Source of the DNA: Bacillus sp. PK3_68
Lineage (GTDB): Bacteria; Bacillota; Bacilli; Bacillales; Domibacillaceae
DNA: 64,000 nt
Reading direction: 5' to 3'
Assembly (NCBI RefSeq): GCF_003600835.1
Contig: NZ_NQYC01000001.1
Coordinates: 3,805,001 to 3,869,000, forward strand
This document shows, in pieces, positions 1-64,000 of the stretch; positions within the stretch are counted from its first letter, which is position 1, and every line of letters begins with the position of its first letter. The position numbers and the translations under genes were made by a program. The notes under the pieces are model-generated. The model saw only the letters and a program-made list of their open reading frames with translations, had not been told where the DNA came from and did not search any database.

Positions 1-1245
1 TTATTTAGTGCAGGAATGGGAATTGGGCTGTTATTCTACGGAGTTTCTGAGCCGATTTCTCATTATGCCTCTCCTCCATATGGAACATCTCAATCGATTG
101 AATCCGCAAAAATAAGCTTGGAACATACGTATCTGCACTGGGGATTTCATGCTTGGGCTATTTATGCAGTCGTAGCGCTTGCCTTAGCTTATTATAAATT
201 CCGTAAAAACATGCCTGGCTTAATGAGTGCCACCTTGTATCCGCTCATTGGCAATAAAGCGAAAGGGCCGATTGGACATGCGGTTGATATTATTGCTGTA
301 TTTGCGACTGTATTTGGTGTTGCTGCGTCACTAGGGCTTGGCGCTTCCCAGATAAATAGCGGGTTCCACTATTTATTCGGTATGCCTATCAGCTTTAATA
401 TTCAACTCGTTATTATCGCTTTCACAACCATCCTATTTATTATTTCTGCTGGAACAGGTGTTTCAAAAGGGATTAAATATTTAAGTAATACGAATATGGC
501 ACTGGCTGTTATTTTATTTGTTTCTTTTCTCTTTCTTGGGCCAACTCAATATTTATTAGAATTGTTCTCTACTACATTTGGTAGCTACTTGCAAAATCTT
601 CCGAGCATGGGGCTGCGGTTTACCCCGTTTGATCAGGAAAGCAATCAATGGATTAAAGATTGGACGATCTTTTATTGGGCCTGGTGGATTTCATGGACAC
701 CCTTTGTAGGAACATTTATCGCACGTGTTTCTAAAGGGCGCACTGTCCGTGAGTTTATTATGGCTGTCTTGATTGTCCCGACAGTTGTCTGCTCGCTATG
801 GTTTGCTGTTTTTGGAGGAACAGGCATTTACTTTGATTTTGTAGAAGGAGCGAATGTAGCTGCTCAAAGCATTGAAACTTCTTTGTTCTTTGTATATAAT
901 CACATGCCTCTCGGAGGAATGCTATCAGCTGTCTCAGTGGTTCTCATTCTAACCTTTTTTGTCACGTCGGCCGATTCTGCCACGTTTGTTCTTGGTATGC
1001 AAACGACGAACGGCAGTTTAAATCCGCCATTCTTTGTCACGCTTAGCTGGGGAGTAGTTCTGGCGGCCATTGCGTCGGTTTTACTTGCATCAGGCGGGCT
1101 AGCTGGAATGCAAGCTGCTATCATTGTCAGTGCTCTGCCTTTAGGTATTGTCCTTTTATTTATGTCCTATGCCTTAATTAAATCGTTTCGGCAGGAACGA
1201 TCCTTAAGCAATCAGAAAGTGCAGCAGCATAAAAAATCGGCTTAA
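1..1245 (+). CDS. BCCT-family glycine betaine/choline transporter (5' end outside window)
   Basis: The reading frame is open from base 1, so the N-terminal part lies outside the window; about 414 residues of a family usually near 500 are present. This is a membrane secondary transporter for quaternary-ammonium osmolytes (betaine, carnitine, choline), normally sodium-coupled. The sequence shows the family motif GIGLLFYGVSEPISHY at the visible start and the tryptophan-rich signature WAWWISWTPFVGTFIAR near residue 225 of the visible part, with repeated hydrophobic segments and a short basic cytoplasmic tail. The family is clear; the substrate cannot be read from the sequence. A strong terminator follows at 1370, so this ends its transcription unit. 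Confidence 0.93.
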   Translation, partial: LFSAGMGIGLLFYGVSEPISHYASPPYGTSQSIESAKISLEHTYLHWGFHAWAIYAVVALALAYYKFRKNMPGLMSATLYPLIGNKAKGPIGHAVDIIAVFATVFGVAASLGLGASQINSGFHYLFGMPISFNIQLVIIAFTTILFIISAGTGVSKGIKYLSNTNMALAVILFVSFLFLGPTQYLLELFSTTFGSYLQNLPSMGLRFTPFDQESNQWIKDWTIFYWAWWISWTPFVGTFIARVSKGRTVREFIMAVLIVPTVVCSLWFAVFGGTGIYFDFVEGANVAAQSIETSLFFVYNHMPLGGMLSAVSVVLILTFFVTSADSATFVLGMQTTNGSLNPPFFVTLSWGVVLAAIASVLLASGGLAGMQAAIIVSALPLGIVLLFMSYALIKSFRQERSLSNQKVQQHKKSA

Positions 1246-1369
1246 AAGTTTAAAAATAAATAGAGTCCTTGGTTAGTCAAGCTCAATTCCCTGCCGTGAT
1301 CTTCACTAGCTAAGGAAAGGGATCATTTATTGTTTTACTTGTTTTTTATATCCCCGCTTACAAGCTTTG

Positions 1370-1404
1370 CCTGCTCTTAATTGTTGCTAGAGCAGGTTTT
1401 TTTT
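1370..1404 (+). terminator. Rho-independent terminator after the BCCT gene
   Basis: An 8-bp stem (CCTGCTCT at 1370-1377 with AGAGCAGG at 1389-1396) is followed directly by eight T residues. It ends transcription of the transporter upstream of the DUF202 gene. Confidence 0.85.
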
Positions 1405-1527
1405 ATGATCTTTTCTATAGAAAAACGAGCAGGCAGAGAGTTTGCAAGTTAATTTCATAAAGGTAAAATGGAATTAGAGAAAGAGGAGGCAAGGCAGTGA
1501 AAGAAATTTAATCGTAAGGAGATCATA

Positions 1528-1893
1528 ATGACAAGACAAAAAATGGATGAGTCTAAATACATTCAGCAGCACTTAGCTAATGAACGGACTTTTCTTGCCT
1601 GGCTACGCACAGGCATTGCTGTGGTAGGCATTGGTTTTTTGGCGGTAACACTGCACTTTAATTATGAAGCGAAGGTGAGCAAAGTAACTGATGAAATATC
1701 TTTGCTTATGATGATCTTTTCGATAACTGTCGGCCTGGCTATCTTGTTTACGGGGGCATTTAGCTATTTTATTAAACGGAAAGAAATTAACGCGGCCTCT
1801 TTTCGCTCATCAGCCATAATGATTGCTATTGTCACTGTTGCTGTCAGCATCCTCGTTTTAATGCTTGGTGTCTATTTTATATCGCTATTATGA
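1528..1893 (+). CDS. DUF202 (YidH-like) small membrane protein
   Basis: A 121-residue protein with the DUF202 hallmark ERTFLAWLRTGIAVVGIGF near residues 20-38 and three predicted membrane segments (about 28-47, 62-85 and 96-119). Start ATG at 1528 has a good ribosome binding site (AAGGAG). The biochemical role of this family is not established; members sit in the cytoplasmic membrane. The flanking genes are unrelated, so context adds nothing. Confidence 0.85.
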   Translation: MTRQKMDESKYIQQHLANERTFLAWLRTGIAVVGIGFLAVTLHFNYEAKVSKVTDEISLLMMIFSITVGLAILFTGAFSYFIKRKEINAASFRSSAIMIAIVTVAVSILVLMLGVYFISLL

Positions 1894-2029
1894 GCTGCCA
1901 AATAGAAGAACGGCAAAGCTCTTGACGAACTATTTCATTTGTCTTAACATACATATGGGGGTATGTGGTGTGTTGAACGGCTATTAACATTCCCTTAAAA
2001 TATACGTATCAACTGAGCTGGAGGGAACT

Positions 2030-2383
2030 ATGGTTATTTTTCTAGGCGTGATCATGTTGCTGATGCTGCCTGTACTATATAAGCGTTACGTACCGGTTGC
2101 CGGAACAGAAGAGGTGAATGAGTGTACTAAAAACGAGAATGTCTTATTGGTTGATGTTCGCGATTTTCACGAAGCCAATCGAAACCCGGTTTCGTCAGCT
2201 GTTCATATTCCTTTGCCTTATTTAGCGCGGCAGCACAGGGAGATTTCTAAAAAAGCAGTAATCGTTATTGTATCGGATAAAGTGCTCCGTAATTTAAGCA
2301 TTCGACAGCTGAAAAAATATGGCTTTGAAGTGAAAGGGTATTGCTGCAAAAAGAATGCTGCTTATTCTCCGCTATCGGCGTAG
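2030..2383 (+). CDS. Membrane-anchored rhodanese-like protein without the catalytic cysteine
   Basis: 117 residues. A hydrophobic N-terminal anchor (about residues 2-18) is followed by a rhodanese-like fold: the VLLVDVRDFHEANRNPVSSAVHIP stretch (residues about 38-61) matches the family core. At the position of the active-site loop, normally Cys-x5-Arg, the sequence reads IVSDKVLRN, so the persulfide-forming cysteine is replaced. A C-terminal CC pair (GYCCKK) is present but outside the usual loop. Start ATG 2030 follows GGAGGG. It resembles YqhL-type single-domain rhodaneses; without the cysteine, sulfurtransferase activity is unlikely. Confidence 0.7.
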   Translation: MVIFLGVIMLLMLPVLYKRYVPVAGTEEVNECTKNENVLLVDVRDFHEANRNPVSSAVHIPLPYLARQHREISKKAVIVIVSDKVLRNLSIRQLKKYGFEVKGYCCKKNAAYSPLSA

Positions 2384-2483
2384 TATATTTATATTTTCCA
2401 ATGACTGAAATGCAAGTTTCAGCTCGTTAAAGATTTTTTCCTGTTGGAGCACACAATTGAACAGTCCCAAGTCCATGTGAATT

Positions 2484-2522
2484 AAAAAAGCAGGCTCATT
2501 GTGCAAATGAGCCTGCTTTTTT
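2484..2522. terminator. Bidirectional terminator overlapping the 3' end of the minus-strand gene
   Basis: A perfect 17-bp stem (2484-2500 with 2506-2522) and a 5-base loop, A-rich on one side and T-rich on the other, so it can stop transcription from both directions. It includes the stop codon (2496-2498) and the last codons of the convergent minus-strand gene. Confidence 0.85.
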
Positions 2523-2888
2523 ATTGTTTTTAAAGTGAATTATTTGAGAAATAGAAGGAATAGATGTATGCAGATCAGGACGATTTTTGTACGAGCGATA
2601 GGCGAGAAGTTCACCGTTCCGATTAGTAACATCCAGCTGCAGGAGGTAGGAATCTCTCTTCTCCATATAATAGGAGGCCTGTTTGTCCTCTAACCTATAA
2701 AAGCTAAATGTGGTTCCTAGCCATGTTTTGGTAGTTATTTTCGTCTCAGGATGTGTGGAAATATACTCTTCCAGTTTGGCAATAGAAGTAGCGGGCGGGT
2801 TAGCTAACTCTATTGCTTTTTCTTTTACGTAATCTGCCGCCTGACTGAATGTATCTTTCGCTTTCTGAATGAGTTTATTTTTTTTCAT
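2496..2888 (-). CDS. Conserved hypothetical protein, paralogue of the gene at 55018-55359
   Basis: 130 residues, soluble, with an amphipathic lysine-rich N-terminus (about residues 1-28) and a mixed alpha/beta remainder. I do not recognise a named domain. It is clearly related to the 113-residue protein encoded at 55018-55359: both have a helical QAKDTF/QAKETL start, YxKEKxxEL, TKTWLGTTFSFY / TKTFLGKTFTFY, a line ending in LLQLDV / ILQLDA, and AYRSYK. The last residues are encoded inside a terminator stem. Start ATG 2888 is preceded by AAGGAG on its strand. Confidence 0.7.
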   Translation of the reverse strand: MKKNKLIQKAKDTFSQAADYVKEKAIELANPPATSIAKLEEYISTHPETKITTKTWLGTTFSFYRLEDKQASYYMEKRDSYLLQLDVTNRNGELLAYRSYKNRPDLHTSIPSISQIIHFKNNKKAGSFAQ

Positions 2889-3248
2889 TTGAAAACTCCT
2901 TCTTGTTTTTTATCTATATTCCCGTTTTTCTGATAGATTATCAGGAAACAAACTTCTGTTTGTTTAAAAATTTTAATGAATGTGTATCAGGCCTGCGTGC
3001 TTGTCAAGGTTTGAGGTGAATGTGGCACAATTAAGGCTTCTATCTAGGATCACAAAATTTTTGAGAGCTTTTTAAAAGAAGGGTTTCTATTAATCATTCT
3101 CAAAAATAGATTAATTATATCCAAACAATATATTGTTTGGATTGATCGTTAGCACATACAATAATTATCAAGAAGAGACAAAATATTTTTTAAAGCAGTT
3201 TGAAATAATCCAACAGAAAAGAAAATAAAATATTAACTAGCGGAAAGG
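2889..3248. promoter_or_regulatory. Divergent intergenic region upstream of gltB with two palindromes
   Basis: The 360-base region contains an inverted repeat AAACAAAC-ttct-GTTTGTTT (2946-2965), close to the minus-strand gene, and a perfect 24-bp palindrome at 3119-3142 (ATCCAAACAATA and its complement), about 120 bases before the glutamate synthase start. Both are good operator candidates. No particular regulator can be assigned: I see no gltC-like gene in the window. Confidence 0.5.
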
Positions 3249-3260
3249 GTGAAATGGATC

Positions 3261-6200
3261 GTGCTCCCACCAAAACAAGGACTTTATAACCCAGACTTTG
3301 AACATGACGCATGCGGCATCGGGTTTGTTGCCCATGTTGAAGGAACGGCTTCCCATAGTATTGTTAAACAAGGTTTATCGATGCTTTGCCGCCTAGAGCA
3401 CCGTGGCGGCCAGGGAAGTGATCCACTTACAGGAGATGGAGCAGGGATCATGGTCCAGCTTCCACATGAATTTTTTCAACTAGCTTGTTCACAACTGAGC
3501 ATACCGAATAAAGGAGAATATGGTGTTGGAATGCTCTTTTTGCCAAGAGAGTCTGAAAAAAAGAGAAAATATGAAAACATGTTGAATGACATCGTTGCAG
3601 AAGAAGGGCAGGAGGTGCTTGGCTGGCGCACGGTACCTGCTGATGGCACTGCGCTTGGAGAAAAAGCAAAGAGAAGCCAGCCCGCCATTCGACAAGTTTT
3701 TATAAAAAAATCAGACAGCGAAATGAATGAGCAGGACTTTGAACGCAAGCTGTATGTAATTCGCAGAAGAGCAGAAAAAGCTGTTAGGGAGAAAGAAATG
3801 CCCTGTGACGAAACTTTTTACTTTTCCAGTCTGTCTGCCCGGACAATTGTTTATAAAGGCATGCTGACGCCGGATCAGCTTCTTGCCTTTTACTTGGACT
3901 TACAGAATCCTATTTTTCAATCAGCATTTGCACTTGTCCACTCCCGCTTTAGCACAAACACGTTCCCGAGCTGGGAAAGAGCCCATCCCAACCGCTACTT
4001 GATTCATAATGGTGAAATTAACACGTTAACAGGCAATGTAAATTGGATGAGAGCGCGTGAACAGCTCCTGACAGCAGACCCGTTTGGCACAGATATAAGC
4101 AAAGTTTTACCGATTATTGATGAAGATGGGAGCGATTCGTCTGCCTTTGATAATTGCCTGGAATTTTTAACCTTATTCGGCCGTTCCCTCGCGCATGCTG
4201 CCATGATGATGGTTCCGCAGCCGTGGGAAAAAGATGAGTCCATGGATGACGCATTAAGAGCTTTTTACGAATATCACAGCCATTTAATGGAGCCGTGGGA
4301 TGGCCCGGCCGCCTTTGCTTTCACAAATGGGCTTCAGATTGGAGCGATGCTGGACCGTAATGGTCTGCGTCCAGCCCGCTACTATATAACAAAAGATAAT
4401 ATGATCATCTTTTCTTCGGAGGCCGGTGTGATTGAAATAGAAGAGGAGAAGATTAGCAGAAAAGAAAGACTGAGCCCGGGGAGTATGTTGCTTGTTGATT
4501 TAGCAGAGGGGCGGATTATAGAGGACGAGGAAGTAAAACGACAAGTTTCGGCGAGTGGTCCTTATCGTGAATGGCTTAATAAGGAATGTCTCAACATAGA
4601 ACAGCTACCGGCCCCTCGCAAGCAGCCCGTTCTGTCTACAGCTGACCTCTTACAACTGCAACAGGTCTTTGGATATACGTATGAAGAACTGGTCAAACAC
4701 TTAATTCCAATGGCAGTTGAAAAGAAAGAGGCGATTGCCTCCATGGGCAATGACACTCCTTTAGCCGTACTCTCAAACGCCCCCCAGCTTTTATATAACT
4801 ATTTTAAACAACTGTTCGCTCAAGTGACGAATCCCCCTATCGATGCGATCCGTGAAGAGTTTGTTACTTCTACAATGACCTTTCTTGGAGCGGAGGGAAG
4901 CTTGCTTGAAGCGCAATCGAAAAGTTGCCGTCATATCCGCCTAAAAACACCTATTTGTTCAAATGAGGAATTGGCAAAGCTGCGTGATAACAAGATGAAG
5001 TCCTTTCAGGCCAAAACTTTCCCGATGTTATTTGAAGCAGAAGGAGGAACAGGAACATTACAAAAGGCATTACACACACTATTTCATTCTATAGACCAGG
5101 AAATTGAAAAAGGAATAACACTTGTTATTTTATCCGATCAGCCTGTTAGTAAAAATCTAGCACCGATTCCGGCTTTGCTGGCGGTTAGCGGGCTGCACCA
5201 GCACTTAGTGCGCCGGGGGACGCGCGCAAAGGTCAGTATTATAGCTGAAACCGGTGAAGCGCGTGATGTCCATCAGTTGTGCCTGCTGATTGGCTACGGG
5301 GCAGATGTGGTTAATCCATATCTCGCTTATGCCTCTATTAAAGAAATGGTAAAGCAGGGCGAGATTCAACAGATTAGCTGCACTGAGGCTGTTGAGAACT
5401 ATATTCAAGCAGCTACAAGTGGGATTGTAAAAGTGCTGTCGAAGATGGGGATTTCGACGATACAGAGTTATCGGGGAGCCCAGATTTTTGAAGCTATCGG
5501 TGTTCACAAGTCTGTTATTGAGCACTATTTTACAGGTACAGCCGCCCGGCTTGGGGGAATCAAAATAGAAACGATTGCCGCAGAAACACTCATGCGTCAT
5601 GAAAAAGCATTTTGCAGAGAGCAAAGTGAAACGCTTGAATCCGGGAGTGATTTTCAATGGCGCCATGGTGGTGAGGCTCATGCCTTTCGTCCGACGACGA
5701 TTCATCTGCTGCAGCGAGCTTGTCGGGCGAACGACTATGAGTTGTACAAAAAGTATGCAGAGAAGGCGAATGAAGAGCAGCTTGTTTTTCTTCGCGGATT
5801 GCTCCAATTCAAAAAAACCTCCCCTATCCCAATTGATGAAGTAGAGTCCGTTGAGGCGATTTGCCGCCGTTTTAAAACAGGCGCGATGTCCTATGGTTCA
5901 TTAAGTGAAGAGGCGCATGAAACGCTGGCTATTGCGATGAATCGGATTGGCGGAAAAAGCAATAGTGGAGAAGGTGGCGAACATGCCCGCCGGTTTGTTC
6001 CTGATGAAAACGGTGATTTGCGTCGCAGCGCAATTAAACAGGTTGCATCCGGCCGGTTTGGTGTAACGAGCCATTATTTGATGAATGCGGATGAAATTCA
6101 AATCAAGATGGCCCAAGGAGCCAAACCAGGAGAAGGTGGACAGCTGCCGGGAAGTAAAGTGTATCCGTGGATTGCGGAGGTGCGCGGCTCTACACCTGGA

Positions 6201-7763
6201 GTGGGGCTAATTTCTCCCCCTCCCCATCATGATATTTATTCGATTGAAGATCTTGCCCAACTCATTCATGACTTAAAAAGCGCAAATCCTTATGCGAGGG
6301 TCAGCGTGAAGCTTGTAGCCAAAGCAGGTGTGGGAACGATCGCTGCTGGGGTGGCAAAGGGATTAGCGGATGCGATCCTGATTAGCGGTTCGGAAGGCGG
6401 AACGGGAGCGGCGCCACGCACGAGTATTAAACATGCGGGCATACCGTGGGAAATTGGATTGGCAGAAACGCATCAAACTTTGCTGTTGAACGATCTTCGC
6501 GATCGGGTGGTAGTAGAGGCGGACGGCAAGTTAATGACTGGCCGAGATGTCGTAATGGCCACATTGCTTGGTGCTGAAGAATATGGCTTTGCAACCGCTC
6601 CTCTCGTCGTTCTTGGCTGTGTACTTGTTCGTGCCTGCCATTTGAATACCTGCCCAGTTGGAATTGCGACGCAAAATCCTGCCCTGCGTGAGCAGTTTCT
6701 TGGGAAGCCAGAACATGTTGAAAACTTCATGCGTTTCATTGCGCAAGATGTCCGGGAAATCATGGCAGAGCTGGGGTTCCGAACGATTAACGAAATGGTC
6801 GGCCGGACAGATGTATTAATAAAAAGTGAAAGGGCCAACACTCATTGGAAAGCGAAAGATCTTGATCTATCAGCGCTTCTCTATACCCCTTCTTCTGCAA
6901 AAGTTGTTGCTATGCACAATTGCCGTACACAAAATCATCGTCTTGAGCAGTCGCTTGATTACAGGGAGATGTTACGAGTTTGTCAGCCAGCTCTTGAACA
7001 GCAGAGGCCAGTCAAAGCCAGTTTCTCCATTCAAAATGTTGACCGGACAGTGGGGACAATGTTAGGCAGTGAAATAACAGAGCGATACGGAAAAGAAGGG
7101 CTTCCCGCAGATACGATACAGCTGAAATTTACTGGATCAGCTGGCCAAAGTTTTGGGGCCTTCCTGCCGAATGGCGCCACGATGACGCTGGTGGGGGAAG
7201 CGAATGATTATGTTGGCAAAGGATTGTCAGGCGGAAAAATCATTGTAAAAACATCTGAAAAATCAATTTTTGTTCCTGAACAAAATACGATTATTGGCAA
7301 TGTTGCTTTTTATGGAGGAACAGCAGGAGAAGCTTATATCGGCGGCTTGGCGGGCGAGCGTTTCGGGGTGAGAAACAGCGGTGTGAGTGCAGTCGTTGAA
7401 GGGATAGGCGATCACGGATGTGAGTACATGACCGGAGGGCGGATCGTCATACTTGGATCTGTCGGCAAAAATTTTGCAGCAGGGATGTCGGGAGGAACGG
7501 CTTACGTCTATGTAAAACAACGAGCCACTTTCTTGAAAAACTGCAATCAGGAACTTGTTTATCTTGAATCGCTGCAAGTGAATGAAGAACAAGAAGAAGT
7601 AAAGCAGCTTATTTTGAACCACTATCATTATACCAATAGTTCAAGTGCCTGGCGTATTCTGCAAAATTGGGAGAAACATTTAACAAGATGGGTGAAAGTC
7701 ATTCCGAAAGAATATAAGCGAATGATCGAAGATGGGGAATCGCCTGTTGCGCTGACGCGTTAG
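3261..7763 (+). CDS. gltB: Glutamate synthase (NADPH) large subunit
   Basis: Called gltA in B. subtilis. GOGAT alpha subunit makes glutamate from 2-oxoglutarate and glutamine-derived ammonia. About 1500 residues, the usual length. In order: a class II amidotransferase domain starting at the mature Cys (DACGIGF, residue 18 here, preceded by a short propeptide); a central linker domain; the FMN synthase domain; a 3Fe-4S site CVLVRACHLNTC near residue 1120; and the glycine-rich C-terminal beta-helix (GGTAGEAYIGG, GMSGG). I chose GTG 3261 because AAGGGTGA lies 8 bases upstream; GTG 3249 is possible but has poor spacing. It heads the gltB-gltD-glnA-asnB-amt cluster. Confidence 0.97.
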   Translation: MLPPKQGLYNPDFEHDACGIGFVAHVEGTASHSIVKQGLSMLCRLEHRGGQGSDPLTGDGAGIMVQLPHEFFQLACSQLSIPNKGEYGVGMLFLPRESEKKRKYENMLNDIVAEEGQEVLGWRTVPADGTALGEKAKRSQPAIRQVFIKKSDSEMNEQDFERKLYVIRRRAEKAVREKEMPCDETFYFSSLSARTIVYKGMLTPDQLLAFYLDLQNPIFQSAFALVHSRFSTNTFPSWERAHPNRYLIHNGEINTLTGNVNWMRAREQLLTADPFGTDISKVLPIIDEDGSDSSAFDNCLEFLTLFGRSLAHAAMMMVPQPWEKDESMDDALRAFYEYHSHLMEPWDGPAAFAFTNGLQIGAMLDRNGLRPARYYITKDNMIIFSSEAGVIEIEEEKISRKERLSPGSMLLVDLAEGRIIEDEEVKRQVSASGPYREWLNKECLNIEQLPAPRKQPVLSTADLLQLQQVFGYTYEELVKHLIPMAVEKKEAIASMGNDTPLAVLSNAPQLLYNYFKQLFAQVTNPPIDAIREEFVTSTMTFLGAEGSLLEAQSKSCRHIRLKTPICSNEELAKLRDNKMKSFQAKTFPMLFEAEGGTGTLQKALHTLFHSIDQEIEKGITLVILSDQPVSKNLAPIPALLAVSGLHQHLVRRGTRAKVSIIAETGEARDVHQLCLLIGYGADVVNPYLAYASIKEMVKQGEIQQISCTEAVENYIQAATSGIVKVLSKMGISTIQSYRGAQIFEAIGVHKSVIEHYFTGTAARLGGIKIETIAAETLMRHEKAFCREQSETLESGSDFQWRHGGEAHAFRPTTIHLLQRACRANDYELYKKYAEKANEEQLVFLRGLLQFKKTSPIPIDEVESVEAICRRFKTGAMSYGSLSEEAHETLAIAMNRIGGKSNSGEGGEHARRFVPDENGDLRRSAIKQVASGRFGVTSHYLMNADEIQIKMAQGAKPGEGGQLPGSKVYPWIAEVRGSTPGVGLISPPPHHDIYSIEDLAQLIHDLKSANPYARVSVKLVAKAGVGTIAAGVAKGLADAILISGSEGGTGAAPRTSIKHAGIPWEIGLAETHQTLLLNDLRDRVVVEADGKLMTGRDVVMATLLGAEEYGFATAPLVVLGCVLVRACHLNTCPVGIATQNPALREQFLGKPEHVENFMRFIAQDVREIMAELGFRTINEMVGRTDVLIKSERANTHWKAKDLDLSALLYTPSSAKVVAMHNCRTQNHRLEQSLDYREMLRVCQPALEQQRPVKASFSIQNVDRTVGTMLGSEITERYGKEGLPADTIQLKFTGSAGQSFGAFLPNGATMTLVGEANDYVGKGLSGGKIIVKTSEKSIFVPEQNTIIGNVAFYGGTAGEAYIGGLAGERFGVRNSGVSAVVEGIGDHGCEYMTGGRIVILGSVGKNFAAGMSGGTAYVYVKQRATFLKNCNQELVYLESLQVNEEQEEVKQLILNHYHYTNSSSAWRILQNWEKHLTRWVKVIPKEYKRMIEDGESPVALTR

Positions 7764-7800
7764 CATCTGGAGGACTGAGCCCACGGAAAGGAGCTATGAT

Positions 7801-9285
7801 ATGGGAAAGGCGGCAGGATTTATAGAGTATAAACGTGAAGTGCCGGGCGAACGGGATCCAGGCGCTCGGCTAAGCGATTGGAAAGAATATCAACAATCGC
7901 TGCCAGAGGGAACATTGCAAAAACAAGGGGCTCGCTGTATGGACTGCGGCACTCCCTTTTGCCATACGGGGGTCCAATGGTCTCATTCAACAATTGGCTG
8001 TCCTCTATACAATTTAATCCCGGAATGGAATGATCTTGTATACCAAGGGCGTTGGCAAGAAGCGCTGAATCGTTTGGTAAAGACGAATAATTTTCCGGAA
8101 TTTACTGGGCGAGTATGCCCCGCTCCATGCGAGGGTTCTTGCACAGCGGCCATTAGTGATTCGGCCGTAGCGATCAAAAGCATTGAAAAAGCGATTGTTG
8201 ATAAAGGCTTTAAAGAAGGGTGGATCATTCCGAAGCCGCCAAGATTTCGAACAGGAAAAACAATTGCAGTGATCGGTTCCGGTCCCGCGGGGCTTGCCTG
8301 TGCTGATGAGTTAAATAAAAAAGGGCATTCTGTTACTGTTTTTGAGCGTTCTGACCGGGTTGGCGGCCTGCTTACGTACGGCATTCCAAATATGAAGCTT
8401 GAAAAGGAAGTGGTAGACCGCAGAGTGCGACTGCTGGAGGCGGAAGGGATTCAGTTTGTTACGAATAAGGAAGTAGGAAAAGATATGAGCGTTAAACAGC
8501 TGCAAGAACAATATCATGCTATTGTTCTGTGCACCGGTGCTCAAAAACACCGTGATTTGTCGATAGAAGGCAGGGGGCTGGCTGGGATTCATTTTGCAAT
8601 GGATTATTTAACGAATGCAACGAAGAAACTGCTGAATGAGCGCTCTTTAAAGGAAAAGGCTATTTCAGCGACAGGAAAGGACGTCATTGTTATTGGAGGG
8701 GGAGATACTGGAGCAGATTGTGTGGCAACCGCTTTGCGTCAGCGCTGTAAAAGCGTGGTTCAATTCGGCAAGCATCCGCAGCCACCAGCAACACGGTCAG
8801 CGGGCAATCCGTGGCCGGAGTACCCTCATATATTTTCCCTTGATTATGCCTATGCAGAATCGAATACTCAACTGGGAAAAGACCCGCGAGAGTATTCGAT
8901 TCTTACTAAAAAGCTTATCGGGGATAAACAAGGACGCGTCAAAGAGCTCCATACAGTTCAGGTGAAAAAAGTAACCGATGGAAAGGGTCAGCTTATTCTT
9001 CGGGAAGTACCAGGAAGTGAGAAGGTATGGCCAGCGCAACTTGTATTCATTGCCGTTGGTTTTAGTGGACCGGAAGAAGACGTTATTCAGGCCTTTCAAT
9101 TGACACAAGATAAGCGCAGCACAGTGCAAACACCGGCAGGAAGATACTCGACGAATGTGAAGGGAGTATTCGCCGCTGGGGATGTACGCAGAGGACAAAG
9201 TTTAGTTGTTTGGGCTATCCAAGAAGGGCGCAGTGCAGCCTGGGAATGTGATCGCTATCTGATGGAAAAGGCAGCACAACTATAA
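7801..9285 (+). CDS. gltD: Glutamate synthase (NADPH) small subunit
   Basis: Called gltB in B. subtilis. 494 residues, full length. The beta subunit oxidises NADPH and passes electrons to the large subunit. Visible are the N-terminal cysteine cluster [12 protein letters not shown] (residues about 42-53) with later CPxPCEGSC for Fe-S binding, a FAD-binding Rossmann motif [15 protein letters not shown] near residue 156, and a second dinucleotide motif [11 protein letters not shown] near 296 for NADPH. The C-terminal [17 protein letters not shown] is typical of the family. ATG 7801 follows AAAGGAG and sits 38 bases after the large-subunit stop, so they form one operon. Confidence 0.97.
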
Positions 9286-9314
9286 ATAAAATGCAACGTG
9301 AGGGAGAGAAGAAT

Positions 9315-10649
9315 ATGGCGCAGTTTAGCAAAGAAGAGATTTTTAGATTAGTTCAGGAAGAGAATGTGAAATTTATCCGTCTGCAGTTTACAGATATTTT
9401 GGGTACGATTAAAAATGTGGAGATTCCTTCATCGCAGCTAGAGAAAGCGTTGAGCAATAAAATGATGTTTGATGGTTCCTCTATTGAAGGATTCGTCCGA
9501 ATTGAAGAGTCAGATATGTATTTGTATCCAGATATAGATACATTCGTTATTTTTCCTTGGACGGCCGAAAAAGGGAAAGTTGCCAGATTTATTTGCGACA
9601 TTTATCATCCGGATGGCACGCCCTTTGAGGGAGATCCCCGCAGCAATTTAAAGAGGATACTAAATGAAATGAAAGAATTAGGGTTCACCAATTTTAATGT
9701 TGGACCTGAACCAGAATTCTTTCTGTTTAAGTTGAACGAAAGAGGAGAACCAACACTTGAATTAAATGACAGTGGCGGCTACTTTGATCTTGCTCCTACA
9801 GATTTAGGCGAAAACTGCCGACGTGATATTGTGCTTGAGCTGGAAGAAATGGGATTTGAGATCGAAGCTTCCCATCATGAAGTCGCACCTGGCCAGCATG
9901 AAATTGACTTTAAGTATACCGATGCTGTGAAAGCTTGTGATGATATACAAACATTCAAATTGGTTGTCAAAACGATTGCCCGTAAGCACGGTCTGCATGC
10001 GACGTTTATGCCGAAGCCACTGTTCGGTGTGAACGGCTCTGGGATGCACTGCAACTTGTCTTTATTCAGGGATGGGGAAAATGCTTTTTACGATAAAAAT
10101 GGAGATTTGGAGCTGAGTGATACTGCCAGACAATTTGTGGCTGGGGTTTTGAAGCACGCTCCAAACTTCACTGCTATCACCAATCCGACAGTTAATTCAT
10201 ATAAAAGATTAGTTCCTGGATACGAAGCTCCTTGTTATGTAGCTTGGTCAGCTAGAAATAGAAGTCCCTTGATTCGCATTCCTGCTTCCCGAGGAATGAG
10301 TACACGGGTAGAGGTGCGCAGTGTGGATCCTGCGGCTAATCCATATTTGGCAATGGCCGTCCAGCTTGCAGCCGGATTGGATGGTATTAAAAATCAATTA
10401 ACACCACCGGAAGCTGTCGATCAAAATATTTATGGAATGTCCAAAAAAGAGCGGGAAGACAACAATATTGTTGATTTGCCGGCTACTCTTGCCCAGGCAA
10501 TTAAAAATTTTCAAGGGGATGAGATAATGACCAAAGCTTTAGGTCCTCACTTGTGTGAGCATTTCATTGAAGCGAAAGTAATTGAATGGGATTTGTTCCG
10601 TACGCAAGTGCACCCATGGGAGCGCGAACAGTATATCACACAATATTAA
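9315..10649 (+). CDS. glnA: Type I glutamine synthetase
   Basis: 444 residues, very close to the Bacillus GlnA I know. It condenses glutamate and ammonia with ATP, as a cytoplasmic dodecamer. Key stretches are [28 protein letters not shown], the ATP/metal segment [10 protein letters not shown], and [18 protein letters not shown] start at ATG 9315 because an AGGGAGAG ribosome binding site precedes it and the product then aligns with the usual start. It lies 29 bases after gltD, unlike B. subtilis where glnR precedes glnA. No glnR is present here, so control may come from the gltB promoter or from elsewhere in the genome. Confidence 0.97.
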
Positions 10650-10696
10650 AAGTGGGGATTGTCCCCGAAAAACTTCATAGAAGAGAGTGATCACGA

Positions 10697-12547
10697 GTGT
10701 GTGGGATAACAGGATGGATTCATTGGCATCAGGATTTGACAACTCAGGCATTCATCGTGGAAAAGATGGCACATACATTGGCGAGACGCGGGCCAGATGC
10801 TTCGAACGTGTGGAGCGACCGTCATGTGTCTTTCGGTCACACTCGGCTTATTGTTGTAGATCCTGCTGGCGGAAGCCAGCCGATGGCAAAAGAGGTAAAT
10901 AAGAAAAACTATACAATCGTTTACAATGGAGAGCTTTATAATACAGAAGACCTTCGTAAAGAGTTAGTGAAGACAGGTCATGTTTTTCGCTCTCATTCCG
11001 ACACGGAAGTGCTGCTGACGGCTTATATAGAGTGGGGAGAGGAATGTATAAATTATTTAAATGGAATTTTTGCTTTTGCTGTTTGGGATGAAGAAAAAGA
11101 GCAGCTTTTTATTGCAAGAGATCGTCTCGGAGTGAAGCCGCTTTTCTACAAGGAAGGGAATGGATCATTTTTATTCGGTTCTGAATTGAAAGCGATTCTA
11201 GCCCATCCGGAAGTGAAAAGTGAGGTAGGCAGAGAAGGCCTTCAAGAGGTGTTTGGGTTAGGACCGTCCCACACTCCAGGTCAGGGGGTTTTTCGCGGAA
11301 TCAATGAGCTAAGGCCAGCCCATGCGCTTACTTATTCCCGGAGAGGATTGAAGATCTGGCGATATTGGAATGTAATGAGTAAAAAACACGATCAATCATT
11401 AGAAGAAACAGTGGAACAAGTTCGATTCCTTGTAAAAGACGCTGTTGAACGGCAATTGACAGCTGATGTACCGGTTTGCACGTTTTTATCTGGTGGAGTC
11501 GATTCGAGTGCAATCAGCCAGTTTGCGGCCGACTTTTTTAAAGAAAAGGGCGATGGGGCACTCCACACGTACTCGATTGATTATGTTCATAATCATCATT
11601 ACTTCCAATCAAGCACTTTCCAGCCTGATGAAGACAGACCGTGGATTAAAAAGATGCAGCAGAACTTAGGAGCGGTCCACCATGCGGCTGTCATTCAAAA
11701 CGATCAGCTGGCTGACTATTTAATGGATGCTGTAAAAGTGAGAGATTTGCCAGGAATGGCGGATGTTGACTCTTCCTTGTTATGGTTTTGCGAACAGATT
11801 AAACCGCGCTTTACGGTTGCTTTATCCGGTGAGTGTGCAGATGAAATTTTTGGGGGGTACCCATGGTTTTATCGAGAAGAGTTGCTGAATGATAAAGGAT
11901 TCCCGTGGATGAAATCACAAGATGAAAGGCAGCAATTGCTTCTTCCGCATTGGCAGCAGCGACTGGATCTCACAAAGTATGTAAGAGACCGGTACGAAGA
12001 GACTGTTCGGGAAACACCTCAGTTAGATGGAGAAAGCTCATTGGAAGCACGCCGCCGGGAAATGTTTTATTTGAATATGACATGGTTTATGACAACGCTG
12101 CTGGAGCGTAAAGACCGCATGAGCATGGGGGCGAGTTTAGAGGTGCGAGTTCCGTTCGCTGATCATCGGCTTGTGGAGTATGCCTGGAACATTCCATGGA
12201 ACATGAAAATGCTGAACGGGCGGGAAAAAGGAATTCTACGTCGCGCTTTAGAAGGAGTGCTGCCTCATGATGTGCTTTACAGGAAAAAGAGCCCTTACCC
12301 AAAAACCTATCATCCAGAATACACAGCACGGGTAAAGAAACAGTTAACGAACATCATCGATACTCCATCATCTCCTATTCTTGAACTGCTCTCAAAAACA
12401 AAAGTGGCAGACATTATTCACTCAAATGGTTCCTCCTTCAAAGTGCCCTGGTTTGGCCAGCTTATGACAGGGCCGCAGCTCATTGCCCATCTTATTCAAA
12501 TCAATGAATGGCTCGAACATTACAACATTAATATTATTGATAACTAA
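10697..12547 (+). CDS. asnB: Asparagine synthase (glutamine-hydrolysing), AsnO-like
   Basis: 616 residues. It makes asparagine from aspartate using glutamine amide nitrogen and ATP. The start must be GTG 10697 because the next codon gives the catalytic Cys2 (MCGITGW) of the class II amidotransferase domain (residues 1 to about 200). The synthetase domain carries the pyrophosphate-binding loop SGGVDSS at about 265-271 and RKDRMSMGASLEVRVPF. Length and features match B. subtilis AsnO (YisO), a sporulation-linked paralogue, more than AsnB; the symbol is the general one. It is 47 bases downstream of glnA, placing a glutamine user next to the glutamine maker. Confidence 0.93.
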   Translation: MCGITGWIHWHQDLTTQAFIVEKMAHTLARRGPDASNVWSDRHVSFGHTRLIVVDPAGGSQPMAKEVNKKNYTIVYNGELYNTEDLRKELVKTGHVFRSHSDTEVLLTAYIEWGEECINYLNGIFAFAVWDEEKEQLFIARDRLGVKPLFYKEGNGSFLFGSELKAILAHPEVKSEVGREGLQEVFGLGPSHTPGQGVFRGINELRPAHALTYSRRGLKIWRYWNVMSKKHDQSLEETVEQVRFLVKDAVERQLTADVPVCTFLSGGVDSSAISQFAADFFKEKGDGALHTYSIDYVHNHHYFQSSTFQPDEDRPWIKKMQQNLGAVHHAAVIQNDQLADYLMDAVKVRDLPGMADVDSSLLWFCEQIKPRFTVALSGECADEIFGGYPWFYREELLNDKGFPWMKSQDERQQLLLPHWQQRLDLTKYVRDRYEETVRETPQLDGESSLEARRREMFYLNMTWFMTTLLERKDRMSMGASLEVRVPFADHRLVEYAWNIPWNMKMLNGREKGILRRALEGVLPHDVLYRKKSPYPKTYHPEYTARVKKQLTNIIDTPSSPILELLSKTKVADIIHSNGSSFKVPWFGQLMTGPQLIAHLIQINEWLEHYNINIIDN

Positions 12548-12554
12548 AAAACAG

Positions 12555-12601
12555 GGTCAGTTCCCACTGTGCCCATGCACTACCGCAGTGGTGAGCTGAC
12601 C
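12555..12601 (+). other. Long imperfect hairpin between asnB and amt
   Basis: GGTCAG (12555-12560) pairs with CTGACC (12596-12601), and an inner CCACTG pairs with CAGTGG. There is no T-run, so it looks more like an mRNA-stability or attenuation element than a terminator. It occupies most of the 75-base gap before the transporter. Confidence 0.4.
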
Positions 12602-12622
12602 TGAAATAAAGGAGGAATGTGA

Positions 12623-13887
12623 ATGGATGATTTGTATTGGTTAAATAGTGTATGGATCATGCTAGGGACCATTTTAGTTATTTTAATGCAAGGCGGTTTT
12701 ATTTTGCTGGAGGCTGGATCAACACGAATGAAGAATGCGGGACACATCGCTGGAAAGACGATTTTTACGTTTGGAATTGCTTCAATTGTGTTTTGGGCGG
12801 CAGGATACGGTTTTATTTTCGGGGAGGATGCCAACTTTTTTATTGGGATGTCTGACTTTTTTTATTCCGGTTATGAAGTAGAGGCGACAAGCTATTCCAC
12901 TGCCGTATTTTTTATGTTTCAGCTGGCATTTGCAGGGATCGCTCTGACGATTGCTTTCGGTGGATTTGCCGAGCGGGCTAAGCTTTCCGTTTATCTGGCT
13001 TTTGCTCTTATTTTTTCAGCGGTGATTTACCCTGTTGTAGCTCACTGGATATGGGGAGCGGCTGGCTGGCTGCGCACGGAAAGCAAGATTTTGCCGGCTC
13101 AACAGTTGTTCATTTGACGGGAGCGATGGCTGCTCTTGCAGCTACTATTCTATTAAAACCGAGAATTGGTAAATATAATAAAGACGGGACGGCTAACAAC
13201 TTATCTGGGCATAATCAAGTGTTCACTGCTTTGGGCGTGCTCATCTTATGGGTTGGCTGGTTTGGTTTTAATGCGGGAAGCACACTAGGAGTGGAAGATG
13301 GTTTTTTCGGATTTGTCGCTCTGAATACGAACGTAGCTGCGGCTGCAGGAGCATTTAGTGCCTTAGTCATTTCGTGGATTGTGTGTGGAAAACCTAATGT
13401 CCCAACAATGTTGAATGGCGCGCTTGCCGGACTTGTTGCCATCACAGCTTCATGTGCTTTTGTCGAAACGTGGGCAGCGCTTGCTATCGGTTTGGTAGCT
13501 GGAATCCTAGTATTTTATAGTGTAAGATTTTTTGAGAAAATAAAAGTGGATGATCCGATCTTTGCTCTTTCAGTCCACGGAGTTGCTGGTGTGTGGGGAA
13601 CGTTATCAACCGGTTTGTTTGCCACTCCAGAGCTAGCAACTGTTGGTCAACCCGGTCTCCTCTACGGTGGCGGGCTAACGCAGCTTGCTGTACAAGCAAT
13701 GGGAATCGCTGTATCAGGAGCCTATGCATTTTCTGTTTCATTCGCTGTTTTAGTGGTCCTGAAAAAAATGATGAATGGACTACGAGTGACGGAAGAAGAA
13801 GAGCTCGTAGGTCTGGATTTAAGTGAGCATGGCAGTTACGGGTATCCTGAAGCATTTACAGTGAAAGAGCACAGGCTAGCGAAATAG
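12623..13887 (+). pseudogene. amt: Ammonium transporter (Amt/NrgA), frameshifted
   Basis: The two halves read in different frames: 12623-13117 gives the N-terminal part ending with a wrong tail after AHWIWG, and the correct continuation GSGWLAAHGKQDFAGSTV is in the -1 frame from about 13055. Adding one G to the run at 13053-13056 restores one 421-residue protein, the normal Amt length, with HWIWGSGWLAAHG across the junction. Both halves are otherwise intact, including HLTGAMAALAATILLKPRIG and SVHGVAGVWGT. An Amt protein conducts ammonium across the membrane; this one ends the gltB-gltD-glnA-asnB cluster. No GlnK follows. The shift may be a sequencing error or a real loss. Confidence 0.9.
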
Positions 13888-14429
13888 CTTTTTATTTAGT
13901 TGAATAAACCATTAAAGCGATAGAGGACGGGCCTACTATAGCTCATCAGTTAAGTGCTGGTGTAAGATGCAGATGAATGGCTAGCGAGGGGGAGCCCATA
14001 CTGCTGTTAGGTGTACAGGGCCACTCCGGCTAGACCGGAAAGAATAATGACAACTGCAGGATGAAGATGCAATCTAGTTAATGCCAGCAAAGAAAAAATA
14101 AATATTAGCAAAAGACTAAATGATCCGTTGGACAAAGGAGTAGCCATGCCGCTGGAAACGGCATGGTCTGGTGAAGCATTGATTATAGCCTTCGAGTTAT
14201 AAGGTGACAATAAGTTTAGTTATTTTAAAACCTCAAACAAGCATAACCCCGTTCTAAATTTAGGACGGGGATAAAATATAGTTGTTTCATTTCTAATATA
14301 AGATCCTTCACTTTACTTAAAAATATAACAATACAGTCATTTAAATCTAAATATTATTCCATTGTTACGCCCGATTGTTAAAGTTTGGTTCCAGTATAAA
14401 GCGCATTTTCATAAAAAACCACAAAACCA
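13888..14429. other. Intergenic region with a possible ChrA remnant and a hairpin
   Basis: Between amt and the convergent glycosyltransferase. It holds a short minus-strand open frame (14007-14210, listed separately) and a 10-bp hairpin at 14247-14270 (CCCCGTTCTA / TAGGACGGGG) lacking a clear T-run. Nothing else is supported. Confidence 0.4.
14007..14210 (-). pseudogene. Possible C-terminal remnant of a chromate-transporter-like membrane protein
   Basis: The 67-residue frame ends in a hydrophobic stretch, SLLLIFIFSLLALTRLHLHP followed by AVVIILSGLAGVALY, which resembles the last two membrane segments of ChrA-type proteins. The first 25 residues look random and no upstream part of such a gene is present. 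It is therefore at best a decayed fragment. The assignment rests on this short match only. Confidence 0.3.
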
Positions 14430-15611
14430 TTAAGATTTCTCCCCAATTTTAGTCAGAATCACATTAGCTGCTTCTACAGCACCGCCGGCATTTCGAAAGG
14501 ATTCTGACAGTTTCTGTGCATTTCCCTTATATGTCCAATTTGTCAGCACCTCAGCTACTGCTGTTGCTAAATAGTTTGGCTTCGTCCTCTTCAGTTTCAA
14601 TCCTGCACCCAGTTCGGCAACTCGGTCGGCCACTAATTTTTGTTCGCTATGTTGCGGGAATAAAACCATTGGAACTCCGAAATACAGACTTTCATTTACA
14701 CTGTTCATACCACAATGGGTAATAAATACGTCTGCCGTCTGTAATATCGATATCTGGTCTACGGAGTTTTTTACTGTGAAATTTTCTGGTATGTTACCAA
14801 GAGAAGAAATCTCAGTTTTTTCACCAACTGACATCACAATATCATAGTTCGTCTTTGCAAATGCTTTGATACAGTTTTGGTAAAAATCATAATTTTGATT
14901 AAGTACAGTTCCGAGGGAAATATAGACGACCTTTTTATCTTTTTTAGCGCTCTGCACCGGCGAAGACTGCCTAACGGATGGCCCAACAAAAGCATATCGC
15001 TCAGAAAAGGTATGAGCCATCGGCTGGAATTCTTTTGACGTATAAACAATGGTGTCCGTTTCATTATCGTTTTGAACAATCGACACAAAATTCTCTACTT
15101 CATAACTATGATTTTTTAGTAAGTGAATTTTTTTGTTAATTCGCGGCATGCCCACGACCATTCTCCATAACTCCAGGAAACTCGGCTTCATCAGTTTTGT
15201 TGTATGCTGATTAAAAGAAAAAGAAGTAGTCGAACAAATATATGGGATTCCTAATTTTTGGGCAAATAGTTTGCCCCAAAGACATAAAGAGTCGAATACG
15301 ATGCAATCTGGATGAATAGCCTTTAATTCTTTGCATACCTTTTCATCCAAAGCAATGGTCGTATCAGCAACCATTTCAATCAGTGCCGCAAAATCTTTAC
15401 CAGCCTTACGAGCCAATTCTTTTTGTGATAATTGAGGCAAGAATTTATCACAAGCAATGTACGTGGCACCCGCACTCTCTATTTTTTCCTGAAATTCTGA
15501 AAAGGAGTAGTACCAAACTTGATGGCCCCTGTTTACTAGCTCGGTTACCACTGGAATGGTCGGATTAGTATGACCATGCGCGGGTATCGAGAAAAATACG
15601 ATTTTGCTCAT
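14430..15611 (-). CDS. MGT-family UDP-sugar glycosyltransferase
   Basis: 393 residues, GT-B fold, related to macrolide-inactivating glycosyltransferases and Bacillus YjiC/YojK. It should transfer a sugar from a UDP-sugar to a small hydrophobic acceptor in the cytoplasm. The N-terminus has the acceptor-side start FFSIPAHGHTNPTIPV with the conserved His; the C-terminal half has the nucleotide-sugar motif FITHCGMNSVNESLYFGVPM and QHSEQKLVADRV. Its ATG overlaps the stop of the regulator gene by 4 bases (ATGA), so the two are translationally coupled. The acceptor is unknown; antibiotic or flavonoid inactivation is a reasonable guess. Confidence 0.88.
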   Translation of the reverse strand: MSKIVFFSIPAHGHTNPTIPVVTELVNRGHQVWYYSFSEFQEKIESAGATYIACDKFLPQLSQKELARKAGKDFAALIEMVADTTIALDEKVCKELKAIHPDCIVFDSLCLWGKLFAQKLGIPYICSTTSFSFNQHTTKLMKPSFLELWRMVVGMPRINKKIHLLKNHSYEVENFVSIVQNDNETDTIVYTSKEFQPMAHTFSERYAFVGPSVRQSSPVQSAKKDKKVVYISLGTVLNQNYDFYQNCIKAFAKTNYDIVMSVGEKTEISSLGNIPENFTVKNSVDQISILQTADVFITHCGMNSVNESLYFGVPMVLFPQHSEQKLVADRVAELGAGLKLKRTKPNYLATAVAEVLTNWTYKGNAQKLSESFRNAGGAVEAANVILTKIGEKS

Positions 15612-16057
15612 TCTGACTCATCTTCCGTCAGTTCAGCTTTTCGGATCATCTCCGCAAATTCCAGGAAACTCTCACTTTTTAATATAGCCATTCCTTTTGT
15701 CGCATCTTCTCCCAAAACGATCAGCTTATCACCAGCATGAATTTGATACATTTCTCGTGCTTGTTTGGGAATCACAATCTGTCCCCGTTCTCCTACCTTC
15801 ACCACACCAAAGAACTGCTTTCCTTTGGGCCCGAGCTGATTTACCTCTTCCTCACTCATATTACGAGATAATTGATCCATGGTTACTTGAAAAATATCAG
15901 CAAGTATCTTGCACTTATAAATATCGGGTACGGCTTCTTCGTTTTCCCACTTTGCTATGGTCTGTCGTGATACGTTTAACTTCTCAGCTAATTGTTCTTG
16001 ACTTAGTTTATGCTTTTTACGCAAAATACGAATATTCATACCAATCATGTCTTTCAT
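15608..16057 (-). CDS. XRE-family HTH and AbrB/SpoVT-domain regulator
   Basis: 149 residues with two DNA-binding modules: an N-terminal helix-turn-helix of the Cro/CI type (residues about 6-62, LSQEQLAEKLNVSRQTIAKWE) and a C-terminal swapped-hairpin AbrB/SpoVT domain (about 80-125, GERGQIVIPKQAREMYQI). Fusions of these two domains are known in Firmicutes. It overlaps the glycosyltransferase gene by 4 bases and precedes it, so it most likely controls its own operon. The ribosome binding site GAGGAG lies just upstream on its strand. Confidence 0.88.
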   Translation of the reverse strand: MKDMIGMNIRILRKKHKLSQEQLAEKLNVSRQTIAKWENEEAVPDIYKCKILADIFQVTMDQLSRNMSEEEVNQLGPKGKQFFGVVKVGERGQIVIPKQAREMYQIHAGDKLIVLGEDATKGMAILKSESFLEFAEMIRKAELTEDESE

Positions 16058-16753
16058 CTCCTCATACGTTTAAATATATAAAAGGTTGAAGGTGAAATCT
16101 ATCAACAGTTCGGAACATTTTTTGTTAAAAATCGTGGCAAAGTACTTATGCATTTTATGCAGCTTATCGAGTGGAAAGCTTAGAATCGCCTCTTCAAATA
16201 AATTAAGTCGCATCCACTTTACTTCTAGATAACGAAGAGATGATACAAACAGCGATGCCCATACTTGAAACAATCGAATATAACACTAAATGGCCCGATT
16301 GCTGAATAGCATGACTGGGGTTTTTTAAACAACTTTACTATTTTTTAAGCACCTTTATTGTTGCTTAACGCTCCTCAAACGAGAGAGCATCCTGATGCTT
16401 CTTTGCTCGGGGAGTGTTCTTTCTGCTTCATATATTTTTTATTTGTTTATTTAACCCCTCCTTTAAACTAATTAAATATAAATTTCTCGGATGGATTTAG
16501 GAAGCTTTTTTCTTTGAGATATTTACGATGAATCTAACTTACAAAAAAGGTCTTCCTTTCTCTATTCAATGATTTAAATGAAATGATGTAAGTTCTCATT
16601 TTTTAGAAAGGTTCGTCCATCAAACAAAAGTATGGACTTGAAAAGGTCATAATATTTAAATAAGCTGAAAAGGTAGCGAAATATCTATACAATACAGACT
16701 GATAAAGTACTGATTTTTAAAGTACTATACGTAGTTGAAAAGGAGAGAAGTCT
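16058..16753. other. 696-base intergenic region between divergent units
   Basis: It separates the XRE-AbrB operon (minus) from the M20 amidohydrolase (plus). Visible are an interrupted hairpin at 16367-16418 (AACGCTCC / GGAGTGTT with inner AGCATC / GATGCT, then TTCT) and two direct repeats TAAAGTACT at 16703-16711 and 16718-16726, just before the amidohydrolase ribosome binding site. The repeats are a candidate operator. A 67-codon minus-strand frame at 16070-16273 is not credible as a gene. Confidence 0.4.
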
Positions 16754-17851
16754 ATGAAATTGCAAGTTAAAGAGCAAATTGCAGAGTGGTTTGATTATTT
16801 TCATCAGCACCCTGAAGTGAGTTGGCAAGAAGAGGGCACTACACAAAAAATCACGGAGATTTTAAATGAATTAGGTGTGTCTTACCGGCGCTTCTCTGAT
16901 GTAACAGGGGTCATTGCAGAAATTGGAGAAGGGGATCAAACAGTGGCCGTCCGTGCTGATATTGATGCATTATGGCAGGAAGTGGATGGGGTGTTCCAAG
17001 CCAATCATTCGTGTGGGCATGATGCTCATATGTCGATGGTATTAGGTGCCCTTCTTCAATTGCGAAATGAACCACTCAATAAGAGAATACGCTTTATTTT
17101 TCAGCCGGCTGAGGAAAAAGGCAATGGTTCGGTCGCTATGATTGAACGCGGGGCAATGGAAGAAGTGACACATCTTTTTGGTGTGCATGTACGTCCGGCA
17201 GAGGAGCTTTCATTTGGACAATTTGCCCCTGCTATTTATCATGGAGCCGGCATTTTCCTGGAAGGAAAAATTATTGGAGTAGATGCCCATGGAGCACGTC
17301 CTCACCAAGGAAAAAATGCCATTGATGTGATTGTTGCCTTTCATCAATTGATCAAGTCCATTTACCTGTCACCATTCGAAACCTATTCGGCTAAATTGAC
17401 AAAAATTGTAGCCGGGGGAGAAAGTGTCAATATTATTCCGGGGACGGTTGAGTTTTCTGTTGATGTACGCGCTCAGAAAAATGACACATTGCGAGTTCTT
17501 CAGGAACGCTTGACAGAAGGGTTGGAAGGATTAAAAACGCTCTATGGTGTGGAGATAGAAGCGAATTGGATTGACTATACTCCGGGAGCAGAAGTATCAG
17601 AGGAAGCGGCATCTGTTGCGGAGGAAGCTATTCGTTATGTAGCAGGAGACCAGGCTGTTGCCCCACCAGTCGTTACTTCTGGAAGTGATGATTTCCATTT
17701 TTATACGATTAAGCATCCGGAAGTGAAAGCGACGATGATCGGTGTGGGAGCGGATTTAGTACCAGGATTGCACCATCCCCATATGACATTTAACCGCTCT
17801 GTATTATATACAGGTGCGCAAATTTTGGCAGAAGCACTTAAGAGGGCTTAG
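16754..17851 (+). CDS. M20-family amidohydrolase, probable N-acyl-L-amino acid deacylase
   Basis: 365 residues, the HipO/aminoacylase group of metallopeptidase family M20. Expected reaction: hydrolysis of an N-acyl (probably N-succinyl) L-amino acid. Metal and catalytic motifs: VRADIDALW, SCGHDAHMS, FQPAEEKGNGS (catalytic Glu pair), GVHVRP, and the C-terminal LHHPHM. The dimerisation insert contains VDAHGARPHQGKNAIDV. ATG 16754 follows AAGGAGAG. It heads a cluster with an NhaC antiporter, a racemase resembling BC0371 and a GNAT protein, which suggests the desuccinylase step of D- to L-amino acid conversion. Substrate identity is inferred from context. Confidence 0.88.
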   Translation: MKLQVKEQIAEWFDYFHQHPEVSWQEEGTTQKITEILNELGVSYRRFSDVTGVIAEIGEGDQTVAVRADIDALWQEVDGVFQANHSCGHDAHMSMVLGALLQLRNEPLNKRIRFIFQPAEEKGNGSVAMIERGAMEEVTHLFGVHVRPAEELSFGQFAPAIYHGAGIFLEGKIIGVDAHGARPHQGKNAIDVIVAFHQLIKSIYLSPFETYSAKLTKIVAGGESVNIIPGTVEFSVDVRAQKNDTLRVLQERLTEGLEGLKTLYGVEIEANWIDYTPGAEVSEEAASVAEEAIRYVAGDQAVAPPVVTSGSDDFHFYTIKHPEVKATMIGVGADLVPGLHHPHMTFNRSVLYTGAQILAEALKRA

Positions 17852-17984
17852 CAGAACAAAAGTTTTTGTGAAAAAATAAAAAATCGAATTGACGTACAGC
17901 CATTGACCAGTTATTATTACCCTATTAACGTCTATTATGCGACAATTGAAAGTTTTCGAAAAAAAGAAGGATTGGGGTAAGATA

Positions 17985-19406
17985 ATGAAAAAAGAGATGT
18001 CTTTTTGGGTAGCCATTATTCCGCTGGCTGTTATGATTACTGTCATGGCGATAGCAGTAATAGCTTTAGATCAGGGACCGCACATTCCATTGATTGTCGG
18101 TACGACGACAGCCGCACTTGTTGCCTGGCGTTCAGGTTTTAAGTGGGACGAAATTGAAGAAGCCATGTATAAAGGGATACGCCTTGCGCTTCCGGCTGTC
18201 GTTATTATTATGCTTGTTGGTTTGACAATCGGGGCTTGGATCGGTGGAGGCATTGTAGCGACGATGATTTATTATGGATTGAAAATCATTACACCGTCAT
18301 TATTTTTAGTATCCATTACGATCATTTGTGCCGTCGTTTCTTTAGCGATCGGAAGCTCTTGGTCTACAATGGGGACAATTGGCGTAGCAGGCATGGGGAT
18401 CGGCCTAAGCATGGGAATTCCGGCACCGATGATTGCAGGGGCTGTTATCTCTGGTGCTTATTTCGGAGACAAAATGTCACCGCTTTCAGATACAACGAAC
18501 TTGGCTGCGGGCTTAACGAATACGGATTTATTTGTTCATATTCGCCATATGTTCTATACGACGCTCCCGGGATTAATTATCACGTTAGCTGTATACGCGT
18601 TTTTAGGAAAAGATTTTGGTAAAAGCGGAATGGATACAGCTGACATTCAACAAACAATGACGGTGCTTCAAGATAGCTTTGTCATCTCACCATTTTTAAT
18701 GCTTATTCCATTACTCGTTATTGTGTTGGTAGCCAAAAAGGTGCCTGCGATTCCTGCACTTATTATCGGAATTATCCTCGGTTTTGGCTCTCAAGTCTTT
18801 ATTCAAGGAGGCTCTTTTACAGGGGCGATTGCTGCCCTGCAAAGCGGCTTTGTTATTGATACCGGAAACGAGATGGTTGATAACTTATTTAACCGCGGCG
18901 GTTTAGATTCAATGATGTATACCGTTTCCATGACGATTGTGGCTATGACTTTTGGAGGAGTTCTAGAGTATACAGGAATGCTTGAAGCCATTGTCAAACA
19001 AATTTTAAAGCTGGCAAGAACAGGAAAAACGCTTGTGGCATCAACGGTGGTTTCTTGTTTTGCGACAAACGCTTCTTGTTCCGAACAATATATTTCTATT
19101 GTTATCCCTTCAAGAATGTATGCAAAAGCTTATCAAGAGAAAGGGCTTCATTCGAAAAATCTTTCGCGTGCTCTTGAAGATGGAGGAACGCTAACTTCCG
19201 TGTTCATTCCATGGAATACGTGCGGAGTGTTCATACTCGCAACGCTTGGTGTTCATACATTTGATTATGCGCCGTACGCGATACTGAATTTCGTGGTGCC
19301 AATTCTTTCTATCATTTATGCGTTAACTGGATTCTCTATTGTCAAGCTGACAGATGAAGAGAAATTAGCCTTAGCACAGCAAGAGGAAACGACATTAAAT
19401 CAATAG
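17985..19406 (+). CDS. nhaC: NhaC-family Na+/H+ antiporter-like transporter
   Basis: 473 residues from ATG 17985, chosen because GGGG lies 7 bases upstream and the product then starts directly with the first membrane segment. It has roughly 11-12 predicted membrane helices and the family stretches IGSSWSTMGTIGVAG and GAYFGDKMSPLSDTTNLAAG. NhaC proteins exchange sodium and protons, but members such as MleN swap organic acids. Here, sitting between amino-acid acylation genes, it could carry an amino acid or acyl-amino acid. That substrate idea is inference from position only. Confidence 0.85.
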   Translation: MKKEMSFWVAIIPLAVMITVMAIAVIALDQGPHIPLIVGTTTAALVAWRSGFKWDEIEEAMYKGIRLALPAVVIIMLVGLTIGAWIGGGIVATMIYYGLKIITPSLFLVSITIICAVVSLAIGSSWSTMGTIGVAGMGIGLSMGIPAPMIAGAVISGAYFGDKMSPLSDTTNLAAGLTNTDLFVHIRHMFYTTLPGLIITLAVYAFLGKDFGKSGMDTADIQQTMTVLQDSFVISPFLMLIPLLVIVLVAKKVPAIPALIIGIILGFGSQVFIQGGSFTGAIAALQSGFVIDTGNEMVDNLFNRGGLDSMMYTVSMTIVAMTFGGVLEYTGMLEAIVKQILKLARTGKTLVASTVVSCFATNASCSEQYISIVIPSRMYAKAYQEKGLHSKNLSRALEDGGTLTSVFIPWNTCGVFILATLGVHTFDYAPYAILNFVVPILSIIYALTGFSIVKLTDEEKLALAQQEETTLNQ

Positions 19407-19455
19407 AATAAAGGAAAGAAAAAGTTCCTTTATGTGAACTTTTTCTTTCCCTCAA

Positions 19456-20720
19456 TTAATAGATAGGGATATTCAGTTCATAAATAGAGCGAGGCCGTCC
19501 TTGTTGGTAAGTCATTTCTTCACCAACAACTTTAACAAAGCCATGATCGACGAGTTTTTTTAAGATTCGCTCCGTTGACCGGCGGGTGACTTGCAAATAA
19601 TCTGATAGATCGGCAGCTGTAAAGTGAAGAGATGGACGGGATTTGCCAAATTGAATAACCTTCGATATATTTGCAGGACTCAGCTTTGTTTCTTTTGCTA
19701 TTTGAAGCAATGACGGATGATCGTTTTTTAACCGTTGTGTTTTCTTTTCTTTTGGAAAAGGTCCGAGAAGTTCTTTATCTTCTGTTAGAATGTATCCGCA
19801 GCTTTCATGTTCATGATGGGCCGCAAAACTGTTTGCAATTTTTGCATGTTGACTGGCCTCGGCAGCTGTCAATCCGTATCCAAAGCCTACTGTTACAGGG
19901 CTCTGCCACTTGAGAAGGAATTCATAGAAATCGTCGCTGTTCATGATGATTTCAACATCGCCGCGAGTACTATATAGCAAAAAAGCAGCTTCTGCTGATT
20001 GTTGAATAGAAGCATTCATTTTATGCGCAAACGCTTCTAAATGCTCTTCCTGAACATCTTCTGTTTTCTCTAAGGAAATATAGCCGGCTGCAACTGTAGC
20101 GGATTGGCTTTTGGTTAATTCTGCTCGAGCTTTGGCATCTTGTAAGCCATGTATCAATGATTTAACGGGATCGATCATTCTTTGGGCGGGAACACCTAGC
20201 TGTTGGAGCCTGTCATACACAGCATGAATACTTGTTAACGCCAGTTCTATTTTTCCAGCTTGAAAGCGGGAATAATGAAAATGGACAATATCATTGATAT
20301 CAAATTTATTGGGCAGTTTATCCGCATAATCAATCACATGAAGAGGGCCATTGCGAAAGCCGATATCAGCAAGGATGTTTTTAATAAATGAAGATTCAGT
20401 TAAATCAATGGAAATCCGCTCCATGGAAATCTGTTTATGAGAGATAAGAGAAAGAAGAGAAATGGCAATAGCCGTTTCATCCTGTTCTAAATAGAGAGAG
20501 GGAATCGGCATTGACTCGTGAACTTCCTTTGAAAAATAATAAGGTAAAGCTCCTGAAAAAAATAAAACATCGCAAGGTTTTACTCGTTTGACCAGCTCGG
20601 TGGCTTCTTCTGGCCGATCATATACATATGGCTCAATCTCAACTTCTCCGACTTGGGGGCTATAGAAGAAATAGTACGGATAAAATCAGCTGAACCGATT
20701 ACAGCAATTTTAATGGTCAT
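19456..20720 (-). pseudogene. Winged-helix regulator of the racemase cluster, frameshifted
   Basis: The intact frame 19456-20511 encodes 351 residues with a C-terminal winged-helix region (LTAADLSDYLQVTRRSTERIL-like stretch near its end). The true N-terminus continues upstream: ATG at 20718-20720 after AGGAGC reads MTIKIAVIGSADFIRTISSIAP, then shifts frame at the G5 run 20655-20659 (plus strand) into VGEVEIEPYVYDRPEEATEL, which joins the long frame. One added base gives a 421-residue protein. It lies opposite and between the antiporter and the racemase gene, typical for a local regulator. A specific family name is not certain. Confidence 0.75.
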
Positions 20721-20826
20721 AATTCCAGCTCCTATATGAATAAAAAATTTTTATTATTTAGCGTCTATTTAACGATAACTATATCAAATAAAAAAAACAA
20801 TTGTAAACTGAAAGGAAGAAAACTTG
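20721..20826. promoter_or_regulatory. Divergent promoter region between regulator and racemase gene
   Basis: An AT-rich 106-base gap with the near-perfect palindrome AATAAAAA-A-TTTTTATT at 20739-20755, 19 bases upstream of the regulator start. It is a candidate operator for autoregulation and for the divergent racemase-acyltransferase operon. Confidence 0.4.
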
Positions 20827-21936
20827 ATGAAGATTACAGCCATCCATTTATACGCTACACATTTCCCTTTACATACTCCATTTATCGTAAGCTATCATAC
20901 TTATGATTATATGCCATCTATTATTGTGAAGGTAGAAACAGATGAAGGAATTACAGGATACGGAGAAACTGTAGCGGATGAACACGTAACAGGCGAAACG
21001 TGGGAGGGAGCTTTTTATACGCTTAAAAATACTCTAGCTCCTGCCGTATTAGGAAAAAACCCACTGGAGATTGAAAAAATACACGATATTATGAACAAGG
21101 CCGTTTATGGAGCACCAGCTGCAAAAGCGGCTATCGATATAGCTTGTTTTGATATTCTCGGCAAAAAGCTAAAACAGCCTGTCTATCAGCTTATTGGCGG
21201 CCGTTATCACGATGAATTCCCAATCACACACGTATTAAGCATTGCCGAGCCTGACTATATGGCAGAAGAAGCAGCCACTAGGGCCGATCAAGGTTATCGA
21301 TCATTTAAAATGAAAGTCGGAAACGACGTCAAAAAGGACGTCGAACGAATAAAAGCTGTACGAGCAAGAGTAGGAGAGGATATTGCGATTCGGGTAGACG
21401 TCAATCAAGGATGGACAAACAGCGCGATGACACTAACGGCGCTGCGTGCCCTTCAAGAAGTAAATCTTGATTGGCTGGAGCAGCCAATTTTAGCGGATGA
21501 TATCAATGGCATGGCATTTATCAGATCAAAGACGGATATTCCTTTAATGATTGATGAAGGATTAAAAGGCCCCCGGGAAATGCGAGAGATCATTGAAAAA
21601 CAGGCAGCTGATAAAGTAAATATTAAATTAATGAAGTGCGGCGGCATTTATCCTGCGGTAAAATTAGCCCATCAAGCCGAAATGGCCGGGCTTGAGTGCC
21701 AAGTTGGTTCGATGGTTGAATCGTCTGTCGGTTCTGCCGCTGGATTCCATGTTGCTTTTTCAAAAAAAGTAATTACAAGTGTTGAGTTAACAGGTCCTTT
21801 AAAGTTTTCTAAGGATGTAGGGGACCTTCATTATGATGTTCCGTTTATTAGATTAACGGAACAGCCGGGGCTTGGTGTCGAAGTAGATGAAAAAACATTA
21901 ATGGAGCTAACTGTTTTTGAAGCGACAGTCTGTTAA
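20827..21936 (+). CDS. Enolase-superfamily N-succinyl-L-Arg/Lys racemase (BC0371-like)
   Basis: 369 residues, muconate-lactonizing subgroup. Acid/base lysine motif SFKMKVG, metal ligands in RVDVNQGW, WLEQP and MIDEG, and the second catalytic lysine in NIKLMKCGG. From memory the whole sequence closely follows B. cereus BC0371, characterised as a divergent N-succinyl amino acid racemase acting on Arg and Lys derivatives. ATG 20827 follows AAGGAAG; TTG 20824 is in frame just before it. The neighbouring M20 deacylase and GNAT protein support this over a dipeptide epimerase role. CatB at 50152 belongs to the same superfamily but differs in motif (GTELFGPLL). Confidence 0.85.
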   Translation: MKITAIHLYATHFPLHTPFIVSYHTYDYMPSIIVKVETDEGITGYGETVADEHVTGETWEGAFYTLKNTLAPAVLGKNPLEIEKIHDIMNKAVYGAPAAKAAIDIACFDILGKKLKQPVYQLIGGRYHDEFPITHVLSIAEPDYMAEEAATRADQGYRSFKMKVGNDVKKDVERIKAVRARVGEDIAIRVDVNQGWTNSAMTLTALRALQEVNLDWLEQPILADDINGMAFIRSKTDIPLMIDEGLKGPREMREIIEKQAADKVNIKLMKCGGIYPAVKLAHQAEMAGLECQVGSMVESSVGSAAGFHVAFSKKVITSVELTGPLKFSKDVGDLHYDVPFIRLTEQPGLGVEVDEKTLMELTVFEATVC

Positions 21937-21953
21937 CAGAAGGGAGAATTTTA

Positions 21954-22658
21954 GTGAGGGTCATTCATGAGGGAAGATTAGGTACGAACAATCAATCATT
22001 TAATGTTTTGCGGCTATCTATGGAGCATATAGAGCCTATTTTAGAATTACAGCAATCGGTCATTGAAGCTTTGGAAAACAAAGAGATATTGCAGCCGCTT
22101 TCCTATGAGGAATTTCAGTATATCCTTGAGGGAAAGGGCTTGATGATTGGGGCGTTTACAAACAAAAAATTGATTGCTTTCCGAGCGTTACTGGTGCCGC
22201 CAATAGATGAGGAGCATCTCGGATGGGATATTGGATTGACAGAAGAAGAGCTGCCAGGTGTAATTTATCAGGAAATCTCGAATGTGCACCCCGATTATCG
22301 CGGAAATGGCTTGCAAAAGCTTTTAGCTGCCTGCATCATGCAAGAGCTAGATCTACTTGAGCCAAAGTACAAGTACGTTTGCTGTACAGTAGCGCCATTT
22401 AATATTCCGAGCTTAAAAGACAAATTCGCTCAAGGAATGGAAATTGCTGCGTTAAAAGAAAAGTATGGCAGCCGGCTTCGTTATGTTTTTGTAAAGGAAC
22501 TGAAGAAAGACAGCGCCGAAAAAGAGTGGACATTCACAACACGACGAATGGACGACACGGCTGGGCAGCAAGAGCTGCTTAAGCAAGGGTGGAAGGGCTT
22601 CCGCATGGAAACTCGTGAAGGCACACAATGGGTTGAATTTAGAAGAGAAGTGCAGTAA
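21954..22658 (+). CDS. GNAT-family N-acyltransferase, probable amino-acid N-succinyltransferase
   Basis: 234 residues with one GNAT core; the acetyl/acyl-CoA binding region is EISNVHPDYRGNGLQKLL (residues about 103-120). Start is GTG 21954, 17 bases after the racemase stop, with GAAGGGAG upstream. In the known pathway of Gram-positive N-succinylamino acid racemase clusters a GNAT enzyme succinylates the D-amino acid, the racemase epimerises it and an M20 enzyme removes the succinyl group. Position beside the racemase gene supports that role. The acyl donor cannot be read from the sequence. Confidence 0.75.
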   Translation: MRVIHEGRLGTNNQSFNVLRLSMEHIEPILELQQSVIEALENKEILQPLSYEEFQYILEGKGLMIGAFTNKKLIAFRALLVPPIDEEHLGWDIGLTEEELPGVIYQEISNVHPDYRGNGLQKLLAACIMQELDLLEPKYKYVCCTVAPFNIPSLKDKFAQGMEIAALKEKYGSRLRYVFVKELKKDSAEKEWTFTTRRMDDTAGQQELLKQGWKGFRMETREGTQWVEFRREVQ

Positions 22659-22721
22659 GATTTGCTGCTGCTATCGCGTAATAAATATTTAATAGAGTAG
22701 GGCGTTGCTTTTACTACAGAC

Positions 22722-22765
22722 AAACCATCTATTCTTTCCTAATAGGATTGAATAGGTGGTTTTTT
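22722..22765 (+). terminator. Rho-independent terminator after the racemase-acyltransferase operon
   Basis: A 13-bp stem (22722-22734 with 22750-22762, one G-T pair) ends in a T-run. It separates the amino-acid module from the aromatic-catabolism island. Confidence 0.85.
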
Positions 22766-22890
22766 ATATGAATTAGCATGATAAGGGTTAAAAAATTAGA
22801 ATATTCAAACTTATTAGGCTGTTGTTTGCAATCGTTTATTTTTTTATTATTTGAATACGGAAAGTAATTCAGAACATTTCAACAATTATA

Positions 22891-22906
22891 TTGAAAACGT
22901 TCTCAT
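22891..22906 (+). promoter_or_regulatory. cre site (CcpA) upstream of the luciferase-like monooxygenase
   Basis: TTGAAAACGTTCTCAT matches the consensus WTGNAANCGNWNNCAW at every position. It lies 52 bases before the ATG at 22958, which suits carbon catabolite control of the first gene of the island. Confidence 0.65.
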
Positions 22907-22957
22907 TCATTTAAATGAATCAGTAAATTCTCACTAAATTATTGGAGGCTGAAGAAA

Positions 22958-24037
22958 ATGAATTTTGGTATTTATGTAGAGATGCAAAACCCTGAACAAT
23001 ATAAGAAGCCACATGCGCAAGTATACAGAGAAATATTAGAACAAATTGAGCATGCAGACAAACGGGGATTTAGTACCTTTAATACACTTGAACATCATTG
23101 GTTTGAAGAATTCTCGATTTCGGCGAACCCGATGGCTCTTTACTCAGCAGCGGCACAGCATACAAGCAATATTCGTTTTAGAACTTGTTCACATGTACTT
23201 CCATTGCATAACCCGATGGTGTTTGCCGGCCAGGCCGCTGTAACAGATATTTTAACAGGGGGAAGATTTGAATTTGCAGTAGGCCGCGGTCATGCTTGGG
23301 TGTTCCCTAAAGCCTCTATCCCGCTAGAAGAATCAAGAGGCCGCTTTGTTGAATCGCTTGAAATTATCGAAAAAGCATTGGAAGAAGAAGTATTCTCTTA
23401 TCACGGAAAGTATTATGACGTAGAGAATGTGAGAGTAGTTCCGCGCCCAACGAAGAAACCAAGAATTTTTACAGGCGGAGCGAGCAACCATAATTATGAG
23501 CTTGCCGGGAAAAAAGGCTGGGGGGTACTGATCACCCCAATGCTGCCGTTAGAGCACGTATTAGGCCAGCTTGATATTTATCGCAAGTCATGCAAGGAGC
23601 ACGGAAATACGCCAGACATCGTTTACGTTCAAGCGTTATATCTCGATGACGGCGGCGAGAGAGCCAGGAAAGAAGCAGAACCATATATTTTACAGTTCAT
23701 GAAAGGAAATGTGTCACCGGCAAAAGAGCTTCCTCCTAAAGAAGAAATGATCAAAAAGGACTTTGGCTTCTATGCTAGCGGCGCCTTAGAATCATTAGCG
23801 GATATTCCATATCAAAAATTAATTGATGACGAGTATGTATGGGTTGGATCTCCAGATGAAATTCAACCAAAAGTTAAGAAAGTCATTGAAGCTTGCCCTG
23901 ATTTATCGGAAATTGCCCTGCTCTGTACGTATGCGGGAATGGAGCATTGGAAAACAATCCGTACACAAGATTTATTCAGCCAGCAAATTATGCCTCATTT
24001 TCAAGAAAATAAAGAAGAAGCACTCGTTCGTTACTAA
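22958..24037 (+). CDS. LLM-class flavin-dependent monooxygenase (bacterial luciferase family)
   Basis: 359 residues with a luciferase-like TIM barrel. Motifs: N-terminal MNFGIYVEMQ, FNTLEHHWFEEF with the conserved His pair, and GRFEFAVGRGH. Such enzymes use FMNH2 and oxygen to oxidise small organic substrates; they need an external flavin reductase. ATG 22958 follows TTGGAGG. A perfect cre site lies upstream and a free-standing riboflavin kinase gene follows 72 bases downstream, which could supply its FMN. The substrate is unknown; a role in the aromatic pathway is inferred from position. Confidence 0.85.
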   Translation: MNFGIYVEMQNPEQYKKPHAQVYREILEQIEHADKRGFSTFNTLEHHWFEEFSISANPMALYSAAAQHTSNIRFRTCSHVLPLHNPMVFAGQAAVTDILTGGRFEFAVGRGHAWVFPKASIPLEESRGRFVESLEIIEKALEEEVFSYHGKYYDVENVRVVPRPTKKPRIFTGGASNHNYELAGKKGWGVLITPMLPLEHVLGQLDIYRKSCKEHGNTPDIVYVQALYLDDGGERARKEAEPYILQFMKGNVSPAKELPPKEEMIKKDFGFYASGALESLADIPYQKLIDDEYVWVGSPDEIQPKVKKVIEACPDLSEIALLCTYAGMEHWKTIRTQDLFSQQIMPHFQENKEEALVRY

Positions 24038-24109
24038 CAAAATAGAAGGCTGCTTCAAGAAGAGGGAAGTGTTGAGGCAGCCTGAACAAAAAGAACGGAG
24101 TGACAAAGC

Positions 24110-24496
24110 GTGAACCAATTAATAACAGGAAAAATCATTCAGGGAGAAGGAAAAGCAAAACATCTTGGTTTTCCAACGGCCAATGTTCTTTGTCATTGTA
24201 AATTACTAAATGGGGTATATGGCGTCATTATACGGCTTAGAAATGAACGATATGCAGGCATCATGAATATCGGAAATAAGATTACGTTTCATGACCAGTT
24301 TCCCACTTCAATAGAGATTCACATTTTTGATTTTAATAAACAAATATACGGTGAAATGATTGAGGCAGAAATTGCCTTCTTTATTAGGGAAGAGCAAAAG
24401 TTTCCTTCTGTGGAAGATTTAATTACTCAAGTAAAGGAGGATATTGCCTATGCACGTAGCCGATTTGCAAAAACGGGCATCCGGGTGTCGAGTTGA
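24110..24496 (+). CDS. Free-standing riboflavin kinase domain protein
   Basis: 128 residues corresponding only to the C-terminal riboflavin kinase half of bifunctional RibF/RibC. It shows GKIIQGEGKAKHLGFPTANV (the nucleotide/flavin binding GFPTAN motif), NGVYGVIIRL and NIGNKITF. Expected reaction: ATP-dependent conversion of riboflavin to FMN. GTG 24110 follows CGGAGTGA. The complementary FMN adenylyltransferase half is encoded separately at 45226. Gene order after an FMN-type monooxygenase suggests dedicated cofactor supply. Compared with standard RibF the PT of NIGxxPT reads KI here, so activity should be tested. Confidence 0.85.
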   Translation: MNQLITGKIIQGEGKAKHLGFPTANVLCHCKLLNGVYGVIIRLRNERYAGIMNIGNKITFHDQFPTSIEIHIFDFNKQIYGEMIEAEIAFFIREEQKFPSVEDLITQVKEDIAYARSRFAKTGIRVSS

Positions 24497-24761
24497 ACAG
24501 ATTATTCATTTGCCTGACAAAAAATTCGTCGACTGGTGTGGCGAGCATTATGCCATTAATCGGGGGGTGTTCAATGTTATTGACCGCTGGTTTTTTGATT
24601 ATGGATTGACGAACATTTTACAGAGGCGGCAAACTATGGTGCAGTTTTTGCAACATTTTCATACCGTCAATAAGGTGGATTCCAAAAAAATGTATGTTCA
24701 ATTCGGAAAAGGCGGAGTGAAGAAGAGCCTTTATTATTTTGTAAATCAATGTTTAAAATAA
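24450..24761 (+). CDS. Unrecognised 103-residue protein between riboflavin kinase and regulator
   Basis: Starts at ATG 24450 with a strong AAAGGAGG ribosome binding site located inside the riboflavin kinase gene, which it overlaps by 47 bases. The product is basic and aromatic-rich (KKFVDWCGEHYAINRGVF, VIDRWFFDYGL, GKGGVKKSLYYFVNQCLK), with no membrane segment. I do not recognise the family. The strong ribosome binding site and the tight overlap argue that it is a real gene co-expressed with the kinase. Confidence 0.7.
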   Translation: MHVADLQKRASGCRVEQIIHLPDKKFVDWCGEHYAINRGVFNVIDRWFFDYGLTNILQRRQTMVQFLQHFHTVNKVDSKKMYVQFGKGGVKKSLYYFVNQCLK

Positions 24762-24789
24762 GTAAAAACAAAATAATGAGGGTGATATT

Positions 24790-26682
24790 GTGGCCATGAA
24801 AGCAAGCGATTTGAGTTTAGACCACTTTATAAGCATCTCAGAAAGACCTGGCATGAGAATGAAAGAATTACAGCTAACACTTACTAGTGCAGATGCCATT
24901 GCATTGCTTCGCAGAGATTTAATTAATGCATTGGGCATCCAAAGGGCCAAAAGATTTTTGCTTAGATACGGTTATCATTGTGGGGCTCACGAAGCAAGAA
25001 TATTGAAGGAGGCTATTCAGTGGCAAGATGCTTTGGAATGGCTGATTGCCGGGTCTAAAATGCACCAGTTAACGGGGCGGGCCTTTTCTTATCCGGATAC
25101 CTTCCGTGTTGATATGAAAAAAGGTACATTTGATGTTTCAGGATACTGGAATGATTCCTATGAAGCCAAGCAGCATCTTGCCTATTTTTCGGAACATATT
25201 GAACCAGTTTGTTACTATTTAGTCGGTTATGCCAGCGGATACACCAGTGAATGCATGGAAAAGCAGATTATTTTTAAAGAAGTAAAGTGTAAAGGAAAAG
25301 GTGATGACCACTGCAGCTATGTGGGTAAAACAGTAGAAGAATGGGGGAAGGAAATCGAAGAAGATCTCCTTTACTATCAAGATGAAGATATGTCAGCTGA
25401 ACTCGATCAAATGTATCGAAGAGTGGAACAGCAAAAAGAAAGATTAGAGATTGGCTATTCGTTAAGCCGCAGCCTGACACAAGCGATGCTCCAAGAAAAA
25501 GGACTGCCTGCTTTTGCTGAAATATTAGGAAAGAGTCTTCGCTGCCAAGTGCTGATTGAAAACAAAGACTTTGAATCCATTGCTCAATATAGTGTAAGCC
25601 CCGGACTCGATCAATATATGACGGTGAAAAATCTGGAGAAGAAGGCTAAGGATGAGCTTAGAAACCACTCTGTCATTGAGAGAGAACTGAAGAACAAAAC
25701 ATTTAGGCTTCTAACAACAGCTATTATTATGAAAAATAACATTTATGGCTATATTACCATCGCTTTAAATCAGAAAAACGACGATTTCTACACAGATTTA
25801 CTTGAGCGTACAGCGACTACTGCTGCTTTATATATTCAAAATGAGCGAGTAGCGGTTGAAACGGAGCAGCGCTTAAAAGGAGATTTATTAGAGCAGCTGC
25901 TCAATAATAAAGAAGTAAAACCTCAGGAAATACATGCCCGTCTTTCTTTGCTTGGCTATGACATTACGCAACCCCATTATATTATTCACATGGAAATAGA
26001 AAGTGAGAATAAAACAAAAAAGACCTCGCTGAATTCAGAATATTTTAAAATATACAACAAACTAACAGATATTTTTAATCATGAACTAAATAGAAATGGA
26101 AGCCATGCTTTGATGCTCCCCAAATTAAATACCGTACAGGCGATTGTTTCAAAAAAATATATTGATGGAGAAGGGATAACCATTAAGAAACTGGGGGAAA
26201 GGCTGCTTCAAAAGATTGGAGGTACACATCAGCAAATCTATATTGGAATCAGCGAGGAAACGACCCACGTTTCAGAATTTCATAAAAAAATAGAAGAAGC
26301 GAAAAAAGCAGTAGAGCTGGCTAAAGTAAGATATTCCAGTTCGAAGGTAATCCTAGCGAGTGAATTAGGGCATTTAACTTTATTTTTAAGTGCAAGGGCT
26401 CCAGAAGAACTGGAAGCATTTGCTGTGGAAAAACTGTATTCCATTTTGGATTACGATCAAAAGAAAAACTCAGAGCTTGTTGTTACGCTGTTTTATTATT
26501 CGCAAAATGAATTTAATTTACATAAAACAGCCAGAAAAATGTCCATTTCCATTAGTGGAATGAGGTATCGGCTGCAAAAGATTGAGGAGTTGCTCAATTT
26601 GAGCTTAGCAGATTCCAGCTGCCGGTTTGAAATTCAACTAGCTCTTCAGATTCTATTAATGCTTGGAAAGATCCATATGTAG
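24790..26682 (+). CDS. XylR-N/V4R sensor fused to PucR-type HTH, aromatic-responsive regulator
   Basis: 630 residues. N-terminal XylR-N-like aromatic effector domain (about 15-120; LRRDLINALGIQRAKRFLLRYGY-type core), V4R domain (about 125-195, ending CKGKGDDHCSYVGKT), a coiled-coil linker (about 200-225), a GAF-like region, a CdaR-like middle and a C-terminal PucR HTH (LHKTARKMSISISGMRYRLQ). XylR-N/V4R is best known on sigma-54 activators; here the AAA+ module is absent. GTG 24790 follows AGGGTGA. A paralogue lies at 41503. It probably activates the Rieske operon directly downstream in response to an aromatic ligand. Confidence 0.85.
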   Translation: MAMKASDLSLDHFISISERPGMRMKELQLTLTSADAIALLRRDLINALGIQRAKRFLLRYGYHCGAHEARILKEAIQWQDALEWLIAGSKMHQLTGRAFSYPDTFRVDMKKGTFDVSGYWNDSYEAKQHLAYFSEHIEPVCYYLVGYASGYTSECMEKQIIFKEVKCKGKGDDHCSYVGKTVEEWGKEIEEDLLYYQDEDMSAELDQMYRRVEQQKERLEIGYSLSRSLTQAMLQEKGLPAFAEILGKSLRCQVLIENKDFESIAQYSVSPGLDQYMTVKNLEKKAKDELRNHSVIERELKNKTFRLLTTAIIMKNNIYGYITIALNQKNDDFYTDLLERTATTAALYIQNERVAVETEQRLKGDLLEQLLNNKEVKPQEIHARLSLLGYDITQPHYIIHMEIESENKTKKTSLNSEYFKIYNKLTDIFNHELNRNGSHALMLPKLNTVQAIVSKKYIDGEGITIKKLGERLLQKIGGTHQQIYIGISEETTHVSEFHKKIEEAKKAVELAKVRYSSSKVILASELGHLTLFLSARAPEELEAFAVEKLYSILDYDQKKNSELVVTLFYYSQNEFNLHKTARKMSISISGMRYRLQKIEELLNLSLADSSCRFEIQLALQILLMLGKIHM

Positions 26683-26752
26683 TTGATGATATGGCCATCA
26701 GAGTTCTCAATTGTATTAAAAACCATTATTAACGAACAGCAGGGGGAGAAAA

Positions 26753-28030
26753 ATGTTAAGTAAAGAGGATAACCAATTATTAACTCAAACAGGGCCAGGT
26801 ACGCCGATGGGAGAAATGTTTCGCAGATATTGGATTCCGGCTGTACGATCTGATGAATTAGAAAAGGATGGGAAGCCGCAACGCGTTAAATTGTTAGGGG
26901 AAGATTTAGTTGCTTTTCGTGACACCGAAGGAAAAGTAGGTTTGATTGATGAAAGATGCCCGCATCGCGGCACGTCTTTATATTTTGGCATTAATGATGG
27001 CTGTGGTATTCGCTGTATGTATCACGGATGGAAATTCGATACAAATGGAGATTGTACAGAAATTCCTTCTGAAGCGAAGGATGGGAAGTTCAGACAATCT
27101 ATCAAACTAAAAAGCTATCCAGTGGAAGAGGTAAGCGGCATTATCTGGACGTACATGGGACCGCAAGAAGATCAGCCGCCATTTCCAGAATTTTATTGGA
27201 TGAGTCTTCCAAATGAAAATAAGTTAGTCGAACGGGTTTGGCAGGAATGCAACTATGCCCAAGTAATGGAAAATGACTTGGATTTTGTCCATGCCGCGTT
27301 CCTGCATAAAGCCCATAATAAGCAAACAGTAGAGGAAGGTATTTTAAGCAGTGATTTAGGGATCGATCCCGATCATCCTCTCGTGAAAAATCCTCCGGTT
27401 AAGCAGGCCGTAGAAGACGCAAATTACGGTAAACGCTGTATTGCCGTTGGAATCGGTACAGAAGAAGAGAATGCTTTTATGGAAATCCATTATATTTTTC
27501 CATTCTATACATACCCGCCAAGATTCGGTGGGGAAGATGGCATGTGGCATGCCTTTATCCCCCGGGATGATTACAGCACTTGGTCCTGGGACGTTCAATT
27601 TTCCCATGACCGAGCCATTGATGTTCAAGCGCAGCATGATCGCCGCGGCTTGCAATTAGATGAAGAGTTTAGGAAAAAAATAAATATGGAAAATGAGTAT
27701 GGTCAAGATCGCGGCCTGCAAAAAACAGGCAATTTCACTGGCATTCGCGGGATTGCCAACCAAGATCATGCTGCTACGGAAACGATGGGTCCCATTGTTG
27801 ACCGCTCGATTGAACATCTTGGAACGAGTGACCTGCCAATTATTCATATGCGCAGGCTATTGCTTCAGCAGGTAAAAGCCTTCCAACAAGGCCAAAAACC
27901 GATGCAATTGGATAATCCATCATTAAAAACGCTATATAGCGATGGACTATATGATGATAACCAAAAGACGTGGCAGGAAGCTTTTCCGATGAAAGAGCAA
28001 TTTAACATAAAAGCGGCGGCGAAACAGTGA
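26753..28030 (+). CDS. Rieske oxygenase, phthalate 4,5-dioxygenase/LigXa-type alpha subunit
   Basis: 425 residues. Rieske [2Fe-2S] ligands C69, H71, C88 and H91; mononuclear iron ligands D177, H180 and H185 in DLDFVHAAFLH; C-terminal segment ETMGPIVDRSIEHLG typical of phthalate 4,5-dioxygenase and LigXa O-demethylase relatives. These homomultimeric enzymes hydroxylate or demethylate aromatic acids using electrons from a reductase. ATG 26753 follows GGGGGAG. No phthalate-type reductase is visible in the window; a 4Fe-4S ferredoxin is at 38957. It starts a run of four closely spaced genes. Confidence 0.9.
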   Translation: MLSKEDNQLLTQTGPGTPMGEMFRRYWIPAVRSDELEKDGKPQRVKLLGEDLVAFRDTEGKVGLIDERCPHRGTSLYFGINDGCGIRCMYHGWKFDTNGDCTEIPSEAKDGKFRQSIKLKSYPVEEVSGIIWTYMGPQEDQPPFPEFYWMSLPNENKLVERVWQECNYAQVMENDLDFVHAAFLHKAHNKQTVEEGILSSDLGIDPDHPLVKNPPVKQAVEDANYGKRCIAVGIGTEEENAFMEIHYIFPFYTYPPRFGGEDGMWHAFIPRDDYSTWSWDVQFSHDRAIDVQAQHDRRGLQLDEEFRKKINMENEYGQDRGLQKTGNFTGIRGIANQDHAATETMGPIVDRSIEHLGTSDLPIIHMRRLLLQQVKAFQQGQKPMQLDNPSLKTLYSDGLYDDNQKTWQEAFPMKEQFNIKAAAKQ

Positions 28031-28036
28031 ATCACA

Positions 28037-29236
28037 ATGAATGAGAAAAGATTTGCTGGTTATACATCATTCCGTTATTTAGAAGCGAACAAAGACTATA
28101 AACTGTATGATTTGGCGGATGAGATCGATCGAGTTCCGCTCTTCTCTTTAGAGCTCACAGTGGAGGAAGAAGAAAAGGTACAGGATATTTTCACTAAACA
28201 TCCGATTGTTTCGATGCGCGATCACGGTTTTATCGTACCAAGACAGTATAAAGACATTCTCCCATATTGCAGTGATTTGCACACCTCCTTTCATTATGAA
28301 GGAATTTCTAAGTCGGGAGTGGATGTGATATTTGAAAATTTCATGGATGGCATTTCTACTATTACATCCAAAAATGGCCTGAAGTGGCAGGATGTTATTT
28401 ACTTGCTTGGCATTCGGTATGCTGATATCCAAAAGCAACAGACTGTTTATATCGCCAGCACCTATAACGATCTCACAAAAGCTAAAAGAAAAAAGCAAGT
28501 AGCACTCCTGCCGTCTTTAGAGGCGGCCAGCATTTTGGAAAATGAAGTGGATCGGGTGGATATTTTATATGGATTCGGCATTCGATGCATGGGCATTACA
28601 TACAACGAGGCCAATACTCTCGGTTCGGGACTCGTCGAGAAGCATGATGGCGGATTAACTAACTTTGGCCGCCGGGTCATCAAGCGAATGAATCAGATTG
28701 GTATGTTAATTGATATTTCCCATTGTGGAGATCAGACGAGCCTGGATGTCATCGAAACAAGCGATGACCCTGTTTTAATGACACATGCGGGAGCCCGTGC
28801 TTTATGGCATACCCCTCGAATGAAACCAGACGATGTATTGAAAGCCTGTGCAGAAAAGGGCGGCGTCATCGGAATATGCGCGGCGCCGAATACGACATTA
28901 ACGAAAAGCTCGCCTTCTCACACGATTCATTCTGTCATGGAGCATTTTGAATACATTGCTGATTTAGTAGGCATCAATCATGTTGGAATGGGGCCGGATA
29001 CATTCTTTGGTGATCATGTGGCCTTACAGCATGCATTTGATAACATGCTGGGCATTTCTGCTTCGCATAGCGGAGAAGAATTCACAGAGTCCTCCTATGT
29101 AGAAGGATTAGAAAATCCGTCGGAAGCGATGAAAAATATGATCGGCTGGCTCGTAAAAAATCATTATTCAAAGAAGGACATTGCCAAGGCAGCTGGAGGC
29201 AATACGATGAAAGTCATAAAGAAAGTATTAACCTGA
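28037..29236 (+). CDS. Atypical peptidase M19 (membrane dipeptidase) family protein
   Basis: 399 residues. The fold and three metal-site segments of renal-dipeptidase family M19 are visible: LLPSLEAASIL (bridging Glu), IDISHCGDQTSLDV (His) and VLMTHAGARALW (His). The usual N-terminal DGHND zinc motif is replaced by SMRDHGFIVP, so the HxD pair is not present in its normal form. It begins 6 bases after the Rieske gene. It could hydrolyse an amide or dipeptide-like conjugate of an aromatic acid; this is inference. Many catabolic clusters contain such divergent M19 proteins of unknown substrate. Confidence 0.8.
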   Translation: MNEKRFAGYTSFRYLEANKDYKLYDLADEIDRVPLFSLELTVEEEEKVQDIFTKHPIVSMRDHGFIVPRQYKDILPYCSDLHTSFHYEGISKSGVDVIFENFMDGISTITSKNGLKWQDVIYLLGIRYADIQKQQTVYIASTYNDLTKAKRKKQVALLPSLEAASILENEVDRVDILYGFGIRCMGITYNEANTLGSGLVEKHDGGLTNFGRRVIKRMNQIGMLIDISHCGDQTSLDVIETSDDPVLMTHAGARALWHTPRMKPDDVLKACAEKGGVIGICAAPNTTLTKSSPSHTIHSVMEHFEYIADLVGINHVGMGPDTFFGDHVALQHAFDNMLGISASHSGEEFTESSYVEGLENPSEAMKNMIGWLVKNHYSKKDIAKAAGGNTMKVIKKVLT

Positions 29237-29255
29237 TGGAAGGAGGGACCAAATA

Positions 29256-30005
29256 GTGGAAAGCTCAGTAGCTATTGTTACAGGTGCTGGACAAGGATTA
29301 GGTCTGGCGATTGCGAAAAAATTTCTTTCGGAAGAAAAGAAAGTCGTTTTTGTGGATGTGAATGAACAGTTATTAAATGAAGTACGCTCCTCTTCTTTTC
29401 TAACAGACTATGATTCTTCCCATTCTATGTTTTTAACAGTCGATGTGGCAGACGTTCAAGCGGTTAAGAACAGTGTCAAAATGATTGTGGAGTCATGGGG
29501 CCGGATTGATATTTTAGTAAATAATGCAGGTGTCCGCAAAGAAACAGCGATTGAAGGCATTACAGAAGAAGAATGGAACCTTATCTTATCCGTTAATCTC
29601 GGCGGTACGTTTTTCTATTCTCAAGCTGTATTGGAAACAATGAAAAAACAGCAAAAGGGGCGCATTATTAATATTTCATCTTTTGGCGGCCAGGCAGGCC
29701 CTCTGACTTCTGGAGCGCATTATTGCGCATCCAAAGCAGGTCAGCTTGTGTTAACAAAAGTATTTGCCAGATCGTTGGCAGATCAAGGAATTACGGTCAA
29801 TACGGTAGCGCCCGCAGCCATTGAAACACCAGAGATGGATAAAATGGATTCAGATGTTCTAGAAAAAATGAAAGCAGGAATTCCTGTTAAGCGATTTGGG
29901 AAATCAGAGGAGGTAGCGGATATGGTTTCTTATCTTGCTTCAGATGCAGCTGGTTATGTTACTGGTTCTACATTCGATATCAATGGCGGTTTGCTTATGC
30001 GTTAA
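29256..30005 (+). CDS. Short-chain dehydrogenase/reductase (SDR)
   Basis: 249 residues, classical SDR. Cofactor motif VTGAGQGLGLAIA at residues about 7-19, acidic residue after beta-2 (FVDVN) favouring NAD, LVNNAGV, catalytic Ser in INISSFGG and YCASK with the active Tyr and Lys. GTG 29256 follows GGAGGGA. In a Rieske operon such an enzyme may dehydrogenate a cis-diol or another alcohol intermediate. Confidence 0.9.
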   Translation: MESSVAIVTGAGQGLGLAIAKKFLSEEKKVVFVDVNEQLLNEVRSSSFLTDYDSSHSMFLTVDVADVQAVKNSVKMIVESWGRIDILVNNAGVRKETAIEGITEEEWNLILSVNLGGTFFYSQAVLETMKKQQKGRIINISSFGGQAGPLTSGAHYCASKAGQLVLTKVFARSLADQGITVNTVAPAAIETPEMDKMDSDVLEKMKAGIPVKRFGKSEEVADMVSYLASDAAGYVTGSTFDINGGLLMR

Positions 30006-30027
30006 ACAAATAAAGGGGGTTAATACA

Positions 30028-30390
30028 GTGGGAGAGATTAAACATGGAGCACCACAAATTCCAACACCGTTACGGGTATTTATGACATTTGAATCGACAG
30101 GCTGGTTTGATACCAATCAAGAGCAGAAAGAAAAAGAGATTTTGCCACAGCTTAATGAGATTTTAGAAAGCTGGAAACAAAATGGATCAAAGCTGTTAGG
30201 AACATTTGATAGAGATATTTTAACAGCCGGGCATGCAGGACCTGTCCACTGGCACGCTTGCTTTTTATACGATATCCCTGATTTGCAAACGGTGACAGAT
30301 ATGACGCATTCTTTTCGTGCAGCAGGTCTTGACCGTTATTTTCGTCTGGAAGCTTCCATCGGTCGGCCGTTTTTCTTATTAGAAAGATAA
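30028..30390 (+). CDS. Conserved small protein of unknown function in the Rieske operon
   Basis: 120 residues from GTG 30028, chosen for its GGGGG-containing ribosome binding site 7 bases upstream. No named family is certain. The pattern TPLRVFMTFESTGWF, HWHACFLYDIPDLQTVTDM and LEASIGRPFF suggests a ferredoxin-like alpha/beta fold of the dimeric alpha-beta barrel type, as in small isomerases and monooxygenases. Because the beta-ketoadipate pathway here lacks a recognisable CatC, it is one candidate for an isomerase, but there is no direct support. A terminator follows. Confidence 0.7.
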   Translation: MGEIKHGAPQIPTPLRVFMTFESTGWFDTNQEQKEKEILPQLNEILESWKQNGSKLLGTFDRDILTAGHAGPVHWHACFLYDIPDLQTVTDMTHSFRAAGLDRYFRLEASIGRPFFLLER

Positions 30391-30401
30391 TAAATAAACA
30401 A

Positions 30402-30440
30402 AAAACCGAAGAGAAAAACAACGATCTTCTCTTCGGTTTT
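30402..30440 (+). terminator. Rho-independent terminator after the Rieske operon
   Basis: A perfect 14-bp stem (30402-30415 with 30427-30440) rich in A on the left and T on the right. It separates the Rieske operon from the TRAP transporter genes; readthrough is possible since the dctP ribosome binding site begins within 10 bases. Confidence 0.8.
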
Positions 30441-30459
30441 CTAAATAAGGAGTGAGGAA

Positions 30460-31500
30460 ATGAAGAAAGTTCTTTCTTTTATTTTCGCAATATTTTTAAT
30501 ACTTTTACTTTCAGCCTGCAATTCCAATGAAAAAACTGGAGCTTCCGACGGAAAAGGCCCTATTAAACTAACATATGCTTTTTTCGCACCTGCTAACACG
30601 TTTCCAGCTGTGCAAATGGAGGAGTGGAAAAAACAATTAGAAGAGCGAACGAATGGAAAAGTAAAAGTAGAACTATTTCATGGAGGATCTTTACTAGAGG
30701 CCAATAATATGTACGATGGAGTGGCCAGCGGTACAGCTGACATTGGCTTAACTTCCACTTCTTATGAGCCTGGCCGCTTTCCTCTTTTAGCTATTTCTGA
30801 TATGCCTTCCGGTTATAAAAATGCCACAGTGGCAAGCAAAGTAGTAGCCGATTTGGTTGAACAGTATCCACCCGAGGCTTTAAAGGATTTTAAAATTATT
30901 ACGACATTTGCCACTGAGCCAGCTTACATTCAAAGTAAAAAACCGATTTCCTCATTAAAAGACCTCAAAGGAAAACAACTTCGCATTGCCGGCGCCTTAA
31001 CACCAATTATGGAAAAACTAGGAGCAGCGCCTGTCGGCATGTCACAGGCGGAAGTGCCCGAGGCATTGCAAACAGGGATTGTTGACGGCTATGTTTCTTC
31101 AAGAGAAATTTTAAAAGATTCTAAGTTAGCTGAAATGGTAGGCTATACAACTGACTATCCGCTTGCCTTAAACACCTTTATTGCGGTGATGAATAAAGAC
31201 AAATGGGATAGTCTTCCAAAGGATGTACAGCAAGTTATTGATGAATTAAATCGAGAAATGACCGATTTTACTGGCGAGTATTTGGATCATCATGTACAAG
31301 AATCTCTCAAGTGGAGTAAAGAAAATCACGACCACAAAATTGTTCAGTTGTCTGCCAGTGAGAAAGCGGCATGGGATAAACAATTAAAAGATATGCAAAT
31401 CAAATATGTCAGGAAAACCGAAAAAGAAGGTCAGCCGGCTAATGAATATTTTAGCAAGATGGAAGAATTAATTAAGAAGCATAACGAAGAAAGCAAATAA
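30460..31500 (+). CDS. dctP: TRAP transporter substrate-binding lipoprotein, DctP family
   Basis: 346 residues. A lipoprotein signal peptide with lipobox LLSAC (Cys at about residue 20) anchors it outside the membrane. The mature part has the DctP pattern: HGGSLLEANNMYDGVASGTADIG and LKDLKGKQLRIAGALTP, with an arginine in the position that usually binds the ligand carboxylate. It captures an organic acid for the DctQM permease encoded next. In this island an aromatic or acyl carboxylate is the likely ligand. Confidence 0.9.
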   Translation: MKKVLSFIFAIFLILLLSACNSNEKTGASDGKGPIKLTYAFFAPANTFPAVQMEEWKKQLEERTNGKVKVELFHGGSLLEANNMYDGVASGTADIGLTSTSYEPGRFPLLAISDMPSGYKNATVASKVVADLVEQYPPEALKDFKIITTFATEPAYIQSKKPISSLKDLKGKQLRIAGALTPIMEKLGAAPVGMSQAEVPEALQTGIVDGYVSSREILKDSKLAEMVGYTTDYPLALNTFIAVMNKDKWDSLPKDVQQVIDELNREMTDFTGEYLDHHVQESLKWSKENHDHKIVQLSASEKAAWDKQLKDMQIKYVRKTEKEGQPANEYFSKMEELIKKHNEESK

Positions 31501-31526
31501 TCATTTATGTACAAGGAGGTGAACAG

Positions 31527-32090
31527 ATGGAAAATAAACAGACGATTTCGTTGGAGGAAGAAAAATCTCAGCCGATCGATTTGGAGGAGACAGCGAACCT
31601 TGAAAGTGAATCGAATGTGTTTTTTAAAATGATAGACCGTTTAAACCAAGGCTTGGCCATTCTGGCCGGTCTTGCTCTCGTTTGCATGATGTTATTAGTA
31701 GTGTTTAATGCCGTTAAGCGGCTTTATTCTGATCCAATTGCAGGTACGGTAGAACTCGTTAGTTGGCTTGGTGCGATCACGGCCGTATTTTCGCTTGGAT
31801 ATGCCCAACTGCATAGAGGCCATGTGTATATTGATCTCCTCGTTAATAAGTTGCCAAATAGGAGCCAAAAAATTATTCATTCGTTTATGAATGTGCTCAG
31901 TATGGGCTTTTTCTTAATAGCCGCTTGGCAGATTGTTTCATACGGGCTGGATCTAATGAACAGCGGCGTTGTCTCTGAAACGATACAGGTGGCTTTTTAT
32001 CCGCTTGTCATTCTTTGTTCTGTGGGGTTTTTCAGTTTAGTAATGGCAATCTTGAAAGAAACTATTTTGATTTGGAGGGAGGTGGCATAA
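31527..32090 (+). CDS. dctQ: TRAP transporter small permease subunit, DctQ family
   Basis: 187 residues with four predicted membrane helices after a polar N-terminal tail of about 40 residues. Typical DctQ features are VELVSWLGAITAVFSLGYAQLHRGHVYID and the alternating polar linker. Its stop overlaps the start of the large permease (TAATG at 32088-32092), so the two are translationally coupled. Confidence 0.88.
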   Translation: MENKQTISLEEEKSQPIDLEETANLESESNVFFKMIDRLNQGLAILAGLALVCMMLLVVFNAVKRLYSDPIAGTVELVSWLGAITAVFSLGYAQLHRGHVYIDLLVNKLPNRSQKIIHSFMNVLSMGFFLIAAWQIVSYGLDLMNSGVVSETIQVAFYPLVILCSVGFFSLVMAILKETILIWREVA

Positions 32091-33378
32091 TGGACCCTAA
32101 TCTATTGGCCCTCATAGGGATTATTGTCTTGTTCGTCTTTATGTTTCTGCGAATGCCGATCAGCTTTGCCATGTTCATCGTAGGGTTTGTGGGCATCTTG
32201 CTCGTTGCTTCTCCACAAGCTGCTTACAACGTATTAAGCGCTGATTTATGGAATCAATTTTCCAGTTATTCATTAAGTGTTGTGCCGCTTTATATTTTAA
32301 TGGGTGAAGTGGTTTTTCGAACAGGTATTACCGAAAAACTTTTTCAGGCAGCCTATAAATGGATTGGTCATTTGAAGGGGGAATGGCGAGCACGACTATT
32401 CTAGCTAGTGCTGGTTTTGCTTCCATTTGCGGTTCCAATTCAGCAACGGCTGCCACCATGGCGACCATGTCCCTTCCAGAACTTGATAAGTATAAGTATG
32501 ATAAGGCACTTAGTACAGGGAGTATTGCAACAGGAGGTACGCTTGGCATTATTATTCCCCCCAGCACGGTCTTGATCGTCTTGGCACTGCAAATGGAACA
32601 GTCCGTTAAGGAATTATTTGTGGCAAGCATCGTGCCGGGACTCTTTCTTACAATTCTCTTGATCATGACAGTCGTGTTTATCTGTCGAAGAAATCCGGAA
32701 TATGGGCCTGCTGGTGAGCGTTCTACTATGAAGGAAAGAATGGCTTCGCTCAGGGATGTTATCCCAATTGCTCTTCTGTTCGTATTCGTAATCGGCGGTC
32801 TGTACAAAGGCTGGTTTACTCCCACTGAATCTGGTGCATTTGGTGCATTCGGAGCGATTGTTTTGTCTATCGTCATGAAAAAAATAACATGGAGAAAATT
32901 TCAAACAGCAATGTCTGGTACTCTTAAGTCTTCTGCCATGGTGTTGATGTTAGTAGTTGGAGCCATGGTATTTGGCCGGTTTTTAACGATTACAAGGCTG
33001 CCATTTACTGTGGCTGAATGGGTTAATCAGCTTCCTGTTCCGCCGATTGTTGTGTTGCTTGCGATTTTGCTTATTTATGTCATCGGCGGTTCCATCATGG
33101 ATGCACTTGGCTTTTTAATTATTTCTATTCCTATTTTCTATCCAACAGTCGTTGCACTCGGATATGATCCGGTTTGGTTTGCCGTCATACTTTGTGTTGT
33201 AACGAGTATGGGAGCCATTACTCCACCAGTTGGTGTCAATGTCTTTGTCGTGCAGGGGTTAACCCCTCAGACTCCTGTTACGACCGTATTCAAAGGAGCT
33301 TCTTATTTTTTGGTTACGTATATTCTGTTTATTGGATTACTGATTCTTTTTCCTCAAATCATCTTATTTTTTGTTTGA
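32090..33378 (+). pseudogene. dctM: TRAP transporter large permease, DctM family, frameshifted
   Basis: The first part reads to about 32380 (KWIGHLKG) and the rest continues in the -1 frame as GMASTTILASAGFASICGSN. The G5 run at 32377-32381 needs one more G to join them; the product is then 429 residues, the normal DctM size, with about 12 membrane helices and the signature GGTLGIIIPPSTVLIVL. With the base restored it would be the sodium-driven permease of the DctPQM system. As read, the transporter would be dead. The pattern fits a homopolymer sequencing error. Confidence 0.88.
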
Positions 33379-33466
33379 TTGACCTGGCAACTCTCCATTC
33401 GCGGGACAGGATCTATTTCTGTTTTTAATAAAAAGCTCTGTTAAAGGTAAATGTTGTTTTTTAATC

Positions 33467-33599
33467 GTTGATTGTAACGGAAGGCGGCGACTCCAGCGGG
33501 AAAAGCGTGTCCTGGTGAGACCCCATAGGAGTGCATGCGACGAGGAGGCTCACGGACCGGACCGACCGCGGAAAGCGTCCGCCTGCAGTGAAAATCAAC
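33467..33599. repeat. Bacillaceae-type GC-rich intergenic repeat
   Basis: About 133 bases bounded by GTTGATT (33467-33473) and AATCAAC (33593-33599), with a GC-rich centre containing GGCGACTCCAGCGGGAAAAG, GAGGAGGCTCACGGACCG and GCGGAAAGCGTCCGCCTG. I recognise this as a repeat scattered in many Bacillus genomes. The ends are inverted and the centre can fold. It sits between dctM and the small gene before the amidase. No second copy was seen in this window. Confidence 0.7.
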
Positions 33600-33640
33600 A
33601 AACAAGTATAACAAAGCCAATAAAAAAGGAGGAAAAGCAA

Positions 33641-33754
33641 GTGACGTTAATGGAATTTTTACAAGACATCCTCGAGGAAGAAGAACTGAAATTAGTAGGG
33701 GAAGAGCCTGCTTTTGCTTTTTTGTTGGAAGAGTTAAAGGAGCATGAAGAATGA
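33641..33754 (+). CDS. 37-residue acidic micro-protein coupled to the amidase gene
   Basis: GTG 33641 with a strong AAAAGGAGG ribosome binding site opens a 37-codon frame whose TGA overlaps the amidase ATG (ATGA at 33751-33754). The product is almost all helix-forming and acidic (FLQDILEEEELKLVGEEP, LLEELKEHEE). No family is recognised. The strong ribosome binding site and the 4-base overlap suggest either a real small protein partner of the amidase or a leader that couples amidase translation. Confidence 0.6.
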   Translation: MTLMEFLQDILEEEELKLVGEEPAFAFLLEELKEHEE

Positions 33755-35174
33755 GTGATATTCTTTTTGACACAATTGAAACCGTTGGGGAATTAGTGAG
33801 GAATAAAAAAATTTCGCCAGTAGAGTTAACGAAGCTAACGCTTGAAAGAATTGATCTTCATGAACCAGGGCTCTCCGCTTTTATCACCATAACGAAAGAA
33901 GAAGCTCTTGTGCAAGCAAAGGAAGCGGAAAAAGAGATACAAAAAGGAAATTGGCGAGGTCCGTTACATGGTGTTCCAATTGCTGTGAAAGACTTGCTGC
34001 AAACAAAAGGAGTTAGAACAACAGGGGGATCAAAAATATTTGAACAGTGGATTCCTAGTGAAGATGCTTTCGCTGTGCAAAAGTTAAAAGAAGCAGGAGC
34101 AGTGATTGTCGGAAAAGCAAATTTGCATGAGTTTGCCATGGGAGCGACAACGGAAAACCCCCATTATGGGAGTGCAAAAAACCCTTGGGACCTTACAAGG
34201 ATACCAGGAGGATCAAGCGGAGGATCGGCCGTAGCAACAGCAACAGGGATGGCATTTGCAGCAGTCGGAACAGATACAGCGGGGTCGATTCGATTGCCGG
34301 CAGCTATGTGCGGGACGGTTGGATTCAAACCAACATATGGCCTTGTCAGCCGAGAAGGATGTTTTCCATTTAGCTGGTCACTCGACCATATTGGGCCGAT
34401 GACGAGAACTGTAAAAGACGCTGTCATTATGCTTGAGGCAATGCAAGGATACGATCCAAAAGATTCTTCCTCTGTTAAAAAAGATCAAGAAGTGCTGTTC
34501 CGTCACTCATTGCCAGATCTACAAGGAATCAAACTCGGTTTTCATGAAGCTTATATGTTTGCGGGAATAGATGAGAGCATCAGAAGGGTGATAGACCAGG
34601 CTTTCGAACAGCTAAGAGCGCTGGGAGCAGAAATTGTTCCGATTGAACTGCCGGGAATAGAGCGGGCTCTTGAGGCACTAAAAGTGATTGCCCAATCAGA
34701 AGTGGTCTCTTTCCATGAGCCGCTGCTAAAAAATACGGAGATCTTTATGGAGAGGACTTAAAATACCGCTTCCAATTCGGCCGTGATATTTCTGCAACTG
34801 CCTACATTAATGCTCAGCGGATAAGGAAGCAATTTGCCAGAAAAACAGTGGAACAAATGCAAGGAATAGACGCGCTTGTCGGCCCAACAAACGTAAAGCC
34901 TCCTTTTGAAATCGGCACGATGGTTCCGGAGCAGGCAATCAGCAATATGTTCACACTTGGAAAAACGCCGCTTGCCAATATATTAGGTTTTCCTGCTTTA
35001 TCTGTTGCCTGTGGGTTCATAGAAGCGAATCTTCCTGTTGGCCTTCAGTTAATTGGGAAACCTTTTTCTGATCAAAAAGTTCTCCAAATAGGAGATTGCT
35101 ATGAAAAATCGGAACAATGGGTGAAGGCATTGAGAGGAAATACGCATTATTTTTCTATAGAAGCGAGCAGCTAA
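33751..35174 (+). pseudogene. Amidase-signature hydrolase (GatA-like fold), frameshifted
   Basis: The N-terminal part has the full amidase signature: catalytic Lys in VPIAVKDLLQTKG, then PGGSSGGSAVATATG and TDTAGSIRLPAA with the cis-Ser and Ser nucleophile. Translation runs off-frame at the A6 run 34728-34733; with one extra A the frame continues as KYGDLYGEDLKYRFQFGRD into the C-terminal part ending at 35174, total 474 residues. It would hydrolyse an aromatic or aliphatic amide to acid and amine or ammonia. Amidases also occur in indole-acetate clusters (IacH), but the substrate here is unknown. Confidence 0.87.
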
Positions 35175-35238
35175 TAAGGGATAAGCCTCATTGGAAGATA
35201 GTTAACTTTTCAAAAAAGAAAATGAGGAGGAGAATGAG

Positions 35239-36339
35239 ATGAAGATTGCCGTACTTGGCGGTGGAAATGGCGCCTATGCAGCCGCGGTCGATTTAACAGA
35301 GCAAGGACATGAGGTTCGGTTATGGAGACGAGACAAGCAGGCATTCCAAGAAGTATTAAATACACAATCTATTCAGTTAAAGGATGCAAAAGGAATACGA
35401 GATGTTTCATTAAAATTGGCTACACCCGAATTAAAGTCAGCTATTGAAGGGGCAAAGCTTATTGTCATTCCTTTGCCGGCTACTACCCAGCAGTCGCTCG
35501 CCAAGCAGCTTGCTCCCGTTCTTGAAGAGGGGCAAGTGATTTTCCTGCCACCTGGAACATTCGGCAGCTATGTCATGTCAAAAACTCTAATAGAAGCAGG
35601 CTGCAAAGTAAATGTTCTATTTGCAGAAACAGGCACGCTGCCTTATCTGGCAAGAAAGTATGATGAACGAACAGTATCCGTTTCCGGCCGGGCAACACGG
35701 CTTCCAACCGGTGTATTTCCAAGTGATCAATCCAGCAAAGCCTTTAAAATATTACAAGAAGCTTATCCAGCGGTGGAGCCTATCGAGGATGCACTTGATG
35801 GGGCGCTGATGAATGCCGGTCCTATTATTCACCCACCCTTAATATTAATGAACGCCGGTCCCATTGAGCATTTTGACAAGTGGGATATACATGATGAAGG
35901 CACACAGCCAGCGATTCGAAATGTTCATAAGGCCCTCGATGCCGAAAGAATTAAAATTCGTGAAGCGCTAGGATACAAAGCGCCTCATTTTCCACTCGAC
36001 GATCATTATAATTCAGACGGTGAAGAATGGATGTATGGAAACGGTGCCCATGAAAAGCTTGTAGATGGAGAAGATTGGTTCGAACCGCTCGAGTTAAAGA
36101 CCCATCGCTATATGAGAGAGGACGTTGCTTGTGGTCTTGCTTTTCTTGTGTCGCTTGGTGATTGGCTGAATATCCCTGTTCCAACAGCGGCTGGGCTTTT
36201 GGCCATTGCTTCAAGTGTAATCGGAGAAAATCTGCGAGAGACTGGAAGAACAATTGAAAGCTTAGGACTTGCCAATAAAACGAAAGACAAAGTACAAGAG
36301 CTGTTGCGAAAAGGAAGGGTTCAATATGAAGTCAACTAG
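35239..36339 (+). CDS. NAD(P)-dependent octopine/nopaline dehydrogenase-family protein
   Basis: 366 residues. N-terminal Rossmann motif VLGGGNGAYAAAVDL and the alpha-helical C-terminal opine dehydrogenase domain (LDGALMNAGPIIHPPLILMN with the conserved Asn-Ala-Gly and His). Family enzymes reversibly join an amino acid and a keto acid as a secondary amine; the oxidative direction would cleave an opine-like compound. ATG 35239 follows GAGGAGGAG. It is followed with a 14-base overlap by a hydroxyacyl-CoA dehydrogenase-like gene. Its role in this cluster is not known. Confidence 0.85.
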   Translation: MKIAVLGGGNGAYAAAVDLTEQGHEVRLWRRDKQAFQEVLNTQSIQLKDAKGIRDVSLKLATPELKSAIEGAKLIVIPLPATTQQSLAKQLAPVLEEGQVIFLPPGTFGSYVMSKTLIEAGCKVNVLFAETGTLPYLARKYDERTVSVSGRATRLPTGVFPSDQSSKAFKILQEAYPAVEPIEDALDGALMNAGPIIHPPLILMNAGPIEHFDKWDIHDEGTQPAIRNVHKALDAERIKIREALGYKAPHFPLDDHYNSDGEEWMYGNGAHEKLVDGEDWFEPLELKTHRYMREDVACGLAFLVSLGDWLNIPVPTAAGLLAIASSVIGENLRETGRTIESLGLANKTKDKVQELLRKGRVQYEVN

Positions 36340-37351
36340 GGGAATCATTGCCATTGCCGGAGCTGGACGAATGGGAAGGGGGATTGCCTTAACTTTTGCT
36401 TATCAAGGGTATCGGGTGGATCTTATCGATGTTAAAGAAAGAGGAGAGAATGAATTCCAGCAATTAAAATTAGCGGCATTTACTGAAATGGAGAGCCAGC
36501 TTCACCTTCTAGCAGCAGCAAATGTGTTCCCAAAGGAATCTGTTTCTTCTTTATTAGATCAGATTTCGATTGGTTCTATACAAGATCAAATGGATATCTT
36601 GCAGGGGGCTGATGTGCTCTTTGAGGCAGTGCCTGAAATATTGGAGGTGAAAGAAAAAGTCTTTGCTCGTTTATGCCCTCTCTTTCCAGAGAATATGCTT
36701 ATCGCTTCAACAACCTCTTCTTTTTCGGTAAATCATTTAGCGGGGTTTGTTGCTGAGAGAGGCCGATTTATGAATACACATTGGCTCAATCCCGCCTACT
36801 TAATTCCGCTGGTTGAAGTAAGTCCAGGCGATGAAACGAGTGAAGAAGCGTTGCAAGCGATGTTCCAGCTTCTTGAAGGCGTGGGAAAAGTGCCTGTTAT
36901 GTGTGCTCCTTCTCCAGGCTTTATTGTTCCAAGAATTCAAGCGTTGGCCATGAATGAAGCTGCCCGTCTTGCAGAGGAGGGCGTCGCTTCCATTGGAGAC
37001 ATTGATAAAGCTTCCCGGATTGGCTTCGGCTTGAGATTTGCCGTGCTTGGGCTATTAGAATTCATTGATTGGGGCGGTGCTGATACCCTTTTCCATGCGA
37101 GTCATTATTTAAGAAATTCATTGAAGCAAGACAGATTTGCGCCACCGAAAATAATTGAGAACAAAATGGAAACAGGAGATATTGGGATGAAAGCACAGCG
37201 AGGATTTTATTCATTTGATGATCAGAATGTCGATGAATATCAAATAGAGACTTTGCGAAAATTTATTGATTTGCTGCAGCATCTAGGATTCATTGCTTCC
37301 CCTAAAGAAGCTTCTCTTACGGTTAGGGGGGAGGGAATAAAAAAACACTAA
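36326..37351 (+). CDS. 3-hydroxyacyl-CoA dehydrogenase family protein
   Basis: 341 residues. NAD-binding motif AIAGAGRMGRGIALTFAYQG at the N-terminus, catalytic His in NTHWLNPAYLIPLVEV, and the C-terminal helical domain (DIDKASRIGFGLRFAVLG). I start at ATG 36326, with AAGGAAGG upstream and a 14-base overlap with the opine dehydrogenase gene. The family oxidises 3-hydroxyacyl-CoA or similar hydroxy acids with NAD. The THWLNP version differs from the usual HFFNP and resembles the lambda-crystallin-like branch that acts on free hydroxy acids. Confidence 0.85.
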   Translation: MKSTRGIIAIAGAGRMGRGIALTFAYQGYRVDLIDVKERGENEFQQLKLAAFTEMESQLHLLAAANVFPKESVSSLLDQISIGSIQDQMDILQGADVLFEAVPEILEVKEKVFARLCPLFPENMLIASTTSSFSVNHLAGFVAERGRFMNTHWLNPAYLIPLVEVSPGDETSEEALQAMFQLLEGVGKVPVMCAPSPGFIVPRIQALAMNEAARLAEEGVASIGDIDKASRIGFGLRFAVLGLLEFIDWGGADTLFHASHYLRNSLKQDRFAPPKIIENKMETGDIGMKAQRGFYSFDDQNVDEYQIETLRKFIDLLQHLGFIASPKEASLTVRGEGIKKH

Positions 37352-37429
37352 AATATGGGAGATATGCTAGCGAACATTCGTCAGTGGTTCAATTCAGAAC
37401 ACTATAATTTTTGAGAGGTGAGTAATTCT

Positions 37430-38755
37430 ATGAAAAGCGAGACGAATAAGAAAATGGGAAGACGTGCTGCTGTTGCTGCGACATTCGGGTCCGTTATTGA
37501 ATGGTATGACTTTTTCTTATATGCTACGGCTTCGGCATTGATTTTTCCAAAGGTGTTTTTCCCTGATGCCGATCCTTATCTAGCAACCTTGCAGTCTTTT
37601 GGAGCATTTGCGATCGGCTTTTTTGCTCGTCCGGTTGGTGCCGCAATTTTTGGTCATTTCGGCGATCGGGTCGGACGTAAAAATGCACTCGTGCTGACGA
37701 TGTTTTTAATGGGGTTCAGCAGTTTGGCTATGGGACTTTTGCCTACTTATCACAGCATCGGCATGTGGGCACCTACCTTGCTCGTTCTGTTACGTTTAAT
37801 TCAAGGAATCGGAGTAGGAGGAGAATGGGGAGGAGCAGTTTTGCTTTCGATGGAATGGGGACAAAAGAAGAGGCAGGCTTTAATGGCCAGTTGGCCGCAA
37901 ATGGGAGTGTCCGCGGGCCTTTTATTATCTTCTCTCGTTATTTCATTGATCATGTATATATCGGGTGACGGTTTTTATACGTGGGGGTGGCGCATACCTT
38001 TTCTCTTTAGCGTCGTTCTGCTTGTCATGGGGTTGATTATTAGAGCAAAAATACCCGAAACTCCTTCTTTCCGAAATGTACAAGAAAAACAAAAAGTATC
38101 TCGTATGCCTGTAGTAGATGTAATCAAACAACATCCAAAGGAGATCATTTTAGCTGCTTTAGTCCGGCTGTCTGAAAACGGCCCTTTTTATGTCTATACT
38201 GTATTGATGATCAATTATGGAATCGAAACATTTGCGGTCGATAAGCAGTTTTTAGTGAACGCTAACACAGCAGCAAGCTGTGTAATGGTTTTTTGTATTC
38301 CTTTATTCGGTTACCTGGCTGATCGGTTTGGGATTAAGAAGATGTATTTAATCGGCGTAGCGGTTACTTTCCTTTGGGCATTCCCGTATATTGGACTGAT
38401 TAATACAGGTGTTCCTATGGTCATTTTCTTAGCTACTGCTTTATCCATGATTCCTCATAGTATGCAAGTTGGGCCTCAAGGAGCGTTAGTTGCCCAAAGC
38501 TTTCCTGCTAGATTACGCTATAGCGGATTGTCACTAGGCTCCCAATTTGGATCAATTATCGCCGGAGGGGTAGCACCGCTTATTTGTACATTCCTTTTAC
38601 ATGAATTCGGCACTGCTTATGCTGTTAGCGGTTATATTGTTTTCGCTGCCATCGTTACGTTCATCGCCTCACTTCTACTTAAAAGCTATGCTGGAGCGGA
38701 GGAAGCACAGGAAGAACATGAGAGGGAAATTTCGTCTGCTGCATCTTTACACTAA
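37430..38755 (+). CDS. MFS transporter, metabolite:H+ symporter (MHS) family
   Basis: 441 residues from ATG 37430, chosen because AGAGGTGAG lies 8 bases upstream (GTG 37418 is inside that site). Twelve predicted helices. Signatures: FGSVIEWYDFFLYATA, GHFGDRVGRKN in loop 2-3 and GIGVGGEWGGAVLLSMEW. Relatives (ShiA, KgtP, ProP) import carboxylates or shikimate-like acids with protons. It probably imports an aromatic acid for this island. Confidence 0.9.
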   Translation: MKSETNKKMGRRAAVAATFGSVIEWYDFFLYATASALIFPKVFFPDADPYLATLQSFGAFAIGFFARPVGAAIFGHFGDRVGRKNALVLTMFLMGFSSLAMGLLPTYHSIGMWAPTLLVLLRLIQGIGVGGEWGGAVLLSMEWGQKKRQALMASWPQMGVSAGLLLSSLVISLIMYISGDGFYTWGWRIPFLFSVVLLVMGLIIRAKIPETPSFRNVQEKQKVSRMPVVDVIKQHPKEIILAALVRLSENGPFYVYTVLMINYGIETFAVDKQFLVNANTAASCVMVFCIPLFGYLADRFGIKKMYLIGVAVTFLWAFPYIGLINTGVPMVIFLATALSMIPHSMQVGPQGALVAQSFPARLRYSGLSLGSQFGSIIAGGVAPLICTFLLHEFGTAYAVSGYIVFAAIVTFIASLLLKSYAGAEEAQEEHEREISSAASLH

Positions 38756-38887
38756 AGCATCCGGCGATGTATCGAACCAGACAGAAAATCCAACTGTTTC
38801 ATACTAAATTGTCTGAATTATCAAACCTGTTAGTATATTGCGAAAACTATTTTGAGAATTTAGAATGAAATCATAAGTAAAGTTTAA

Positions 38888-39214
<327 letters not shown>

Positions 39215-39311
39215 AAGGGATTTATCTTTTTTAATGCAGGGATTGTGCTTTTAGCCTGGTTGATATAAATCAATAAATTAAAATAAGAGATTCACTAGAG
39301 GAGGAATTCAA

Positions 39312-40082
39312 ATGATCGAGTCTGTTGCTAAGAATAAGCGTGTTGTGGAAATCTATGAAAGCTTTGTTAAGCATATGAAGAACTTTCTGGATGAACAGCA
39401 AATCAATCATGAAGAATATACAAACTTCGTAAATTGGGCAAATCGTCTAGGTACAAGCGGTGAAATTCCTTTGTTTCTAGATGTGTTCGTTGAAACACAT
39501 GTACTTGAATCAAAATATAAAACTCTTCCAGGAACAGAGCCTTCTCTTCTTGGTCCATATTTTGTAGAAGGAACGCAGTTGTTAACGGAACAGCCTTTTG
39601 TTGTCCCGCAAAGACCAGATGAAAAAGGGGAAAAACTAGTATTTCGTGGAAATGTCAGCTCTGTGAATGGCCAGCCGCTGCCTAATACAAGAGTAGAATG
39701 GTGGCAGGATGATGCGGACGGATTCTATTCTAATTTTGACTCCGATGCGCCTGATTTTAATTTACGAGGTCATTTCTATACAGATGAAAATGGTCATTTT
39801 GAAGTGCATTCGATCGTACCGGTTCCTTATCAAATCCCAACAAACGGTCCAACAGGAGAATTTGTAAGGGCTGCCGGCTATCACGCTTATCGGCCAGCCC
39901 ACCTGCATTTAAAATTCGAGAAAGAAGGTCATGAAGCTCTGATTACGCAAGTATTCTTTGAAGGGGATGAGTGGCTCGAAACAGATGTAGCTAAAGGGGT
40001 TCGTTCTTCTTTGCTTACTAAGCTGATAGATAAAGGAGAATATAAAGAAGCTTCGTTAGATTTTGTTATGCGAACTGAATAA
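39312..40082 (+). CDS. catA: Intradiol ring-cleavage dioxygenase (catechol 1,2-dioxygenase type), copy 1
   Basis: 256 residues. N-terminal linker domain (Dioxygenase_N-like, about 1-90) and the catalytic beta-sandwich. Non-haem Fe(III) ligands by motif: Y139 (FYSNFD), Y173 (VPYQIP), H197 and H199 (RPAHLHL). It cleaves a catechol between the two hydroxyls to a cis,cis-muconate; a hydroxyquinol substrate cannot be excluded. ATG 39312 follows GAGGAGG. A near copy lies at 45831; CatB at 50152 supports the catechol ortho route. A terminator follows. Confidence 0.92.
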   Translation: MIESVAKNKRVVEIYESFVKHMKNFLDEQQINHEEYTNFVNWANRLGTSGEIPLFLDVFVETHVLESKYKTLPGTEPSLLGPYFVEGTQLLTEQPFVVPQRPDEKGEKLVFRGNVSSVNGQPLPNTRVEWWQDDADGFYSNFDSDAPDFNLRGHFYTDENGHFEVHSIVPVPYQIPTNGPTGEFVRAAGYHAYRPAHLHLKFEKEGHEALITQVFFEGDEWLETDVAKGVRSSLLTKLIDKGEYKEASLDFVMRTE

Positions 40083-40089
40083 GGAAGGG

Positions 40090-40120
40090 AAAAGAAGGAA
40101 GAGAAGCTCTTCCTTCTTTT
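40090..40120 (+). terminator. Rho-independent terminator after catA copy 1
   Basis: A perfect 14-bp stem (40090-40103 with 40107-40120), 3-base loop, T-rich right side. Confidence 0.8.
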
Positions 40121-40183
40121 TCTTCCTAGATAATAGAATCACTAATTTTTTGAAAGGGATGGAGATATGGGGAGAAATGCACT

Positions 40184-41356
40184 GTGGACAAAAGATTTTT
40201 TATTTCTATCACTCGCCAACTTTTTTTATTTTTAGCTTATTATGCTTTGCTCGTTACGCTCCCCTCAGCCGCCATCCAACACTATAATGTATCAGGGGCA
40301 ACAGCCGGACTGTTTACAACGGTTTTACTGGGAGCCGCTATCGTCGTAAGGCCGTTTACCAGCCGCTGGATTGAACAACATGGAAAGCAGGCTATCTTCC
40401 TTATTTCATTGTTGATTTTCGTTTGTTCTTCGATTGCTTATAGTTTTTTTTCTTCCATTATACCTTTGCTCTTTATTCGATTTATCCATGGACTTGGATT
40501 TGGGATTGCCACTACGGTCACCATTGCTATTGTCGCTGATATTGTACCTGATTCTCGGAAGGGGGAAGGGATCGGTTATTTTATTATGTCATCCAATTTA
40601 GCGATGGTGATAGGGCCTTTCATCGGTTTAAGGATATTGGATGGGTTTAGTATTCATAGTTTGTTTTTTGTGTCGGCATTTTTTTCTTTGTCTGCCTTTC
40701 TTTTAGGCTGTACAGTACGACTGCCTAAAGAACAGCAAGTTACACCATTGCCAGGCTCAAAAAAATTTTTTGCCTTCGAAAAAACGACGATTCCGATTGC
40801 CATTACAGGAGCCTTTTTTTCTTTCGCTTATTCTTCCGTTCTATCTTTCATGCCGGTATTCGCTGATGAGCGGGGACTAGCGAGAGAAGCGGGTTATTTT
40901 TTTGCTGTGTATGCCACTGTTTTAATGATAAGCAGACCTTTTACGGGCAGATGGTTTGATGCGCATGGAAAAAATGTTATTGTTTTTCCATCGATTCTCT
41001 TATTCGCATCAGGAATGTTTTGTCTCGGAATGGCAAAAGAAGCTATTTTATTTTTTGTTGCAGCAGGACTTATTGGTATGGGCTGGGGTACGCTTTTTCC
41101 AAGCTTCCAGACCATTGCTGTTCAAGAGGTTGAACCACATCGGCGATCCGTAGCAACCGCTACTTTCCTATCTATTTTTGATATTGGTATTGGCGGCGGT
41201 TCATTCGCTGCTGGGATATTTACAGAAAAGCTTGATATTGGTATTTTATATGCAGGCAGTTCTATCTACATTTTGCTCGGACTTTTGGTTTATTATTGGG
41301 CTCAAAAGAAAAGGGCAGTAGAAATCAAACAGGCAAGTCAAAGACAGGAGGCTTAA
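40184..41356 (+). CDS. MFS transporter, drug/metabolite efflux type
   Basis: 390 residues with about 12 predicted helices; start is GTG 40184 after GGGGAGA. Motif A-like RPFTSRWIEQHGKQ and the second-half equivalent SRPFTGRWFDAHGKN show the two six-helix repeats. It resembles small Bacillus MFS exporters such as YfkF. In this location it may export a toxic aromatic intermediate or take up a substrate; direction is not readable. A terminator follows. Confidence 0.85.
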   Translation: MDKRFFISITRQLFLFLAYYALLVTLPSAAIQHYNVSGATAGLFTTVLLGAAIVVRPFTSRWIEQHGKQAIFLISLLIFVCSSIAYSFFSSIIPLLFIRFIHGLGFGIATTVTIAIVADIVPDSRKGEGIGYFIMSSNLAMVIGPFIGLRILDGFSIHSLFFVSAFFSLSAFLLGCTVRLPKEQQVTPLPGSKKFFAFEKTTIPIAITGAFFSFAYSSVLSFMPVFADERGLAREAGYFFAVYATVLMISRPFTGRWFDAHGKNVIVFPSILLFASGMFCLGMAKEAILFFVAAGLIGMGWGTLFPSFQTIAVQEVEPHRRSVATATFLSIFDIGIGGGSFAAGIFTEKLDIGILYAGSSIYILLGLLVYYWAQKKRAVEIKQASQRQEA

Positions 41357-41374
41357 TAAGTTTTTATCAACTGT

Positions 41375-41413
41375 AAAAAAGTATATGAAAGTAGCTTGGA
41401 GCTATACTTTTTT
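41375..41413 (+). terminator. Rho-independent terminator after the MFS gene
   Basis: AAAAAAGTATA (41375-41385) pairs with TATACTTTTTT (41403-41413), giving an A/T-type terminator stem ending in T residues. Confidence 0.75.
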
Positions 41414-41502
41414 GTGGTTTATAAATAGAAAGAATATTGCTAATATTTGTGATACAAGCATTTATAAGCGCAAATATTTTGTTCAGCAAAGGGTGGGGAG
41501 AA

Positions 41503-43314
41503 ATGAAGTCGTATCAGCTGCTATTTGAGAACTTAATTGATGTAAATCCCCGTACTGGAGAAATTAAATTTAGCGACAGAAGAATGGCTCTCGTGCCTGT
41601 AGAAGCATTAGGAATTCTGCGCAGAGATTTAGTTAATACGTTAGGCATGGAGCGGGCAAAGGGATTTTTAATGAGGTACGGGTGGGCATGGGGATATCGA
41701 GACGGAGAAACCATTGAAAAAATGTTTGATTGGGACTCAAAGCAAGAGCTTATACTGGCAGGACCTTATTTGCACACCTTAGAAGGGATCGCCACCGTCG
41801 AGCAGGATGTAATTGAACTAACAGAGGAAGTTCTTTATTTTACGGGATTCTGGAAAAATTCTTTTGAAGCTGTGGAGCATATTGATCACTATGGCTGCAG
41901 CGAGGACCCAGTCTGCTGGACATTGATTGGTTATGCAAGCGGTTATTTAACTAAAACGTTTGGCAAGGAAGTATTAGTTATTGAGGAAGAGTGCCGGGGG
42001 AAAGAGGACGCACATTGCCGCTTTGTTGCAAAAACCGTTGATGAAAAGGATGAGCGCCATCAACAGGACTTGCGCTATTATAAGGCGGAATCGCTGTTGT
42101 CTGAACTAGATCATGCTTACAAAGAAGTGCAGCAGTTAAACGAAAATATCACCCGATCAGAACAAATTCAAAAGCAATTAACAGATATGCTGCTCGAAGA
42201 TAAGAGTATAACAGATACGATTCGATTTCTTGCCAATACTTTGCAAAAAAGCATAGTGATTGATTATTACTTTGAGAAGCTAGAGTGTGCATTTGTCTGC
42301 TTAGCTGATGAAAAGACCTATCAAAACTGGCGAGAGAATAAAGGCGTTTATAAGGAAGGACAAAAGCAGATTGATGCGTTTTCCATTCGGGCTCACAATG
42401 AAAATCTCGGAAGTCTGGTCGTTATTGGCGACAAAGAGCTATGTCAAAAAGAACGAATGATTACTGAACGGGCGCTTACCGTTTTCTCGATACAAATGTT
42501 TCATCAGCGCAAGTTGACACAAGCGCTTTGGAGCAAAAAGGAAGATTTTTTTCAAGAAATATTAAATAATAATTACGACGAACATACTCTTCAAAGGTAC
42601 ACACATATTTTCAATTTTAACCCCAAAAATTCAAGCCGCATTCTTACACTGAAAGTCGATACCGATTTAAAACGAAAAGAAATTCTTCATTATATTTGTT
42701 TGTTGTATCCAGACACGGATGTGTTTTTAAAGGATCAATATATCACTTTTATATTGTCAGAAGAAGACTACTCGGAAATCGAAAGGTTTTCAATCAAGCT
42801 GCAATCCGCTATTCAAAAAGAATTCAAGCCTATAAGGATATACATAGGGGCCGGGCGTAAGGTAAATCATCTAAAAGACTTACCAAGAAGCTATGAAGAT
42901 GCCTGCCATATTTGTGATTTTATCGAGGCCGCCTATCCGACTGATAGCAGAATCTCCTGCTTTGAAGAATTAGAGCCGGTTATTATGTTTTTTAAAGGCA
43001 GTAATCAACAAGAGCTGATCGAATTTTGCAAGAGGACGATCGGAGATATCATTGAGTACGATGAATTAAATCAGGGGAATTTAGTGATTACATTAAAATC
43101 TTATTTAGAGCATAATGGCAATCTCCAGCAAACAGCAGATGACTTACATTTATCAATTGCAGGATTGCGTTATCGGATAGACAAGATCGAATCGCTTTGC
43201 CGATCTGACTTAAAGACTGGCATTGGTCGTTTTAATTGTCAATTGGCTGTCCAAGTGTATTTTGCCTTGAGAATCATTGAGGGAGATTCCCCTTTTGCTG
43301 CGTTAAAAATATAA
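41503..43314 (+). CDS. XylR-N/V4R-PucR HTH regulator, paralogue of the one at 24790
   Basis: 603 residues from ATG 41503 (GGTGGGGAG upstream). Same architecture as the regulator at 24790: XylR-N-like domain with VPVEALGILRRDLVNTLGME and RAKGFLMRYGWAWGYRDG, V4R domain ending CRGKEDAHCRFVAKT, a coiled linker, a GAF-like and a CdaR-like region, and a C-terminal PucR HTH (LQQTADDLHLSIAGLRYRID). It sits directly upstream of the HpaB operon, which it probably controls, while its paralogue precedes the Rieske operon. Confidence 0.85.
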   Translation: MKSYQLLFENLIDVNPRTGEIKFSDRRMALVPVEALGILRRDLVNTLGMERAKGFLMRYGWAWGYRDGETIEKMFDWDSKQELILAGPYLHTLEGIATVEQDVIELTEEVLYFTGFWKNSFEAVEHIDHYGCSEDPVCWTLIGYASGYLTKTFGKEVLVIEEECRGKEDAHCRFVAKTVDEKDERHQQDLRYYKAESLLSELDHAYKEVQQLNENITRSEQIQKQLTDMLLEDKSITDTIRFLANTLQKSIVIDYYFEKLECAFVCLADEKTYQNWRENKGVYKEGQKQIDAFSIRAHNENLGSLVVIGDKELCQKERMITERALTVFSIQMFHQRKLTQALWSKKEDFFQEILNNNYDEHTLQRYTHIFNFNPKNSSRILTLKVDTDLKRKEILHYICLLYPDTDVFLKDQYITFILSEEDYSEIERFSIKLQSAIQKEFKPIRIYIGAGRKVNHLKDLPRSYEDACHICDFIEAAYPTDSRISCFEELEPVIMFFKGSNQQELIEFCKRTIGDIIEYDELNQGNLVITLKSYLEHNGNLQQTADDLHLSIAGLRYRIDKIESLCRSDLKTGIGRFNCQLAVQVYFALRIIEGDSPFAALKI

Positions 43315-43323
43315 ATAGAGAAG

Positions 43324-43363
43324 GCCGCCTGTCCGTTCCTTTTGGAGCCGGTCGGCGGCTTTT
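43324..43363 (+). terminator. Rho-independent terminator after the second regulator
   Basis: GCCGCC (43324-43329) pairs with GGCGGC (43354-43359), followed by TTTT; inner pairs extend the stem. Confidence 0.75.
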
Positions 43364-43513
43364 ATGTGCTTTCATTGGATCAAGAATAAGACAAAATTTA
43401 TGCTTTACTCTCATTTAAAAGCGAAACCACAAAATATGAAACAAAACTAGAGATATACCACGTTTTTTTACAGTTCAAACTATTCTAATTATTCGGGATA
43501 ATATATTTACACC

Positions 43514-43529
43514 ATGAAAGCGCTTTATA
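43514..43529 (+). promoter_or_regulatory. cre-like site (CcpA) upstream of the HpaB-type gene
   Basis: ATGAAAGCGCTTTATA matches the cre core AAAGCGCTTT perfectly; only the terminal CA of the consensus is changed. It lies about 30 bases before ATG 43559, near the expected transcription start. Confidence 0.5.
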
Positions 43530-43558
43530 ACAAGGAGGCAAAATAAGGAGGAATAATA

Positions 43559-45106
43559 ATGAATGCACAACAAACGGCAACTACCAACCGGCCTTTAACA
43601 GGAAAAGAATATTTGGAAAGTCTAAAAGATGGGCGTGAAATATGGATTTATGGCGAGAAAGTAGAAGATGTCACCACTCACCCCGCTTTTCGTAACTCGG
43701 CCCGTTCAATCGCCCGGCTTTATGATGCCTTGCATAATGAAAAAACAAAAAATGTTTTAACGGCCGAAACGGATACCGGCAACGGTGGATACACTCAAAA
43801 ATTTTTCCAATTTGATAAAACAGCAGAGGATCTCTTAGCTTCCCGCAATGCCATTGCTGAATGGGCAAAGCTCTCTTATGGACAAATGGGAAGGTCTCCG
43901 GATTACAAAGCGTCTTTTTTGGCAACGCTTGGTGCTGATCCTGATTATTATGCTCCTTATGCAGATAACGCAAGAAGGTGGTACAAGGAAGCACAGGAAA
44001 AGAACTTATTTTTCAACCATGCGATTATTAATCCACCAGTGGACCGTAACAAACCATTAGAAGCGGTGCAAGATATTTTTATTAAAGCAGTGGGAGAAAC
44101 AGAGGAAGGGGTCGTCGTTAGCGGTGCCAAGATGGTCGCCACCGGCTCCGCTCTAACCAACTATAACTTTGTGGCTCATTACGGGGCAGCTCCTATTAAG
44201 GATGAGAACATGGCCCTTTGCTTTGTAGCTTCGATGGATACGCCAGGTGTCAAACTAGTGTGCCGGACTTCGTACGAAATGAACGCGGCTGTTATGGGCA
44301 GCCCATTTGATTATCCGTTGAGCAGCCGCTTTGATGAAAATGATGCCGTGCTGGTGTTTGAGAATGCCTTAATCCCTTGGGAGAATATTTTAATTTATAA
44401 AGATGTGGAGAAGATTAATAACTTCTTTGCAGAGAGCGGATTCTTACATCGTTTTACTTTCCATGGCCTTACAAGACTAGCAGTAAAGCTAGACTTTATC
44501 GCCGGCTTATTGATCAAAGCGGTTAAGGTGAATGGAACCGACCAATTCCGCGGTGTGCAGGCGAATGTCGGAGAGGTTATTGCTTGGAAAAATATGTTCT
44601 GGGCTTTAAGTGACGCCATGGCGATGAATCCAAATGAAGGAAAGAATGGCACGGTGCTGCCAAACTTAAATTATGGGCTCGCCTATCGGGTCTTTATGTC
44701 AGAAGGCTGGCCGAAAATTAAAGAGATTATTGAAAACGTCGTGGCAGGCAGCTTAATCGTTCAACCTTCCAGCGTACGCGACTTTAAAAATCCTGAGCTT
44801 CGTTCTATCATCGATAAGCTGTACAGAGGCTCCAATGATGTAGATGCCTTAAATAAGATCAAGCTCATTAAATTGCTTTGGGACGTAGTAGGAACAGAAT
44901 ACGGCGGCAGACACGAATTGTATGAAAGAAATTATTCTGGAAATCACGAAAATATCCGCCTTGAAAACCTCGTTGTCGCTACTAGCAGCGGAGAGGCAGA
45001 GAGGATGGAGAAATTCGTTGAAGCGTGTATGAATGATTACGACTTAGACGGCTGGAAAAATGACACATGGATAAACCCCGACGATGTCAGCTATTTTTCA
45101 AAGTGA
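43559..45106 (+). CDS. HpaB-type FAD-dependent aromatic hydroxylase, oxygenase component
   Basis: 515 residues, group D flavin monooxygenase of the HpaB/PheA family (acyl-CoA dehydrogenase fold). Recognisable parts: N-terminal TGKEYLESLKDGREIWIYGE, the substrate/flavin segment GAKMVATGSALTNYNFV and the later FENALIPWENILIYKD. It takes FADH2 from a separate reductase (here 51885) and ortho-hydroxylates a phenol to a catechol. Phenol, 4-hydroxyphenylacetate and 4-nitrophenol are all substrates of relatives, so the substrate is open. ATG 43559 follows AAGGAGG. It opens an operon-like run to 52.4 kb that leads into catechol ortho cleavage. Confidence 0.9.
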   Translation: MNAQQTATTNRPLTGKEYLESLKDGREIWIYGEKVEDVTTHPAFRNSARSIARLYDALHNEKTKNVLTAETDTGNGGYTQKFFQFDKTAEDLLASRNAIAEWAKLSYGQMGRSPDYKASFLATLGADPDYYAPYADNARRWYKEAQEKNLFFNHAIINPPVDRNKPLEAVQDIFIKAVGETEEGVVVSGAKMVATGSALTNYNFVAHYGAAPIKDENMALCFVASMDTPGVKLVCRTSYEMNAAVMGSPFDYPLSSRFDENDAVLVFENALIPWENILIYKDVEKINNFFAESGFLHRFTFHGLTRLAVKLDFIAGLLIKAVKVNGTDQFRGVQANVGEVIAWKNMFWALSDAMAMNPNEGKNGTVLPNLNYGLAYRVFMSEGWPKIKEIIENVVAGSLIVQPSSVRDFKNPELRSIIDKLYRGSNDVDALNKIKLIKLLWDVVGTEYGGRHELYERNYSGNHENIRLENLVVATSSGEAERMEKFVEACMNDYDLDGWKNDTWINPDDVSYFSK

Positions 45107-45225
45107 CCAGTAAGAGAGTCCGGAAGAGTTTCACTGGCTGTTTTCAAAAAAAGCTCTATTGGAGGAGAAGTGAACAGGCCGTTAAGGAGACGCTGCATCA
45201 ATCATAGGACATGGAGGGAACTTCT

Positions 45226-45768
45226 ATGGAAGTAATCAAAAACCATAATTTAAAGCTGAAGCAATCTGTCGTGACGATCGGCGCTTTTGACGGCATTCAT
45301 ATTGGACACCAGTCGCTTATCAAGAAGACGGTCAATCGGGCACGCCAGTTAAATGTTCCTGCGGTAGTCTATACGTTTGATCCTCCTCCTAGACCCTATT
45401 TTCAAAATCAAATGATTTTAACGACTGTGGAGGAAAAAGTCGGATTTTTAAAAAAGCTTGGTATCGATTATGCCATTATTGCAAGATTTGATGAAGATTA
45501 CGTAGCAAGAAGTGCTGAAGACTTTCTAAAAGAATTGGAAGCCTTGTCTCCACAAGAGGTATGGATAGGGCCAAATTTTCAATTTGGAAAAGGCAAACAA
45601 GGAACAACGAAAGAATTGGCTGCCCGTTTTCATACATTTATTCATCCGCTGGTTAAGTGTGCAAACGGACAACCGGTTTCTTCTACACGAATAAGAAACT
45701 TACTTGATGAGCAGGAAGAAAAACTGGCAAATGAGCTTCTCGGAAGAGATTTGTTTGCCGGCGCTTAA
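45226..45768 (+). CDS. Free-standing FMN adenylyltransferase (FAD synthetase) domain protein
   Basis: 180 residues matching only the N-terminal half of bifunctional RibF: nucleotidyltransferase motif GAFDGIHIGHQSLI, YTFDPPPRPYF, GPNFQFGKGKQG and VSSTRIRNLL. Expected reaction: FMN plus ATP to FAD. ATG 45226 is chosen since the in-frame ATGGAGGGAAC at 45211 is itself the ribosome binding site. It lies between the FAD-using HpaB gene and catA copy 2. The missing riboflavin kinase half is encoded separately at 24110. Together they look like a split RibF devoted to the island. Confidence 0.88.
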   Translation: MEVIKNHNLKLKQSVVTIGAFDGIHIGHQSLIKKTVNRARQLNVPAVVYTFDPPPRPYFQNQMILTTVEEKVGFLKKLGIDYAIIARFDEDYVARSAEDFLKELEALSPQEVWIGPNFQFGKGKQGTTKELAARFHTFIHPLVKCANGQPVSSTRIRNLLDEQEEKLANELLGRDLFAGA

Positions 45769-45830
45769 ATATAGTGATTCTTGAGCGAAAGAGTCTTATA
45801 AAAAATAAATTGAAATAGGGAGGAATTAAA

Positions 45831-46601
45831 ATGATAGAATCTGTTGCCCAAAGTAAACGAGTGGTGGAAATCTATGAGAGCTTCGTTAAGCATATGAAGA
45901 ATTTTTTGGATGAGCAGCAAATCAATCATGAAGAATATACAAACTTTGTGAAGTGGGCAAACCGTTTAGGCACGAGCGGGGAAATTCCTCTGTTTTTAGA
46001 TGTATTCGTAGAAACATACGTATTAGAAGCAAAATATAAGGGCCTTCCTGGAACAGAGCCGTCGCTTCTTGGTCCTTATTTTGTAGAAGGAACTCCATTA
46101 CTGAAAGAGAAACCTTTCGCCGTCCCGCAAAGACCGGATGAAAAAGGGGATAAGCTTGTATTCCGTGGCAGTGTCCGCTCCGTAAATGGAACGATTTTAT
46201 CTAATACGAGAGTAGAATGGTGGCAGGATGATGCGGACGGCTATTATTCTAACTTTGATTCTGATGCTCCCCACTACAATTTAAGAGGACATTTCTATAC
46301 AGATGATAATGGCCAGTTTGAAGTACACTCCATCGTACCGGTTCCTTATCAAATTCCAACGAACGGGCCAACCGGAGAATTTGTAAGAGCGGCTGGTTAT
46401 CATTCCTACCGTCCAGCTCATATTCACATGAAATTTGAAAAAGAGGGCCATGAAACATTGATTACGCAAGTATTCTTTGAGGGTGATGAGTGGCTCGATA
46501 CAGATGTGGCCAACGGCGTCCGTTCTTCTTTATTAACGAAGCTTGTAGACAAAGGTGATCATAAAGAAGCTTCACTGGACTTCGTTATGCGGACGGAATG
46601 A
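45831..46601 (+). CDS. catA: Intradiol ring-cleavage dioxygenase (catechol 1,2-dioxygenase type), copy 2
   Basis: 256 residues, same length as the protein at 39312 and differing at only some 30 positions by eye. The same Fe(III) ligands are kept (Y139, Y173, H197, H199 by motif). Differences cluster at residues about 64-125 and 136-162, near the substrate-facing region (GFYSNFDSDAPDF versus GYYSNFDSDAPHY), which may shift ring-substituent preference. ATG 45831 follows GGGAGG. It lies in the HpaB operon. Confidence 0.92.
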   Translation: MIESVAQSKRVVEIYESFVKHMKNFLDEQQINHEEYTNFVKWANRLGTSGEIPLFLDVFVETYVLEAKYKGLPGTEPSLLGPYFVEGTPLLKEKPFAVPQRPDEKGDKLVFRGSVRSVNGTILSNTRVEWWQDDADGYYSNFDSDAPHYNLRGHFYTDDNGQFEVHSIVPVPYQIPTNGPTGEFVRAAGYHSYRPAHIHMKFEKEGHETLITQVFFEGDEWLDTDVANGVRSSLLTKLVDKGDHKEASLDFVMRTE

Positions 46602-46614
46602 GAAAGAAGTTACT

Positions 46615-46653
46615 GAAGAGGGAAGGGGAGATAACTGCCTCTTCTCTTTCTTT
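46615..46653 (+). terminator. Probable terminator after catA copy 2
   Basis: GAAGAGG (46615-46621) pairs with CCTCTTC (46638-46644), then TCTTTCTTTG. The stem is moderate in strength. Confidence 0.55.
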
Positions 46654-46875
46654 GCTCACAAAAAAGCTATTTCTAAAAAATTCAACCATTTTTTGAGGGA
46701 GTAAATCCGTTCTTCTTATTTATTGAATAGCGCAAAGCTGACGAAAAAACCTTATAAAAAAGAATAAAAGAGAGCCAGAAAAGTGTTTGCTAAGTATCTG
46801 ATACTCTATAGACGATTTAAGTTATACTCGAAACGTTGAGCGCTATATGATAGAATAAATTAACAAATAAGAAAC

Positions 46876-46993
46876 TGCCTATTCATTAGCGATTAAAAGA
46901 TGCCCTTTTTTAATTGAAACTAGTGAAAGAACTGGCTGTCTTAAATAACTGCTGTCAAAATTCGATAGCACTATTTAAGGCAGCCAATTTTTA
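46876..46993 (+). promoter_or_regulatory. Structured leader RNA with terminator, copy 1 (candidate riboswitch)
   Basis: Order: conserved TGCCTATTCATTAGC; stem P1 TTCATTAG (46882-46889) with CTAGTGAA (46920-46927); enclosed stem P2 ATTAAAA (46892-46898) with TTTTAAT (46908-46914); then a long terminator hairpin, GGCTGTCTTAAATA (46934-46947) with TATTTAAGGCAGCC (46972-46985) plus inner GCTGTC / GATAGC, followed by ATTTTTA. The hydrolase ribosome binding site starts right after. The leading TGCCT can pair with AGGCA in the 3' arm of the terminator, a possible antiterminator. Copy 2 at 47906 supports the fold with compensatory changes. Confidence 0.7.
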
Positions 46994-47011
46994 TTATAAG
47001 GAGTGAAAATC

Positions 47012-47866
47012 ATGAAGATGTATATGAAAGAGATTAATAACCGCAGGTTCCAATTGGCTGACTACCCTGGAAAAAAAGGGACGATCATTGCGATTCACGG
47101 CTTAACAGGCACGCACAAAAATATGCATTATTACGCTGAGTCGTTAAAAGGAGATTACCGGTTTATTGCACTTGATTTAAGAGGGAGAGGCAATAGTTCA
47201 GAGATGGATGAGGAGCCTTCGATCTTCAAGCATGCAGAAGATATTATAGATTTAATAAAGGAGCTTAAAATTGAAAATCCCATTTTAATCGGCCATTCGA
47301 TGGGTGCTTTTATCTCGACTATTGTGGCCAGCAAATTAAATTCTGTGAAAGGGATTATTTTGTTAGATGGCGCCGCTTTAATGTCTGATCATCAGCGCGA
47401 TATTGTGAAGCCGTCACTTGGAAGGTTAAGTAAGCAGTATGAGTCAGCGGAAAGGTATGTGCAAGAAACAAAAGGAATTTATGAGCGTTTAGGTGTAGAG
47501 TGGTCCCCGGTATTAGAAGAGGCGGTCCGGTACGAAATTCGGGAAGCGGAGGGCCATTGGGGACATAAATCGTGCGAAGCAAAAATTTTAACTGACTTTG
47601 AAAGTTTTTATTCCTATTCTCCTAAAGAGGTATGTGAAGCGATTCAATGCCCAGTTTTATTGGTATATGCCAAAGGGGAAATCGGACCATTTCCTCCTCT
47701 GTTTTACGAGGCAGATTACGATGAAACAAAAAAATATACAAAGAATATGAAGACAGTGATTTCAGACAGCAATCATTACACGATGGTATTTGAAAACAGA
47801 GAAGAAATCAATCAGATAGTAAAAGAATTTTTGCAGAATATTCATGAAATTAGTTGTAATATTTAG
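47012..47866 (+). CDS. Alpha/beta hydrolase, probable 3-oxoadipate enol-lactonase
   Basis: 284 residues from ATG 47012 (AAGGAG 8 bases upstream). Alpha/beta hydrolase fold: oxyanion HGLTGTHKN, nucleophile elbow LIGHSMGAF with Ser, and catalytic His in SDSNHYTMVF. The place between catA and the CoA-transferase genes fits PcaD/CatD, which opens the enol-lactone to beta-ketoadipate; a general esterase is the alternative. Expression is likely governed by the structured leader directly upstream. Confidence 0.8.
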   Translation: MKMYMKEINNRRFQLADYPGKKGTIIAIHGLTGTHKNMHYYAESLKGDYRFIALDLRGRGNSSEMDEEPSIFKHAEDIIDLIKELKIENPILIGHSMGAFISTIVASKLNSVKGIILLDGAALMSDHQRDIVKPSLGRLSKQYESAERYVQETKGIYERLGVEWSPVLEEAVRYEIREAEGHWGHKSCEAKILTDFESFYSYSPKEVCEAIQCPVLLVYAKGEIGPFPPLFYEADYDETKKYTKNMKTVISDSNHYTMVFENREEINQIVKEFLQNIHEISCNI

Positions 47867-47905
47867 AATTTAGTGTAAAATATAAATATGAATTAAATGA
47901 GCGAT

Positions 47906-48020
47906 TGCCTATTCATTAGCTATTAAAAATTACCCTTTTTAATACTACCTAATGAACAAATGGCTGTCTTAAACAACTGTTATCTCATGAGATAGCAATG
48001 TTTAAGGCAGCCATTTTTTT
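47906..48020 (+). promoter_or_regulatory. Structured leader RNA with terminator, copy 2 (candidate riboswitch)
   Basis: Same order as copy 1: TGCCTATTCATTAGC; P1 TTCATTAG (47912-47919) with CTAATGAA (47949-47956); P2 ATTAAAA (47922-47928) with TTTTAAT (47937-47943); terminator GGCTGTCTTAAACA (47962-47975) with TGTTTAAGGCAGCC (47999-48012) and inner GTTATC / GATAGC, then seven T residues. Relative to copy 1, a T-A pair becomes C-G in the terminator stem and a T-G pair becomes T-A in P1, so pairing rather than sequence is kept. It precedes the decarboxylase-family gene by about 57 bases. Confidence 0.7.
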
Positions 48021-48076
48021 GTGGCAATGGTGTAAAGCTTTCAATCGATCTTACCTTCACAATTTAATGGAATAGG

Positions 48077-48802
48077 ATGTTGAAAATGAGCAAAGGATTA
48101 GCATATTTCAAAGAAGTATACGATAAAGTGCCAGGCTGGGTACAAAAAATGCATGATTATAGCCCTGAAGCGCTTGAGCATTACACAAGTTTGCGCGGCG
48201 GCATTATGAATGATAGCGCCCTAACAAGAAAAGAAAAAGATATTCTGCTAGTCGGCATGAATGCAGCACGGCTGTATGAGCGGAGTATGGTCTACCACAC
48301 GAAAGGAGCGTTAGATGGCGGAGCGACTATACCGGAATTAGTAGAATACTTGTTGGTTTCCTATTTATATAACGGAGAGAAAGCATTAAAAACAGCTACC
48401 AAATCGTTAGAGTATGCCTTGTCATTAAAAGGAAAAGAGGTTCCTGATTTCGAAAACAATGCACAAACAGCGGAAGAACTGCTGAATCGGATGATTCAAT
48501 TAATGGAGGATGAAGACACACAGTTCGCGGAAGAAGTGTTGGCCTTGATTCGTTCGGGAGAAGAAGAGCAGTTAAAAGAAAAAATAGTAAGCGATGCAGT
48601 AGTTTCCCGGAGAATGAAGCATCTTTTAATATCAGGTATTTATATTACCGAACTAAAAGGAAAGGAAGCAGGGGAGTGGATGGAAGCGGCCAGAAAACAG
48701 GGAGCTTCCGAAGCGGAATTAGCCGATGTTGGATTGATTTGTTTATTAACAGCAGGCATTCCGGCCTGGTTTGAAGCCAGTGATTCATTAATTGAAAAAT
48801 AA
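48077..48802 (+). CDS. Carboxymuconolactone decarboxylase-family protein with two CMD repeats
   Basis: 241 residues. Two CMD-like units: the first contains YHTKGALDGGATIPELVEYLL (His-x3-Ala then Gly-Ala-x2-x-Glu), the second EAARKQGASEAELADVGL. No AhpD-type CXXC is present, so it is unlikely to be a peroxidase. PcaC removes CO2 from carboxymuconolactone in the protocatechuate branch; in a catechol branch it would not be required, so its reaction is uncertain. ATG 48077 or ATG 48086 may be the start. The second leader RNA lies upstream. Confidence 0.78.
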   Translation: MLKMSKGLAYFKEVYDKVPGWVQKMHDYSPEALEHYTSLRGGIMNDSALTRKEKDILLVGMNAARLYERSMVYHTKGALDGGATIPELVEYLLVSYLYNGEKALKTATKSLEYALSLKGKEVPDFENNAQTAEELLNRMIQLMEDEDTQFAEEVLALIRSGEEEQLKEKIVSDAVVSRRMKHLLISGIYITELKGKEAGEWMEAARKQGASEAELADVGLICLLTAGIPAWFEASDSLIEK

Positions 48803-48824
48803 AGGGGAAGAGGTGGTGAAAAGC

Positions 48825-49514
48825 ATGGCGAAAATCCATGAGGACATCAAGCAAGCTTTGTCTTGTGTACAGTCTGGCCACACGCTTATGGTCGGCGGAT
48901 TTGGTTTAATCGGAGCGCCTCTAACATTAATTGACGGACTGGCTGAAAGAGACGTATCCAATTTGACGATCATTAGCAACAACTTAGGGGAAGTCGGCCG
49001 GGGGTTGGGGATTCTCCTTAGACAAAACAAAATCAGGAAAGCGATCGGCTCTTATTTTACAAGCAACCGGGAAGTGGGCGACTATTATCAAAAAGGAGAA
49101 ATAGAGTTGCAGCTGTTGCCACAGGGGACGTTATCCGAGTCCATGCGAGCGGGCGGAGCAGGAATTGGCGGGTACTATACGAAAACTGGTGTTGGAACCG
49201 AATTAGCTAAAGGAAAGGAAGAACGGGAGATTAACGGAGTGAAGTATATTTTTGAACCGGCCATTCGGGCAGATGTGGCATTAATCAGAGCACATAAAGC
49301 AGACACGCTTGGAAATCTTGTTTACTACAAGACAGCTCGTAATTTCAATCCGTTAATGGCCACAGCAGCCGATATCGTTATCGCCGAAGTAGATGAAATT
49401 GTTGAACCAGGCGAACTGTCACCGGAAGAAATTGTAACGCCTCATTTATTCGTCGATGGAATCGTGAAGGCACAGAAAATATTGACGAAAGCCGGGGTGG
49501 TCAGTTGTGGCTGA
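48825..49514 (+). CDS. 3-oxoacid CoA-transferase subunit A (PcaI/ScoA type)
   Basis: 229 residues from ATG 48825, after AGAGGTGGTGA. Family I CoA-transferase alpha subunit: VGGFGLIGAPLTLIDGL near the start, NNLGEVGRG and GLLRQNKI-like region, and GGAGIGGYYTKTGVGTE. Together with the next gene it should activate beta-ketoadipate with CoA from succinyl-CoA, or acetoacetate if ScoAB. Position between enol-lactonase-like and CatB genes favours the beta-ketoadipate role. It overlaps the subunit B start by 8 bases. Confidence 0.88.
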   Translation: MAKIHEDIKQALSCVQSGHTLMVGGFGLIGAPLTLIDGLAERDVSNLTIISNNLGEVGRGLGILLRQNKIRKAIGSYFTSNREVGDYYQKGEIELQLLPQGTLSESMRAGGAGIGGYYTKTGVGTELAKGKEEREINGVKYIFEPAIRADVALIRAHKADTLGNLVYYKTARNFNPLMATAADIVIAEVDEIVEPGELSPEEIVTPHLFVDGIVKAQKILTKAGVVSCG

Positions 49515-50186
49515 AAAACATACTATTCAGGAAGTGATCGCTGAACGAGCCGCCAGAGAATTAACAGGTCCTTGTATTGTTAATCTGGGGATCGGAATTC
49601 CAACATTAGTAGCCAAGTATATTGATGATAAAGATGTTTATTTTCATACGGAGAACGGCCTGCTTGGTGTAACGGATGTAGAAGAAGATGAGATCGATCC
49701 GAACCGGGTGAATGCAGGTAAATTGCCAGTTGGTGAAACGATCGGTGCCTCATTTTTCAACAGTGCAGATTCTTTTGCTATGATTCGCGGGGTCATGTTG
49801 ATGTCGCCATCCTTGGTGTATTGCAAGTGGATCAAAAAGGTATTATTGCTAACTGGGCTGTGCCGGGGAAGAACATTATGGGAGTAGGCGGCGCGATGGA
49901 TTTACTTGTAGGAGCAAAGAAAGTAATTGTCACAACGACACATACAACAAAAGACGGAAAAAGCAAACTGTTAAAGGCGTGTACGTTCCCAATTACTTCA
50001 ACAAGAAGTATAGATATGATCATTACCGAGCTGGCTGTTTTTGAAGTAGCTGACGGCAAACTAAAGTTAATCGAGTTAATGCCGGGAGCGACAATAGAGA
50101 TGGTACGAGAAAAAACAGAAGCAGAATTTATAGAGCAGAGGATTGATGATAATGAAGATTCATTCGCTAAATATATACGTAGTTGA
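49507..50186 (+). pseudogene. 3-oxoacid CoA-transferase subunit B (PcaJ/ScoB type), frameshifted
   Basis: Starts at GTG 49507. The first part contains the catalytic Glu in HTENGLLGV and runs to SADSFAMIRG, then shifts at the G4 run 49789-49792. One more G restores GGHVDVAILGVLQVDQKG and the C-terminal part to 50186, a 226-residue subunit of normal length with VPGKNIMGVGGAMDLLVGAKK. It partners with subunit A. As read, the enzyme would be inactive and the pathway blocked at CoA activation. This is the fourth break of the same kind in the island and its flanks. Confidence 0.88.
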
Positions 50187-51276
50187 CCTGCCGACCATTC
50201 GTCCTCATCATTTAGCGATGCATACGATTGTCACACAAACCATTGTATTGGCGTGTATGAAGAGTGAGGATGGCATAGAAGGATGGGCGGAAGTAGCGAC
50301 GATTGGTGGCACGTCTTATTCGGAGGAAAGTCCGGAAGCCATTAAGTTTAACATTGAAAAATATATTAAGCCGCTCATTATTGGGGAGAGTGCGGGAAAC
50401 TTTGAGGCATTGTCTTATAAAATCGGTACGTATGTGAAAGGAAATTACTATGCAAAGGCGCTCATTGAAGCAGCAATGGTTGATTTAACTGCTAAAACAA
50501 GAAACATTCCTGCCTACGAATTATTTGGCGGGCAATGCCACGCTTCATTACCTGTCGCCTGGACACTGGCCAGTGGTGATACAGCAAGAGACATTGAAGA
50601 GGCGCAGCGTTGTCTGGCAGAAAGAAAGCATAATATTTTTAAATTAAAAATTGGAAAGGGGGATCCAAAAACGAATGTGGCTCATGTGATTAAGATCAAA
50701 GAAGCGATTGGGGAGTCCGGTAGTGTCCGGGTTGATGTGAACCAGGCGTGGGATGAAGTGACCTCTTTGTATTGTATTGAAGCACTGGAAGATGGCGGCG
50801 TGGACCTCATCGAACAGCCACTCGTCCGTTGGAACAATGAAGGCATGGCGAAGCTTTCGGCTCGTTTCAAAGTGCCGATTATGGCCGATGAATCGGTTGG
50901 CACGATTCAAGAAGCATATCAAATGGCTAAGTGCAGGGCAGCGAACGTATTTGCTTTGAAAGTTGCCAAAGCCGGCGGTTTAACAGCGGTGAAAAAGGTG
51001 GCCGCTATTGCGGAAGCGTCTGGAATACCGTTATATGGCGGAACGATGATCGAATCCTCGCTCGGAACGGCCATTTGCGCGCAGCTCTATTCCACTATTT
51101 CAGAAATGACGTTTGGCACAGAACTATTTGGTCCGCTGCTATTTAAAGATAATGTGACGGTTAACGAAATTGAATATGAAAACTTTGAAGTAAAAGTGCC
51201 GAACGGGCCAGGGTTTGGGATGACAATCGATAAAGAAAAAGTAAAACATTATTCAAGAGAAGTGTATATGGTATAA
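50152..51276 (+). CDS. catB: Muconate cycloisomerase
   Basis: 374 residues from ATG 50152, overlapping the CoA-transferase B gene by 35 bases (ATG 50146 and TTG 50143 are in frame). Enolase superfamily: KLKIGKGDP with the catalytic KxK, RVDVNQAWDE, LIEQPL, MADESV, second lysine in FALKVAKAGG, and the CatB-like LYGGTMIESSLGT and GTELFGPLL. Converts cis,cis-muconate to muconolactone. The match to Pseudomonas CatB in the C-terminal half is strong. It confirms the catechol ortho branch for the intradiol dioxygenases. Confidence 0.92.
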   Translation: MKIHSLNIYVVDLPTIRPHHLAMHTIVTQTIVLACMKSEDGIEGWAEVATIGGTSYSEESPEAIKFNIEKYIKPLIIGESAGNFEALSYKIGTYVKGNYYAKALIEAAMVDLTAKTRNIPAYELFGGQCHASLPVAWTLASGDTARDIEEAQRCLAERKHNIFKLKIGKGDPKTNVAHVIKIKEAIGESGSVRVDVNQAWDEVTSLYCIEALEDGGVDLIEQPLVRWNNEGMAKLSARFKVPIMADESVGTIQEAYQMAKCRAANVFALKVAKAGGLTAVKKVAAIAEASGIPLYGGTMIESSLGTAICAQLYSTISEMTFGTELFGPLLFKDNVTVNEIEYENFEVKVPNGPGFGMTIDKEKVKHYSREVYMV

Positions 51277-51281
51277 ACTTA

Positions 51282-51304
51282 TAAGGGAAAAAATAATTCC
51301 CTTA
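51282..51304 (+). other. Hairpin after catB
   Basis: TAAGGGAA (51282-51289) pairs perfectly with TTCCCTTA (51297-51304). There is no T-run, so it may stabilise the catB mRNA end rather than stop transcription. Confidence 0.4.
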
Positions 51305-51351
51305 CATGGTGAATGCCACATAGACATGGGATCTTGAAAGGATGTAGTTGT

Positions 51352-51675
51352 ATGAGAATGACAAGTGTACTGATTACCGCTTATGCAAAAGCACCGCAAA
51401 ATACAAGCATGTATGAAAATTATAAATACGCGGGAATCGTGCTTGAAATTCATAAAGAAAGTCATATTGTCCTCAATGCCGAATTTACCTTCTTAACGAA
51501 CCTTGCTCAGGATTACTTTAAGAGAATGATTGTTGGTTATGACTTTAGCAAAGATCTTAAACCGCTGATCGAAGAGATCACGGAAGATTTTCTGGCGCCG
51601 TCCCAGCAGGCGGTAATCGTAGCGTTAAAGGTGGCGCATCAGCGGTATAAAGACAGTTTGGAAGCGAGAAAATAA
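51352..51675 (+). CDS. DUF3870-like protein
   Basis: 107 residues from ATG 51352 (AAAGGA upstream). The pattern AYAKAPQNT, YAGIVLEIHKESHIVLNAEFT, LAQDYFKRMIVGYDF and QQAVIVALKVAHQRY fits DUF3870, a small family of unknown function often beside catabolic genes. It directly follows catB, the place where CatC (muconolactone isomerase) usually stands, and is of similar size, but shows no evident CatC sequence similarity. A role as a CatC replacement is speculation from position. Confidence 0.75.
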   Translation: MRMTSVLITAYAKAPQNTSMYENYKYAGIVLEIHKESHIVLNAEFTFLTNLAQDYFKRMIVGYDFSKDLKPLIEEITEDFLAPSQQAVIVALKVAHQRYKDSLEARK

Positions 51676-51884
51676 GGAGCAAATCACCGAAAAGATATAG
51701 TAGAGCGTTTCCTCTTTATCTTTTAATAATCCTATTTGATTGAATATTTAAAATTTTGTTTATTCCAGTTTTTACGTCTTTCCAAGAAAGTGGAGCGTAC
51801 AGTTGCGCAGTAATTTGATAAGCAAGAATTATAGAAATAAAGATAAACAAATTTCATGTAACAATATAAAAGGAGCGAGAATAA

Positions 51885-52391
51885 ATGGACAAAGCAGAAA
51901 AGCAGAATTTATTTAAAGAAGTGATGGGAAACTATCCGACGGGAGTAACGATTGTAACTGGAGTTACTGAGGATGGAACACCGGTTGGCTTAACCGTGAA
52001 TTCATTTGCGTCCGTCTCGCTTGACCCCTTGATGGTGCTTTGGTCTATTGACCATGGAGTGTCAACAATTAAAGCATTTACAGAAGGAGGAAAGTTTGCT
52101 ATCCACGTTCTCGCTGGTGAACAGCAAGAACTATGTAAAACCTTTGCCACAAAAGGAGTAGATCGCTTCGGTCAGTGTAAATGGGAGATGTCTGAAAATG
52201 GACTGCCAATCATTGAAGGGGCGTTTGGTGTCTTTGAATGTGAAACATCTCAAGCTGTTGAAGCAGGAGATCACACGATATTGATTGGGAATGTGACCAA
52301 TATCCATCTTGATAAAACTAAAGATCCAATGCTTTATCATCGCCGTTGTTTCGGTCCAATTCCGGCTGAGTTTTATAGCTATGTTAAGTGA
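51885..52391 (+). CDS. HpaC-type flavin reductase
   Basis: 168 residues, flavin reductase-like domain: MGNYPTGVTIVTGVT, GLTVNSFASVSLDPLMVLW and the NAD(P)H/flavin segment EAGDHTILIGNV. Reduces FAD or FMN with NAD(P)H and releases it for a monooxygenase. It is the natural partner of the HpaB-type protein at 43559, and may also serve the luciferase-like enzyme at 22958. ATG 51885 follows AAAGGAGCG. A bidirectional terminator follows. Confidence 0.92.
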   Translation: MDKAEKQNLFKEVMGNYPTGVTIVTGVTEDGTPVGLTVNSFASVSLDPLMVLWSIDHGVSTIKAFTEGGKFAIHVLAGEQQELCKTFATKGVDRFGQCKWEMSENGLPIIEGAFGVFECETSQAVEAGDHTILIGNVTNIHLDKTKDPMLYHRRCFGPIPAEFYSYVK

Positions 52392-52424
52392 ACAATCAAA
52401 AGAGGTTATCAGTTAATGGATAAC

Positions 52425-52451
52425 AAAAATCGGGCAAATTGCCCGATTTTT
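52425..52451. terminator. Bidirectional terminator between convergent genes
   Basis: AAAAATCGGGC (52425-52435) pairs perfectly with GCCCGATTTTT (52441-52451). It serves the flavin reductase gene and the convergent Rieske gene. Confidence 0.85.
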
Positions 52452-52460
52452 TGTTGGCTA

Positions 52461-53435
52461 TTAAGATATCCCTAGGGTGACACCGAGCTTCTTCAAATAT
52501 TGTCTGTAAGCGATGCTCACGCGGTCAGAGATCAATGAAAGCTCAACTTGCAAGTCAAGCGGCAGCTCCTCTGGTTTTTGGTTTTCGACGATCGGTTTGT
52601 CCTGAGAGAAAATTTCATCCTGGAATTCGACCAGCTGCTGGTCTGTTAGTCCGGTATCGTAATTGAAAGAAAGAATACCGTAAGCGATGGAAGTTATTTC
52701 ATCAACAGGGCGGACTGTTAAGAGAATCGTCATTAATGTATCATTTTCACGGTCTTTCTTCGTGAATTTTACCGTTAATGGACGAATGATTTCATACGTG
52801 TAGTAAACATATTTCGGTATGCCAGATCCGTCTGGGTCAGGCTGGAAAATAGCAATTTCGTCAGAGAATATCCGGCTGCCTTCCCAATGGACGGAATAGT
52901 CCCCGATCTCCCGATGCGTTTCTGCCCCTAAGTACCCTTGATGAACAACAGCAAGATGGCCGACATCAAGAAAATTCTCAATGATGCGCGGTGGCTTTGC
53001 TTGCACTTCTTGCGGTCCCCAAATGACATTGTGAAAGTCTGTGCCTTCCATTTCCTCATATCGAAAAAATTCTGGTTGGTTGTTCGCTAAGTTGACCCAA
53101 ATGAAGCCGTATTTCTCCACACAAGCGTAGGAGACCGCTTTCGCTTTTTTAGGGATAGCTCTTCCTTCCGGCAGCTGCGGGATCTTCACGCAATCGCCTT
53201 GATCATTATATTCCCAAGCATGATAAGGACAGACGAGACAGTCATTCTTGACTTCTCCGAGTGATAAAGCAGCCCCTCTGTGGATACACAAATCTTTAAA
53301 AGCGTGCACGCCGTTATGGTTTCTGAAAATAGCCAAACGTTCTCCCATAAGAATGACTTGAACAGGCTTTTCTTTTACATCTTCTGAACGACAAGCTACT
53401 AGCCAATCCTGCCGTAATACATCGTCTTGCAACAT
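52461..53435 (-). CDS. Rieske oxygenase alpha subunit, second type
   Basis: 324 residues. Rieske ligands C50, H52, C69 and H72; iron ligands D157, H160 and H165 in FLDVGHLAVVH. It is shorter than the protein at 26753 and from another branch (VanA/oxidoreductase-like, C-terminal domain about 190 residues). Such enzymes hydroxylate or demethylate aromatic or cyclic substrates. It is the only minus-strand gene within the island, opposite the NCS2 permease, with ATG 53435 after GGAGGG. No reductase is adjacent. Co-location with a purine/pyrimidine-type permease leaves open a non-aromatic N-heterocycle substrate. Confidence 0.88.
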   Translation of the reverse strand: MLQDDVLRQDWLVACRSEDVKEKPVQVILMGERLAIFRNHNGVHAFKDLCIHRGAALSLGEVKNDCLVCPYHAWEYNDQGDCVKIPQLPEGRAIPKKAKAVSYACVEKYGFIWVNLANNQPEFFRYEEMEGTDFHNVIWGPQEVQAKPPRIIENFLDVGHLAVVHQGYLGAETHREIGDYSVHWEGSRIFSDEIAIFQPDPDGSGIPKYVYYTYEIIRPLTVKFTKKDRENDTLMTILLTVRPVDEITSIAYGILSFNYDTGLTDQQLVEFQDEIFSQDKPIVENQKPEELPLDLQVELSLISDRVSIAYRQYLKKLGVTLGIS

Positions 53436-53618
53436 ATCTCTTATCCCTCCGAATCAATATCATGCCTTTATTTTAATAATAGGAGAGTAGTAGGTCAACA
53501 AAAATACGAATTAAATTATATTATTTCGAAAAAATGTTCGTTTTTTATATACAAAAAGAATTTTTTTTATATAATCCACTTGAAAATAAATAAAAAACGA
53601 ATAAAAGGAAGGGTTGCA
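53436..53618. promoter_or_regulatory. Divergent promoter region with PurBox-like motifs
   Basis: Between the Rieske gene and the NCS2 permease. ATACGAATT (CGAA 53507-53510), TTCGAA (53525-53530) and TGTTCGTTTT (TTCG 53537-53540) recall the CGAA-containing PurR boxes of Bacillus; on the minus strand AAAACGAACATT is close to AWWWCCGAACWWT. Spacing (14 or 26 bases) differs from the usual 16-17, so the match is only suggestive. Confidence 0.35.
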
Positions 53619-54953
53619 GTGGAAAACAAGTCAGGAAACAACATTATTATCGGAGTAGATGATAAAGTTAGCCCCGGTAAAGCATTTGTCCTTGGATTAC
53701 AGCATGTGCTGGCTATGGATTTATATATTGCCCCAATTGTCATTGCAGGCCTACTTGCGTTAAGTACAGAGAATACATCTTTCTTTATCCAAATGTGCTT
53801 CTTGGCCACAGGACTAGCTACATTAATTCAAACAGGTGCAGGAATCAAGCTTCCAGTCGTACAAGGGCCGTCTTATGTGCCGATTGGTGCGATCGCTGCA
53901 ATTGGCGGTAAGCTCGGTCTTGGCGCAATTGCAGGGAGCCTCATTCCTGGTGCCATCATTATTGCTATTCTTGGGTATCCGTTAAAGTGGTTTGCTAAAG
54001 CAGTTAGAAGGATTATTCCACCACTTGTCGGTGGTACGGTTATCATTATTGTAGGTATCGCTTTAATGCCTGTCGGGCTTAATAATGTGTTTATCTCAGA
54101 AGGAAACATCGGGGACAATATTTTGATCGCAGCTGTTTCGGCGATCGTGCTCGTTATTTGTATGCTGCTTGGCCGTAAAAAGAACGGTTTCAGCACGTTT
54201 TTACGCTTGGTCTCTGTTATTATTGCCATTGTCGCCGGTACAATCACAGCCAGCTTTTTTGGCACAGTTGATTTTTCCCCAGTAAAAGAAGCGAGCTGGT
54301 TTGCCCTGCCGACCTTATTTCCGTTTGGAAAGCCGATATTTGATGCCGGTGCTATTATTACAATGGTGTTTGTCTATTTCATTATTTTAATGGAAACAAC
54401 AGGTACTTGGTTCGTTGTCTCTACTGTTACTGGAAAAGAACTGGACGAAAAACGCTTGAATCAAGCTTCTGTTGGAGAAGGGCTTGGCTGTTTGATCGGG
54501 TCTCTATTTGGCAGCACGCCGATGACGGGTTATTCATCAAATGCGGGCCTCCTAGCTATTACCGGTGTGGCAAGCCGGATGGTCATCATGGCAAGTGGAC
54601 TGATTCTTGTCTTTCTTGGTCTTATTCCTAAATTGTCCACAGCGATTACGTGTATCCCTGAGCCTGTAATCAATGGGATCTTTGGCATCGTTTGTGTAGC
54701 TATCGTTACGAATGGCATGAAAGTTATTCAACCCATCATCATTGATGACCGCAATATGATCGTGATTGGCCTTCCAATTTTATTAACCATTGCTGTTACC
54801 ATTTTACCGAAAGAAGTACTCAATAGTGTTCCTGACTGGGCTAACTATATTTTATCTTCTGGTATTACAGTTGGTGCACTGGCAACTGTTCTTCTAAATC
54901 TGGCCATTCCGGAAGAAAAAAGAAAAGCAGAAAAGGAAGTAAGCAGTTTATAG
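53619..54953 (+). CDS. NCS2-family nucleobase:cation symporter (xanthine/uracil permease type)
   Basis: 444 residues from GTG 53619 (AAGGAAGGG upstream); the longer in-frame stretch toward 53427 is not coding since it crosses the divergent promoter. Family signatures: LGLQHVLAMDLYIAPIVIAG, QGPSYVPIGAI and the substrate region GSTPMTGYSSNAGLLAITGV. Imports purines, uracil or related rings with a cation. PurBox-like motifs upstream suit a purine carrier. The neighbouring Rieske gene could instead hint at another N-heterocycle. A terminator follows. Confidence 0.88.
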   Translation: MENKSGNNIIIGVDDKVSPGKAFVLGLQHVLAMDLYIAPIVIAGLLALSTENTSFFIQMCFLATGLATLIQTGAGIKLPVVQGPSYVPIGAIAAIGGKLGLGAIAGSLIPGAIIIAILGYPLKWFAKAVRRIIPPLVGGTVIIIVGIALMPVGLNNVFISEGNIGDNILIAAVSAIVLVICMLLGRKKNGFSTFLRLVSVIIAIVAGTITASFFGTVDFSPVKEASWFALPTLFPFGKPIFDAGAIITMVFVYFIILMETTGTWFVVSTVTGKELDEKRLNQASVGEGLGCLIGSLFGSTPMTGYSSNAGLLAITGVASRMVIMASGLILVFLGLIPKLSTAITCIPEPVINGIFGIVCVAIVTNGMKVIQPIIIDDRNMIVIGLPILLTIAVTILPKEVLNSVPDWANYILSSGITVGALATVLLNLAIPEEKRKAEKEVSSL

Positions 54954-54962
54954 TGATTTGTG

Positions 54963-55002
54963 AAAAAGCCATCATCCTTCTTAAGAGGAATGATGGCTTT
55001 TT
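54963..55002. terminator. Bidirectional terminator after the NCS2 gene
   Basis: AAAAAGCCATCAT with ATGATGGCTTTTT plus inner pairs, ending in TTTTT. It also serves the convergent minus-strand gene. Confidence 0.85.
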
Positions 55003-55017
55003 ATAAAAGAACAGTTA

Positions 55018-55359
55018 TTAAGGAAATCGGATAGGAATGTTTGATTTATGCTGGTCCTTATAGGAACGATAAGCGACAATGCTCCGGTCGGTTGTCCGGG
55101 CGTCTAATTGTAAAATCTGTGGCCCTTTCATCTCCAAATAATAATGGATGCCCATTGTTTCAAGGTCGTAGAACGTGAAGGTTTTCCCTAAAAAAGTTTT
55201 AGTCACTTTCTTTGTATCATGATGGGTGGGAATGAAGGCTGCCAGTTCTGTAACAGAGGCAGAAGGTATGCCTGTTAATTCAAACGTTTTTTCTTTTATA
55301 TAGGCGGTAGTCCGTCCGAGTGTTTCCTTTGCCTGATTCACCATCTGATTCACGTTCAT
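55018..55359 (-). CDS. Conserved hypothetical protein, paralogue of the gene at 2496-2888
   Basis: 113 residues. Shares the whole pattern of the 130-residue protein at 2496-2888 (helical QAKETLGRTTAYIKEKTFEL start, TKTFLGKTFTFYDLE, LQLDA, AYRSYK) but lacks its basic C-terminal tail. No named domain is recognised. Both copies are single genes beside terminators and convergent with neighbours. Followed on its strand by the NCS2 terminator. Confidence 0.7.
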   Translation of the reverse strand: MNVNQMVNQAKETLGRTTAYIKEKTFELTGIPSASVTELAAFIPTHHDTKKVTKTFLGKTFTFYDLETMGIHYYLEMKGPQILQLDARTTDRSIVAYRSYKDQHKSNIPIRFP

Positions 55360-55376
55360 AGGGTTATCACCTCAAG

Positions 55377-55405
55377 AGCTGACCCATCATGCAAATGGGT
55401 CAGCT
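55377..55405 (-). terminator. Probable terminator between ytzC and the paralogue gene
   Basis: AGCTGACCCAT (55377-55387) pairs with ATGGGTCAGCT (55395-55405), an 11-bp perfect stem. The T-run on the minus side is weak. Confidence 0.55.
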
Positions 55406-55410
55406 ATTTG

Positions 55411-55674
55411 TTAATGATCCAATAAAATCATGCTGTTTTGCATTTGCTGAAGCTGCAGTCTCATTCGGTGAAGCTGTTCTCTTTGCTGCTCGTTTGCACT
55501 AAGTAACAATTTATCCAATTGATTGTAAGCATCCTCCAACATCAATTGAGACTGAGAAAAGTTTCCATCATTATTATGCTCTTGCCGAGCTGCCTGCTTA
55601 TATTGTTCTTCAGCATAATTAATTGCCCCTTGACATTGCTCCAAACATTCATCGACAGATTGTCTTGTTGCCAT
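55411..55674 (-). CDS. ytzC: DUF2524 protein YtzC
   Basis: 87 residues, helical, close to the B. subtilis YtzC as I recall it: MATRQSVDECLEQCQGAINY, AEEQYKQAARQEHNNDG and NEQQREQLHRMRLQLQQMQN. Function unknown; the family is confined to Bacillaceae. ATG 55674 follows AAGGAGAGG on its strand. Confidence 0.8.
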   Translation of the reverse strand: MATRQSVDECLEQCQGAINYAEEQYKQAARQEHNNDGNFSQSQLMLEDAYNQLDKLLLSANEQQREQLHRMRLQLQQMQNSMILLDH

Positions 55675-55772
55675 GCAGATCCTCTCCTTGCGACAAGTAA
55701 TAAAAGCTTGCCGTTGCCTTTAGTTTTGCCTTTTTTATTTCTGATTATTAAAGCCAAAGATTGAAAGGACGA

Positions 55773-55802
55773 GAAGTTTGCATGTGACATTTTTCCATAC
55801 TA
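55773..55802 (+). promoter_or_regulatory. Candidate sigma-G-type promoter of the sspL gene
   Basis: CATACTA at 55796-55802 matches the forespore -10 element CATNNTA, with GAAGT at 55773-55777 as a weak -35 18 bases upstream. It fits a spore protein gene starting 43 bases downstream. Confidence 0.4.
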
Positions 55803-55845
55803 CAGCTGGTGTTTTAAGCAAATAGTAAATACAGGGGGTGTTAAT

Positions 55846-55983
55846 ATGAGCAAAAATAGAAATCGGGGCAATAAAGCTTTCAGCGGTGTAAATCCTCAAG
55901 GATATGCCGGAGGAGGAAAAGGAGATACGAGCCCAAAGTCAGAGCTCGAAGATAGAGCTAAACATAGCAATACGAAGCGTTAA
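55846..55983 (+). CDS. sspL: Small acid-soluble spore protein, SspL family
   Basis: 45 residues, too short for most gene finders. The C-terminal half, DTSPKSELEDRAKHSNTKR, matches the SspL ending known from B. subtilis (PKTELEERAKKSNTKR), and GVNPQGYAGGG corresponds to the GVTPQG part. These minor proteins are made in the forespore. ATG 55846 follows AGGGGGTG. It is direct evidence that the organism forms endospores. Confidence 0.82.
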   Translation: MSKNRNRGNKAFSGVNPQGYAGGGKGDTSPKSELEDRAKHSNTKR

Positions 55984-55987
55984 CATT

Positions 55988-56016
55988 TGCTCTCCCGCTA
56001 TAACGGCGGGAGGGCG
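55988..56016 (+). terminator. Possible terminator after sspL
   Basis: CTCCCGC and GCGGGAG form a GC-rich stem directly after the sspL stop, but it lacks a T-run. Confidence 0.45.
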
Positions 56017-56303
56017 ATTCCAAACGAAGTGGTTTAAGCAAATGAATGTTTGGCAGCAGAATGAGTGTGGCCATGACAGAAAGACTTTAACGACGTCTTA
56101 TTCCAGATTCGATGTAAACATGCGCACATAGAGGTAGGGGAATCACAGAGAATCCATTACAGTTCAAGTGCCCAATTGCCCATTATCCTCTAAAGACGCA
56201 GGTTTTTTTATGATGAAGATAGGTCTATTTATTCGCAACAAATTACATAGATTTGTTAACAGAGTAGTGTTAATATTGAGATAGTTAATGAGGGGGGAGA
56301 ATA

Positions 56304-57137
56304 ATGTTACATCCATTAAGAGAAATAGTGGAGCATTTATCAACTATTCAACAGACTTATCCAGAGGATACTTGCTTGATCTTAAGTGACAGGGAAACAA
56401 TCATTGGCTATCTTCCAGGAAAGGAAATTGATTTAAAGTTAAAAGTCGGCGAGAGCATGTCCAAATATAAAAAATCTGCTACTTATAAAGTGTTGCAGAC
56501 AGGTGAAAAAATTCGTGAAGAAATACCTGCAGACATGCTTGGCATTCCTTACGTATCAACTTGTACACCAATCAAGCAAGATGGACAAGTGATTGGCGCC
56601 TTTGCGGCAGTCGTTTCAAATCAAAAGATGGAGGATCTTCGCAAAGGAGCGGAAAAACTCAGCGCGGTTATTAGCCAAATGACAACGTTTTCAGAAGAAA
56701 TAGCTTCCATCACTAATTCTTCGGCAGATAAACTCCAGGAATTGTCTCAGCAATCAGAAACGATGAAAAATAATATGAAGAGTGTGGAAAGAATTATTCA
56801 GCAAGTAAAGGAGATTTCCTCCAGGTCAAATATTTTAGGGTTAAATGCATCAATTGAAGCTGCTCGTTCTGGAGAGTATGGAAGAGGATTTTCAGTTGTG
56901 GCTGATGAAATACGTAAAATGGCCGCTAACAGTAATTCGGCGGCTGAAGATATACAAAAGCAGTTGGAATTAACTCAGAAAGAAATTTTAAAAATTAATG
57001 AATCTATCCATGAAATTGCCGCCCAAACAGAAGAACAATCGGCTAGTACGCAAGAGTTCCATTCAATGGTAGAAAGAATTTCTGATACAGCTAAACTGTT
57101 AAATAAGCACGGTGGAATCCATCATGCGTCCCATTAA
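56304..57137 (+). CDS. Soluble methyl-accepting chemotaxis protein (YfmS-like)
   Basis: 277 residues without membrane segments. N-terminal PAS/GAF-like sensory part (about 1-110; [20 protein letters not shown] and [19 protein letters not shown]), then a short MCP signalling domain with the hairpin tip [22 protein letters not shown] and [14 protein letters not shown], where CheA and CheW bind. It is a cytoplasmic chemoreceptor of the YfmS type. ATG 56304 follows GGGGGGAG. Confidence 0.88.
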
Positions 57138-57448
57138 TGGCTGCCAAAGAAGGCGGTCTTTTTTTATTGGCAAGAACAAGCTTATATATTAGGTGTGGTG
57201 AAAGGCGTACACAACAAATTGATTGCTGAATGAGCAGGATTATCTCTATATTTCTGACAATCATCGTCCCGCTTATATTCAGCAGAGGGGGAACAGCAAA
57301 ATAAATGAAAAGCCAAGCTGTCTTACTGCTGGCATGATGAAAATATTAGGCCATTACTTGTCACTATGCCTAATCGCCAACTATGCAAATACAAATTCCA
57401 TGCTGTTTTAGCAGTAGCTGCTATACACAACGAGGACGATTGAATGTG

Positions 57449-58831
57449 ATGTCAACGATTTCGTGGAAGGTGTGGGGAAAAGCTATTTGGGGTATAACAA
57501 AAGGTAGTATCCAGTGCAGCAGTGGAATGCTAAAAAATGGGGTGGAAAGAGTGTTTTATCGTTATTCTATAGCTTTATTATGTTTGGCTGGAGGAGCCTT
57601 CTTGTCTTTAAAAACTCGACGTCAACAGCGGTTGGCTCGCATCAATAGTCTGATGATCAAATCCATTGAACAGAAGGAAAATGAAATTACCTTTCATTGG
57701 AAAGGAGAATTGGCGCCCTATAACCTGTACAGGGAGGGGGAGCTCGTTTATTCAGGATCAGATACAGAAGTGACGGATACAGGACTTCTTCCAGGTCAGC
57801 CATATTCATATACAATCGAAAAGAAAAGGGCAGGAAACCGTCCTTCGAAGATAATAAAAATACAGACCGCTACTGCGGCAAAAGATAAGAGCTCTGTCAA
57901 TGTCTTACAAGATTTAATCGTTACAACTATTGTAACAGACTCGCTTGTTAGTATGGAATGGGAGCCGATTGAAGGGATTGAAGAGTATTCAGTTTACCGG
58001 AACGGAGAAAGAATAGCGAAGGTAAAGGATTGTCGTTTTATTGATAATCATGTTCAAGCCAACAAGGATTATACGTATTCTATTCAAGCGGCCCGTCCCC
58101 TAGTGTTGTCAGAAAAGAAGATGAGTGAGGAAAAATTCGCCATAGCAGGGATTATCGGCTTTTTCAAAAAGGGAGCATCGGAAAAGGAAGCAGTCCTGGA
58201 AAGATTTAATCTAACTAAACGAATTGGCACAATTGAAAATGTATTAAAGCCAGTAGAACAGCTGTCTGAAGAGACAGAATGGATGGTTCGTTACACAACG
58301 TTTTTAGAGAATAAATGGTTGAAAAACCCCAACTTCTTTTCCCCGCTTCGTTATTTTAAAGGAGATAACCGCGGATTTGACCCTGATTCTCAAGATTATC
58401 GAACAAGAGCGGACATTCGAGTCAACTATAATGGACAAAGTCCTCAAGTTCATTTATCAAGAGATGTTGGCAAAACAAAAGCTTATGGGTGGATGAGAAG
58501 GCTGAAAAAAGAAGAAACAGCTTCAGAGGACGGTATTAAGATAGAAACTGTAAACACAACAAGCGAAAAAGTCATTGTTCATCTTACTCACTCAGTCGGA
58601 AATCCATTGGTTACTTCCCCAGCAATTGATTATAAAGTACGGGCTTTGCTGTTCAGCAATGGTTTTTTTGATATTAGCGGGATACATGACCAATCTCCTC
58701 ATCATGAAATATACATTAAGAATAGCAGTCATCCTTATTGGCAGCCTCTTCATCAAGCAGAGAGCAAAGGCTTAGAATGGATGTCGACAACGATGGCCGA
58801 TCAATTTTGGAGAGTTTCTAACTTTATATAA
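57449..58831 (+). CDS. DUF3238-like protein with fibronectin type III-like segments
   Basis: 460 residues from ATG 57449 (in-frame GTG 57446 is an alternative). A single membrane segment (about 37-55) is followed by two fibronectin-III-like repeats (about 65-135 and 145-225; YNLYREGELVYSG, YSVYRNGERIAKV) and a C-terminal part with RYTTFLENKWLK, YFKGDNRGFD and YRTRADIRVNYNG that fits DUF3238 of Bacillus. Probably anchored in the membrane with the rest outside. Its function is unknown. It converges with the DCC gene over a shared terminator. Confidence 0.75.
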   Translation: MSTISWKVWGKAIWGITKGSIQCSSGMLKNGVERVFYRYSIALLCLAGGAFLSLKTRRQQRLARINSLMIKSIEQKENEITFHWKGELAPYNLYREGELVYSGSDTEVTDTGLLPGQPYSYTIEKKRAGNRPSKIIKIQTATAAKDKSSVNVLQDLIVTTIVTDSLVSMEWEPIEGIEEYSVYRNGERIAKVKDCRFIDNHVQANKDYTYSIQAARPLVLSEKKMSEEKFAIAGIIGFFKKGASEKEAVLERFNLTKRIGTIENVLKPVEQLSEETEWMVRYTTFLENKWLKNPNFFSPLRYFKGDNRGFDPDSQDYRTRADIRVNYNGQSPQVHLSRDVGKTKAYGWMRRLKKEETASEDGIKIETVNTTSEKVIVHLTHSVGNPLVTSPAIDYKVRALLFSNGFFDISGIHDQSPHHEIYIKNSSHPYWQPLHQAESKGLEWMSTTMADQFWRVSNFI

Positions 58832-58870
58832 AAAAAGGAAAAGCGAAAAACGCTTTTCCTTTTTTTATAT
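58826..58870. terminator. Strong bidirectional terminator shared by two stop codons
   Basis: A perfect 20-bp stem (58826-58845 with 58851-58870) with A and T tracts on either side. It contains the stop of the plus-strand gene (58829-58831) and that of the minus-strand gene (58865-58867). Confidence 0.9.
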
Positions 58871-59254
58871 AAAGCGAGCCCGCACACTCGGTGACGGAAG
58901 CATGCAGCTTTCTTTTTTGCCAAACCATTTATAACGGTTTTTGGCGATAAAGTCATAAGCTATATTTCGGATTGGACGAGGCACGATAATCAGCGCATAT
59001 AACAGTTTCCATGCTCCCTTTAAATGTTTGCAAATACGAAGGGCAGCGGCTGATTTGTAATAAACTTTGTCTCCTTCAATCAAAATCATACTATCAATAT
59101 CAGATGGCACGCGGTGTTTTTTCAATAACGATCGCCCGGTGTCACTTTGCAAAGAGGCAAAGTGAAAGATGCCTTTAGGGTCATTCTTTATAATGAACTG
59201 GACACTTGAATCACAAAAATTACATTCACCATCAAATAAAATAATCGGGTTCAT
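58865..59254 (-). CDS. DCC-family (DUF393) thiol-disulfide oxidoreductase-like protein
   Basis: 129 residues with the family hallmark ILFDGECNFCDSSVQFI (DxxCxxC) at the N-terminus, FHFASLQSDTGRSLL and the C-terminal YDFIAKNRYKWFGKKESC. Thioredoxin-like fold; the physiological role is not settled. Similar to B. subtilis YuxK. ATG 59254 follows GAGGAGG on its strand. Confidence 0.85.
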   Translation of the reverse strand: MNPIILFDGECNFCDSSVQFIIKNDPKGIFHFASLQSDTGRSLLKKHRVPSDIDSMILIEGDKVYYKSAAALRICKHLKGAWKLLYALIIVPRPIRNIAYDFIAKNRYKWFGKKESCMLPSPSVRARFI

Positions 59255-59417
59255 TTTTTGTCCTCCTCTATTTCTTAAAATATAAATTCATTACTTCTAT
59301 TTTATCCTCTTTTAAGTCGCATAAAACGTTCAATGGTTATCATGAATGAAACTATAAAAAAAATCAGCATACTAGAACAGTCATAGTCTAACAATTTTTC
59401 TTTTTAGAACCATTGTA

Positions 59418-59485
59418 TGTTCAAAACGAACAATATGACTTGACTATTTTGTTTTAAAGTAACATAATTATGTTTGAAAGTAACA
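59418..59485 (+). promoter_or_regulatory. Candidate operators of the DeoR-type regulator
   Basis: An inverted repeat TGTTC-aaaac-GAACA (59418-59432) upstream of the -35 box, and direct repeats AAAGTAACA at 59456-59464 and 59477-59485, 21 bases apart (two helical turns) across and just after the -10 box. The arrangement suits repression by the regulator encoded next. Confidence 0.55.
59440..59468 (+). promoter_or_regulatory. Sigma-A promoter of the threonate operon
   Basis: TTGACT (59440-59445), a 17-base spacer and CATAAT (59463-59468). It overlaps the operator candidates described for 59418-59485. Confidence 0.7.
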
Positions 59486-59518
59486 AAAGATTATTTGATA
59501 TGAAGGCGGTGCTTGGCA

Positions 59519-60277
59519 ATGTCGTCTTATGAGCGAAAAAAGAGCATTCTTGAACAGTTACACATTTACGGAAAGGTCGAGATTACAGAGCTTTCAGAAG
59601 CTTTATCTGTCTCTCCAATGACGATTCGTCGAGATCTCGATCTATTAGAAAAGCAAAAAAAATTAATCCGCACACATGGAGGAGCCGTTCTTCCACAGGC
59701 TTTAATTAATGAACAATCTTTTGCTTCCAAAGCAGGATCGGCCGTTGAAGAAAAAAAGCAAATTGCGTTAGAAGCTGTCTCTCTTGTTAAGCCAAATATG
59801 ACCGTTTTGCTTGATTCAGGAACCACTACACTGGAAATTGCCCGGCTGTTGAAAAACAATGTGCCAGCCACCGTAATAACAAACGATATACAAATTGCTG
59901 CTGAGTTAATGGATAGCCATTTGGAAGTAATTATAATCGGCGGCCGGCTCCAAAATGATGTCGGTGCCCTGTTCGGCTCTCTTGCAGAAAATACATTAAG
60001 AAATATGCATGTTGATCTCTTTTTTATGGGAGCCCATGCGATTCATTCAGCATTCGGTATTACAGCCCCCACACTCGAAAAAGCGGCTGTTAAGCAAGAG
60101 ATGATAAAAACTGCAGAAAAAGTTGTGCTTGTGGCGGATTCTTCTAAATTCCATCAGAAGGCATTTTCAAAAGTATGCGATTTAGACTTTGTCACGACCG
60201 TTATTACAGACAGATATATATCCGAAGAAATTCGAAAATCCTATGAGGAATACGTAGATATAGTAATAGCAAAGTAG
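59519..60277 (+). CDS. DeoR-family transcriptional regulator
   Basis: 252 residues from ATG 59519 (AAGGCGGTG upstream; TTG 59513 is in frame). N-terminal HTH (SYERKKSILEQLHIYG, ELSEALSVSPMTIRRDLDLLE) and the C-terminal sugar-phosphate-responsive DeoRC domain (LLDSGTTTLEIARLL, GGRLQNDVGALFG). It heads the operon and presumably represses it until a phosphorylated acid sugar binds. The next gene starts 9 bases downstream. Confidence 0.92.
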   Translation: MSSYERKKSILEQLHIYGKVEITELSEALSVSPMTIRRDLDLLEKQKKLIRTHGGAVLPQALINEQSFASKAGSAVEEKKQIALEAVSLVKPNMTVLLDSGTTTLEIARLLKNNVPATVITNDIQIAAELMDSHLEVIIIGGRLQNDVGALFGSLAENTLRNMHVDLFFMGAHAIHSAFGITAPTLEKAAVKQEMIKTAEKVVLVADSSKFHQKAFSKVCDLDFVTTVITDRYISEEIRKSYEEYVDIVIAK

Positions 60278-60286
60278 GTGGGCAGG

Positions 60287-61588
60287 ATGAAAATAGGAAT
60301 TATTGCAGATGATTTAACGGGTGCGAATGCGACTGGTGTTCGGCTTGCGAAAGCTGGCTTTGTAAGTGCCGCTGTTGTTTTCGGAGGAGGAGTCCCCACT
60401 TCAGGAAACTTTACTGCTATTAGTATAGATACAGATAGTCGCTATATAAAGCCAGACACTGCTAAGTATCGTGTTCAAAAGGCTTATCGACAGTTAAAAG
60501 AGTGGGGAGCGGATGTAGTAGCCAAGCGGATTGATAGCACGGTTCGCGGAAACTTAGGTGCAGAAACAGACGCTCTGTTAGATGCGATTGGCCCTGGCAG
60601 TATTGCTGTTGTAGTGGCTTCCTATCCGGATTCAGGACGTGTCACCTCCGGCGGATATTTGCTTGTAGAAGGGATGCCTGTTCAAGCAACAGATGTAGCA
60701 AAAGATCCGATGAACCCGATTGCAAGCTCTTATGTCCCAGATGTTATAAAGGAGCAAAGCCGCTATGAAGTCGGCCATATTGGGCTAGGGACGGTTTTAA
60801 AAGGAGCGGAAGCCATTTTACCTGCAATGAAGGCGTTAATGGCTGCAAACAAACGAATTATTGTCGTGGATGCAGTAACGAATGAAGAGATTGACCATAT
60901 TGCAGAATCGATGGCCGCTATTGATGAGTATGCGATCATCCCCGTAGACCCTGGTCCATTATCAGCTGCCTACGGCCGTGTCAAATCAAGACAAAGCATA
61001 CATCTGAATAAATGGATTGTCACAGTAGGAAGCGTGACTCCGTTAACAGGACGGCAGATTCGCTATTTAATCGATAAAACCAACTCGCATCCTGTGTATG
61101 TTAATGCGGCGAATCTCGCATCTTTAACAGATTCATGGGAAGAAGAAGTGCAGCGGGCGACAAAGGAAGCGTTAGAAAAGCTAAAAGAGGAAGAAATTTT
61201 AATTATTACAACACAGTCACCCGCGTCCATAGTGTTGCCGCTTTCAGAAATAGCAAAAGAAGAAGGAACAACAGAGGAAACATTGGCTAAAAGAATCACG
61301 GACGGGTTGGCTAAAATTACCTATGGAGTGTTTAAAGAGCGGGGCGCGGCCATTAATGGCACTTTTTCAAGTGGAGGCGATGTAACGGCTGCTCTTTGTG
61401 CAGTGAGCAAAGCGGAGGCCATTCAACTGGAGGATGAAGTACTGCCGCTCGCTGCTTATGGAAAATTTATTGGTGGGGCCCTTAACGGCATTCCGGTTGT
61501 GACAAAAGGCGGAATGGTCGGCGACAAACAATCGATTTATCAGTGTGTCAATTATCTAAGAACAAAAAATCATGAAGGACGTGTTTAA
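60287..61588 (+). CDS. DUF1537-family four-carbon acid sugar kinase
   Basis: 433 residues from ATG 60287 (AGGTGGG upstream). N-terminal sugar-binding part [19 protein letters not shown], then [15 protein letters not shown], and the nucleotide-binding part with [12 protein letters not shown] and [17 protein letters not shown]1537 kinases phosphorylate D-threonate, L-threonate or D-erythronate at C4; with a PdxA2 partner the 4-phosphate is oxidised and decarboxylated to dihydroxyacetone phosphate. The PdxA2 gene follows with 1 base between, making D-threonate or D-erythronate most likely. Confidence 0.92.
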
Positions 61589-61589
61589 T

Positions 61590-62603
61590 ATGACAATAGA
61601 ACGTGCAATTATCGCTATCCCTATGGGAGATGCAGCCGGGATTGGACCGGAAATTACCGTAAAATCATTAGCCAAAGAGGAAATCTATTCTATGTGCCGT
61701 CCCCTCGTTGTTGGTGATGCAGCAACCATACGCGAAGCGATTGTAGTAACAGAAACTAATTTGAAAGTAAATGAAGTGTCTTCGCCAGCAGAGGGGAAAT
61801 ATGAATTCGGCACAATTGATGTATTGAATTTGGCAAACATTGATGCAAAGGCTCTTCAACCTGGGAAGGTCCAGGCTCAATGTGGACAAGCAGCTTTTGA
61901 ATATATTAAAAAATCCGTTCAGCTGGCGATGGATGGGGAAGTAGCCGCTCTTGCTACTACACCGATTAATAAAGAATCGTTGAAAGCTGCGAATGTACCA
62001 TTTATCGGTCATACGGAAATGCTAGAATCCCTGACGAATTCCAAAGATCCGTTAACGATGTTTGAAGTGCGCAGTCTGCGTATCTTTTTCTTAACCCGTC
62101 ATGTGTCTTTAAAAGAGGCGATTACTCAGATGACAAAAGAACGCGTTCATGACTATTTAATCCGATGTGATCAAGCGTTGCAGCGTCTTGGAATTGAGAA
62201 TCGCTCGATCGCAGTGGCTGGATTAAATCCACATAGCGGAGAAGGCGGCTTGTTTGGTGATGAAGAAGTAAAAGAAATTGGACCGGGAATCGAAGCGGCC
62301 AAAAGAGACGGAATTAACGCTTACGGACCAGTGCCGGCAGATTCTGTTTTCTTCCAGGCGTTAAATGGCAAATATGATGCCGTTCTATCCTTGTATCACG
62401 ATCAGGGACATATCGCTGCTAAAATGACAGATTTTCATCGTACGATTTCTATTACAAACGGCTTGCCTTTCTTGCGTACATCAGTTGATCATGGAACGGC
62501 ATTTGATATCGCTTGGAAAAATATTGCTTCCAGTGTCAGTATGGAAGAATGCATTAAATTGGCAGCACAGTACGCACCAAAATTCACACGCGAGTCGCTT
62601 TAA
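61590..62603 (+). CDS. pdxA2: 4-phospho-D-threonate/erythronate dehydrogenase (PdxA2)
   Basis: 337 residues from ATG 61590 (AAGGACG upstream; ATG 61572 is in frame). PdxA-family metal/NAD site residues: [33 protein letters not shown] and [11 protein letters not shown]. It oxidises the C2/C3 alcohol of 4-phospho-threonate with NAD and loses CO2 to give dihydroxyacetone phosphate. Classical PdxA of vitamin B6 synthesis is the paralogue; next to a DUF1537 kinase the catabolic form is the better call, and Bacillus makes B6 by PdxST. Confidence 0.93.
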
Positions 62604-62669
62604 TAGAGAGAACCAAAAGAGAGGGGATTCTCCCTTTCTTTTTACCTATATTGAAAGGGGTTGCAGAGG

Positions 62670-64000
62670 ATGACACCAGAAACGCAAATGATCGTCGGAT
62701 TGATTATTGGTGTAGCCGCATTGATCATACTTGTGTTAAAAACAAAAATTCATGCATTTTTAGCTTTGATTATCGGAGCTTCTTTAACTGGAATTATTGG
62801 TGGGATGGACCCGGTTAAAGTAGCGGAAACAATCTCTGCAGGGTTTGGAAGTACGTTAGGATCGATTGGGATTGTTATTGGTTTTGGCGTAATGATCGGC
62901 CGGATTTTGGAAGTATCGGGTGCAGCAGAGAGACTCGCCTACAGTTTAATTAAACTTGTCGGAAAGAAAAAAGAAGAATGGGCGATGGCCATTGCCGGAT
63001 ATATTGTGTCTATTCCTATCTTTGTCGATTCAGCATTTGTTATTTTAAATCCATTAGTTAAGGCGCTTTCCCGCAAAACAGGAAAGTCTGTTGTCACACT
63101 TGGAGTCGCATTGGCCATCGGGCTGGCTGCTACGCATCATGCTGTGCCACCTACGCCAGGACCACTGGGTGTAGCGGGTATTTTCGGAGTGGATATTGGC
63201 TTAATGATTGCTTGGGGGTTAGTGTTTGCCGTTCCAATCATTATTGTTGGTGTCACTTATGCCAAGTGGATTGGCAAGAAAATTTACCAGCTTCCTGCTG
63301 AAGAAGGGGCAGATTTTGTCCGTCCAGATGCTCCACAGGCCTATCAGGAGTTTTTGGAATTATCAGCTGAAAGAAGCAAAGAGTTACCTTCTTTATTTCG
63401 TTCATTCCTGCCTATTTTATTGCCGATTGTTTTAATTTTTATTAATACAACATTAAGTGCGATGGAGATCAAGGGAGGATGGATTGACTATTTGTTATTC
63501 CTAGGTCAGCCAATCATTGCTGTAGGACTGTCATTGGTGGCAGCGATTTATGCATTGGCAGGACATATGAAGCGTGAGGAGGCACTTGAACGCATGGAGG
63601 AAGGAATGGTCACAGCCGGTATTATTTTACTTGTGACAGGAGCCGGTGGTGCGTTAGGGCAAGTGCTTCGTGAAAGTGGAGCCGGAGATTATATTGCCCA
63701 GCAAATTGCTTCTTTGCCATTACCAGCTATTTTAATTCCATTTTTCATTGCGACACTTGTCCGTCTTGTTCAAGGAAGCGGAACAGTAGCGATGATCACA
63801 GCAGCCTCCATTTCCGCGCCTATTGTGGCGAATCTGGATATCAATATGGCGCTCGCAGCTCAGGCAGCTGCACTTGGTGCGATGATTTTCTCTTACTTTA
63901 ATGATAGTTTATTTTGGGTGGTTAACCGGATGCTTGGCATTAAAAATGTAAAAGAGCAAATACTCGTTTGGTCTGTTCCGACAACATTAGCATGGTTAAC
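62670..64000 (+). CDS. GntP-family gluconate/acid-sugar permease (3' end outside window)
   Basis: Open from ATG 62670 (GGGGTTGCAGAGG upstream) to the end of the window, 443 codons. Roughly a dozen membrane helices are visible. GntP features: IPIFVDSAFVILNPLVKALS, AATHHAVPPTPGPLGVAGIF and RLVQGSGTVAMITAASI. A proton symporter for sugar acids; with the kinase and dehydrogenase upstream the cargo should be threonate or erythronate. It ends the operon seen here. Confidence 0.92.
   Translation, partial: MTPETQMIVGLIIGVAALIILVLKTKIHAFLALIIGASLTGIIGGMDPVKVAETISAGFGSTLGSIGIVIGFGVMIGRILEVSGAAERLAYSLIKLVGKKKEEWAMAIAGYIVSIPIFVDSAFVILNPLVKALSRKTGKSVVTLGVALAIGLAATHHAVPPTPGPLGVAGIFGVDIGLMIAWGLVFAVPIIIVGVTYAKWIGKKIYQLPAEEGADFVRPDAPQAYQEFLELSAERSKELPSLFRSFLPILLPIVLIFINTTLSAMEIKGGWIDYLLFLGQPIIAVGLSLVAAIYALAGHMKREEALERMEEGMVTAGIILLVTGAGGALGQVLRESGAGDYIAQQIASLPLPAILIPFFIATLVRLVQGSGTVAMITAASISAPIVANLDINMALAAQAAALGAMIFSYFNDSLFWVVNRMLGIKNVKEQILVWSVPTTLAWL

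Follow-up and report, generated by a model that had tools for sequence, protein, structure and literature searches.

Leader RNAs and the Control of Aromatic Catabolism

Regulation of the beta-ketoadipate pathway is a classic example of control by proteins, and PcaR, which responds to beta-ketoadipate, is one of a group of such regulators that includes CatR and BenM. To our knowledge, no RNA sensor has been described for this pathway. Leader RNAs that control metabolic genes by transcription termination take two forms that are close to the locus presented here. In the first, the terminating ON riboswitches for preQ1 and purines in the Bacillaceae, a compact fold in a short 5' leader and a terminator are mutually exclusive. 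In the second, a small hairpin before the terminator is the site of action of a protein, as in the LicT/SacY RAT, PyrR, and HutP leaders.

The window (the whole 64,000-nucleotide stretch of Bacillus sp. PK3_68 DNA that was analysed) contains two related leaders. In the reading that we favour, and that we hold to be somewhat better than evenly probable, each leader is a cis-acting RNA that decides transcription into genes of the beta-ketoadipate pathway, acting as a terminator-based ON switch and perhaps as a riboswitch.

Two Leaders in a Gene Cluster for Aromatic Compounds

The first-pass annotation of this DNA described two copies of a structured RNA, and these are indeed present on the forward strand, where fold and alignment place leader a at 46875-46993, ahead of an alpha/beta hydrolase gene, and leader b at 47905-48020, ahead of a carboxymuconolactone-decarboxylase-like gene. 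The sequence said to be shared, TGCCTATTCATTAGC, occurs exactly at 46876 and at 47906, and the predicted fold of both copies agrees with the succession of stems P1 and P2 and a long terminator. The architecture consists of a 5' UGCCUA, an 8-bp P1, and an inner A-U-rich P2 with a CC immediately 5' of its U run in both copies; a short linker then joins these to the long hairpin of the terminator, which has a U tract. In leader a, the P1 arms (46882-46889 and 46920-46927), which are placed by covariation, enclose the P2 hairpin (46892-46914, with arms at 46892-46900 and 46906-46914), which is placed by fold and covariation, and the intrinsic terminator with its U tract follows at 46933-46992. The corresponding elements of leader b are the P1 arms at 47912-47919 and 47949-47956, the P2 hairpin at 47922-47943 (arms 47922-47929 and 47936-47943), and the terminator and U tract at 47961-48020. 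Fold, covariation, and the energetics of the nascent and full-length RNA all bear on the two terminators, in which a stable hairpin with covarying arms is followed by a U run, as in intrinsic termination. The folds have stability z scores of -7.8 and -7.9, and none of 200 dinucleotide shuffles of either copy is as stable.

The differences between the copies that had been read as preserving pairing are real: AATA/TATT versus AACA/TGTT in the terminator stem, CTAGTG versus CTAATG in P1, and a G-U in one copy versus an A-U in the other in the inner helix, P2. The terminator had also been said to run into the leader of the next gene; the long terminator is there, but by eye the U tract of copy a stops just before the AAGGAG of that gene.

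Upstream of leader a, a consensus scan gives a candidate sigma-A promoter at 46828-46856 (TCGAAA-17-TAGAAT, forward strand), which is a weak match, and upstream of leader b another at 47854-47881 (TTGTAA-16-TAAAAT, forward strand). Among the 34 leaders aligned below, 29 have a TGTAAAAT-like box 25-35 nt upstream, and the best sigma-A scores have a mean of 10.0 versus 9.1 in shuffled upstream regions, a modest difference. These promoter-like boxes, modest evidence as they are, suggest that transcription probably starts separately for each leader.

The gene order around the leaders is that of an XylR_N/V4R/PucR regulator, an HpaB-type monooxygenase, a RibF-like FAD synthetase, an intradiol dioxygenase, leader a, the alpha/beta hydrolase, leader b, the carboxymuconolactone-decarboxylase-family (CMD) protein, CoA-transferase A, muconate cycloisomerase, a DUF3870 protein, and a flavin reductase. 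On the forward strand, the hydrolase (47012-47866) is enol-lactonase-like, with a match to Pfam PF00561 and one to PcaD (TIGR02427) that is below the cut-off only; the CMD protein (48077-48802) matches PF02627 and, below the cut-off, PcaC (TIGR02425). The 3-oxoacid CoA-transferase subunit A of the PcaI/ScoA family (48822-49514; TIGR02429) and the muconate cycloisomerase (50143-51276; TIGR02534) are above their cut-offs. Since the hydrolase, decarboxylase, monooxygenase, dioxygenase, thiolase, and transporter all fall below the cut-offs of the specific NCBIfam models, the exact substrates of these six proteins are to be read as putative. From the gene set, the cluster would take phenol or related aromatics to catechol and then, by ortho cleavage, to beta-ketoadipate.

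Three further features of the cluster deserve mention. CoA-transferase subunit B is split over two frames (49507-49887 and 49821-50186, together 49507-50186), by either a frameshift or a sequencing error, and is in a single open frame in the Bacillus badius relative (L026 2138-2818). An FAD-synthetase-domain protein (PF06574, 45211-45768) lies between the monooxygenase and dioxygenase genes, and similar proteins occur in the clusters of B. badius and of genome G022. The DUF3870 protein (51313-51675) after the muconate cycloisomerase is present in 6 of 10 regions compared; that it could supply the missing muconolactone-isomerase step is a guess only.

Related Leaders in Other Genomes

In a search of the 4.8-Mb genome, the two copies found each other at 79% identity (E 5e-20) and no third copy was found, the next match having an E value of 0.043. 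A first model, built from four sequences, was then run on 397 genomes of the order, a match being called strong at E below 1e-10. Strong leaders were found in 9 of the 397, and any match at E<=0.01 in 25, of which 16 had weak matches only, of 38.3 bits or less. The one of these weak matches that was inspected, in G124, was rejected as a leader because the 5' motif is absent. With an aptamer-only model, 20 of the 397 genomes had a match at E<=0.01: the same nine strong genomes, with best matches of at least 70 bits, and 11 others whose best matches did not exceed 37 bits. Among 398 genomes of the class, the aptamer-only model gave four with E<=0.01 and was strong in the genome of the window only. 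From the weak matches of these two scans, six were inspected, and the 37-bit match in L118 was taken as chance, since it is inside an open reading frame.

A pattern scan of GTDB contigs gave 11 stretches, with hosts in Domibacillus, Peribacillus, Bacillus badius, Cytobacillus, Fictibacillus, Neobacillus, Bacillus sp. SD075, and Bacillus sp. BA3. A second model found leaders in 10/43, 3/34, 1/2, and 1/16 genomes of the families of G312, G318, G030, and G374, respectively; leaders were also found in two of four genomes of the genus of the window and in 3 of 24 of its family. The final alignment contains 34 distinct full leaders from 20 genomes (counted by handle and record), leaving out B. badius copy a, the G124 match, and duplicates of the same places.

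B. badius copy a (L060 5362-5474, reverse strand), which precedes a hydrolase gene, has kept the terminator and the P1 3' arm while its 5' half has diverged; it may be read as a natural loss of the proposed sensor. In Fictibacillus enclensis, a terminator hairpin (GGCTATTTGAA...TTCAAATAGCC; L101 12330-12398) lies ahead of a second MFS gene; the match at L101 12311 was rejected as a leader because this terminator is without the 5' domain.

These searches bear on the alternative, raised by the first-pass annotation itself, that the element is a mobile or dispersed repeat. Two near copies 1 kb apart could be seen in that way. A repeat would not, however, be confined to two copies in its genome or, in other genomes, to one to three copies adjoining the same pathway; at the level tested, the alternative is refuted, and we give it a vanishingly small probability. 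The copy number, together with the covariation and the link to pathway genes described below, makes the leader a cis-regulatory RNA rather than a mobile repeat.

Covariation of P1, P2, and the Terminator

Across the 34 leaders, P1, P2, and the terminator covary beyond shuffles, which bears out what the first-pass annotation had proposed from two copies. Standard pairs are formed in 98.9% of the 952 pair cells (34 rows), and when the partner is slid by 1-3 columns this falls to 31-56%. Twelve of the 28 pairs have changed on both sides (three in P1, two in P2, and seven in the terminator), and such changed pairs are found in distant clades, namely G030, G431, and Fictibacillus. The covariation score is 0.264 versus 0.155 in shuffles, and none of 500 shuffles reaches any of the five measures used, which are uncorrected for relatedness. 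At the level of comparative analysis, then, the P1/P2 hairpin and the terminator are shown to be kept as RNA structures, and the covarying structure in a 5' leader is of the kind that defines a riboswitch candidate. In P1 and the 5' UGCCUAUUCAUUA, conservation extends beyond the pairing to the sequence itself. Neither the length nor the sequence of the linker beside the proposed outer helix P0 (see below) is constant. The putative sensor is small, with a high A-U content, and the CC of its loop is AC in 2 of the 34.

Could the conserved part instead be a DNA operator for a transcription factor, with the inverted repeats acting as DNA half-sites? The strong conservation of primary sequence just downstream of a promoter-like box would fit an operator, as would the presence of a cre-like site after some leaders. 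However, one P1 pair is U-A in 16 leaders, U-G in 14, C-G in two, and unpaired in two, while another is U-A in 31 and U-G in three. Such change by way of G-U pairs is unexpected for symmetric half-sites and favours an RNA over a DNA inverted repeat. Moreover, the P1 arms are around 30 bp apart and enclose another helix. An operator is thus very improbable, and a structure conserved in the RNA is the reading that we retain.

The cre-like sites themselves are of the TGTAANCGCTTTA type. P. cavernae, F. enclensis, and N. rhizophilus each have a site with one mismatch 7-9 nt beyond the leader, a fourth such site lies farther away, and sites with two mismatches lie 6-7 nt after six other leaders; shuffles give 0.4 sites of one mismatch or fewer per 34 leaders. 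In the window, a 13-base look-alike is seen by eye just 3' of the terminator of leader b, at 48031-48043. Control by CcpA on top of the RNA leader is possible.

The Link to Beta-Ketoadipate and Catechol Genes

The first-pass annotation held that the genes behind the leaders act on lactone or beta-ketoadipate-type compounds, and a search of the 1.5 kb behind each of the 34 leaders with a panel of eight pathway proteins supports this. In 33 of the 34, the next recognised gene is of the beta-ketoadipate/catechol branch or encodes an aromatic-acid-type transporter; in the remaining leader, G030_m, which ends near a contig edge, the downstream gene is unreadable. Five kinds of gene come first: the hydrolase (13 leaders), a PF04199 cyclase (10), CMD (4), CoA-transferase A (3), and an MFS transporter (3), the last being of the aromatic-acid type by TIGR00895, below the cut-off. 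The distance from the leader to the first panel match is 18-342 nt in these 33 leaders, and it is within 180 nt in 32 of them, at different gene boundaries. Such a consistent association with related genes is that expected of a riboswitch, and the comparison of genomes shows the leader to be tied to the beta-ketoadipate pathway. In P. cavernae, counted among the ten with the cyclase first, the match is a short cyclase-like remnant (77 aa, 45%; L066 6390-6700, reverse strand) between leader and CMD, which suggests decay of the first gene behind the leader.

The controlled units differ in size. In Domibacillus aminovorans and G318, the unit is made up of the two CoA-transferase subunits, A and B, and a thiolase, and no further panel gene adjoins it; in Fictibacillus fluitans, it is made up of the two subunits, and the list of open reading frames contains no thiolase; and in Bacillus sp. 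SD075, one leader copy is ahead of a lone transporter. The common denominator is the use of beta-ketoadipate or its precursors.

Leaders and muconate cycloisomerase also occur together. Eight of the nine strong leader genomes are among the 20 of 397 order genomes with a cycloisomerase at E<=1e-90 (hypergeometric p 8e-11, not corrected for relatedness); counted by genus, four of the five leader genera are among 15 of 135 (p 5e-4). Eight of the nine best-scoring cycloisomerases are in leader genomes, and the ninth is in G022, a member of the family of the window that has the operon and an XylR_N/PucR regulator and in which no leader was found at the thresholds used.

A Proposed Three-Pair Switch at the Base of the Terminator

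How might such a leader choose between termination and read-through? A pairing of the 5' UGCCU with AGGCA of the terminator had been suggested as a simple antiterminator, and this pairing was rejected: it is complete in 16 leaders and incomplete in 18 of the 34, and none of its measures is clearly above shuffles, 92-309 of 500 of which reach them. That it pairs better than slid registers (84% of cells versus 21-51%) is attributed to the resemblance of UGCCU to the terminator's own 5' arm.

A better candidate is a shorter pairing. GCC (columns 3-5 of the alignment) and GGC (columns 63-65) are invariant in 34/34 and could form an outer helix, P0, that closes P1/P2; they lie at 46877-46879 and 46934-46936 in leader a and at 47907-47909 and 47962-47964 in leader b. 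In a scan for alternative helices in which every pair had to be present in at least 85% of rows, GCC:GGC is, among the best 60 listed, the only helix complete in 34/34 and the only one with three G-C pairs; the listed helices of 4-6 bp have on average about one G-C pair at most and are complete in 25-32 of the 34 rows. Because the terminator begins with the same GGC, P0 and the complete terminator would be mutually exclusive. In the nascent RNA, before the 3' arm of the terminator is made, the predicted probability of P0 is 0.85-0.99 (median 0.98), while in the full-length RNA the terminator form is predicted to be favoured by 4.5-10.9 kcal/mol (median 7.4). When only the seven 5' bases are shuffled, the median pairing of GGC falls from 0.98 to 0.05, 13% of the shuffles still being at 0.9 or above. 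In a constrained fold with P0 formed, the shortened hairpin would stop a few bases before reaching the U tract, and a hairpin ending short of the U tract should favour read-through.

Since P0 has only three base pairs and never varies, its support comes from conservation and energetics and none of it from covariation. Within the terminator, conservation is slightly higher on the 5' side than on the 3' side (summed entropy 4.9 versus 6.6 bits), and the first G of the terminator is invariant while its 3' partner is U in 7 of the 34. A second partner for the 5' arm would lead to such a bias, but this is weak evidence because the arms of P1 lean likewise (2.2 versus 3.3 bits).

The same region invites a simpler explanation, in which the hairpin is a plain terminator or insulator that separates transcription units and senses nothing. 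The terminators are very stable, nothing but the terminator and the P1 3' arm is left of B. badius copy a, and a similar-looking terminator stands alone in F. enclensis, all of which would suit an insulator. Yet an insulator would need neither the invariant GCC nor P1 and P2, nor the covariation of P1, and it would not be expected so close to the next pathway gene, at different gene boundaries and mostly behind a promoter-like box. We consider this explanation improbable.

If, then, the leaders are ON switches, the following scheme may be proposed. As the RNA emerges, the 5' GCC would pair with the GGC at the start of the terminator to form P0 outside P1/P2. Without a signal, the terminator would take back the GGC and complete its base next to the U tract, and transcription would end. 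A pathway signal bound to P0/P1/P2 would hold the GGC, so that the hairpin would stay short of the U tract and the polymerase would read on. Such an ON switch would suit an inducible catabolic operon.

Protein or Small Molecule?

An important question is what the signal would be. One possibility is that the leader is an attenuator to which an RNA-binding protein, rather than a small molecule, binds so as to prevent or promote termination. The conservation of P1 and the 5' UGCCUAUUCAUUA in sequence would also mark a protein site, such sites typically have a small hairpin before a terminator, and a small or unlinked protein would fit too. However, when ORFs of at least 90 aa were compared across 10 regions, no family of regulators occurred in all of them: the regulators among the Pfam-scanned neighbours are of the PucR/XylR_N (in the window and also in the leaderless G022), MerR, sigma-54, IclR, and ArsR types, with one ROK protein. 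No regulator of the RAT, PyrR, or HutP type was found among the neighbours scanned (genes of the window and ten neighbours elsewhere). The one RNA-binding protein seen, an S4-domain pseudouridine synthase, is beside the Domibacillus leader and has no counterpart in the other nine regions. Control by a protein is rather unlikely in our view, and the differing regulators nearby lean towards a ligand-sensing RNA.

For an RNA that senses a ligand, a small molecule of the pathway is the likeliest signal. Beta-ketoadipate is a first guess and no more, which comes from the smallest regulated enzyme unit, a PcaI-type CoA-transferase (with thiolase in two of three cases), and from the lone aromatic-acid-type transporter. 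The fuller proposal remains tentative, and we put it a little short of even: a new class of riboswitch that would sense an intermediate of aromatic breakdown (beta-ketoadipate, muconate, or a lactone) and would switch on the catechol ortho-cleavage genes in Bacillaceae by a three-pair strand exchange at the terminator base.

Comparison with Known Systems

The statement of the first-pass annotation that no Rfam class has this layout agrees with a search of the window with the Rfam 15 families, including the known riboswitches and the T-box, in which no match reached its gathering score. Nine sub-threshold matches (E up to 10) fall in 46700-48100, the best being RF02844 RefA9 with 26.3 bits against a threshold of 49 (E 0.18), and the six matches (E up to 1) from 13 related loci are all sub-threshold. 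A full-text literature search, with supplements and closed-access papers outside its scope, found no report of this leader RNA. Two surveys of intergenic regions describe orphan riboswitch candidates. The main text of one, PMC11109978, has no mention of muconolactone, CoA transferase, Peribacillus, or Fictibacillus; the searched text of the other, PMC8632094, has none of muconolactone, lactone, or beta-ketoadipate, and its single mention of a CoA-transferase concerns the odc1 uORF element.

If real, an RNA sensor for the beta-ketoadipate pathway would bring riboswitches a new type of ligand and provide a ready-made part for biosensors in lignin and phenol conversion. With the ligand set aside, this is still a well-defined orphan RNA, with 34 leaders, a clear candidate expression platform, and a narrow set of candidate ligands, in hosts that include named species in public records (Peribacillus, Fictibacillus, Bacillus badius, and others).

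We call the leader an undescribed class within a known kind, that of the terminator-controlling leader RNAs. It is like the preQ1 and purine riboswitches in its short 5' position, compact fold, predicted mutually exclusive terminator, and metabolic genes, and unlike them in having no Rfam match at gathering, beta-ketoadipate genes downstream, and a candidate ligand only. With the RAT, PyrR, and HutP leaders, it shares the small hairpin before the terminator; it differs from them in that no such regulator is among the neighbours scanned and in that the conserved hairpin overlaps the terminator through GGC only. It resembles the orphan riboswitch candidates, as far as these are described in the consulted parts of PMC11109978 and PMC8632094, in its covarying leader, coherent gene association, and candidate expression platform. 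Finally, it serves the same pathway as PcaR, CatR, and BenM, but as an RNA leader, near which, in some genomes, protein regulators are also encoded.
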